From Phycisphaerae bacterium (lineage in GTDB: Bacteria > Planctomycetota > Phycisphaerae > Sedimentisphaerales > SM23-30), in contig JAEIOG010000049.1 in the NCBI GenBank assembly GCA_016342495.1, positions 1 to 35,143 on the forward strand: DNA of 35,143 bases, written 5' to 3'. The translations under genes were made by a program, and so were the position numbers. This document shows positions 1 to 35,143 of the stretch, one piece after another. The first letter of the stretch is position 1, and each line of letters starts with the position of its first letter. The notes below the pieces were generated by a model. The model saw nothing but the letters and a program-made list of their open reading frames with translations, had not been told where the DNA came from and did not search any database.

Positions 1-55
1 AACTACAGTGTAACTCATATCCCGCTATTTTGAAATATTTAGTTTTAGCCCCACC

Positions 56-820
56 TCATATGGGATGGCTGTGATTATTTTTATAATATTGCTCCCGGTA
101 TTGCCCGGGTTTAATGCCAATATATCTCGTGAATATTTTAGTAAAGTAGCTATGATCATAAAAACCGGTCTTAAGAGCTATATGAGTGATGGTTTCATTG
201 GTCTGTGACAGCGATTGGCAGGCATATTTCAGCCGGGCTTTGATGATATATTTCAGGGGCGAGGTGTGAAATAATTTTTTGAACGTCCTTTCAAATTGGC
301 TGACTGATAAATGAGCCAATTCGGCAAGGTCAGTTATCTTTATAGTTTGATGATAGTTGTCATTGATGTATTTTATAACATCTGCGATTCGATTATAAGG
401 TTCCAGCACTGCCCCTGCGGTTTTGTAGTCTCGCAGGGTACCAGCTAAGCCTGTGACCTGGCCCTGTTTGTTAAATAAGGGGATTTTGGTGCATAGATAC
501 CAGTTTAACAGGCCATTATCGCTGGGAACCAGCCATATTTTATTGATAAACGGGCCATGTTGAGCCATTACTTGCCTGTCTTCTTCGATATATTTATCAG
601 CAATATCTTTAGTGAAGAAATCCCGGTCGGTTTTGCCGATTACTTCGCTTTCGCTTTTGGCACCTAAGAGGTTTAGATTGGCTTGAGAGACTTTGACAAA
701 CTGACTGTGCTGATTTTTTATGAAAAGATGTATTTCAGGTAAATAATCAAATAAACGCACAGCGCCGCTTATTTCATCTATTTGGCCAAAGAAGTCTTTT
801 TGAAATTGGTATGGATCCAT
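56..820 (-). CDS. PAS domain-containing AraC-family transcriptional regulator
   Basis: Likely cytoplasmic one-component regulator of 254 residues. The N-terminal half (about residues 20-135) reads as a PAS sensor, with the 'KSESEVIGKTDRDFF' stretch typical of PAS folds. The C-terminal ~100 residues form the AraC double helix-turn-helix, seen in 'LAELAHLSVSQFERTFKKLF' and the closing 'HIALKTGFYDHSYFTKIF' signature followed by 'GIKPGQYRE'. I place the start at the ATG at 820 because a GGAG Shine-Dalgarno (827-830) sits 6 nt upstream. An in-frame TTG at 832 would add four residues but would lie over that site. It is divergent from the UroD-like gene at 977 with a 156-nt shared control region, so it probably senses a small ligand or redox cue and controls the adjacent catabolic cluster. 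That role is inferred from position. Family call is secure; the ligand is unknown. Confidence 0.92.
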   Translation of the reverse strand: MDPYQFQKDFFGQIDEISGAVRLFDYLPEIHLFIKNQHSQFVKVSQANLNLLGAKSESEVIGKTDRDFFTKDIADKYIEEDRQVMAQHGPFINKIWLVPSDNGLLNWYLCTKIPLFNKQGQVTGLAGTLRDYKTAGAVLEPYNRIADVIKYINDNYHQTIKITDLAELAHLSVSQFERTFKKLFHTSPLKYIIKARLKYACQSLSQTNETITHIALKTGFYDHSYFTKIFTRYIGIKPGQYREQYYKNNHSHPI

Positions 821-826
821 AGTGAG

Positions 827-830
827 CTCC
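827..830 (-). promoter_or_regulatory. Shine-Dalgarno site that fixes the regulator start
   Basis: GGAG on the minus strand, 6 nt before the ATG at 818-820. It decides the start in favour of that ATG over the upstream in-frame TTG at 832. Confidence 0.7.
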
Positions 831-976
831 AATGGATGATTGTCGATTATGTTTAACCCTATAATAATTGTTTAATGCCGAAAATATACCAAAAAATGAT
901 TCGATAGTCATAGATTTTTATATATTTATCAGGGAGAATATGGCAAATCAACAAATATCTTATTTGAGGTGACTGA

Positions 977-2170
977 ATGTTAACAATGGAGCAGCTATAT
1001 CAGCAGCGGTTAAAGCGTTATACTACAGCAATGCGGAACGAAAAGCCCGATCGTGTGCCGATAAGGCCATTTGTGGCAGAATTTACCGCCAAATATGCCG
1101 GTTTTACCTGTCAGCAGGTTTCTCATGACTATAATTTAGCGTTTGAAGCGGTTAATCAATGTGCCAGAGATTTCGACTGGGACGCTATGGTCCCGAATAT
1201 GGTTTATGTCTGGACGGGGCTGACTCAGGCGGCGGGAATCAGGTATTATGCGGTGCCGGGTCTGGATATTCCGGAAAATGTCGGTTTTCAATATCGAGAA
1301 CCTCCGGAAGGTCAGGCATTTATGCGGGAAGATGAATATGATCTTTTGATAGCAAATCCTACGGAATTCTTATTTAATGTCTGGCTGCCCAGAGCATCAA
1401 AAGATGTTTGTGCCGCCGGTGAACCGGTGAATTTACGTAATAACCTGTCATTCCTTAAAGGAGGGATGGCACTGTTAAGCTATTTTAATGCCTTTGGTCC
1501 GCAAATTCAAAAGATGCGGAATGATTATGGTATGGTCTCAGCTATCTCAGGGATATTAAAGGCACCGTTTGATATATTAGCTGACAAGATGCGCGGGTAT
1601 ATTGGTTTGGTCATGGATCTGCATGAACGACCAGAAAAGGTTAAAAAAGCCTGCGAAGCATTGATGCCTCATATTTTACATAATGCACTTTCAGGAGCTG
1701 ATCCTGACAAAAATGTCCCGATCGCTTTCTGGATGCATCGGGGCTGTACCCCATTTATTAATTGGGATCATTTTAATAATATTTTCTGGCCCACACTTAA
1801 ACCAATCATCGAAGAAATCTGGCGGCAGGGGCATCAGACTCTTTTTTATGCCGAAGGTCGCTGGCTGGCCCATCTTGATTCATTTCTGGAATTACCAGCA
1901 GGTAGCATAGTCTTTCATGTCGACCAGGATGATGTATTTGAGGTGCATAAAAAGATAGGGCATAAGTTCTGTATCAGCGGCGGGATTCCCAACTATATTT
2001 TAGCTTATGAAACTCCAGATAAGGTAAGGGCATTGTGCAAGAAGGTTATTGATGAAGTTGCCGCAGATGGTGGTTATATTATGGATTCATCGGCGATTAT
2101 GCAGAATGATACCTCAATTGAGAATTTGAAGGCTTTAACTGACTTTACCCGTGAATATGGTGTTTATTAG
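977..2170 (+). CDS. Uroporphyrinogen decarboxylase (URO-D/MtaA-like) family protein
   Basis: A 397-residue cytoplasmic protein of the URO-D superfamily, which includes HemE and the corrinoid methyltransferases MtaA/CmuA. The start of the fold is marked by 'NEKPDRVPIRPF' (residues 21-32), the usual N-terminal signature. Near the C-terminus are H254/C257 (HRGC), 'YAEGRW' 291-296 and C332 in 'FCISGGIP', where methyltransferase members place zinc-binding His/Cys residues. Whether it decarboxylates a porphyrin is doubtful. In this setting, beside Gfo/Idh oxidoreductases and a sugar isomerase, members are more often annotated as uncharacterised catabolic or methyl-transfer proteins. GAGG (966-969) lies 7 nt before the ATG. 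It opens a plus-strand cluster; the 56-residue ORF follows after 11 nt. Family is clear; substrate unknown. Confidence 0.85.
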   Translation: MLTMEQLYQQRLKRYTTAMRNEKPDRVPIRPFVAEFTAKYAGFTCQQVSHDYNLAFEAVNQCARDFDWDAMVPNMVYVWTGLTQAAGIRYYAVPGLDIPENVGFQYREPPEGQAFMREDEYDLLIANPTEFLFNVWLPRASKDVCAAGEPVNLRNNLSFLKGGMALLSYFNAFGPQIQKMRNDYGMVSAISGILKAPFDILADKMRGYIGLVMDLHERPEKVKKACEALMPHILHNALSGADPDKNVPIAFWMHRGCTPFINWDHFNNIFWPTLKPIIEEIWRQGHQTLFYAEGRWLAHLDSFLELPAGSIVFHVDQDDVFEVHKKIGHKFCISGGIPNYILAYETPDKVRALCKKVIDEVAADGGYIMDSSAIMQNDTSIENLKALTDFTREYGVY

Positions 2171-2181
2171 GAGAGATTATC

Positions 2182-2352
2182 ATGAATGAAAACGAGACAA
2201 TAGAACTCAAACCGGGTATTTGCCTGTCCTGGGAGGAAATTCGCAAGGAACTGCCCGAGATAAAAGGCGATGAAGAAATATTAAAACGTGTATGGGAAGA
2301 TAATGAGGCTTTGGCATATATGTATATATGGCATTTGTTGTTATCGTTCTAA
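2182..2352 (+). CDS. Small hypothetical protein, 56 aa
   Basis: Unrecognised 56-residue protein, beginning MNENETIELKPGICLSWEEI and ending in a hydrophobic/aromatic tail (AYMYIWHLLLSF). It starts with ATG 8 nt after an AGGAG ribosome-binding site (2169-2173) that overlaps the stop of the UroD-like gene, and it ends 23 nt before the next gene. The position, the good ribosome-binding site and the lack of another gene in this stretch support real translation. Composition is acidic and lysine-rich, with a predicted helical middle (about residues 17-45). It could be a partner or small regulatory subunit of the UroD-like enzyme. No function can be assigned. Confidence 0.6.
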   Translation: MNENETIELKPGICLSWEEIRKELPEIKGDEEILKRVWEDNEALAYMYIWHLLLSF

Positions 2353-2375
2353 TATTATAAGAAAAGGAAATAGAT

Positions 2376-3584
2376 ATGGTAGACAATAAACTAACCAGAC
2401 GGAATTTTATTTCTGGCGTTGGCACAAGTGCTTTGGCGTTGGCTCTTGTCAAACCTGAACCTGTGCGAGGAAGTAATGAGAACTCCAAAATTAATCTTGG
2501 CATTATAGGTTGTGGAGGGCGGGGTAGCTGGATCGCCGATTTATTCCAGAAGCATGGTGGTTATAATATCGTTGCGGCGGCGGACTATTTTCAGGATCGC
2601 GTTGATGCTTTTGGTGGAAGATTTAATGTTCCAGCTAATCGTCGCTATACTTCTCTTTCATGTTATAAGAAATTGTTGGAAAGCAAAGTTGATGCAGTTG
2701 CTATAATGAGCCCGCCTTATTTTCACCCGGAGCAGGCTCAAAATGCTGTCGAAGCTGGTGTGCATGTTTATCTTGCCAAACCTATAGCAGTTGATGTGCC
2801 GGGTAGTAAAAATGTTGAGTCTAGCGGTAAGGAAGCCACGAAAAAGAATTTGTGTTTTCTGGTAGATTTTCAGACAAGGGTAGATGAGTTTTATATTAAA
2901 GCTATCGAGAGAGTGCATAGTGGTGCGATAGGCGATATGGTTTTTGGTGAAGCCAGTTATCATTGCGGAAGATTAGGCAGGCAGGCAGAGCCTGGCACAC
3001 CAGAAGCCAGGTTGAAAAACTGGGTTTTTGATAAAGCATTATCCGGTGATATTATTACCGAACAGAATATCCATTCATTGGATGTTATGAGCTGGATTAT
3101 GAAAAAGACGCCTTTGCATGCAACCGGAACAGGCAGTCGAAAGGTTAGAACTGATGTCGGTGATTGTTGGGATAATTTTTCATTAGTATATGAATATCCA
3201 GACCAGGTAGGTATTTCATTCAGTTCACGACAGTTTAATGCCCATGACACTAAGCCCGATGGGATTCGCAATCGCATGTTTGGTACAAAAGGCGTGCTTG
3301 AAACTCAATATGGCGGTAAAGTTTTTATTCGAGGCAAGGAATATTATACTGGCGGCAGTACATCCACAATATACCATCAGGGGGCAGTTAATAATATTGC
3401 AGATTTCCATAGAAACATTATGGGAAAAAATTATATTAATAACACCGTAGCTGAAAGTGTTCGCAGTAATTTAGTTACGATTCTGGGCCGAACCGCGGCA
3501 TATCAAAAACGTCGCGTTACCTGGAATGAACTTTTGCGGGATACAAAAAAAATGGATGTCAGATTAGATGGGTTAAAATTATGA
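2376..3584 (+). CDS. Tat-exported Gfo/Idh/MocA family oxidoreductase
   Basis: NAD(P)-dependent dehydrogenase-fold protein of 402 residues. A twin-arginine signal (TRRNFI, R8-R9, followed by a hydrophobic stretch to about residue 25) predicts folded export to the periplasm. The Rossmann nucleotide motif is 'GIIGCGGRG' (42-50). The family's usual EKP motif appears as AKP (134-136), with Lys kept. A candidate catalytic pair H233/D236 is in 'EQNIHSLD'. An AAGGAAA ribosome-binding site precedes the ATG. The stop overlaps the next start by 4 nt (ATGA), so it is translationally coupled to the isomerase-like gene. Families like this oxidise or epimerise sugars and inositols, and Tat-exported versions are abundant in Planctomycetota. 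The substrate is unknown. Confidence 0.9.
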   Translation: MVDNKLTRRNFISGVGTSALALALVKPEPVRGSNENSKINLGIIGCGGRGSWIADLFQKHGGYNIVAAADYFQDRVDAFGGRFNVPANRRYTSLSCYKKLLESKVDAVAIMSPPYFHPEQAQNAVEAGVHVYLAKPIAVDVPGSKNVESSGKEATKKNLCFLVDFQTRVDEFYIKAIERVHSGAIGDMVFGEASYHCGRLGRQAEPGTPEARLKNWVFDKALSGDIITEQNIHSLDVMSWIMKKTPLHATGTGSRKVRTDVGDCWDNFSLVYEYPDQVGISFSSRQFNAHDTKPDGIRNRMFGTKGVLETQYGGKVFIRGKEYYTGGSTSTIYHQGAVNNIADFHRNIMGKNYINNTVAESVRSNLVTILGRTAAYQKRRVTWNELLRDTKKMDVRLDGLKL

Positions 3585-4354
3585 TGTCAGATAAAAGGAT
3601 AAAAATTGGAGTTTGCGACTGGAGTATTGGTCAGGGTGATAGTCCGAAATGCTTTTCTGTAGCAAAGCAGCTTGGCCTTGATGGGGTTCAGGTTAGCCTT
3701 GGTTCTGTAAAAAATGATATGCACTTGCGTACAAAAGATGTGCAGGAAAAATATTTGGCTGAGTCTAAGAAGTGTGGTATTGAAATAGCTTCACTTGCTA
3801 TCGGCGAGCTGAATTCAGTGCCTTATAAATCTGACCTTCGTGCAGAACAGTGGGTGGCTGATAGTATTGATGTATGCAAGCGATTGAATACTAAAGTGGT
3901 ATTGTTGGCTTTTTTTAATCAAGGAGATTTACGAAGCGATGCCAAAGGTATTGATGAAGTAGTAAGAAAATTAAAGCAGGTAGCTCCAAAGGCGGAAAAA
4001 GCCGGGGTAGTTCTTGGCCTTGAAAGTTGGCTTTCAGCCTGGGAACACATGGATATTATTCAGCGGGTTGGTTCATCGGCGATAAAAGTCTATTATGATG
4101 TAGGCAATTCTCATACTCAGGGATATGATATTTATGAAGAGATTCGGTTTTTAGGTGATACTATTTGCGAATTTCATGCCAAGGACTATGGTTTTTTATT
4201 TGGCAAAGGTAAAGTAGATTTTACTGCAGTTCAACTGGCGATGGAAGATATAAACTATCGAGGTTGGATGCAGATAGAAGGGGCACAGCCTCTGGGTATG
4301 TTAGAAAGTTATCGATTGGATAGGGCTTACCTTGAAAAGGTTTTTAAGATATAA
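3581..4354 (+). CDS. Sugar phosphate isomerase/epimerase-like TIM-barrel protein
   Basis: 257-residue protein of the xylose-isomerase-like TIM-barrel family (AP_endonuc_2 superfamily). The expected metal ligands are present in order: E148 (LGLES), D173 (YYDVGN), H199 (EFHAKD) and E233 (QIEGA). No signal peptide is visible, so it should be cytoplasmic. It starts at an ATG overlapping the previous stop by 4 nt; a second ATG follows immediately. The pairing with Gfo/Idh oxidoreductases is a standard catabolic association, as in inositol and keto-sugar pathways. It likely isomerises or dehydrates the product of the oxidoreductase. Specific substrate unknown. Confidence 0.88.
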   Translation: MMSDKRIKIGVCDWSIGQGDSPKCFSVAKQLGLDGVQVSLGSVKNDMHLRTKDVQEKYLAESKKCGIEIASLAIGELNSVPYKSDLRAEQWVADSIDVCKRLNTKVVLLAFFNQGDLRSDAKGIDEVVRKLKQVAPKAEKAGVVLGLESWLSAWEHMDIIQRVGSSAIKVYYDVGNSHTQGYDIYEEIRFLGDTICEFHAKDYGFLFGKGKVDFTAVQLAMEDINYRGWMQIEGAQPLGMLESYRLDRAYLEKVFKI

Positions 4355-4390
4355 GATTTAGTATTGCTGAGATTTACATAAACAGTAAAA

Positions 4391-4407
4391 ACTGACGTAA
4401 ATTCAGT
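4391..4407 (+). terminator. Weak hairpin after the isomerase-like gene
   Basis: A 5-bp stem (ACTGA/TCAGT) around a 7-nt loop is followed by ATTTTG, 36 nt after the stop. The stem is short and the U-tract poor, so it may be partial or not a terminator at all. Confidence 0.3.
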
Positions 4408-4561
4408 ATTTTGCCGAAAAATATAATAATTATGAACCAGTTATTATCAGAGTCTAAAATATACCAGTGGCTGATTTTAGTAGATTAATGGTTGGTATTA
4501 GTATATTTTTTATGTAAGGTAGCATAATATAGGGTTAATATATTTATTTAAGGAGCAATTA

Positions 4562-5905
4562 ATGGACCAGAAAAGTAAATTAGTAGACAATAGCAATGAT
4601 AATACTATCAATAGACGTAAATTCTTAGCCGGTGCAGCGGCTGCGGCAGCTTTTACGATTGTGCCACGTCATGTACTAGGCGGTCCAGGTTTTAAAGCGC
4701 CAAGTGAAAAGCTGAATATTGCAGCTATTGGCTGCGGTGGTAAAGCTACCTCAAATTTAAGTGGCTGTAAGGGTGAAAACATTGTCGCTCTTTGTGATGT
4801 TGACTGGGCAAGGGGGAAATGGGGTTTTGATACATTCCCTAAAGCTGCGAAATACAAAGATTATCGCGTAATGCTGGAAGAGCAAAAAGACAATATTGAT
4901 GCAGTTATCGTAACGACGCCCGATCATACCCATGCGGTAGCAACTATGGCGGCGATCAAAGCTGGTAAACATGTATATTGCGAAAAGCCTTTGACTCATA
5001 CCATTCATGAAGCCCGGGTTATTACCCAAGCTGCTAAAAAGGCTGGAGTTGCAACTCAGATGGGTAATCAGGGACGTTCAGGCAGTGGTATTCGTGTTAT
5101 CAAAGAATATTATTTAGCTGGGGCAATTGGCGAAATTAAAGAAATCCACTGCTGGACCAATCGGCCTATTGATGTCTGGCCCCAGGGGATTAACCGGCCA
5201 AAAGAAGTTCATAAAGTGCCAGATACCCTTAACTGGGATCTTTGGCAGAGTTGTGCGCCGCACCGACCTTATAATAGTGCCTATGCTCCATTTAACTGGC
5301 GCGGCTGGTGGGATTATGGCTGTGGCGCTTTAGGCGATATGGGTTGTCATATCATTGATGTGCCATATTGGGCTTTGGATTTGACATCGCCAACAAAGGT
5401 GTCAGCAATCAGCACCCCGGTATTTAAAGAAACTGGTCCTTTAGTTTCGATGGTTACCTATGATTTTCCTGCTGAAGGTAAAAGGCCTGCAGTCCAAATG
5501 AAATGGTATGATGGTAAAATGATGCCAACCTGCCCGCCAGAGATTAAATTCCTTAGCGACAATGGCGTTTTGATGGTTGGGGATAAAGGCACATTGCTGT
5601 GTGGCTGTTATGGCGCAAATCCAAAGTTGTACCTGAAAGATGGGAAGGATTTTGGTAAACCAAAAGAATTATTTGAAAGAACCAATGGCCATTATGATGA
5701 CTGGATTAAGGCATGTAAGGGCGGCAAGGCAGCCAGCAGTAATTTTGACTATGCTGGCCCGATGACTGAAACTGTATTGCTGGGTAATCTGGCTGTCAGG
5801 TCAGGTAAGGCACTGGATTGGGATGCCAAGAATTTGAAAGTTACTAATTATGAAGATGCCAATCAGTATGTCAGTAAAGCATATCTTAATGGTTTTACTT
5901 TATAA
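4562..5905 (+). CDS. Tat-exported Gfo/Idh/MocA family oxidoreductase (second copy)
   Basis: 447-residue exported oxidoreductase. The Tat signal carries NRRKFLAG (R18-R19) and an Ala-rich hydrophobic core to about residue 32. The Rossmann motif is 'AAIGCGGK' (54-61), the canonical EKP is at 141-143, and the likely catalytic H263/D266 lie in 'GDMGCHIIDV'. The tryptophan-rich segment around 195-255 is typical of the planctomycete secreted subfamily. AAGGAG (4550-4555) sits 6 nt before the ATG. A 207-nt gap separates it from the isomerase-like gene, so it may have its own promoter. It is only distantly similar to the copy at 2376, so the two are probably not a recent duplication. Substrate unknown; a role in sugar or polyol oxidation with its neighbours is inferred. 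Confidence 0.92.
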   Translation: MDQKSKLVDNSNDNTINRRKFLAGAAAAAAFTIVPRHVLGGPGFKAPSEKLNIAAIGCGGKATSNLSGCKGENIVALCDVDWARGKWGFDTFPKAAKYKDYRVMLEEQKDNIDAVIVTTPDHTHAVATMAAIKAGKHVYCEKPLTHTIHEARVITQAAKKAGVATQMGNQGRSGSGIRVIKEYYLAGAIGEIKEIHCWTNRPIDVWPQGINRPKEVHKVPDTLNWDLWQSCAPHRPYNSAYAPFNWRGWWDYGCGALGDMGCHIIDVPYWALDLTSPTKVSAISTPVFKETGPLVSMVTYDFPAEGKRPAVQMKWYDGKMMPTCPPEIKFLSDNGVLMVGDKGTLLCGCYGANPKLYLKDGKDFGKPKELFERTNGHYDDWIKACKGGKAASSNFDYAGPMTETVLLGNLAVRSGKALDWDAKNLKVTNYEDANQYVSKAYLNGFTL

Positions 5906-5934
5906 TAGTTTGTAGAAATATTTTTAAGAATAAA

Positions 5935-5971
5935 CAAAAGCATCATACCTTATCCAGGCATGATGCTTTTG
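5935..5971 (+). terminator. Hairpin terminator, copy A of an inverted repeated element
   Basis: Perfect 12-bp stem (CAAAAGCATCAT / ATGATGCTTTTG) around a 13-nt loop that itself can pair CCT with AGG, 29 nt after the oxidoreductase stop. A and T runs on both sides make it potentially bidirectional. Nearly the same sequence occurs in reverse orientation at 8859-8897. Confidence 0.8.
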
Positions 5972-5985
5972 TTATTTCAGGGTGC

Positions 5986-6014
5986 TTGACAAAGTTGCTC
6001 CGAATAATTACCAT
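5986..6014 (+). promoter_or_regulatory. Putative promoter of the M16 peptidase gene
   Basis: Consensus -35 TTGACA (5986-5991), 17-nt spacer, and a weak -10 TACCAT (6009-6014). It would start transcription about 50 nt before the ATG, just downstream of the terminator at 5935-5971. Confidence 0.45.
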
Positions 6015-6070
6015 ATATTCCAAAGTTTGTTCTGACCCTCTTATGCTTTTTTGATACAGGAAGATATTTT

Positions 6071-8833
6071 ATGGATTTTAAAATGAATACTCGCATGGCA
6101 AATATGTTTTTGGCTCTTATTGGGATTTTAAGTTTAGCTGGTTGTAATGGGCCTGCTCAGCTTGACATTGATTCGATTGATATTCCATATACAAAACATG
6201 TCCTTGATAATGGTTTGACTTTGTTGGTGCATGAGGATCATAAAGCTCCGATTGTGGCTTATAATGTATGGTATCATGTCGGCAGTAAAAATGAAAAGCC
6301 GGGCCGAACTGGTTTTGCTCACCTGTTTGAGCATTTGATGTTTAATGGCAGCGAACATTGCAATGACGATTTTTTCAAACCAATGAAAGAGTTGGGGGCT
6401 ACTGGCCTTAATGGAACAACTAATCAGGACCGCACTAATTATTTTGAGACGGTTCCATTAGAAGCCTTAGATGCAATGTTGTGGATGGAATCAGATCGAA
6501 TGGGTTTTATGACTGGAGCTATCGATCAGGCCAAGCTTGATGAACAGCGGGATGTAGTCCAGAATGAAAAACGCCAGTATGCCAATATGCCTTATGGTTT
6601 AAGCTGGGAACTGGTTACCAAAAATACCTATCCGGTTGGCCATCCATATTCCTGGACGGTAATTGGCGAGATGGAAGACCTTCAGGCAGCCAGCCTGAAA
6701 GATGTGCATGAATGGTTTAATAAATATTATGGGGCCGCCAATGCGGTTATCAGCATAGCTGGTGATGTCGATACCAAAGAGATAATTCAGAAGGTAGAAG
6801 AATATTTTGGGAATATCCCTTCGGGGCCGCCTTTAGTTAAACATCAAAGCTGGATAGCGAAAATGACAGGCACACATCGTCAGAAAATTCAGGACAGGGT
6901 GCCCCAGACTATGTTGATTATGGTATGGAATGTTCCTGAATTCAAATCGAAAGAAAATACTTCCCTTCAGCTCTTAAGTGATATAATGGGCAAGGGCGAT
7001 GCATCCCGACTGCATAACAGACTGGTGCGGGAAGAACAGTTAGCAACGAGTATAAGCAGCCGTGTTGGCAGGGACGAAATTGGCGGACAGTTCACTGTCA
7101 GGGTCAGTCTCAGTCCCGGTGCAGATGCTTTGCAGGTTGAACAGATTGTAAAAGAAGAAATCAGGCATTTTATTACCGCAGGACCCGGTAAAAGAGAATT
7201 AGCTATTGCTAAGCAAGCTTATAAAACGGGTTTCTTATTTGGAATAGAGCAGGTGGGTGGTTTTAACGGTAAGGCTAATATTCTGGCTCGCAATGAAACT
7301 TTTACCGGAGATGCCGGGTTTTATAAGACAAGATTAAATTGGGTTGCCGGCATTACCGGTGCCGAACTTTGCCAGGTGGCTCAGCAGTGGCTAACTGATG
7401 GTTTATATGTGCTGGAAGTTGAACCTTTTGGCAAGTATAGCACTACCGGCAAGGATGTCGCCCGGGACAAAAGGCCTGATATGAAAGAACTTAGCGATGT
7501 TAAATTTCCAACTTTTCAACGGGCTAGTCTGGCAAATGGTCTGAAGGTGATTTTAGTGGAAAGACATTCGGTACCTTTGATTAGAGCTGATCTTCTGATT
7601 GATGCCGGCATAGCTTCTGATAGTTTTGCAGCTGATGGTATCGCTTCCCTGACAATGGAAATGCTCAAGGAAGGTACCACTGAAAGGGCCGCTACTGATA
7701 TTATTTGTGATTTGAGTTTGCTAGGTGCGAAAATCCAAACCAGTACCTCCCTTGACACCTCCAATGTTAAAATGTATATGGTTGCCGAGCATTTAGCAGA
7801 ATCAATGGCGATATTCAGTGAAGTTATCCAGAAGCCCTCATTTATCGATGAATCTTTTAAACGTCTGCAGAACCAAAGACTTATCGCAATTGAACGGGAA
7901 AAGAACAATCCTGGCGACACCGTAATGCGATTAATTGGCAGATTGCTTTATGGCAAAGGCCATATTTATGATCGCCCCTTAACCGGCAGCGGCAGGGCAG
8001 AGGCAGTTAAGGCCCTTACTGTTGATGATATTAAAAATTATTACAGCCAATGGCTCAGGCCTAATAATTCTACGCTGATAATTGTTGGCGATACGACAAT
8101 GGACCAAATCATGCCGGTGTTGGAAGATAGTCTGGGAAAATGGGCCAAAGCCGATGTGCCCCAGAAGGTGATACAAAAAGTTTCGCTTCCGAAAGAATCG
8201 ATAATCTATCTGATTGACCGGCCCGGAAGCCTGCAGTCAAATATCTGTACCGAACAGCTGGTCGCAGAAGTCAGCAGTCCTGATAATATTGCTCTGGGGA
8301 TGGCGGTTGATATTTTTGGCGGTTCATTTGTTTCCCGCTTGAATTTGAACATCCGTGAAGATAAGGGCTGGAGCTATGGCGCTCGGGGCCGGATAACAAG
8401 TACCGATGGTCAGCGAGTTCAATATGTTTCTACTTCGGTTCAAAGCGATAAGACGGCAGCGGCGATGGCTGAAATTTACAAAGAATACCAGGAGATTATT
8501 TCTGACAGGCCGCCAACTGCTAAGGAACTGGCCGATGTCGCCGGCAGCATGCTTTTGACTCAGGCAGGTCGATGGGAAACCAATGAATCGATTCTGGGGT
8601 CATTGGGGCAACTTGTTACGGATTCATTGCCTGATGATTATTATGACACTTTGCCGGCAAAGGTCAAAGCTCAAAGTGTGCAGTCAGTAGCGGATGCGGC
8701 CCAAGCCCATTTTTATCCTGATCAACTGGTTTGGATAGTAGTGGGAGATTTAGCTCAGATTGAAGCTGATATACGCAAACTGGATATGGGCAAGGTAGTT
8801 GTCATTGATGCCGATGGCCAGCCAGCCAGATAA
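6071..8833 (+). CDS. M16 (insulinase/pitrilysin) family zinc peptidase, lipoprotein
   Basis: 920-residue protein with two tandem M16 units. The lipobox LAGC (C25) after a hydrophobic segment predicts a lipoprotein on the periplasmic side. The inverted zinc motif HxxEH is H84-E87-H88 (HLFEHLMFNG), and the third ligand is probably E166 in 'VVQNEKRQY'. The second half, from about residue 475, keeps the M16 fold signature ('GLKVILVERHSVPLI') but has no HxxEH, as in normal two-domain members where the C-terminal unit is inactive and shapes the chamber. AGGAAG (6058-6063) lies 7 nt before the ATG; a second ATG at 6083 is possible. It is flanked on both sides by the same hairpin terminator, so it is monocistronic. 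Likely degrades peptides in the periplasm. Confidence 0.93.
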   Translation: MDFKMNTRMANMFLALIGILSLAGCNGPAQLDIDSIDIPYTKHVLDNGLTLLVHEDHKAPIVAYNVWYHVGSKNEKPGRTGFAHLFEHLMFNGSEHCNDDFFKPMKELGATGLNGTTNQDRTNYFETVPLEALDAMLWMESDRMGFMTGAIDQAKLDEQRDVVQNEKRQYANMPYGLSWELVTKNTYPVGHPYSWTVIGEMEDLQAASLKDVHEWFNKYYGAANAVISIAGDVDTKEIIQKVEEYFGNIPSGPPLVKHQSWIAKMTGTHRQKIQDRVPQTMLIMVWNVPEFKSKENTSLQLLSDIMGKGDASRLHNRLVREEQLATSISSRVGRDEIGGQFTVRVSLSPGADALQVEQIVKEEIRHFITAGPGKRELAIAKQAYKTGFLFGIEQVGGFNGKANILARNETFTGDAGFYKTRLNWVAGITGAELCQVAQQWLTDGLYVLEVEPFGKYSTTGKDVARDKRPDMKELSDVKFPTFQRASLANGLKVILVERHSVPLIRADLLIDAGIASDSFAADGIASLTMEMLKEGTTERAATDIICDLSLLGAKIQTSTSLDTSNVKMYMVAEHLAESMAIFSEVIQKPSFIDESFKRLQNQRLIAIEREKNNPGDTVMRLIGRLLYGKGHIYDRPLTGSGRAEAVKALTVDDIKNYYSQWLRPNNSTLIIVGDTTMDQIMPVLEDSLGKWAKADVPQKVIQKVSLPKESIIYLIDRPGSLQSNICTEQLVAEVSSPDNIALGMAVDIFGGSFVSRLNLNIREDKGWSYGARGRITSTDGQRVQYVSTSVQSDKTAAAMAEIYKEYQEIISDRPPTAKELADVAGSMLLTQAGRWETNESILGSLGQLVTDSLPDDYYDTLPAKVKAQSVQSVADAAQAHFYPDQLVWIVVGDLAQIEADIRKLDMGKVVVIDADGQPAR

Positions 8834-8858
8834 TAACCGGTAAAATTTATAAATATGG

Positions 8859-8897
8859 AAAAAGCATCATGTCTGGATAAGGTATGGTGCTTTTTTT
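8859..8897 (+). terminator. Hairpin terminator, copy B (inverted relative to copy A)
   Basis: Stem GCATCAT/ATGGTGC with one G-U pair, extended by A-run/T-run pairing and followed by a run of seven T's, 25 nt after the peptidase stop. The core is the reverse complement of the element at 5935-5971 with two differences over 35 nt. Confidence 0.8.
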
Positions 8898-8940
8898 GTC
8901 CGCTGAGGCTTATCTGCTGGTTTCGTTATACTGTTTCTTG

Positions 8941-9045
8941 CCCCCCGGGAGTCATCTATAGCTCTCTGGTAGTTAATCCCTGCCCTCTGGCAGATATCCC
9001 CAGACCTCCGGGAATCATCCCCAGATCTATGGGAATCATCCATAT
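8941..9045. repeat. Five degenerate 21-bp tandem repeats
   Basis: Five consecutive units of exactly 21 nt: 8941-8961, 8962-8982, 8983-9003, 9004-9024 and 9025-9045. The shared core reads CTCTGGGAATCATCCCCAG with variation. Several units contain a small inverted repeat, GGGA-loop-TCCC. The block is GC-richer than the surrounding intergenic DNA. No good ribosome-binding site or plausible protein accompanies it. This array and copy B of the terminator are the main content of the 361-nt gap between the peptidase and the next gene. Confidence 0.75.
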
Positions 9046-9194
9046 TTGAACATAAACATGGTTTTATTGCTAATTATCGCTGTTTTTCCCAATTAATTTA
9101 AAAAATTCATAGGTTTTTGGCAAACAAATATGAAGTTTAAGCGTCATAATTATGAAAATGACAGTTTCCCGTTTAAAACAGGAGATTTAAAACC

Positions 9195-9995
9195 ATGCTG
9201 CACCATAGCGATAGACAAGACAGAATACATATAATGACTCTGGATCATGAACTTGCCGATGATATTTACGAAAGAATTCATCATTATCGGGGTATGGATA
9301 ATATCGAAATTATCCAACCGGTTAAAGGCAATATGGAAACCACCGCGGCCAATATTTTAAAATCAGCCCGTGATACCATGAATTCCAGGATGATAATATT
9401 TGATGTTCGTAATCAAACCCTGCCCATGCTCCAGCGGGCCTATAATGAAATAGTCAGGTTCAATCGTCCGGATTTCAATCATTATTGTTATTCAATTCTT
9501 ATTGGCGATGGCCCGGTCAAACTGCATCAGCCCAATAAGAAGATAGATGTTTTCAATAGTTATCTGGCAGATTTACGTTTAGACTATAGCCCGGCAGTAT
9601 TCTTCGGCAATCCATTTTTGCATTATAGCTATGATGAAATTACGAATCTGGCTTTATATAACCAGAATAAATTGCCGGAAATGATTCCTGAACGTATCAG
9701 CCGTTACTTCAAAGATGAGCATTTAACCGTAAGGAAAATGTTTCGTTATTTCCGGGCTGCTGATATTGAGGTAAATATGAGATTGGAAAAAAGCGGGCAA
9801 AGGCTGGAAAAACTTAAAAGCTTATATGGCAGAATTCTAGCAGAAGAATTTTCTGGTGATAAAGACAGAATTATAAAGTCATTGACTCTGGGCGGTTGTG
9901 AATTGCCCGGTGAGCCGCTAAAACTCAATCTATATCCGTTTTTCTTTGAAGAGTGGATTCTTGAATTAGTCCAAAAAGCTAAACTGGCAGCTTAA
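9195..9995 (+). CDS. Hypothetical protein, 266 aa
   Basis: Not recognised. There is no signal peptide or membrane segment, so it is probably cytoplasmic. The N-terminal ~130 residues alternate hydrophobic strands and helices ('RMIIFDVRNQTLPMLQRAYN', then 'CYSILIGDGPV'), which looks like an alpha/beta domain, perhaps a response-regulator-like or Rossmannoid fold. Residues 165-225 are charged and helical ('FKDEHLTVRKMFRYFRAADI'). The C-terminus is hydrophobic/aromatic ('LNLYPFFFEEWILELV'). GGAG at 9181 lies about 10 nt before the ATG. It stands alone and converges on the Bat operon with a 12-nt gap. A regulatory or two-component-related role is only a guess. Confidence 0.8.
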   Translation: MLHHSDRQDRIHIMTLDHELADDIYERIHHYRGMDNIEIIQPVKGNMETTAANILKSARDTMNSRMIIFDVRNQTLPMLQRAYNEIVRFNRPDFNHYCYSILIGDGPVKLHQPNKKIDVFNSYLADLRLDYSPAVFFGNPFLHYSYDEITNLALYNQNKLPEMIPERISRYFKDEHLTVRKMFRYFRAADIEVNMRLEKSGQRLEKLKSLYGRILAEEFSGDKDRIIKSLTLGGCELPGEPLKLNLYPFFFEEWILELVQKAKLAA

Positions 9996-10005
9996 AGTTT
10001 TTTTT
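9976..10005. terminator. Compact, possibly bidirectional terminator between convergent genes
   Basis: A 5-bp stem AAGCT/AGCTT (9976-9980, 9989-9993) overlaps the stop codon of the plus-strand gene and is followed by eight T's. On the minus strand the same hairpin is followed by TTTTTGG. It would serve both the 266-aa gene and the Bat operon end; the stem is short. Confidence 0.45.
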
Positions 10006-10007
10006 GC

Positions 10008-10835
10008 TCATAGGGTTTCGGCATCGGCGGTTTTTAGCCAGGTGATATCGCCACTGACCAGTTCAACTTTGAGCCATTGGCCCCGGGTTTCCAGCAGACG
10101 GAATTCTGTACCGGCATGCAGGGGTTTTGCGAAGCTTTCAGCATAATTGCTGCCATCACCTTTGCGAGCGGTTGCGGTATCTGCGATTATGACACCATGG
10201 ACATCATTGACCGATGCCTGGTAGTCAATGAAAGTTGAAATCGCCAATGCCAGGCAAATGGTACCGGCGGCAATTATAGCCAACTTGAATTTGCGTTTAC
10301 GCCATAGGGATATTGTTAATAATATCCAGAATGATACCCAGCCTGTTATCGCGATATAAAATTTTATTTTTGTCGAAAAATCATAATGCCAGAAGAACAG
10401 CGTTTTTTTGATTTTGTCCTGGGCCTGTTCAGGGATATTGTCCAGCCTTAAGGTACGGGCATAATGGAGGTTGCCCAGCAGGTCAGGTGATGGCTTGCCA
10501 AATTTCAAGGCCCGACGATAATTAAGAATCGCATGGCCAATATCCTTTTGCATGAGATAGGCATTGGCGATATTATAATATAATGAGGAGTTCTGGATAT
10601 TTCCTGCATCAATGATTTTTTGATAACGCAGGATGCTCTGGTTATAGAGTTCTTTGGCTTTTTGAGGGTCGGTTTTTGAGATACTGCCAGCCTGCTGAAA
10701 CAAATCAATTGCCTGGTCAGCGATACTGTGGGTTTGCTGGTCAGTGAGTTTGGGTTCGGCGGTTTGGCCTAAAGCTATTACGCTATAAGATAATACAGCT
10801 AATATAAATAATATTCTGAATTTAGGGATTATCAT
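10008..10835 (-). CDS. batE: BatE-like TPR and SH3-domain membrane protein
   Basis: 275-residue protein with an N-terminal signal/anchor (residues 5-23). TPR repeats span about 30-135 ('LYYNIANAYLMQKDIGHAILNYRRAL' region). Two membrane segments lie around 158-205. A C-terminal bacterial SH3-like domain covers about 212-275 ('ATARKGDGSNYAESFAK', 'GQWLKVELVSGDITWLK'). This architecture matches BatE, the last member of aerotolerance (Bat) operons, thought to act with the VWA proteins at the envelope. Its start overlaps the BatD stop by 4 nt, so they are coupled. The gene symbol is by analogy with the operon; sequence conservation of BatE is low. Confidence 0.82.
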   Translation of the reverse strand: MIIPKFRILFILAVLSYSVIALGQTAEPKLTDQQTHSIADQAIDLFQQAGSISKTDPQKAKELYNQSILRYQKIIDAGNIQNSSLYYNIANAYLMQKDIGHAILNYRRALKFGKPSPDLLGNLHYARTLRLDNIPEQAQDKIKKTLFFWHYDFSTKIKFYIAITGWVSFWILLTISLWRKRKFKLAIIAAGTICLALAISTFIDYQASVNDVHGVIIADTATARKGDGSNYAESFAKPLHAGTEFRLLETRGQWLKVELVSGDITWLKTADAETL

Positions 10836-12640
10836 CTTTGTAGATTCCTGATGAGATTTATTATTTGATCGATATTAACAGGTCGACAATTACCGGCGGC
10901 ATATCTGGTTTGGCTGGCCTGTTGGAAGAAATTGACAAACTCATCGATTAATTGCTGATTGTAATTGTCATTGGTGAGCAGCTCTTTGCAATCATTTTCG
11001 GTTAATGATTGAGCGGTTCTATCATAGCGGTCTGCGATGAAAGTTCGCAAGGCTTCAAGAGCGGCGAGATTGAGTTTGTCAGTATCAGAAGTTTTGATTT
11101 TATTGAGAGTAGCGATGGCATTACGGCCCGCATTGGAACGCAGTTTTTGCCTGTGACGCACTGGATTGCTGGAATTAGCTATGCGAACACCCAGTGCAAT
11201 GCAGAACAGGACAAATGGCAAAGCCAGGATAGCAATTGTAATAGGATTCCAGATAGTGGCTAATAAGCTGAAATGGTTTTGCTGGAAAAGCTCCGGGCCA
11301 TTATGATTAGCGGCAATGCCCTGGGCTGAGGATTCGACCAGAGTCACAGTTGGATTTATAATAATATCATTGCCGATAGCCTGAGTGGAAGAATGAAATT
11401 CTGCGGCTTTGACTTTGATTGCAATAGGTTCACTGGCAACAGTAATATATTGATCTTTATTTGTATCAAAAAAGCTGAGCGGGACAGCTGGGATTTCATT
11501 TATTTCTGCATTTGTAGCGCGAATAATATATTTGAAAGTTTTTATACCGTTTTCAATAGTTGGCTTATCGATTTCATTGGGGATTTTGAAATTACCCGGG
11601 AAACCTTTAACGTTATTAAGGTCCGGCAGTTGGACGGCTTTTAATAATTGGCCTGAAACCTTGATTGTAAGCTCAATTGGGTCGCCTTCTGAAACCTCGG
11701 TCGGTGCTGCCGATGAAACGATCTGGTAGGTGCCCAGTAAACCATTGAAATTTTGGGGCTTGCCATCTTCCGGCAATGGTCTGACATTGAGATAGACAGG
11801 TTTACTCACTGCCTGATAGCGGGCATAAGTCGGCTGCTCGAAAAGACTGCGACGCCTGGAAGTTTCTACTTTGCAGGCTACAGTTGCAGGTTCTAGTTTG
11901 ATATTACCGGTTTTTTGTGGGACCAGGATTGAGCCAAAGGAAATTGCTATGTGGTTTTTGCCTTTATAGGTGGTTTCATATTGACGGCCAACGATGGTTT
12001 TTGTACCAAGTTGGATTTCCATGCCTTTGTTACCTGTACCGGGAGGATTGTTCATTTCTTCAATAATAAAATTATCTTCATCAACTAAAGCCGGGGCCGA
12101 AATTCCCGCTAAGCTGCCATTGCCTAATGAAGGGTCATAATACCAGATATAGGCGATACGGATCGGTTGGCCAACATAACAGGTAGTATCGGAAATTTGT
12201 ACCAGCAGATCAAGTTTGTCAGAGTTTTCGGGCCTGCGGACATTAATGGAAACGGGGCGGGTTTTATATTTTTGGCCATCAACGGTTACTTCGATAGCTG
12301 GGATAATTTGGGAACCAGCTTTGGTGGCCAGCATGCTGTATGAAATTATCTGTTGACTGGAGTTGCCACCTGAATCGACGCGGCGACCATTAACTGTCAT
12401 TGAAAAACCTGAAGATGAACTGCTTTGGATTCCACGATATTGAGGCGAAAATTCTGCCAGGGGTGAGATGTCGATTTCGGGTTCACCTTTAGGGTTTACG
12501 ATTACAATTTCAAAACTAAACGGTTCGCCTATATAAATGTCATCAGAGGCCTGAGCCTTAACGGTGACCTGGCCATAAGCAGAAGCTGCTGATAGTACAC
12601 AAGCTATGAAAAATAAAATTATTGTTTTAACGTTTGTCAT
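10832..12640 (-). CDS. batD: BatD family protein
   Basis: 602-residue exported protein. A signal peptide ends near residue 24 (SAASAYGQ). A long extracytoplasmic region of immunoglobulin-like beta strands follows, including 'VTVKAQASDDIYIGEPFSFE' and 'LLVQISDTTCYVGQPIRIAY', the repeated hallmark of BatD. One membrane segment lies near 470-490 ('IAILALPFVLFCIALGV') and a cytoplasmic tail follows. It sits between the TPR protein and BatE, as in other Bat operons, and is thought to scaffold the VWA proteins. The 81-nt gap upstream is the largest inside this part of the operon and contains a promoter-like sequence. No strong ribosome-binding site is visible before the ATG. Confidence 0.9.
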   Translation of the reverse strand: MTNVKTIILFFIACVLSAASAYGQVTVKAQASDDIYIGEPFSFEIVIVNPKGEPEIDISPLAEFSPQYRGIQSSSSSGFSMTVNGRRVDSGGNSSQQIISYSMLATKAGSQIIPAIEVTVDGQKYKTRPVSINVRRPENSDKLDLLVQISDTTCYVGQPIRIAYIWYYDPSLGNGSLAGISAPALVDEDNFIIEEMNNPPGTGNKGMEIQLGTKTIVGRQYETTYKGKNHIAISFGSILVPQKTGNIKLEPATVACKVETSRRRSLFEQPTYARYQAVSKPVYLNVRPLPEDGKPQNFNGLLGTYQIVSSAAPTEVSEGDPIELTIKVSGQLLKAVQLPDLNNVKGFPGNFKIPNEIDKPTIENGIKTFKYIIRATNAEINEIPAVPLSFFDTNKDQYITVASEPIAIKVKAAEFHSSTQAIGNDIIINPTVTLVESSAQGIAANHNGPELFQQNHFSLLATIWNPITIAILALPFVLFCIALGVRIANSSNPVRHRQKLRSNAGRNAIATLNKIKTSDTDKLNLAALEALRTFIADRYDRTAQSLTENDCKELLTNDNYNQQLIDEFVNFFQQASQTRYAAGNCRPVNIDQIINLIRNLQR

Positions 12641-12668
12641 ATTCTTAAACTCATCACGATTGAATTAT

Positions 12669-12697
12669 ATCATATTTACTTTGCATCAGCTTTGCAA
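12669..12697 (-). promoter_or_regulatory. Possible internal promoter ahead of batD
   Basis: On the minus strand: -35 TTGCAA (12692-12697), 17-nt spacer and -10 TATGAT (12669-12674), giving a start about 20 nt before the batD ATG. The gap also has a TTTGCA/TGCAAA inverted repeat. It could let batD-batE be expressed separately. Confidence 0.4.
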
Positions 12698-12721
12698 AAA
12701 AAGTCATAATCTTTGGCTGTA

Positions 12722-14182
12722 TTACCAGTCTTTTTTGACAGTGTTGGATCTGCGGATTAAAATCTGTTTTTGTTGCTGCCTGACTTTTTCTTTATCCAGA
12801 ACATCTTCGGCGGTATCATCTATCTGTTGGAACTGTTGGGGCTGCTGGTCACCGGGCTGTTCTTGCTTTTCCTGTTCCTGATAGATTTCCTGAGCCCTGG
12901 TCATATTATCTAAAGCCTGCTGCTGGTCATCAACCGCTTTTTCCATTTTACCGTTTTTCATGTTTTGCTGAGCTTTTTGCTGATTTTCACTGGCCTGTTT
13001 CATTTGCTCGGCCTGCTGGGGATTGTCCATTTTTTTGCCAAGGTCCTCGGTTTGCTTTTGCAGCTCTCCTTGTTTTTCTTCCAGTTTTTGTTGTTCCTGC
13101 TGCTGTTGTTGATTGAGCTGTTCGGTGGCATCTTTTAGCTGCTGTTGAGCTTTTTTCAACTGTTCGCTATAATCCTGCAGTTGCTTTTGGTCAGCGGTTT
13201 GCTGATTGGCATTGTCAGGTTTCATTTTGTCCATGGCCTGCTGCATTTGCTCTATAGCTTTTTGCTGATCTTTGGCTGCCTGGCCATTGTCATTTTTTTC
13301 TATATTGTCTTTGGCTTGCTGCTGGTGTTGGCTGGCTTGTTTTAGATTTTCAGCGGCATCAGTCTGTTGCTGTTTTTGGGATTCCTGCTGTAGATAATCA
13401 GTAAAATCCTTTAGCTGCTGCTGGGCATCTGCTAATTGCTCCTGTTGACTTTTTTGCTTATCCTGAGCTTGCTGGGTTTGTTGCTGGAGGTCTTGTTGAT
13501 CCTGCTTGAGCTTGTCGAGCTGCTCTTTGTTTTGTTGCTCTTTATCTTCAGAACTTTGTGATTGTTCTGAATTGTCTGATTGTTGAGATTTCTCATCGGA
13601 TGGCTTTTGATCTGAAGAATCTTTATCAGAGGATTGGGGTTGCTGCTTTTGTTTTTCTTTGATTTGTTCAACGATTTGTTTCATTGCGCCGCGTGCCACG
13701 GCAATGTTGTTTTTGGCATCTTCGGTGTCGGTGATACTGTTAGTCATCGCCAGACGATAATTGGCTACACTGTCATCCAGCAGGCCCACGCGGTTTTTAA
13801 GGTCATCAATAGTTTCAGGTTCTCCGGGGTCTTTTGGCGGGGCCAAAGCCTGATTTAGCAGGCAATTACCCAAATTGTATTGGGCCAGACTGCGCAGGTT
13901 TTGATCTTTAGCAATAGCTAGAACTTCATGGTAGAGTTCAGCGGCTTCATCGATCTTGCCCAGCTGGTATTGAGCGTTGGCTTGATTATAAGCAATTACC
14001 GGTTCAGTTATTTCAGAATCTATACTTTGATATAAATCCAGAGCCTGTTGGTATTGGCCATCTTTATAAAGCTGGTTGGCTTTTGCGACCGTTTGTTTAG
14101 CCGGGAAAGTGGTTTTATCCTGGGCCCACAGCGGCAGTGCAAAGGTAAATATTATCAATATCATTATTCTATTTAGAAACAT
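12722..14182 (-). CDS. batC: TPR protein with long glutamine-rich coiled coil (BatC-like)
   Basis: 486-residue protein with an N-terminal signal peptide (about 1-20). TPR repeats lie in residues 30-115 ('ANQLYKDGQYQQALDLYQSI', 'AYNQANAQYQLGKIDEAAEL'). A low-complexity segment runs from about 180 to 460, dominated by Gln with Lys, Asp and Glu, and is very likely a long coiled coil or disordered rod. The TPR part matches BatC; the Q-rich extension is common in planctomycete-type versions. Its start overlaps the upstream VWA gene's end by 14 nt. The repetitive CAG/CAA coding makes the stretch prone to slippage, but the frame is intact here. Confidence 0.85.
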   Translation of the reverse strand: MFLNRIMILIIFTFALPLWAQDKTTFPAKQTVAKANQLYKDGQYQQALDLYQSIDSEITEPVIAYNQANAQYQLGKIDEAAELYHEVLAIAKDQNLRSLAQYNLGNCLLNQALAPPKDPGEPETIDDLKNRVGLLDDSVANYRLAMTNSITDTEDAKNNIAVARGAMKQIVEQIKEKQKQQPQSSDKDSSDQKPSDEKSQQSDNSEQSQSSEDKEQQNKEQLDKLKQDQQDLQQQTQQAQDKQKSQQEQLADAQQQLKDFTDYLQQESQKQQQTDAAENLKQASQHQQQAKDNIEKNDNGQAAKDQQKAIEQMQQAMDKMKPDNANQQTADQKQLQDYSEQLKKAQQQLKDATEQLNQQQQQEQQKLEEKQGELQKQTEDLGKKMDNPQQAEQMKQASENQQKAQQNMKNGKMEKAVDDQQQALDNMTRAQEIYQEQEKQEQPGDQQPQQFQQIDDTAEDVLDKEKVRQQQKQILIRRSNTVKKDW

Positions 14183-15182
14183 TTTTTCTTCTCTCGGAAA
14201 TCAAAGGTTCAATCGCTGCCAGAGCAATAGCGATTATCAGGAAAATCTGAAATTTCTGTTCATAGTCAAAAACGGTAGTCTGATCGAAATTACGCTGGCT
14301 GGCCGGGGCTATCAGACTGTTATAAAAATCAGTCATATCATAGTTGCCAGTTGATACATTAAGGAATTTCCCCCCCGGAGTTGCCGTTGCAATGTCTTCG
14401 AGTAATTTTATATCGAGTTTGGTTTTGACAATTTTGTCTTCATATTTGAGATAGGTTTGACGGCCAAACTCATCGGTTATGGGGATACGGGCACCTTCGA
14501 TAGGGTCACCTATCCCTATGACAAATAAGCGAATGTTCTTTCCGGCGGCCAACTGGGCGGCTTTGACCGGTTCACTGTCATGGTCTTCGCCATCAGTGAT
14601 AAGAATTATATCTTTATAGCCTTCCTGGTCATCAAAAACATTAGTAAGGGTTTCACGAATAGCATCACCAATGTTCGTGCCACCTTTGGTGACGCTTTCG
14701 GTGGAAATGCTGTCGATAGCCATTCGCGCAAAGCCATAGTCCAGGGTTAATGGGCATTTAACCACGGCATTACCAGAGAAAACCACGATTCCAAGCCGAT
14801 CGCCATTGAGAGCTCCAAGCAATTCTTTAAGATCCAGCTTGGCACGTTCCAGTCGATTAGGCTTTAAATCTTCAGCAAGCATGGACCGGGATACATCTAA
14901 AATAACGGCCAGATCGCGGCCTTTATGCTGAACATCCCTGGGCTTTTTATTCCAGACCGGTTGAGTCAATGCGAAAATAATTGCCGTGGCCGCCAGGATC
15001 AATAGTATCGCTTTTAATATTTGTCTAGGCCGTGATACATCCAAAGCCATCTTATCTAATAGTTTGGCTTGGACAAAACGGCTTAGCAGAATGCGTTTGC
15101 GTCTGAAATACAGCATATACAGACCAAAGGCAAACGGCAAAAGCCAGAACAGCCATAGTGCTATATCATTTTGCAGTTTCAC
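14169..15182 (-). CDS. batB: BatB-like VWA domain membrane protein
   Basis: 337-residue VWA protein. Two membrane segments lie near the N-terminus (about 8-25 and 56-73) and one near the C-terminus (about 310-328), flanking a VWA domain. The MIDAS metal site is complete: D96-x-S98-x-S100 (DVSRS), a Thr in 'GGTNIGDA' and an Asp in 'ITDGEDHD'. It belongs to the paired VWA proteins of Bat operons, which assemble at the inner membrane with the domain on the periplasmic side. The start lies 1 nt after the stop of the other VWA gene. Which of the two is BatA and which BatB follows operon order rather than sequence proof. Confidence 0.9.
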   Translation of the reverse strand: MKLQNDIALWLFWLLPFAFGLYMLYFRRKRILLSRFVQAKLLDKMALDVSRPRQILKAILLILAATAIIFALTQPVWNKKPRDVQHKGRDLAVILDVSRSMLAEDLKPNRLERAKLDLKELLGALNGDRLGIVVFSGNAVVKCPLTLDYGFARMAIDSISTESVTKGGTNIGDAIRETLTNVFDDQEGYKDIILITDGEDHDSEPVKAAQLAAGKNIRLFVIGIGDPIEGARIPITDEFGRQTYLKYEDKIVKTKLDIKLLEDIATATPGGKFLNVSTGNYDMTDFYNSLIAPASQRNFDQTTVFDYEQKFQIFLIIAIALAAIEPLISERRKNVSK

Positions 15183-15183
15183 T

Positions 15184-16263
15184 TTAAGGTATCTTTCTGA
15201 AAATCGTACAATTCAATAATATTTCTAGTAATAAACATCCCAAAGCTCCATAGGCAAAGGGCAGGTATTTTTCATGATACAGGCTATACTCTACTGAATC
15301 AATATCGGTTTTTTCCAGTTCATCTATTTTTTCGCATATTTTAAGCAAAGCTTCATCACTGTCGGCCCGGGCATAAAAACCTCCAGTTTCCCTGGCGATT
15401 TTTTTGAGTAGATCTTCATCCAGCTGCATCTGGCCCATAGCCGCAAAAATGTCGAACTGGCTGCGGCTTTGGTTTTTGTCGCCAATGCCGATGGTATAAA
15501 CTTTAATGCCCCATTCTTTGGCCTGCTTGGCAGCATCTAAGGGAGAATATTCACCCCGGTTATTTACGCCATCGGTTAGCAGTACAATAACCTTGCTTTT
15601 GATCTCAAATTGAGATTTTTCATCTTTATCAACGGTAGATTTTGATTGAGCGTTACGGTTGAAAATATCTTTTTCGGCGGTATGCAGTCGGGCCGCTGCC
15701 AGCATGAGCCCTTCGCCGATGGCGGTACCAGCTTCATTTCTTTCAACAGCAAAATCAATACTGTCAAGGAAACCTAAAAGGACATCATGATTAGTTGATA
15801 ATGGGCAAAGGGTATCGGCATACATGGCATATTTAACCAGGCCAATCAGGTCATTTTCCCGGCCCGGCAAACCATTATCATTGCCCGCGATGAAGTCCCG
15901 CAAAACTTCTTTAACAACATCAAGTCTGGTTTTAGACTGGCCTTTGTATCGCATGGGTTCTTTCATGCTCAATGATCTGTCAATAGCCAGTTCCATTGCC
16001 ACGCCGCGGGTAAAGACTTTGCTTTGGCTGTCTCCTACCTGAGGCCTAGCCAGAGCGATAATCAGTAAGGTCAGACAAGCCAAACGCAGGGCGATACTAA
16101 ACCAGCGGAAACGCACTCGCCACGAAGGTTTGATGGTTTTTACCACATGTAATGTTGAAAAACGCAGATGGCTTTTGCTATTGCTTCGGGTCATCAGCCA
16201 GCCAACCACCGGGACAATTAACAAAGCTAATAATGCCCATTTCCAGTCAAACTCAAATCGCAT
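15184..16263 (-). CDS. batA: BatA-like VWA domain membrane protein
   Basis: 359-residue VWA protein with two N-terminal membrane segments (about 8-24 and 55-73), a VWA domain with an intact MIDAS D95-x-S97-x-S99 (DRSLS), and a C-terminal membrane segment (about 335-352). The domain carries an unusual insertion of charged residues near 195-220 ('AQSKSTVDKDEKSQFEIKSK') before the strand 'VIVLLTDGVN'. The start overlaps the preceding BatD-like gene's end by 11 nt, indicating translational coupling. It is a likely partner of the adjacent BatB-like protein and of the DUF58 protein, under MoxR control. Confidence 0.9.
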   Translation of the reverse strand: MRFEFDWKWALLALLIVPVVGWLMTRSNSKSHLRFSTLHVVKTIKPSWRVRFRWFSIALRLACLTLLIIALARPQVGDSQSKVFTRGVAMELAIDRSLSMKEPMRYKGQSKTRLDVVKEVLRDFIAGNDNGLPGRENDLIGLVKYAMYADTLCPLSTNHDVLLGFLDSIDFAVERNEAGTAIGEGLMLAAARLHTAEKDIFNRNAQSKSTVDKDEKSQFEIKSKVIVLLTDGVNNRGEYSPLDAAKQAKEWGIKVYTIGIGDKNQSRSQFDIFAAMGQMQLDEDLLKKIARETGGFYARADSDEALLKICEKIDELEKTDIDSVEYSLYHEKYLPFAYGALGCLLLEILLNCTIFRKIP

Positions 16264-17302
16264 CTTTTGCCCCCTTGTTCATTCCTATGTCGACGAGACA
16301 TTCATCATTTGCAGTCGAATCGATAAAAGTTTTGGCCAGCAGAACGGATTTATCGGCTTCAGAGGCATCGGGCTGATAGCGGGCGAATTTGACCATATCA
16401 CAATGGACAAGGAAATCCTTGAGCCGATCAGTATGATTGTTATTTAACTCATTGGCAATATCCACGGCCTCACGCAGGAATTCTTCGGTGGTCATCTCCG
16501 GGGCACGCAATTTGAAGCGATATTCAATATACCAGCGCAAAATATAGCTTAGTGATTCATAGAATTCCTTAAGCTTACCTTCATTGATGAGGCCCCTGGC
16601 TTCCAGCTGGGCCAGCTGATCATAGGCGATGGCATGGGCGGTTTTATAAACCGGCTTATATATGATTGCTTTTTCACCTTTACGAGTTCGCAAAATCAAT
16701 AGCAGGATAATAAACAACAGGCCGATAGCTATCGCATAATGGAACCATTGCAATTTAAACTTTGTTTTCAAATCAACCACGCCTTTAATATCAGCGATAT
16801 CATCGGCATTGGCATTTTCCAATGGCGTGGTGATGGTAATTTCGATAGCTTCGGTGCTAAGGGTATAAACCTTAGCTGTTGCGGTTATATCATCGACGAC
16901 AGCCAACTGCCAGGAAAACTCCATGGGTTTAATTGTAGCTGAACCTTCTAATATGGGCTCGAGGGTATAGATATAAGTATAGGTTTTATTGCTGTTATTG
17001 CCAAGTCGTGGCCCGGGAGTATCTTCGCTGATTATATCTAACTCATATTCATCCAAAGCATCATTAATTTCCGGGAAAGTAAGGTTGAATTTCTCCGGTA
17101 TGGTTGCCTGGATTTTAAGTTTGAGCGTATCTGTTACAGAAACACTGGTTTTTTCCAGATATATGGTAATATCGAGGTCATCTTTACTGAACTGCTTCTG
17201 GAATTCATATTTAGTTTCGGTCGGGATTTTATTGGTATTGTTTTCATCGCAGCCAACTATCAGCAAACAGCAAATCATTAAAAGCATATAGATTTTCTTC
17301 AT
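16253..17302 (-). CDS. BatD/DUF4381-like lipoprotein
   Basis: 349-residue membrane protein. An N-terminal lipobox-like 'IVGC' (C18) follows a hydrophobic run, so it is probably a lipoprotein. Residues 30-170 are beta-rich, a BatD-like extracytoplasmic domain ('DLDITIYLEKTSVSVTDTLK'). One membrane segment lies near 188-205, then a cytoplasmic helical domain containing 'LRWYIEYRFKLRAPEMTTEE', the recurrent feature of DUF4381-type proteins in MoxR/VWA operons. It overlaps the DUF58 gene by 4 nt and the BatA-like gene by 11 nt. Likely an accessory scaffold of the complex; exact family naming is uncertain. Confidence 0.8.
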   Translation of the reverse strand: MKKIYMLLMICCLLIVGCDENNTNKIPTETKYEFQKQFSKDDLDITIYLEKTSVSVTDTLKLKIQATIPEKFNLTFPEINDALDEYELDIISEDTPGPRLGNNSNKTYTYIYTLEPILEGSATIKPMEFSWQLAVVDDITATAKVYTLSTEAIEITITTPLENANADDIADIKGVVDLKTKFKLQWFHYAIAIGLLFIILLLILRTRKGEKAIIYKPVYKTAHAIAYDQLAQLEARGLINEGKLKEFYESLSYILRWYIEYRFKLRAPEMTTEEFLREAVDIANELNNNHTDRLKDFLVHCDMVKFARYQPDASEADKSVLLAKTFIDSTANDECLVDIGMNKGAKDAI

Positions 17303-18174
17303 CGGCGAGCCTCCCGGGTTTTGAAGAATCTTATCAAGTCCTTGATATAAGATTCACCTACAGTAAGGCTGATATTGTCAACCCCGGCAGAGCGGAATGT
17401 AGTTTCCAGCTGATTGAGCTGTTGTTGAGTTTTTTGGCTGTAGATATTACGGAAAGCCTTCGAGGCGGTATCAACTGAAACCCTTTGCCCGGTTTCGCTG
17501 TCATACATATCGATGATCCCCAGCGATTGCAGCTGTCGTTCGAGCTGATCGGCGATATTAACGGCGATGAGGTCATGCTTGCGGGCCGCCAGTCTGAGAG
17601 TTTTGTCAAAGCCGGTATCGATAAAATCCGAAACCAGAAAGACGATGGCCTTCTTGCGTACCACCTTAGCTAGATATTCCAGAGCCATTTTGATATCAGT
17701 ACCCTTAGCCGGGTTATCATGATACAAAAGCTCACGAATTACCCGCAGGACATGCCCGGTTCCTTTAGCTGGTGGGATAAAGCGTTCGATGCGATCTGAA
17801 AACGTTATCAGGCCCACCTTATCATTATTTTTAATAGCTGAAAAGGCCAGAACCGAACAAAGCTCAATGGCCTGCTCACTGCGCAGTTGGCCTTTGGAGC
17901 CAAACTGTCCCGAACAGCTTAAATCTACCACAAATACAACGGTCATCTCGCGTTCTTCGACATAACGCTTGATAAATGGCTTGTTCATGCGGGCGGTGAC
18001 GTTCCAGTCAATGCTACGAATATCATCGCCGGGCATATATTCCCGCACTTCATCGAATTCCATACCCTGACCCTTAAAAGAGCTGTGATATTCACCGGCG
18101 AAAAGCTCGTTAGCCCGCCGATTGGAATATATCTGCAGGCGGCGTATTTGTTTTAATATTTCTTGAGGTATCAT
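17299..18174 (-). CDS. DUF58 domain protein
   Basis: 291-residue DUF58 protein, a VWA-like fold. The family signature 'EVREYMPGDDIRSIDWNVTA' is followed by 'RYVEEREM' and the metal-site-like D-x-S-x-S in 'VVDLSCSGQF'. No membrane segments are seen, so it is likely cytoplasmic or peripheral. I use the ATG at 18174. An in-frame ATG at 18201 would add nine residues encoded by a simple heptanucleotide repeat and looks spurious. No strong ribosome-binding site precedes 18174. DUF58 proteins regularly follow moxR and are thought to be clients or partners of the MoxR ATPase. It overlaps the next gene by 4 nt. Confidence 0.9.
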   Translation of the reverse strand: MIPQEILKQIRRLQIYSNRRANELFAGEYHSSFKGQGMEFDEVREYMPGDDIRSIDWNVTARMNKPFIKRYVEEREMTVVFVVDLSCSGQFGSKGQLRSEQAIELCSVLAFSAIKNNDKVGLITFSDRIERFIPPAKGTGHVLRVIRELLYHDNPAKGTDIKMALEYLAKVVRKKAIVFLVSDFIDTGFDKTLRLAARKHDLIAVNIADQLERQLQSLGIIDMYDSETGQRVSVDTASKAFRNIYSQKTQQQLNQLETTFRSAGVDNISLTVGESYIKDLIRFFKTREARR

Positions 18175-18182
18175 TTTATTCA

Positions 18183-18217
18183 GGCATAAGGCATAAGGCA
18201 CAAGGCAAAAGGCATAA
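18183..18217. repeat. Five-unit heptanucleotide tandem repeat (GGCAYAA)
   Basis: Five consecutive 7-nt units: GGCATAA, GGCATAA, GGCACAA, GGCAAAA, GGCATAA. The array lies 9 nt upstream of the preferred DUF58 start, in its leader. Confidence 0.8.
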
Positions 18218-18354
18218 GTAATTCCTTTGTGCCATTATATTAAGTTAGGTTAAATTAAATTAAATCAAGTCTGACGCTTAAGACATCCAGCCAGTTCCAG
18301 GCGGCAACGACGCCGGAAGCATTCACCATCCAGTGATTCTTATGTAATCTGTGT

Positions 18355-18388
18355 CCAGCTTCAAGCTGGGGGTGCAGGCTTAGCCTGC
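18355..18388. repeat. Two adjacent 15-bp palindromes immediately after moxR
   Basis: CCAGCTTCAAGCTGG (18355-18369) and GCAGGCTTAGCCTGC (18374-18388) are each 7-bp arms around one base, 4 nt apart. The second abuts the moxR stop codon. No T-tract follows on the minus strand, so they look more like RNA-processing or stabilising hairpins, or a REP-like element, than a full terminator. The rest of the 187-nt gap to the DUF58 gene holds an AT-rich stretch and the heptamer repeat. Confidence 0.7.
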
Positions 18389-19378
18389 CTAGGGTACTTC
18401 TATATTATCGAAGATTGTTTGTATTATATCTTCAGAGGTCTTTTCTTCAGCTTCTGCTTCATAGCTTACAATAACCCTATGCCGCAATACATCCATACCA
18501 ATGGTTTTGACATCCTGGGGCGTTACATAGCCACGCTGCTGGATAAAAGCCCATGCCTTAGCGGCTAATGTCAATGCGATAGTCGCCCGCGGCGATGCTC
18601 CATAGGAGATCAATGGTGCGATATCTAAGCCATAGTCAGCGGGGTTGCGGGTGGCATCGATAATATTGACGATATAGTCCTTGATAGCATCATCAATATA
18701 GATTTCATCGATAACGGCCCGGGCGGCGATAATATCTTCCGGGGAGATAATCGCTTTAACATCAAATTTCGGGTTGGTACTGCCCATGCGGTCCAGAATC
18801 AGACGTTCCTGGACTTTATCGGGATAAGTCACTTTCAGCTTGAGCATAAAGCGATCCACCTGGGCTTCTGGCAGCGGATATGTGCCTTCCTGTTCGATAG
18901 GGTTCTGGGTCGCTAAAACCATAAAAGGATCGGGAAGCTTAAAGGTTTCAGAGCCAATTGATACCTGATGTTCCTGCATCGCCTCTAATAGTGCCGACTG
19001 CACTTTGGCCGGGGCCCGGTTAATTTCGTCGGCTAAAATAATATTAGCAAAGATCGGGCCTTTATTGACAAAGAAGCTGCTGTCAGAAGGGCGATATATC
19101 TGGGTTCCTATCAAATCCGCCGGCAGCAGATCCGGGGTAAACTGCAGTCGGGCAAAAGTGGCTTTGATCGCCTGGGCCATCGTAGTAACTGTCAGGGTCT
19201 TAGCCAGACCCGGCACCCCTTCCAGTAATACATGGCCATTACTTAACATCGCAACCAGCAGTCTTTCCAGCATATATCGCTGGCCGACAATTACTTTTTC
19301 CCACTGGCCCATCAGCCCATCGATAAAGCTGGCCTGGGCCTTTACTTTGGCGGTAATTTCTTGTACATCAACAGTCAT
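18389..19378 (-). CDS. moxR: MoxR family AAA+ ATPase
   Basis: 329-residue AAA+ ATPase. Walker A is 'GVPGLAKT', Walker B 'ILADEINRAP', and 'PLPEAQVDRFML' supplies the sensor/arginine-finger region; 'MVLATQNPIEQEGTYPLPEA' is a MoxR signature. It acts as a cytoplasmic chaperone-like ATPase that matures or regulates VWA proteins, here probably the DUF58 and BatA/BatB products. The start is the ATG at 19378, preceded by GAGGT (19383-19387). An in-frame GTG at 19393 would sit upstream of that site. It is the first gene of the minus-strand operon and has a strong promoter 30 nt upstream. Symbol used as a family name. Confidence 0.95.
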   Translation of the reverse strand: MTVDVQEITAKVKAQASFIDGLMGQWEKVIVGQRYMLERLLVAMLSNGHVLLEGVPGLAKTLTVTTMAQAIKATFARLQFTPDLLPADLIGTQIYRPSDSSFFVNKGPIFANIILADEINRAPAKVQSALLEAMQEHQVSIGSETFKLPDPFMVLATQNPIEQEGTYPLPEAQVDRFMLKLKVTYPDKVQERLILDRMGSTNPKFDVKAIISPEDIIAARAVIDEIYIDDAIKDYIVNIIDATRNPADYGLDIAPLISYGASPRATIALTLAAKAWAFIQQRGYVTPQDVKTIGMDVLRHRVIVSYEAEAEEKTSEDIIQTIFDNIEVP

Positions 19379-19409
19379 TTTTACCTCTATCACAGTAATT
19401 TAAGTTATA

Positions 19410-19438
19410 ATTATATTCCATTATAATATAACAGACAA
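19410..19438 (-). promoter_or_regulatory. Promoter of the moxR-bat operon
   Basis: On the minus strand: -35 TTGTCT (19433-19438), exact 17-nt spacer and consensus -10 TATAAT (19410-19415). The predicted start near 19403 leaves a leader of about 25 nt with the GAGGT ribosome-binding site. Confidence 0.65.
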
Positions 19439-19608
19439 CTTGCCTGAGAGACTAATACACATTTTTTTACATCATCTTAAATGTATGTAAATAAAGAAGA
19501 TACAAACGTCATATCCTCGCCCTTACATATCAGCAGTGCAATATTATACAGCTTAATCTCAATTCTTCCACTAAAAAGCAGGGTGCTAAGCCCGCAGCCG
19601 ACTCGCTG

Positions 19609-19646
19609 AAGTTTACATTGTATCATTACAAGTTTACATTGGATCA
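19609..19646. repeat. Tandem 17-bp direct repeat, possible operator
   Basis: AAGTTTACATTGTATCA (19609-19625) and AAGTTTACATTGGATCA (19630-19646) differ at one base and are offset by exactly 21 nt, two helical turns. This is the geometry expected for side-by-side binding of a regulator. Confidence 0.6.
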
Positions 19647-19810
19647 GATGAACTCTGAACAGACAATCATCTTGCTAATAGCAACAAAATTTGCAAACTC
19701 CCTTTTAACCCAAACTATCAAAAATAGCTATTTTAACACCAAAAACCAGCTAACAAACTTATTCCCCAAGTTATGGGATGGCTGTGTTAAATAAGTTTAA
19801 ACTTTAATCC

Positions 19811-19848
19811 TCCCAATGTGGCATAACATCCTTCGTGTCACATTGGGA
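19811..19848 (+). terminator. Strong 10-bp hairpin followed by ATTTTATTT
   Basis: Perfect stem TCCCAATGTG/CACATTGGGA with an 18-nt loop. It resembles an intrinsic terminator on the plus strand, but no plus-strand gene precedes it. It may end an unseen small RNA or act as a leader attenuator for the genes from 20065. Confidence 0.5.
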
Positions 19849-19960
19849 ATTTTATTTGCACATCAAAAAGCATATTTATTCTAAAACGTCCATATCTAAA
19901 GAAAAAATCACAATAATTACGATAAAATTTTAGTGTAATGCTATTTACGGTTTTGTCGAC

Positions 19961-19986
19961 AGGGCAACAGTTAACTGGTGTGCCCT
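19961..19986. other. Leader hairpin with internal palindrome
   Basis: AGGGCA/TGCCCT arms (19961-19966, 19981-19986) enclose the 10-bp palindrome CAGTTAACTG, about 80 nt before the DUF4956 start. It could be an operator or an RNA structure. Confidence 0.4.
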
Positions 19987-20064
19987 TATACCTGTGTGGT
20001 TTCAATTGAATTTGCCCTAAATGAATAAATTGCGGCTTTTAGCTGCGGCAAGGATGATAATAAT

Positions 20065-20772
20065 ATGTTTTACTTTATATTAGCTCAGCAAAAAAAGGAA
20101 TTAACATGGGAGCAGTACCTAACCACTACCAATGTCGATATCCCGATAGTGGTTTTGGCTGTTTGTATGCTACTGACTATTTTGCTTAGCTATATACTTT
20201 CGGTTGTTTATGCCCGATATGGCACGAGCCTGTCTAATCGTAAGGCCTTTGCTAATAACTTTGTGATGCTGGCTATGACAACCATGCTGATTATTACCCT
20301 GGTTAAATCATCATTGGCCTTGTCACTGGGTCTGGTCGGAGCTTTGTCGATTGTCAGGTTTCGGGCCGCTATAAAAGAACCTGAAGAACTCAGCTATCTT
20401 TTTCTTTGCATTGGTATAGGCTTGGGGATGGGTGCTGTGCAGATAACCGCTACGGTCATTGCTTTTGCCTTTATCATAGCTGTGCTGATTTTCAAAGGCA
20501 TTAAATACCAGAAAAACGATCATCAAAATATGCTCTTAACTGTTACCAGCGGTAAAGCCAGAGATATTGATCTGCAAAAAATCATCAATGTACTAAAACA
20601 GCATTGCAAAGCTGCCGACCTGCGCAGGCTTGATCATGGCAATGAAATATTCGAAGCCTTATTTGTTATCGAGCTGGCTGATACTGAATCATTGAAAAAG
20701 ACCCGCAATGCACTCTTGAGCTTTGATGATAATCTGGCAATAACCTTTCTTGACAATAATGGTAGCCTCTAG
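20065..20772 (+). CDS. DUF4956 domain membrane protein
   Basis: 235-residue integral membrane protein. Membrane segments lie near residues 25-48, 68-85, about 90-100 and 112-145, enclosing the conserved 'LSLGLVGALSIVRFRAAIKE' of DUF4956. A soluble C-terminal domain covers about 155-235. AAGGA (20050-20054) precedes the ATG by 10 nt. DUF4956 genes recur next to VTC-domain polyphosphate polymerase-like genes and CotH kinases, exactly as here, which suggests one functional unit at the membrane. Biochemical function is unknown; a transport or sensing role is inference. Confidence 0.9.
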   Translation: MFYFILAQQKKELTWEQYLTTTNVDIPIVVLAVCMLLTILLSYILSVVYARYGTSLSNRKAFANNFVMLAMTTMLIITLVKSSLALSLGLVGALSIVRFRAAIKEPEELSYLFLCIGIGLGMGAVQITATVIAFAFIIAVLIFKGIKYQKNDHQNMLLTVTSGKARDIDLQKIINVLKQHCKAADLRRLDHGNEIFEALFVIELADTESLKKTRNALLSFDDNLAITFLDNNGSL

Positions 20773-20870
20773 CCAGCTTTATGTTGGATATCGCATCGTT
20801 GCCGCCTTGCTCCAGCAGATGCCAGATCCGTTACCCTGGCGATAATGTAATATTTGAAAGTCATTCCAAG

Positions 20871-23525
20871 ATGAAAATATATATTGACAATGGAGTCAAT
20901 CCTGAAAAAAAAATCTTCCGCAAACGCAAAGGCCTGTTGTATAAGCTGACAATAGCTTTCGTGCTGGTCTGCGTATTACTTCTTATGTTTGTTCTGGGGG
21001 TCTATTTTGCGTTGCAGACCCATAGCTCCGGCAGTGCCAAAACCCTGATAGGGCGTTTAGGTCAATTGCGGCAAACCAAACTGGGTATTGTCAGTAACTA
21101 TATCGATGGCCTCAAAGCCCGGCCTGAAACCATCACCATTGACATAAAACATGAAAATTTTATGAAATTGCAATATCATCGTGATTTGGCCCTGCAAAGA
21201 AGATTGCTTATCAATACCGATGATTCTTATGTCGCAGCGGCCATCCGCTATGATGGCAAAACCTATAAAACTGATATTCGCCTTAAAGGTGATATGATCG
21301 ATCATCTTGGCTCCAATAAATGGTCTTTCAGAATCAAAGTCAAAGGCGATAATACTATTATGGATATGAAACAGTTTTCTCTGCATACCCCCGCGGGACG
21401 CAACTATATCCACGAATGGCTATTGCATCAGGAACTCAGACGCGAAGGGCTCATTTCCCTGCGTTATAAATTTGTTAATGTCACTGTTAATGGTCAGGAT
21501 TGGGGAGTGTATGCTGTTGAGGAGCATTTCGAAAAAAGACTCATCGAAGCTAATCAGAAACGCCAAGGACCAATCCTGAAATTTAATGAAGATATCCTCT
21601 GGCAGGACAAAGCTCAATTCCATCCGCTTTATGTTGTCAATAACCCCGATATGCTGGGCATGCAAAGTATTTATGCTTCCTGTGTAGAACCTTTTAAGAT
21701 TACCGCTACCCTTGCCGATGACAATCAATATCAACTGTTTTTAGCTGCCAAAGATAAACTGCAAGCTTTCACGGAAAACAAGCTGCAATTAAATCAGGTT
21801 GTTGATACCGAAGCGATGGCTAAATTTATGGCTATCACAATGGTCTTTGGCGCTGAACACGGCAATTTCTGGAATAATATTCGATTCTATTATAATCCAG
21901 TTACCGCATTGTTGGAACCGGTTGGCTATGATGGCCAGGGCGGGCTCATCTCTGATATGTATATGCTGACTAAAGACACCGAAACCATTCTTTTGCGGCT
22001 TATGCTCAATGATAATGATTTTTACACCCTTTACCTGCAAGCCCTTAGCAGAATTGGCAATAAAGATTATCTGGATGATTTTTTTGCCGAAGTTGATGAT
22101 GAACTGAAAAGCAATTTACATATTATCTATCGCAGCTATCCGGATTTCTATTTCTCTAAAGCCAATTATTACGCTAATTGCCAGACAGTGCATAAAACCT
22201 TAAATCCATCCGGTACGATACTGGCCAATCTCATCTGTTCAGATGTTAATAAAGTTGAAGTTGACATTGCTAATATTCATTGTGTCCCCGTCCAGCTGTT
22301 GGGCCTGGTAAATGCAAAGGGCCAACTCGTCGCTACAATTAATAGCGATGTGATAATTGAACCAAAAGGCTTGAAAATTGCTGCCAAACATTATCCGGTT
22401 AGCTTTGATTTAACTGATCCTATTGAGATATCATCTAAGCAGCAATATATGCCCCTGTTTGTCAAATATCAAATCGCAGGCTCCGATGCTCCCCAACAGG
22501 CTAATATTGTTTCCTGGCCTTATCTTCAGCAGGACCAGTTGGCCATTGAATCGCAACTTCACAGCCCTAATCCCGATCATTTTGAATTTCTTACTGTTAA
22601 TGAAGAGACTAAAACAATCGATTTCGCAATAGATAATTGCATTGTCACTTCCCCTTTAATTTTACCGGCTGGTTATACCATTAGAGTTTTTGCCGATACT
22701 AAAATCGATATCCAAAAGGGCGGCTTTATCCTTTCATATTCGCCTGTATACATGACAGGTAATGAAGATCAGCCCATAGAAATCTATTCCAGCGATAAAC
22801 AAGGCGGTGGCCTAACCTTAATTAAAGCTGGTTCACGTTCAAGGCTGCACTATGTTAAATTCAGCGGATTGTCAAATCCATCCCTGGCCCGGTGGAACAT
22901 GAGCGGTTCGGTTAATTTTTATGAATCACCGGTCGATATTTATAATTGTGAATTTGCCGATAACAGCTGCGAAGATTGCCTGAATATCATCAGGAGCGAT
23001 TTTTCCTTAAAGGATTCTCTTTTACATGACACATCCAGTGATGCCTTCGATGGTGATTTTGTGACTGGCTTTATCCAAAACACAACCTTTAATAATTGTG
23101 GTAATGATGCCGTTGATGTTTCTGGCAGTAATCTTGAAATTGAAGGTTTACGCATTATCAATGTTGGCGATAAAGGCTTAAGTGCCGGTGAGCACAGCCA
23201 TATCGTTGCTACCGATGTCAAAATTGAAAAAGCTGAAATCGCCTTAGCTTCCAAAGATAATTCGACTCTGGAAATTAAAGACTCCACTGTCAATAATTGC
23301 AAGGTAGTAATGGCTTCCTATCAGAAAAAACCAGAGTTTGGCCCGGCTAATATCATAGCATCAAATCTTACCTGTAACAATATCAAAGAATTATACCTGC
23401 TCGAAGCCGAATCAAGTATCAGCATGAATCAAAAACAATTACAAGTCAACTGTGACAAAGTTGAGCTCATTTTATACGGGGCCGAATATGGCAAGGCAAG
23501 CAAGCCAGACAAACCAGAAAAATAA
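20871..23525 (+). CDS. CotH kinase family protein with C-terminal beta-helix
   Basis: Membrane-anchored protein of about 884 residues from the ATG at 20871; an in-frame ATG at 20781 would add 30 residues of unlikely composition. A single membrane segment follows a basic N-terminus ('FRKRKGLLYK', then a hydrophobic run). The CotH kinase domain follows, with 'IRLKGDMIDHLGSNKWSFRI', 'QFSLHTPAGRNYIHEWLLHQ', 'NGQDWGVYAVEEHF' and 'LEPVGYDGQGG' marking substrate and metal-binding parts. The last ~280 residues are short repeated strands of a right-handed parallel beta-helix ('GFIQNTTFNNCGNDAVDVSG'), probably for binding an extracellular polymer. Likely faces the periplasm. CotH proteins phosphorylate serines in spore coat and effector proteins; the substrate here is unknown. 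It overlaps the VTC gene. Confidence 0.88.
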   Translation: MKIYIDNGVNPEKKIFRKRKGLLYKLTIAFVLVCVLLLMFVLGVYFALQTHSSGSAKTLIGRLGQLRQTKLGIVSNYIDGLKARPETITIDIKHENFMKLQYHRDLALQRRLLINTDDSYVAAAIRYDGKTYKTDIRLKGDMIDHLGSNKWSFRIKVKGDNTIMDMKQFSLHTPAGRNYIHEWLLHQELRREGLISLRYKFVNVTVNGQDWGVYAVEEHFEKRLIEANQKRQGPILKFNEDILWQDKAQFHPLYVVNNPDMLGMQSIYASCVEPFKITATLADDNQYQLFLAAKDKLQAFTENKLQLNQVVDTEAMAKFMAITMVFGAEHGNFWNNIRFYYNPVTALLEPVGYDGQGGLISDMYMLTKDTETILLRLMLNDNDFYTLYLQALSRIGNKDYLDDFFAEVDDELKSNLHIIYRSYPDFYFSKANYYANCQTVHKTLNPSGTILANLICSDVNKVEVDIANIHCVPVQLLGLVNAKGQLVATINSDVIIEPKGLKIAAKHYPVSFDLTDPIEISSKQQYMPLFVKYQIAGSDAPQQANIVSWPYLQQDQLAIESQLHSPNPDHFEFLTVNEETKTIDFAIDNCIVTSPLILPAGYTIRVFADTKIDIQKGGFILSYSPVYMTGNEDQPIEIYSSDKQGGGLTLIKAGSRSRLHYVKFSGLSNPSLARWNMSGSVNFYESPVDIYNCEFADNSCEDCLNIIRSDFSLKDSLLHDTSSDAFDGDFVTGFIQNTTFNNCGNDAVDVSGSNLEIEGLRIINVGDKGLSAGEHSHIVATDVKIEKAEIALASKDNSTLEIKDSTVNNCKVVMASYQKKPEFGPANIIASNLTCNNIKELYLLEAESSISMNQKQLQVNCDKVELILYGAEYGKASKPDKPEK

Positions 23526-24192
23526 TCCTCGTTATGAGCGAAAGTTTTATATCGAACATATCGATAAATATCAGGTGGACCATCTTATCAGGCTCCATCC
23601 TGCGATGTTTGTTGAGATATATCATTCCCGGCAAATCAATAATATATATTTTGATACCTGTGATAATCGCTTTTATCATGAGAACATCAATGGTGATTTC
23701 GACCGTGTTAAAGTCCGTATTCGCTGGTATGGTCAATTGCAAGGCGCCGCCAGCCAGCCAACATTAGAACTTAAAATCAAAAAAGGCCCCCTTGGCTATA
23801 AAGAAAGCTATCGGCTGGGCAGTTTCCAGGTTGATAATAATCTTAGCGCCTCAGATATTCGGCAGGTTCTGCAGCGGGCTGATTTGCCGGAAAACTTAAA
23901 ACATAAACTGGCTTCGCTTGAACCGGTCATATTTAACAGTTATTCCAGAAAATATTATCTCAGTAGCACCGTAGATTTACGCCTGACAATTGACTGGGCG
24001 ATGGCCTGCTGTCGCTTTGACAGGCAGTATAATACCTTTGCTCTACATCGGCAATATCAAGACAGCACTATTGTCGAACTGAAATATGATGCCGATAAAG
24101 ACCGTCAGGTTCGCCAACACTGTCAGGATATGCCTTTTACTATGACTAAAAGCTCCAAATATGTCAATGCCATTGAAAAACTTTTCTATTAA
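23488..24192 (+). CDS. VTC domain protein (polyphosphate polymerase-like)
   Basis: 234-residue VTC-domain protein. The family's conserved basic and acidic residues line up in order: 'RYERKFYI' at the start, 'VKVRIRWYG', 'LELKIKKGPLGYKESY', 'SRKYYL', 'LRLTIDWAM' and 'IVELKYDAD'. In eukaryotic Vtc4 these line the tunnel that makes polyphosphate from ATP. I use the ATG at 23488, which overlaps the CotH gene by 38 nt; an upstream in-frame ATG at 23452 would extend the overlap. No signal or membrane segment, so it is cytoplasmic. With DUF4956 and CotH it forms a recurring three-gene set. It may make polyphosphate or use a related tripolyphosphate chemistry. Confidence 0.9.
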   Translation: MARQASQTNQKNNPRYERKFYIEHIDKYQVDHLIRLHPAMFVEIYHSRQINNIYFDTCDNRFYHENINGDFDRVKVRIRWYGQLQGAASQPTLELKIKKGPLGYKESYRLGSFQVDNNLSASDIRQVLQRADLPENLKHKLASLEPVIFNSYSRKYYLSSTVDLRLTIDWAMACCRFDRQYNTFALHRQYQDSTIVELKYDADKDRQVRQHCQDMPFTMTKSSKYVNAIEKLFY

Positions 24193-24213
24193 TACTCCCG
24201 TCGCTATTCCAAT

Positions 24214-25680
24214 CTAAAATTTTGGCGTGTAAATATGGCAATATGGGCTTTGTCCATTATTCTGATAATAATCCTGATGATAATCTTCAGCAGACCAGAA
24301 TTTGTCAGCTGCGATCAATTCAGTTTTGACATCAAAGCCTTTTCCTTTAAGGATATCGATCAGCTTCTGAGCTGTCTTTTTTTGTTCATCGCTGGTATAA
24401 AATATTGCCGAACGATATTGCGAGCCAATATCTGGCCCCTGACCATCTGCCTGGGTTGGGTCATGGGTTTCAAAATAAAGTTTTGTCAGCTTTTCATAGC
24501 TTGTCTTTGCAGGGTCAAAATAAACTTCAATGGCTTCATAATGGCCGGTTTGCCCAGTACATACCTGCTTATATGTTGGGTTTACCACATCACCGCCAGT
24601 GTAGCCTACCGAAGATTTTATTACCCCTTTAGCCTGATCAAGATGATATTGAGTGCCCCAGAAACATCCCGAAGCAAATATCCCGCGCTCCAGGTCTTTA
24701 TCAGCTATGAAATCCATCGAAATTGAATTGACACAATATCTGGCATTTTTGTCAGTATAGCCTTCCCCATTAAATATATGGCCCAAATGACCACCACAAT
24801 TATTACAGATTATCTCTATACGCTGTCCATCTGCATCAGGTTGTTGTTTGACCGAATCGCCGATCTGGTCATCAAAGCTGGGCCATCCGCAATCGCTTTT
24901 GAATTTGGAGCTGGAATAAAACAAAGGCTTGTCACATTGACGACAAGTATATGTGCCTTTATCGAAATGATCGTGAAATTCCCCGCTAAAAGGTGCTTCT
25001 GTACCTTTGTTGATAATTACATATTTTTCTTTTTCATTTAGTTCATTATACATCTTATTCTCTTTATATAATTCAATTTCGTCGACATAAAGCTCTGCTG
25101 TCATTTCTTCGTATATCGCTACCACTGCAACGGATTTGATTTTACTTTTATCCAGTTTCTTAGTCAAGCTTTCAGGCTTAAAATCCTTAAATGGCAATTT
25201 AATTGTCTGCCATGATTCATCCGTATCAAACTTCGCCTGATAGAACTGCCACGGCAGCCAGGTCGCATTTGTTCGCAAGTGGATCCCATAGGATTTACCA
25301 TTGCCTTTAACCCGAATTAATATACCATCAAAATCAGTTGCGTCCAGTAGATATTTCTCATCCATGGCTAATTTGCGACTTTGGATAAAGCCACCATTGT
25401 TTGCCAGAGAAATTTTGCCGGTTAAAGCCATGCAACTGCGATTATCGATATCTAAAAAAGTTACTTTACCCGTAGATTCACCGCCCATAACCGAATCGGC
25501 AAAAAATTTCCATTCGGTTTTGGATTTTTCAGTGTTATTGAAGTCATCTAAGATATATCTATCTTTTTCGGATAGCAATTTAGGTTTTATTGACTGGGCC
25601 TGACAGGTAATAATGAAAGAAATTATGAGTAATGTCCCAAAAAATAGCCATAATGACTTGTTTTTCTTTATATTTATCAT
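24214..25680 (-). CDS. msrAB: Exported CIA30-MsrB-MsrA fusion (methionine sulfoxide reductase)
   Basis: 488-residue trifunctional-looking protein. A signal peptide covers about 1-30. A CIA30-like beta-sandwich domain is at 40-205 ('SVMGGESTGKV' is its mark). MsrB lies at about 215-325, with zinc cysteines C246/C249/C292/C295 and catalytic C316 (RYCVNS). MsrA is at about 330-488, with catalytic C339 in GCFWG and 'YTGGDVVNPTYKQVCTGQTG'. MsrA and MsrB reduce the S and R isomers of methionine sulfoxide; secretion suggests repair of oxidised envelope proteins. The B-then-A order and the N-terminal CIA30 domain are unusual, since fused forms are more often MsrA first. It converges on the VTC gene with a 21-nt gap. 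An AAGGA site precedes the ATG. Confidence 0.93.
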   Translation of the reverse strand: MINIKKNKSLWLFFGTLLIISFIITCQAQSIKPKLLSEKDRYILDDFNNTEKSKTEWKFFADSVMGGESTGKVTFLDIDNRSCMALTGKISLANNGGFIQSRKLAMDEKYLLDATDFDGILIRVKGNGKSYGIHLRTNATWLPWQFYQAKFDTDESWQTIKLPFKDFKPESLTKKLDKSKIKSVAVVAIYEEMTAELYVDEIELYKENKMYNELNEKEKYVIINKGTEAPFSGEFHDHFDKGTYTCRQCDKPLFYSSSKFKSDCGWPSFDDQIGDSVKQQPDADGQRIEIICNNCGGHLGHIFNGEGYTDKNARYCVNSISMDFIADKDLERGIFASGCFWGTQYHLDQAKGVIKSSVGYTGGDVVNPTYKQVCTGQTGHYEAIEVYFDPAKTSYEKLTKLYFETHDPTQADGQGPDIGSQYRSAIFYTSDEQKKTAQKLIDILKGKGFDVKTELIAADKFWSAEDYHQDYYQNNGQSPYCHIYTPKF

Positions 25681-26165
25681 GATTTGTCCTTATTTGTTGT
25701 TACTGTTTTTATATTATAGCCGCATTTAACCTCAATATTCACCTTTAAATGTTTTTTTTTGGTTTAACTTCGATATAGTTGATGGTTTTTGGCCTGTTTT
25801 TTTATTCAGAATATTTTTAGACCGGATTTACAGGATAAACAGGATAACAGCTCCGCAGCTGTAAAGCCTTTACTTTCAAGAATTTAAAGAAGATAAAGCT
25901 ACACTGGTATTTATTTAAATATTGCCATAAGCCGATAGATACAACTTTCCCGGAGCTTTAGTCTTGAGTAATCATGCCTTAATGGCAAAATGGCAGGCAA
26001 GGTCTGGTATTAATAGCCATAGAATATAACTCTATGATAAACAGGTTTATATAAACAGCAGCTAAGTGACGATTCTAAGGTCATAGTTGTCGATTCTGTT
26101 AATCCTGTCTCAAGTTCTTATTTTTTATCATCTTTTTGGGATAATTACCATTTGTTTAATATCTG
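25681..26165. other. Intergenic region with inverted ACAGGAT repeats
   Basis: No gene seen. It contains a 9-nt tandem, ACAGGATAA twice (from 25830). A hairpin ACAGCT-CCGC-AGCTGT sits at 25847-25862. A degenerate inverted copy of the first motif lies at 26093-26108 (14 of 16 bases matching). The stretch between, 25863-26092, has no recognisable signal. Confidence 0.5.
25713..25741 (-). promoter_or_regulatory. Tentative promoter of the msr fusion gene
   Basis: Consensus -10 TATAAT on the minus strand (25713-25718), 17-nt spacer and a poor -35 TGAATA (25736-25741). The start would be about 25 nt before the ATG. Confidence 0.3.
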
Positions 26166-26195
26166 TTGACTTACAGTAGCTTTTAATGCTATTAT
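26166..26195 (+). promoter_or_regulatory. Promoter of the GT2 gene, possibly giving a leaderless mRNA
   Basis: -35 TTGACT (26166-26171), 18-nt spacer and -10 TATTAT (26190-26195), each one base off consensus. The start would fall at 26202-26204, on the ATG at 26204. There is no ribosome-binding site before that ATG. Confidence 0.5.
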
Positions 26196-26203
26196 TTGAC
26201 ACT

Positions 26204-26965
26204 ATGGCAGATGATAAAGATATAAAAAACAAGGTGCTACTGGCAATACCGGTCTATAATGAGCAGCAGTATATCAATGATGTTCTCGATGAGGTTGCCC
26301 ATTATATCGATAATGTTTTGGTTATCAATGATGGCAGCAATGATGCCAGTGGAGCCATCCTCGATGCCAGAACCGATATTAATATCATAACTCGCGCGAA
26401 AAACTGTGGTTATGGCCAAAGTATGATTGATGCTTTCACCTTTGCCAAAGCCCATGATTTCAATTGGGTTATCACCATGGATTGCGACCTTCAGCATGAA
26501 CCGGTGCAAATACCTGATTTCATTGAGCGAATTATCAGAGATGATGTCGATGTGATCAGCGGTTCACGTTATCTGCATCATCTTCCGGAATCTACAGTGC
26601 CGCCTGATCGCAAAAACATCAATAAACAGTTAACGCTACTGCTGAATCAAAAATTTGATTTGAATATAACCGATGCCTTTTGCGGGTTTAAGGCTTATCG
26701 CACCTCGGCGGTACTGAGGCTGCCTTTAACTGAGCAGGGTTATGCCTTTCCGATGCAGTTCTGGGCATTTATGCAATGTTCCGGTCTGAAAATGTGTGAA
26801 ATCCCGGTTAGTTTGATTTATAATGATCCCAACCGTTCTTTTGGGGGCGAACTTGATGATGCCAAAACCAGAATGGACCATTATATGCAAGTCTTAAATC
26901 AGGCTGTGAACGATTGCCTTAAGCTCAAAGCCAGCTGTGGAACTTGCCGTTGTCAAAATAAATAA
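26204..26965 (+). CDS. Glycosyltransferase family 2 protein
   Basis: 253-residue GT-A fold enzyme resembling dolichyl-phosphate mannose/polyprenyl-phosphate glycosyltransferases. Visible motifs are the nucleotide-sugar start 'LLAIPVYNEQ', 'VLVINDGSNDASG', the metal-binding DxD in 'MDCDLQHEP' and 'VISGSRYLHH'. There is no C-terminal membrane anchor, so it is probably cytoplasmic or membrane-associated. I chose the ATG at 26204 because the upstream promoter would start there; an ATG at 26186 would lie over that promoter. It is followed after 25 nt by the BshC-like gene in the same direction, so they probably form an operon. Donor and acceptor are unknown. Confidence 0.9.
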   Translation: MADDKDIKNKVLLAIPVYNEQQYINDVLDEVAHYIDNVLVINDGSNDASGAILDARTDINIITRAKNCGYGQSMIDAFTFAKAHDFNWVITMDCDLQHEPVQIPDFIERIIRDDVDVISGSRYLHHLPESTVPPDRKNINKQLTLLLNQKFDLNITDAFCGFKAYRTSAVLRLPLTEQGYAFPMQFWAFMQCSGLKMCEIPVSLIYNDPNRSFGGELDDAKTRMDHYMQVLNQAVNDCLKLKASCGTCRCQNK

Positions 26966-26990
26966 TTTTAATAGCATCATAATCCAAGCA

Positions 26991-28580
26991 ATGCAAAAGC
27001 CCTCATCAAAATTCAATATCGCCAAACCCATCGGCCATGGCCAGGTTGTAGTTCAGCCGGATGGTTCTGATCTTGGCGGTCAGTTATTGTCCAATATCGC
27101 CACCTTATCCAGCGATAAAACCATCGCCAATATCCCCCTGGCCCAATTACGCCATAAGGCTAAAGCTGAACTGTTGGCCAAGGCCTTAGATTATACTGCT
27201 GGGCATATCCAAAATATTTCTATTGATAAGCCAATGATTGTAACCGGTCATCAATGTCAATTCTGGCATTGCGGCATAATCGCCAAATACATCACCGGCG
27301 CTTTATTAGCCAAGGCAGAAGCTGGTTGCTTTATTAATCTGGTGCTGGACCATGACCTTGTTGGCCAGGTGCAGCTGCGCTGGCCGCAAATGAGTGATGC
27401 CCAGATGAAAATGCATCATATACCATTAAATCAGATTGACCCTGATTTGCCGGCTCAACTGCAAACTATAAGTTCCGGCCAGATAAAAGATTTTGTATCT
27501 GCCATCGATTCGCAAATAGATCCTGATATGGCCCAATGGCCTCAGCTTGGCGCCCAGATTCTAGCTGCCGGGGCTCGAGCCGGAACCATTAGTGACTTTT
27601 TCGCTTTATTGAATCGTTCAATTGCCGCGGCAAACTCAATCCATTGGCTGGACTTGCCGGTTTCGGCGATGACTGAAAGCGAAAGTTTTGCATTATTTAC
27701 CGCTGAGATGCTGGTTAATGCTGATACTGCCTGGCAAAGATATAATGATGCGATTAAATTTGGAAAACAAAACCAAAGCAATCATCATCTGGTCCCGGAA
27801 TTAATTAGTATCGAAGATAAACTGGAAATGCCTTTCTGGATAATTGATAATAATCGCCGCCACCGTTTATTTCTCAGGCAGCAGGATAATATTATTCAGC
27901 TGGGCACCTTAAGCCAGAACATGTACAGCATTTGCCGGGTCAATAGCAAGAGTACCGCAGCAATTGCCCGGGAATTATTAGCCAGTAATATTCAGATTCG
28001 ACCCCGGGCACTAACTTTGACCGCATTTGCCCGGCTGTTTTTAGCTGATCAATTCATTCATGGCATCGGTGGTGCCTATTATGATTTGCTGACTGACCAT
28101 TTTATCGAAAATTATTATGGAATCAAGCCCCCGGGTTTTGTTTGTGTTTCAGCGACCATGCAATTATTTGCTGATAAATATCAAAACGGTGCCGATGCCT
28201 TATCTCTCTATCGACAAGCTCGACATCATTGCCGGGATTTCAATTATAATCCTCAGCGATATAGAGATTTAACGGTTTTTAATCCGATAATCCACGAGCT
28301 TTTATCCCAGCGGCAGGCGGCAATAGAGTTAAATGACCAGTTAAAATCCCAACAGGCCAGCTCTAGTACTCGCAGTTTGCAATTCCAGCGAATCAAAGAG
28401 CTCAATCGGCAGCTAACTGCGCTATTACCCGATATCAAGGCTAAATTGCAGGCCGCATCAGATCAGGCCAGCCAGAATGCCGCTGCCATGGCGATAGCAA
28501 ATGATCGGGAATATTTCTTTGGACTCTTTAACCCAGCTCAGCTTGGCTTGCTGGAAGCTAAGATCAGAGAATTGTTATAA
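26991..28580 (+). CDS. BshC-like protein (putative cysteine-adding enzyme relative)
   Basis: 529-residue protein. The N-terminal third resembles BshC, the last enzyme of bacillithiol synthesis: 'PMIVTGHQCQFWHCGIIAKY' corresponds to its TGQQ/GPLY motif and 'NLVLDHDLVG' to its DHD motif. A later block, 'PRALTLTAFARLFLADQFIH' then 'GIGGAYYDLLTDHF', is as I recall it characteristic of planctomycete homologues. The C-terminus is a charged coiled coil. The ATG at 26991 has no clear ribosome-binding site; an in-frame GTG at 26937 would overlap the glycosyltransferase gene. It may add cysteine or another amino acid to a sugar product of its neighbour. This is inference; true bacillithiol synthesis is not shown. 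Confidence 0.7.
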   Translation: MQKPSSKFNIAKPIGHGQVVVQPDGSDLGGQLLSNIATLSSDKTIANIPLAQLRHKAKAELLAKALDYTAGHIQNISIDKPMIVTGHQCQFWHCGIIAKYITGALLAKAEAGCFINLVLDHDLVGQVQLRWPQMSDAQMKMHHIPLNQIDPDLPAQLQTISSGQIKDFVSAIDSQIDPDMAQWPQLGAQILAAGARAGTISDFFALLNRSIAAANSIHWLDLPVSAMTESESFALFTAEMLVNADTAWQRYNDAIKFGKQNQSNHHLVPELISIEDKLEMPFWIIDNNRRHRLFLRQQDNIIQLGTLSQNMYSICRVNSKSTAAIARELLASNIQIRPRALTLTAFARLFLADQFIHGIGGAYYDLLTDHFIENYYGIKPPGFVCVSATMQLFADKYQNGADALSLYRQARHHCRDFNYNPQRYRDLTVFNPIIHELLSQRQAAIELNDQLKSQQASSSTRSLQFQRIKELNRQLTALLPDIKAKLQAASDQASQNAAAMAIANDREYFFGLFNPAQLGLLEAKIRELL

Positions 28581-28888
28581 ATGCAAGTTCTAATCTATTT
28601 CTCACCTCGATTAGTTATCCTGAATTTTAATCTGGTATTTAACAAAGTAATTTTGCGGAAGGTTATATATGGGGTCTGCTTTCTAGGGCTGTTATAGAGT
28701 TGATCGACAGCTTTGTCAAGTTTTTTGGGCTAGTTCTGTTGAAATCTATGCCGGTTATTATTAAAGGGATAACTATTAATCTTATCATTATTACTGCCGT
28801 ATATTTCTAAAGTAATTGTAAAGATTTTAGCAAAATCACATTTTTTAAGTTGAATACGAAATCCAAAAAGGGTAGTTTATATTCAGCT
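28581..28888. other. Intergenic region, nothing recognised
   Basis: AT-rich 300-nt stretch before the UbiA gene. No gene, strong hairpin terminator or convincing promoter pair was found, although the following operon must start here. Confidence 0.5.
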
Positions 28889-28890
28889 AT

Positions 28891-28894
28891 GGAG
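28891..28894 (+). promoter_or_regulatory. Shine-Dalgarno site supporting a GTG start
   Basis: GGAG 7 nt before the GTG at 28902. The nearby ATGs at 28889 and 28895 are out of frame, so the UbiA gene should start with GTG. Confidence 0.7.
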
Positions 28895-28901
28895 ATGAAT
28901 T

Positions 28902-29876
28902 GTGCAAAAGGTCAAAACATTCATATATAATTATATTAAGTCAATGCGACTGTATTATGCTTTCGTTACCGGAATCTCCGGTTGGCTGGGTGTGGCTTTT
29001 TACAAATTTATCTTTCCCGGACAGGTCGATGCCTGCAGGTTAATAATAGTGCTGACAATTCTTTTTTTAAGCTGGGGAATTAATCAAATCGTCAATGATT
29101 ACCTGGGCCTGAAAGAAGACCGCATCAATGCCCCCAATCGCCCGATGGTCAATGGCTCACTTGCCATAAAACCGGCGATGACTTTAACCGCGATTTTATT
29201 ATCAATAGCTATATTTATATCATACCTGCTGAATCCACTGGCGGTAATTCCGATTGTTGCCGGGATATTACTTAATATTTTATATGAATACGCCAAGGCT
29301 TTTTCATTAATGGGCAATATTGTTTTTGGGGTGATGATTGCTATGTGCCCGGCCTATGGCTTCCTGGCCTGTGGGCCTGCGCCGCAACCCTTATTAACAG
29401 TTAATAGAATATCTGTTTTGATTCTGGTTGCGATATTAAATGGCCTGATGACCTTCTATACCTATTTTAAGGATCATACAGGTGACAAACAGGCTGGCAA
29501 AAAAACATTTATTGTCAAATATGGAATTGATAAAGCCCGGCGGGCCGGCGTTGTTGGTGCTTTTGTAACAATATTTGCCTTGTTTGGTCTTATTTATATA
29601 AACTGGCTGCCAGTTGAAGATATTTTATTTAAACATACTTTTATCTTTTGCATGGCCGTGACTTTCTTTTTGCAGTGCTGGACAGCATATCTTTATTTTG
29701 TCTATCCTCAGGGCCAGCGGACCTATTTCAGTCTGGTAACCAATTTCAGGGCCTGTATCGCCGGACAATGCGCATTAATTGCCATCTTTAATGGTGAACT
29801 TGCCCTGTATCTGCTAATTGCCAGTTATATCCTTGTTGGTTTTTTGTTTAATGCTTATACGGATGCAAAATCATGA
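28902..29876 (+). CDS. UbiA family prenyltransferase
   Basis: 324-residue integral membrane enzyme with about eight or nine hydrophobic segments. The first Asp-rich prenyl-diphosphate motif appears as 'VNDYLGLKEDRINAPNRP' (ND-x5-6-D spacing, second half D-x-x-N). The second is 'YFKDHTGDKQAGKKTF'. Both match the UbiA superfamily, closest in style to the chlorophyll/homogentisate and geranylgeranylglyceryl-phosphate branch. It would transfer an isoprenoid chain to an acceptor at the cytoplasmic membrane. The start is a GTG with a good GGAG site. The stop overlaps the radical SAM start by 4 nt. First gene of the six-gene cluster; acceptor unknown. Confidence 0.9.
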   Translation: MQKVKTFIYNYIKSMRLYYAFVTGISGWLGVAFYKFIFPGQVDACRLIIVLTILFLSWGINQIVNDYLGLKEDRINAPNRPMVNGSLAIKPAMTLTAILLSIAIFISYLLNPLAVIPIVAGILLNILYEYAKAFSLMGNIVFGVMIAMCPAYGFLACGPAPQPLLTVNRISVLILVAILNGLMTFYTYFKDHTGDKQAGKKTFIVKYGIDKARRAGVVGAFVTIFALFGLIYINWLPVEDILFKHTFIFCMAVTFFLQCWTAYLYFVYPQGQRTYFSLVTNFRACIAGQCALIAIFNGELALYLLIASYILVGFLFNAYTDAKS

Positions 29877-31141
29877 AAAATATAACAGGCTTTGGAAAAT
29901 TCGTGATCTACTCCAGAATCGCTTTACATGTTTGCATTATATATTTATTTAAAGTCAAGCCGTGGCAATATCCCCGGTTTTTAAGACGGGCTTTCATTCT
30001 TTTAATGTCTTTCAGACATAATGCAGTCGTAAAAGTTTTCAATGGCTATAAACTCCAATTATACTTACCGGCCTATCCCTGCCGGGCTTTCTTTTATGCC
30101 CTGGACAGTAAATTATTAAAAACCCCGCCCGGGCCGATAACGATTGTTTTTTCCATGACCAAGGCATGTAGCTATAAATGCCCGCATTGCTATCAAAAAA
30201 AGGATGGCGGCCCCGATCTACAGGAACAAAAACTTATCGAGACCCTGATTAATGTCAGAGACAAAGGGGTGGCGATGTTTGATATTGAAGGCGGAGAGCC
30301 CTTCCTGCGTTTTGAACGCTTATTGAATTTAATCAAAGCTCTGGATTCCAGGTCAGAAATATGGGTTAATACCACCGGTATGCATGTAGATAAAAATAAC
30401 CTGACTGCTTTGCAGGCAAATGGATTATTTGGGTTAATGATTTCAATACATTCCCCTGATCGAAAAATCCATGATGACTTTACCGGTATCGCTGGCTCAT
30501 TTGAGACAGCCTGCCAGGCGATCAAATTATGTAAAGATCTTGATTTAGTTGTATCAATCAATAGCGTCTTAGCAGAACAGGAAATTAACGATGGCAAACT
30601 TAATGATTTAATGGAGCTGGCAAAATCGCTGAAAGCTGATTTTGTTCAATTAATTCATCCCAAGCCCTCAGGACTTTGGTTGGATAAATCAGATCATATG
30701 CAAAACGATAAGAGTTTTATTACAGATGTTCAGCAGCAGCATTTACTGTACAATTCAAAAGCAAAGCAGTTTTATCCCGCCCTGGCAGCCCAGGTATTTG
30801 AAGAAAGAAAAACAGGATTTGGCTGTACCGCTGGAGCTGTTGACCGGTTTTATGTAAATGCCACCGGGGAGATACAGCCTTGTGAATTTCTGAATATATC
30901 ATTCGGCAATGTCAATATTGAAGATTTTGATGTGATTTATAATCGGATGCGATCATATTTTAATAATCCATGTCAAGACTGGTTATGCTGCACGCAGGCT
31001 CAGAGCATATCGGAGATAATAAAAAAATATGAGTTACAGGCAACACCCCTGCCATGGCAATATACCCAGGAATTAATCAAAACCTGGGATAGAGGCCCCC
31101 AAACTCCTTTGTATAAAAAACTGGGAATATATAAAAAATGA
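29873..31141 (+). CDS. Radical SAM protein with SPASM-like C-terminus
   Basis: 422-residue enzyme. A hydrophobic/basic N-terminus (1-50, possibly membrane-associating) precedes the radical SAM core. The 4Fe-4S motif is C99-x3-C103-x2-C106 (CSYKCPHC), followed by the SAM-binding 'GGEP' at 140-143. The C-terminal part holds further cysteines ('GFGCTAG', 'GEIQPCEF', 'PCQDWLCC') in SPASM-like arrangement for auxiliary clusters. Such enzymes modify peptides or small substrates by radical chemistry. The 4-nt overlaps with UbiA and the lipid kinase indicate tight co-translation. Substrate unknown; acting on a lipid or prenylated intermediate is inferred from neighbours. Confidence 0.9.
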   Translation: MKNITGFGKFVIYSRIALHVCIIYLFKVKPWQYPRFLRRAFILLMSFRHNAVVKVFNGYKLQLYLPAYPCRAFFYALDSKLLKTPPGPITIVFSMTKACSYKCPHCYQKKDGGPDLQEQKLIETLINVRDKGVAMFDIEGGEPFLRFERLLNLIKALDSRSEIWVNTTGMHVDKNNLTALQANGLFGLMISIHSPDRKIHDDFTGIAGSFETACQAIKLCKDLDLVVSINSVLAEQEINDGKLNDLMELAKSLKADFVQLIHPKPSGLWLDKSDHMQNDKSFITDVQQQHLLYNSKAKQFYPALAAQVFEERKTGFGCTAGAVDRFYVNATGEIQPCEFLNISFGNVNIEDFDVIYNRMRSYFNNPCQDWLCCTQAQSISEIIKKYELQATPLPWQYTQELIKTWDRGPQTPLYKKLGIYKK

Positions 31142-32037
31142 AATTAATATTAAATCCTGCCTCAAAATCTGGTAAGGGAAAAAAGTATTGGGCATTGTGG
31201 CAGGAAAAATTAAATAAGATGCAAATTGATTTCCGCAGCAATGAAACCGAATCGCTGCAACATGCTTACAATTTAGCCAAAGATTCTAATGAGAATGTGA
31301 TAGCAGTCGGCGGCGATGGAACAATTAATCAGGTAATCAATGGCCTTATGACAGCGGAAAACACAAAAAGTATGGGCGTGCTCTATGCCGGAACAAGCCC
31401 GGATTTTTGCCGGTTCCATAATATCCCGATTCAACCTGAAAAAGCATTGCGGTGCTTGCTGGATAATAAAAAGAAAATGGTTGATGTTATTGAAATTTTA
31501 TATAAGGATAAAGATAAGTCAGTATCAGCTTATTTTGCCTGCAGCTGCAATATTGGTTTAGGCGCTGATATTGCCCGCTTCGCCAATAAATGGAGAAAAG
31601 TATTTGGAGATTGCATCGGAACCGGATTAGGGGTTATCAAAACCATTCTGGCCAACAAAACCTTTAACTCAAGTTTAACTATAGATAATAAAGAATATGT
31701 ATTTGCCCGAACGAATCATATTTTCATTGTCAAAAACCCATTTATCGCTTCAGGATTAAAACTAAATCTGAATATAGAACCTGATGATGGAAGGATGTTT
31801 GTAGTGCTAATACATGACTTGAACAGATTAAAACTATTGAGTGTTTTAAGGCATTTATATTCAGGCAAGATAGTTAAAAATGATAAGATTTTTATTAAAG
31901 AATGCAGGGAAGTATCTGTCAACACCTGCCCGATTAAAGAAATTGAATTTGATGGCGACCCCCAGGGATTCACCAAAATGACAGCAAAAATAATCCCTGG
32001 CAAACTTTCATTAATTTGTGGACAAAACAATGCATGA
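31138..32037 (+). CDS. Diacylglycerol/sphingosine kinase-like lipid kinase
   Basis: 299-residue soluble kinase of the DAGK catalytic family. Motifs are 'NPASKSGKG' near the start and the nucleotide-binding 'AVGGDGTINQVINGL' (58-72 region). The acidic end motif is 'IEFDGDPQG'. The third motif, normally GTxNDFAR, is here 'GTSPDFCRF', so Asn is replaced by Pro while Asp and Arg remain. It would phosphorylate a hydroxyl on a lipid, typically diacylglycerol or a long-chain base. The ATG overlaps the radical SAM stop by 4 nt. Possible alternative: a catalytically altered homologue. The context with an alpha-oxoamine synthase makes a sphingoid-type substrate conceivable. Confidence 0.88.
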   Translation: MKLILNPASKSGKGKKYWALWQEKLNKMQIDFRSNETESLQHAYNLAKDSNENVIAVGGDGTINQVINGLMTAENTKSMGVLYAGTSPDFCRFHNIPIQPEKALRCLLDNKKKMVDVIEILYKDKDKSVSAYFACSCNIGLGADIARFANKWRKVFGDCIGTGLGVIKTILANKTFNSSLTIDNKEYVFARTNHIFIVKNPFIASGLKLNLNIEPDDGRMFVVLIHDLNRLKLLSVLRHLYSGKIVKNDKIFIKECREVSVNTCPIKEIEFDGDPQGFTKMTAKIIPGKLSLICGQNNA

Positions 32038-32974
32038 GATAGATTGTATAAACTCTATATTGAAGAATTTCAAAAGATCACCCGATCAGAAAAATGATCC
32101 ATTTCAAAGTGATGCCGAAATCCTGGATATCAATGGTGAGCTTTTTGGCATAACCATGGATGAATTCTCTTCTGGAGAAGATATGTTTGATGTCGATGAT
32201 TTATTCAAACTGGGAAAGAACTTAGCGGTCGCTACTATTTCAGATTTACTGGCAGTGTCATGTACCCCGGCCTTTTTCATGCATTCGATTGTTTATCCTG
32301 CTGATAATCATAATTTTGCCCCGGGGATCGCAGCGGGGATAAAAAACATATTAGACCAGTGTAATTGCTTTTTAATTGGCGGAGACCTGGGTCAATCTGC
32401 CAGCTGGCATTATACCGCCGTAGTATTTGGAACATTCAAAACCTGTAAGCCAACCACCAGAATCATCCCACATCATCAGCAGGATTTATGGATAACCGGA
32501 ACCCTTGGTGATGCGAATTTAAGTGCCCTGACAGGTTTACCCACTCCGGAATTTGAACTTCGTTTAGAGCAGGCCGATATGATAAAGCAATGCGCAAATG
32601 CCTGCATTGATACCAGTGGTGGGCTTATAGAGAGTTTGTGGACTTTGAAAGATCTTAACCCTGGTATAAGTTTTTACATAAATTCAGAATCCATACCTTA
32701 TGACAAAAGCGTTTTAGATTTTTGTGCAAAAGAAGAATTTCCTAAAGAAGCATTCTTATTTGGGGGTGCCGGTGAATATGAATTACTTTTTACAACTGAT
32801 TTTGCTATTGAGATTGCCGGATGCCGAAAAATCGGCACAATAAAACCTACTGGTAAATCGCAATTATTTTGGGATAATAAACCAATAAACAAACCACCTG
32901 CTGATCCAAGAGAATTTATCAATAGAGAACAGTATATCCAGAAAATCATGGAGGATGTTAAGCAATGTCTGTAG
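32030..32974 (+). CDS. ThiL/PurM-like (AIR synthase-related) kinase
   Basis: 314-residue protein of the PurM/ThiL superfamily. The fold's motifs are seen but altered: 'ATISDLLAVSCTPAFFMHSI' (ThiL AVSDLAAMG-like), 'LIGGDLGQSA' (GGDT in ThiL), 'CIDTSGGL' (D-x-SDGL) and 'GGAGEYELLF' (usually GGGEDYELLF). ThiL phosphorylates thiamine monophosphate using ATP; the altered motifs and the neighbours suggest another substrate. The ATG at 32030 overlaps the lipid kinase stop by 8 nt; an in-frame GTG at 32018 is an equal alternative. The downstream reductase gene overlaps its stop by 10 nt. No signal or membrane segment. Confidence 0.8.
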   Translation: MHEIDCINSILKNFKRSPDQKNDPFQSDAEILDINGELFGITMDEFSSGEDMFDVDDLFKLGKNLAVATISDLLAVSCTPAFFMHSIVYPADNHNFAPGIAAGIKNILDQCNCFLIGGDLGQSASWHYTAVVFGTFKTCKPTTRIIPHHQQDLWITGTLGDANLSALTGLPTPEFELRLEQADMIKQCANACIDTSGGLIESLWTLKDLNPGISFYINSESIPYDKSVLDFCAKEEFPKEAFLFGGAGEYELLFTTDFAIEIAGCRKIGTIKPTGKSQLFWDNKPINKPPADPREFINREQYIQKIMEDVKQCL

Positions 32975-34167
32975 ATACTGATATTTTATTTTCTCCTTTA
33001 ATATTACAGAATATAACGATTCCCAATCGAATCATTCGATCAGCGACTTATGAAGGGATGGCTGATGCCAATGGTTATCCTCAGCAGGGACTTGGTAATC
33101 TTTATGCTGATTTAGCCCAAAACGGTGCCGGAGCTATAATCACAGGTTTCTGCTATATTTCAAAGCAAGGCAGGGCAATGCAGCCCCGGCAATGCGGCAT
33201 TGATAACGATGACAAAATAAAACCATGGAATGCTGTTGTAAACCAGGCTAAGAAAGCTAATCCCCAAACACCTTTATTTATGCAAATTGCCCATACCGGC
33301 AGACAGACACTAAAAAAATTCACCAGAGAAACAGTCTTTGGTGCTTCAAATAAAAAATGCATCTATTTCAGGCAAAAAGTCAAAACGCTCACCGAAAGTG
33401 AAATTTCCATTATTATCAATGATTTTGTCTATGCCGCAGTGCGAGCCAAAAAGGCCGGATTTGATGGCATTCAAATCCATGGGGCCCATGGCTACCTGAT
33501 TCACCAGTTCTTATCGCCTTATACCAATAACCGGACAGATAAATGGGCTGATGGAACCCTGCTACTAAAGGAAATATTAGAATCAATCAAACAAAACTGC
33601 CGCGATGATTTTCCAATTCTGCTAAAACTCAGCCATAGCGATGACAGGGGCCTTAATATCAGAGACACAATTAATACAATCATGCAAATTGAACATTTAA
33701 CCGATGCCGTTGAAATCAGTTATGGCACCATGGAATATGCATTAAATATTATCAGAGGTGACTGTCCGGTCGATGTCATTTTACAAGTTAACCCAATGTT
33801 CAAGAATCTCCCGAAAATTATAAAGAAAATCGGAAAAACTTTCTTCTTACAGAAATATCTCTCTAAAATCATCCCTTATATAAACAATTATAATCTTGAT
33901 GCCGCTACCAAAATCAATCGGCAGGTTAATATCCCGGTGATAGCTGTTGGCGGTATTCGAAATGTAAATGATATGGTTGATATAACTAATCAGCATAAAG
34001 CTGATGCTATTTCGCTTTGTCGACCATTTATCTGCGAGCCGGACCTTGTCAGTAATATCAGGCAAGGCCTTTACCTGAAATCAAAATGTATCAATTGCAA
34101 TTTATGTTCAATATATTGCGACAGCACCAATCAATTGAAATGTTATGCTGCGGGAGCAAAAAAATGA
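32965..34167 (+). CDS. NADH:flavin oxidoreductase, Old Yellow Enzyme family
   Basis: 400-residue FMN TIM-barrel reductase. The fold opens with 'LFSPLILQNITIPNRIIRSA'. The active-site pair H172/H175 is in 'IHGAHGYLIHQFLSP', and the phosphate-binding part is 'VIAVGGIRNVNDM'. After the barrel is a cysteine cluster C375, C378, C381, C385 and C393 (CINCNLCSIYC), resembling the 4Fe-4S-binding region of the 2,4-dienoyl-CoA reductase subgroup, but the protein stops there without the FAD/NAD domain. It would reduce an activated C=C bond. GGAGG (about 32949) precedes the ATG. It shares ATGA with the oxoamine synthase start. Confidence 0.92.
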   Translation: MSVDTDILFSPLILQNITIPNRIIRSATYEGMADANGYPQQGLGNLYADLAQNGAGAIITGFCYISKQGRAMQPRQCGIDNDDKIKPWNAVVNQAKKANPQTPLFMQIAHTGRQTLKKFTRETVFGASNKKCIYFRQKVKTLTESEISIIINDFVYAAVRAKKAGFDGIQIHGAHGYLIHQFLSPYTNNRTDKWADGTLLLKEILESIKQNCRDDFPILLKLSHSDDRGLNIRDTINTIMQIEHLTDAVEISYGTMEYALNIIRGDCPVDVILQVNPMFKNLPKIIKKIGKTFFLQKYLSKIIPYINNYNLDAATKINRQVNIPVIAVGGIRNVNDMVDITNQHKADAISLCRPFICEPDLVSNIRQGLYLKSKCINCNLCSIYCDSTNQLKCYAAGAKK

Positions 34168-35143
34168 ATAAAAGAAATTTCGAAGAATTTATGGCCAAAA
34201 ATGGCACAGAAGATATTTTCAGCAAAGTTACTGATTTCCAGAATTATCTCAATAATTATGAAGATGATTTTGAACAGGGGCTGGGCATACAAATACTTTC
34301 ACCGGCCGGACCTCATGCTAAAATCAAAAACCGTAAAGGCATCGAAAAAGATACCCTTATGCTGGGTTCCAATTCTTACCTTAATCTGACAACTCACCCT
34401 AATGCCATCGCCGCCAGTGAAAAAGCATTAAAAAAGTTTGGCTATGGCATGGGAGCAGTCTCACTTTATGCTGGTATTACCGACCTGCATAGAGAGCTTG
34501 AAACGCTAATTGCTCAATTTCATCATACTGAAGATGCGATATTGTTCCCCAGCGGCTATGGCACTAATATTGGTATAATATCGGCTCTATGTCAAAAAGG
34601 TGATATAATCATCAATGACAGTGCCAACCATGCCTCCATTTTTGATGGCTGTGTTCTATCCGGCGCTGATATCAAAATATATCCGCATAATAATATGAAA
34701 AGGTTGGAACATATTTTATCCCGCCTTTCGAATGAGCAAAAAGGCAGGCTGATTATCACTGATGGGGTTTTTTCCATGCATGGAGATATAGCGAAACTAG
34801 ATGAGATAGTTCAGTTGGCCCAAAAATATCATGCCCGTATAATGGTTGATGATGCCCACGGCATAGGAATCGTAGGTCCAACAGGACGCGGCACCGCTGA
34901 AGTCTATGGTGTTGAAAAAGAAATAGATATCAAAGTTGGCATGCTCAGCAAAGCTCCCGGAGGTCTTGGCGGCTTTTGTGCCGGCAAAAAAGAACTTATC
35001 AATTATTTACGAATTTATGCCCGGACCTATTTCTTTTCAACTGCCATGCCGGCACCTTTGACAGCTGGTGTAAACGCCGGCGAAAAAGTGCAGCGCATGT
35101 CGGGTCGGTTTAAAAGTGTAGCGCCTGTTAAAAAGGGCCGATG
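34164..35143 (+). CDS. Alpha-oxoamine synthase family PLP enzyme (AONS/KBL/SPT-like), truncated by window end
   Basis: 326 codons are present and the gene runs off the window; the family is about 390-420 residues. PLP-site residues are visible: H156 (NHAS), D229 and H232 (VDDAHG) and the Schiff-base lysine K263 in 'LSKAPGG'. The glycine-rich 'YGMGAVSLYAGITDLHRELE' is typical. The family condenses an amino acid with an acyl-CoA or acyl-ACP and decarboxylates it, giving 8-amino-7-oxononanoate, 2-amino-3-ketobutyrate or 3-ketosphinganine. The setting with a lipid kinase, rather than bio genes, favours a lipid-type product over biotin. The start overlaps the reductase stop by 4 nt. The last ~20 codons look unlike the family. 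Confidence 0.88.
   Translation, partial: MNKRNFEEFMAKNGTEDIFSKVTDFQNYLNNYEDDFEQGLGIQILSPAGPHAKIKNRKGIEKDTLMLGSNSYLNLTTHPNAIAASEKALKKFGYGMGAVSLYAGITDLHRELETLIAQFHHTEDAILFPSGYGTNIGIISALCQKGDIIINDSANHASIFDGCVLSGADIKIYPHNNMKRLEHILSRLSNEQKGRLIITDGVFSMHGDIAKLDEIVQLAQKYHARIMVDDAHGIGIVGPTGRGTAEVYGVEKEIDIKVGMLSKAPGGLGGFCAGKKELINYLRIYARTYFFSTAMPAPLTAGVNAGEKVQRMSGRFKSVAPVKKGR

Follow-up and report, generated by a model that had tools for sequence, protein, structure and literature searches.

The systems described to date that most resemble the locus considered here make sphingolipids, transfer prenyl groups or phosphorylate phosphates. In the Caulobacter-type sphingolipid pathway (Spt, CerR, AcpR, AasR and CpgB; PMC11324152, PMC10331486), as in our locus, an oxoamine synthase (AOS) of the serine palmitoyltransferase (SPT) superfamily is encoded next to an extended SDR, and a lipid kinase is present. 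Bacteria are known that have a ceramide kinase (CpgB, a member of the lipid-kinase superfamily) and a dihydrosphingosine kinase (PMC10331486), and Spt-like proteins have been reported in many Planctomycetota MAGs from the Black Sea (PMC11334938). The closest solved relative of the UbiA protein of our locus is the archaeal digeranylgeranylglyceryl phosphate synthase, a member of the UbiA superfamily that prenylates a lipid phosphate and in which, in the case of MjDGGGPS, residue D66 binds Mg2+ near the diphosphate donor (PMC9385802). The family closest to the fourth gene is thiamine-monophosphate kinase, ThiL, which phosphorylates a phosphate monoester. In plants, phytol kinase and phytyl phosphate kinase feed a UbiA transferase; our locus would resemble this route in that two phosphorylations would precede a transfer by UbiA, although the kinases are not homologous.

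Here we describe an operon from a Phycisphaerae bacterium that lies at the end of a stretch of 35,143 nucleotides (hereafter the window, meaning the whole of the DNA analysed) and comprises seven genes in the order UbiA, radical SAM, DAGK, ThiL-like, old yellow enzyme (OYE), AOS and SDR. Unlike the Caulobacter-type pathway, the operon is without an acyl carrier protein (ACP) or acyl-ACP synthetase (none is encoded from position 28560 of the window to the end of the SDR gene), and it adds the UbiA, ThiL-like, radical SAM and OYE genes; compared with Spt, its AOS is a member of the SPT superfamily that scores below the SPT cutoff. An SPT-like locus of Bacteroidota (L126, L127), in which the AOS gene is divergent from an adjoining DAGK gene, shares the AOS and DAGK neighbourhood but lacks UbiA and ThiL, and its DAGKs fall on another branch. 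A literature search for UbiA together with SPT, ThiL and DAGK found no description of such a system.

Results

The ORF list and searches of Pfam and NCBIfam bore out a preliminary description of the locus as six same-strand open reading frames of defined families. A UbiA-family membrane transferase of 324 aa (28902..29876, + strand; Pfam UbiA, E 3.9e-25) is followed by a radical SAM protein of 422 aa with the cluster motif CSYKCPHC (CxxxCxxC; 29873..31141, +; Pfam Radical_SAM, 3.7e-15), a DAGK/YegS-type lipid kinase of 299 aa with a GGDGT motif and both expected domains (31138..32037, +; Pfam DAGK_cat, 3e-24; YegS_C, 1.4e-14), a ThiL-like (AIR synthase related) kinase paralogue of 318 aa (32018..32974, +), an old-yellow-enzyme-type flavin reductase of 400 aa (32965..34167, +; Pfam Oxidored_FMN, 2.7e-48) and the 5' part of the AOS gene (34164..35068, +). 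The overlaps claimed for the successive junctions were 4, 4, 8 or 20, 10 and 4 nt, and we measured 4 nt (UbiA and radical SAM), 4 nt (radical SAM and DAGK), 20, 10 and 4 nt; the DAGK and ThiL-like genes overlap by 20 nt when a GTG start is taken for ThiL, but by only 8 nt should translation begin at the ATG at 32030. The 321 bases 5' of UbiA are free of genes, and a promoter and terminator scan of the locus found promoters at no more than chance level.

The suggestion that the operon continues beyond the window did not hold in that form, as the contig (G000:C219) breaks off at 35143, within an IS21-like element. In particular, its last 75 bases (35069..35143, beginning TGTAAACGCCGGCG) are the end of a repeat with about 20 genomic copies, mostly at contig ends. 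On contig C31 an intact relative of this repeat encodes IstA/IstB-like proteins, and by inspection the interrupting repeat appears to be of the IS21 type. Because the contig ends in this IS-type repeat, the AOS gene is broken after codon 301 (the window holds 301 codons and 2 bases of it), and the final ~25 codons of the open AOS frame in the window are IS sequence rather than enzyme. The target-site duplication AGCTGG occupies 35063..35068 and recurs on contig C13 directly after the other end of the element; the duplication is perfect, so the insertion looks recent. From that IS end down to position 15017, C13 carries the 3' part of the AOS gene (L043, minus strand), with family positions 22-282 encoded in the window and 271-385 on C13. 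There the AOS gene overlaps the SDR gene by 4 nt (ATGA), and the operon ends after the SDR gene. (The 3' end of the SDR gene is also present nearby as a 37-aa copy.) Since the element interrupts the sixth gene, the proposed fixed ratio of the six products cannot, in that form, apply to the genotype assembled here. With the AOS gene split, the pathway in this population is likely to be switched off or polymorphic.

The best solved-structure matches of the window AOS are serine palmitoyltransferases (E 2e-57), and its PLP-binding and catalytic residues (HAS, DDAH and SK) are kept in alignments with 2x8u and 3a2b. Its score against the SPT model, 347 bits versus a cutoff of 640, is below that against TIGR01825, which together with PRK06939 (glycine C-acetyltransferase) is the best model; no model reaches its cutoff. 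In our tree the branch of the window AOS has no firm position: it is not placed with the SPTs and lies outside the Kbl and BioF groups, with the highest identity in the tree set, 42%, to Bacillus Kbl. The genome encodes a Kbl of its own on C173 (679 bits versus a cutoff of 460), which is sister to the Kbl of E. coli, and a BioF-like protein on C23. On the strength of these separate genes, together with the trees, we reject the AOS as BioF or Kbl. An AOS within a BioF clade with bio genes downstream, an outcome that the preliminary description had named as one that would count against it, was looked for and is absent; the downstream gene encodes an SDR reductase. This extended SDR, whose nearest models are OleD, Epimerase and 3Beta_HSD and not threonine dehydrogenase, is a putative linked 3-keto reductase of the CerR/KDSR type. 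The operon contains no ceramide synthase gene.

The UbiA, DAGK and ThiL-like genes recur in the same order at four other loci in two phyla. At a locus of a Planctomycetota MAG (G289, VGYV01000044; gaps of 3 and -4 nt), there is an AOS gene three genes upstream of the UbiA gene. In an Aminicenantes MAG (WVXO01000036; gaps of 1 and -4 nt), the AOS gene heads an operon of four genes only, AOS-UbiA-DAGK-ThiL. Two further loci from the Aminicenantes' phylum, G922 (gaps of 4 and -4 nt) and G833 (gaps of 3 and -10 nt), have no AOS gene beside the core. The AOS proteins of the first two loci are sister to a serine palmitoyltransferase clade (96/95), and among NCBIfam models the Aminicenantes AOS matches SPT best. 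Elsewhere in the genome, G922 (and likewise G529) encodes an SPT-type AOS next to an extended SDR, and G833 encodes an SPT-type AOS, with a window-like SDR gene adjoining its core; the co-presence of an SPT-type AOS in core-bearing genomes may mean little. Gene content around the core varies from locus to locus, and in the window the radical SAM gene sits between UbiA and DAGK, interrupting the core adjacency.

The ThiL-like and UbiA proteins of the window are related to this recurrent core, at only 25-30% identity between window and core proteins and on long branches. The window ThiL-like protein groups with those of the core in two trees (100/98 and 100/99) and shares with them the motif F.RSP.Q.N...SDAE. 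Unlike ThiL, it has SDAE in place of the N-terminal GDDAA and GE[FY]EL in place of the C-terminal [DE]D[FY]EL, and its TIGR01379 score of 102 bits is below the ThiL cutoff of 184. A canonical ThiL is encoded separately on C218 (TIGR01379, 257 bits), which rules out the operon gene as the housekeeping thiamine kinase; similarly, the core ThiL is not a housekeeping enzyme, since canonical ThiL is encoded elsewhere in all four genomes tested. The window UbiA groups with the core UbiAs (93/91), and its nearest solved structure is the synthase structure 6m31 (E 2e-13). Its motif 1 reads NDYLGLKED, with the middle Asp replaced by Gly, and the second Asp motif, DHTGD, is intact. Core members have His or Gln at the same position, where Asp is present in almost every comparison UbiA from the same genomes that can be aligned at that site. 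By alignment, the lost residue appears to be the equivalent of MjDGGGPS D66, so that the core UbiAs, unlike the archaeal synthase, would be without this motif-1 metal ligand. In the window ThiL-like protein, too, an Asp is missing, the second of DTSDGL, which here reads DTSGGL; with both Asp losses catalysis may differ or fail. (Note that an AlphaFold2 model of the window UbiA, made from a three-row alignment, had a pLDDT of 49 and was unusable.) The window DAGK, which had no firm placement in a first tree, groups weakly with the core DAGKs (82/90) once long rows are taken out, and it shares a KNP motif with the core DAGKs.

Two further genes of the window operon would have accessory roles in our reading. 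The radical SAM protein, whose Cys-rich C-terminus looks SPASM-like by inspection, has GeoRSP as its best NCBIfam model (104 bits versus a cutoff of 400), and of the 15 best loci of its relatives in the order (26-30%), 9 have a UbiA gene alongside. The OYE-type reductase ends in a Cys cluster, CINCNLCSIYC, scores below the cutoff of every NCBIfam model and has solved relatives that include 3krz.

All six families together were found at no other locus in the genomes searched. Conserved synteny thus extends to the UbiA-DAGK-ThiL core (four loci, two phyla, with AOS beside two of the four) and not to the six-family set, and the co-occurrence in relatives that the preliminary description had called for fails for close kin because none of 147 relatives has the ThiL-like gene. 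A single scan of 84,980 species with two narrow peptide patterns returned only 2 loci; because the patterns are narrow, the true distribution of the core is underestimated. Weak ThiL-like matches in Planctomycetota (G152, G161, G479, G211 and G197) have no operon neighbours, fall outside the core in the tree and were set aside, and G395 carries a core-type ThiL gene alone at a contig edge, with no DAGK gene in the 2.9 kb upstream.

Discussion

The guess at the product, a sphingoid-like amino-ketone or a prenylated lipid, is partly supported, and remains the best reading. In the form that we tentatively favour, and to which we would give slightly less than an even chance, the product is a sphingoid-type amino-alcohol lipid to which two phosphates are added in turn before UbiA attaches a second chain. 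We infer each of the reactions, and the product, from the enzymes encoded. The AOS would form a 2-amino-3-keto long chain by condensing a fatty acyl thioester with an amino acid; reduction of the ketone by the SDR would then yield a sphingoid-type base, as suggested by the families and by the pairing of AOS with SDR. The DAGK-type kinase would then phosphorylate the alcohol of this base, the ThiL-like kinase would add a second phosphate onto the first, as ThiL does on thiamine phosphate, and the UbiA-fold membrane enzyme would couple the activated lipid to a partner, either isoprenoid or alkyl, releasing diphosphate. In this lineage, the radical SAM and OYE proteins may have accessory roles, modifying the chain or saturating it. 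The recurrence of the core in one gene order, the AOS genes beside two of its copies, the tree placements of the window ThiL-like, UbiA and DAGK proteins, the separate canonical ThiL genes, the DAGK neighbours of SPT-like genes in Bacteroidota and the known bacterial sphingolipid kinases speak for this reading; the placement of the window AOS apart from the SPTs, the lack of ACP and ceramide synthase genes in the operon, the lost Asp residues, and the low identity and long branches of the window proteins speak against it.

UbiA enzymes require prenyl diphosphates as donors, and what ThiL phosphorylates is itself a phosphate. Both facts would fit a somewhat unlikely alternative, comparable to the plant phytol route, in which the DAGK-type kinase phosphorylates an allylic or long-chain alcohol, the ThiL-like kinase converts it to the diphosphate and UbiA transfers the prenyl group to an acceptor, the product of AOS and SDR being only that acceptor or part of a separate pathway. 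The three genes do form an invariant unit, in the same order at all four additional loci, and AOS does not adjoin them in G922 and G833; however, the core UbiAs lack the apparent equivalent of D66, DAGK members of known function use lipids (diacylglycerol, sphingosine and ceramide, for example), and two core loci also carry AOS. It is unlikely that the AOS and SDR genes are present by chance, or for an independent product, within a phosphorylation and prenyl-transfer operon for diacylglycerol or another glycerolipid. Surroundings of the core that differ at each locus, an AOS gene adjoining at only two of the four, and a UbiA nearest to an archaeal enzyme with a glycerol phosphate substrate are consistent with such accretion, but AOS heads the Aminicenantes operon with no genes other than the core, is operonic in the window too, and is encoded, SPT-type or in the cluster, in every core-bearing genome tested.

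That the operon is a decayed or non-functional remnant in this lineage seems to us quite unlikely: the insertion within AOS, the active-site Asp missing from the window ThiL, the long branches, the absence of the ThiL-like gene from the 147 relatives and the partial SDR copy point that way, but the six remaining frames are unbroken and overlap tightly, the GGDGT, CxxxCxxC and second UbiA DxxxD motifs are kept, and the perfect target duplication makes the insertion look recent. Least probable by far is that AOS and SDR constitute a threonine-degradation pair (Kbl plus an SDR-type threonine dehydrogenase), or that AOS is BioF. The best models and the identity to Bacillus Kbl would favour such an assignment, but the true Kbl and the BioF-like protein are encoded elsewhere, the window AOS lies outside both groups, and the SDR is nearest to models other than threonine dehydrogenase.

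Extending the sphingoid-lipid reading to the core as a whole is doubtful, though we raise it as a conjecture from sequence comparison: the core may represent a new lipid-tailoring class in which two successive kinases produce a sphingoid-type lipid diphosphate, from which a UbiA with a reduced metal site would form a membrane lipid that is a sphingoid-isoprenoid hybrid (or a twin-chain ether), the class being distributed patchily in Planctomycetota and the Aminicenantes' phylum. The core is a small, defined gene set that is amenable to expression and assay. If the sphingoid-lipid reading is true, a ThiL paralogue acting on lipid phosphates and a UbiA without a metal ligand would both represent unusual chemistry, and the operon would specify an undescribed bacterial membrane lipid and provide a genetic marker for it.

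An IS21-type element splits the synthase gene of a seven-gene operon

Six same-strand ORFs extend from position 28902 to the contig end and belong to the families given in the preliminary description: UbiA, radical SAM, DAGK/YegS-type lipid kinase (DAGK), ThiL-like, old-yellow-enzyme-type reductase (OYE) and α-oxoamine synthase (AOS). Successive ORFs overlap by 4, 4, 20 (or 8), 10 and 4 nt; such an overlapping arrangement of six long ORFs with domain matches is far more than chance. The operon does not, as had been supposed, simply run on past the window. The final 75 bases (35069–35143), which begin within the AOS gene, are the end of a multi-copy repeat present at about 20 other places in the genome (5.4 Mb, 221 contigs, the window being C219), mostly contig ends, at many of which the assembly breaks. 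We take the repeat to be an IS21-type element because a related copy on contig C31 encodes ORFs that by inspection are IstA-like (501 aa) and IstB-like (263 aa). The 3′ part of the AOS gene lies on the minus strand of contig C13, immediately past the opposite end of the element; a 6-base duplication, AGCTGG, is present at both flanks, and the AOS reading frame runs on across it. An extended SDR gene (321 aa) follows with an ATGA overlap and ends the operon. Because these parts are found on C13 beyond the element, the operon proper consists of seven genes, in the order UbiA, radical SAM, DAGK, ThiL-like, OYE, AOS and SDR, with AOS split in the assembled genotype.

A 37-codon copy of the SDR 3′ end (C13 locus L043, 8833–8943, minus strand; 89% identical) is a remnant of local duplication or rearrangement. 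A neighboring three-gene operon at L043 (9035–12498, plus strand) encodes an MR_MLE enolase, a GH3 amide synthetase, whose closest NCBIfam model is the OlsH lyso-ornithine lipid synthetase, far under cutoff, and an ICMT/PEMT methyltransferase; it is possibly a second amino-lipid pathway. Upstream of the window operon, 26937–28580 encodes a 547-aa protein that is BshC-like by eye only and matched nothing in Pfam or NCBIfam, and 24214–25680 (minus strand) encodes a single protein fusing CIA30, MsrB (SelR) and MsrA (PMSR) domains behind a signal-like N-terminus.

The synthase is neither Kbl nor BioF

With both halves joined and read as one protein for model scores and trees, the AOS scored 394 bits against TIGR01825, 373 against glycine C-acetyltransferase, 351 against BioF and 347 against serine palmitoyltransferase (SPT), all under the respective cutoffs; its closest solved structures are SPTs. 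It falls outside the Kbl and BioF groups. The true Kbl of this genome (679 bits, sister to the E. coli protein) is encoded on C173, and C23 carries a BioF-like gene. Beyond this exclusion the trees gave it no resolved position. The contrary case raised in the preliminary description, a BioF-clade AOS followed by bio genes, thus does not apply, the downstream gene being the SDR.

A UbiA-DAGK-ThiL core recurs in other genomes

The complete gene set was seen at no other locus among the genomes examined; a UbiA-DAGK-ThiL core was. Through the ThiL-like protein we reached a second Planctomycetota MAG (G289, VGYV01000044), with genes for AOS, DUF3419 and GNAT proteins (by Pfam), UbiA, DAGK, ThiL-like and an acyl-CoA ligase (by inspection). 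A scan with both ThiL proteins matched an Aminicenantes MAG carrying a four-gene AOS-UbiA-DAGK-ThiL operon (WVXO01000036), and two more cores, in G922 and G833, came from a profile search covering 396 genomes of this phylum. Neither of these has an AOS beside the core; a classical SDR comes next in G922, and the divergent neighbor in G833 is an extended SDR 29% identical to that of the window. Both genomes encode an SPT-type AOS elsewhere; in G922, and likewise in the Aminicenantes genome itself (G529), such a gene adjoins an extended SDR. Genes within the core are separated by 1 to 4 nt or overlap by 4 to 10 nt.

The window proteins group with those of the core in the ThiL tree (100/98; 100/99 without long rows) and the UbiA tree (93/91), and weakly for DAGK (82/90 without long rows; not resolved with them). 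Since the window branches are long, attraction toward the core is possible. Shared motifs help the case for membership: F.RSP.Q.N and SDAE in ThiL, KNP in DAGK, and loss of the middle Asp of UbiA motif 1, the counterpart in our alignment of the magnesium ligand D66 of MjDGGGPS (PMC9385802).

In the window, the radical SAM gene sits between UbiA and DAGK. Relatives from the same order (26–30% identity) are convergent with a UbiA gene at 9 of the 15 best loci (L013–L019, L021 and L023), an adjacent, recurrent and uncharacterized pair, and this radical SAM type is therefore tied independently to UbiA chemistry.

A distinct ThiL scored above the curated cutoff in all four genomes tested, the window's included, and the ThiL-like protein is thus a paralogue. 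The window copy keeps most acidic motifs but reads DTSGGL at the place of DTSDGL, or a similar motif, in the others. Among the 392 Planctomycetota sampled, 3 (the window's genome, G289 and G395) have a core-type ThiL, as do 3 of the 396 sampled Aminicenantes-phylum genomes; this type is absent from 147 relatives of the window's genome, save one weak match (G047). This rare, patchy distribution suggests horizontal transfer.

A candidate long-chain-base lipid pathway

AOS and SDR would make a sphingoid-type base, which DAGK and then the ThiL-like protein would phosphorylate, and UbiA would couple the twice-phosphorylated base to a second chain. The same enzymes may act on a different substrate, activating a prenol for UbiA. 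The sphingoid reading has precedents in Caulobacter, where the Spt and CerR genes lie together and CpgB is a ceramide kinase (PMC11324152, PMC10331486). The Caulobacter-type pathway, however, includes an ACP and an acyl-ACP synthetase; because the window operon has neither, we do not count it as that type. The open-access literature searched (subscription literature lay outside its scope) held no paper naming this gene set. We rate the operon as a variant among bacterial long-chain-base lipid pathways, outside the Caulobacter type.
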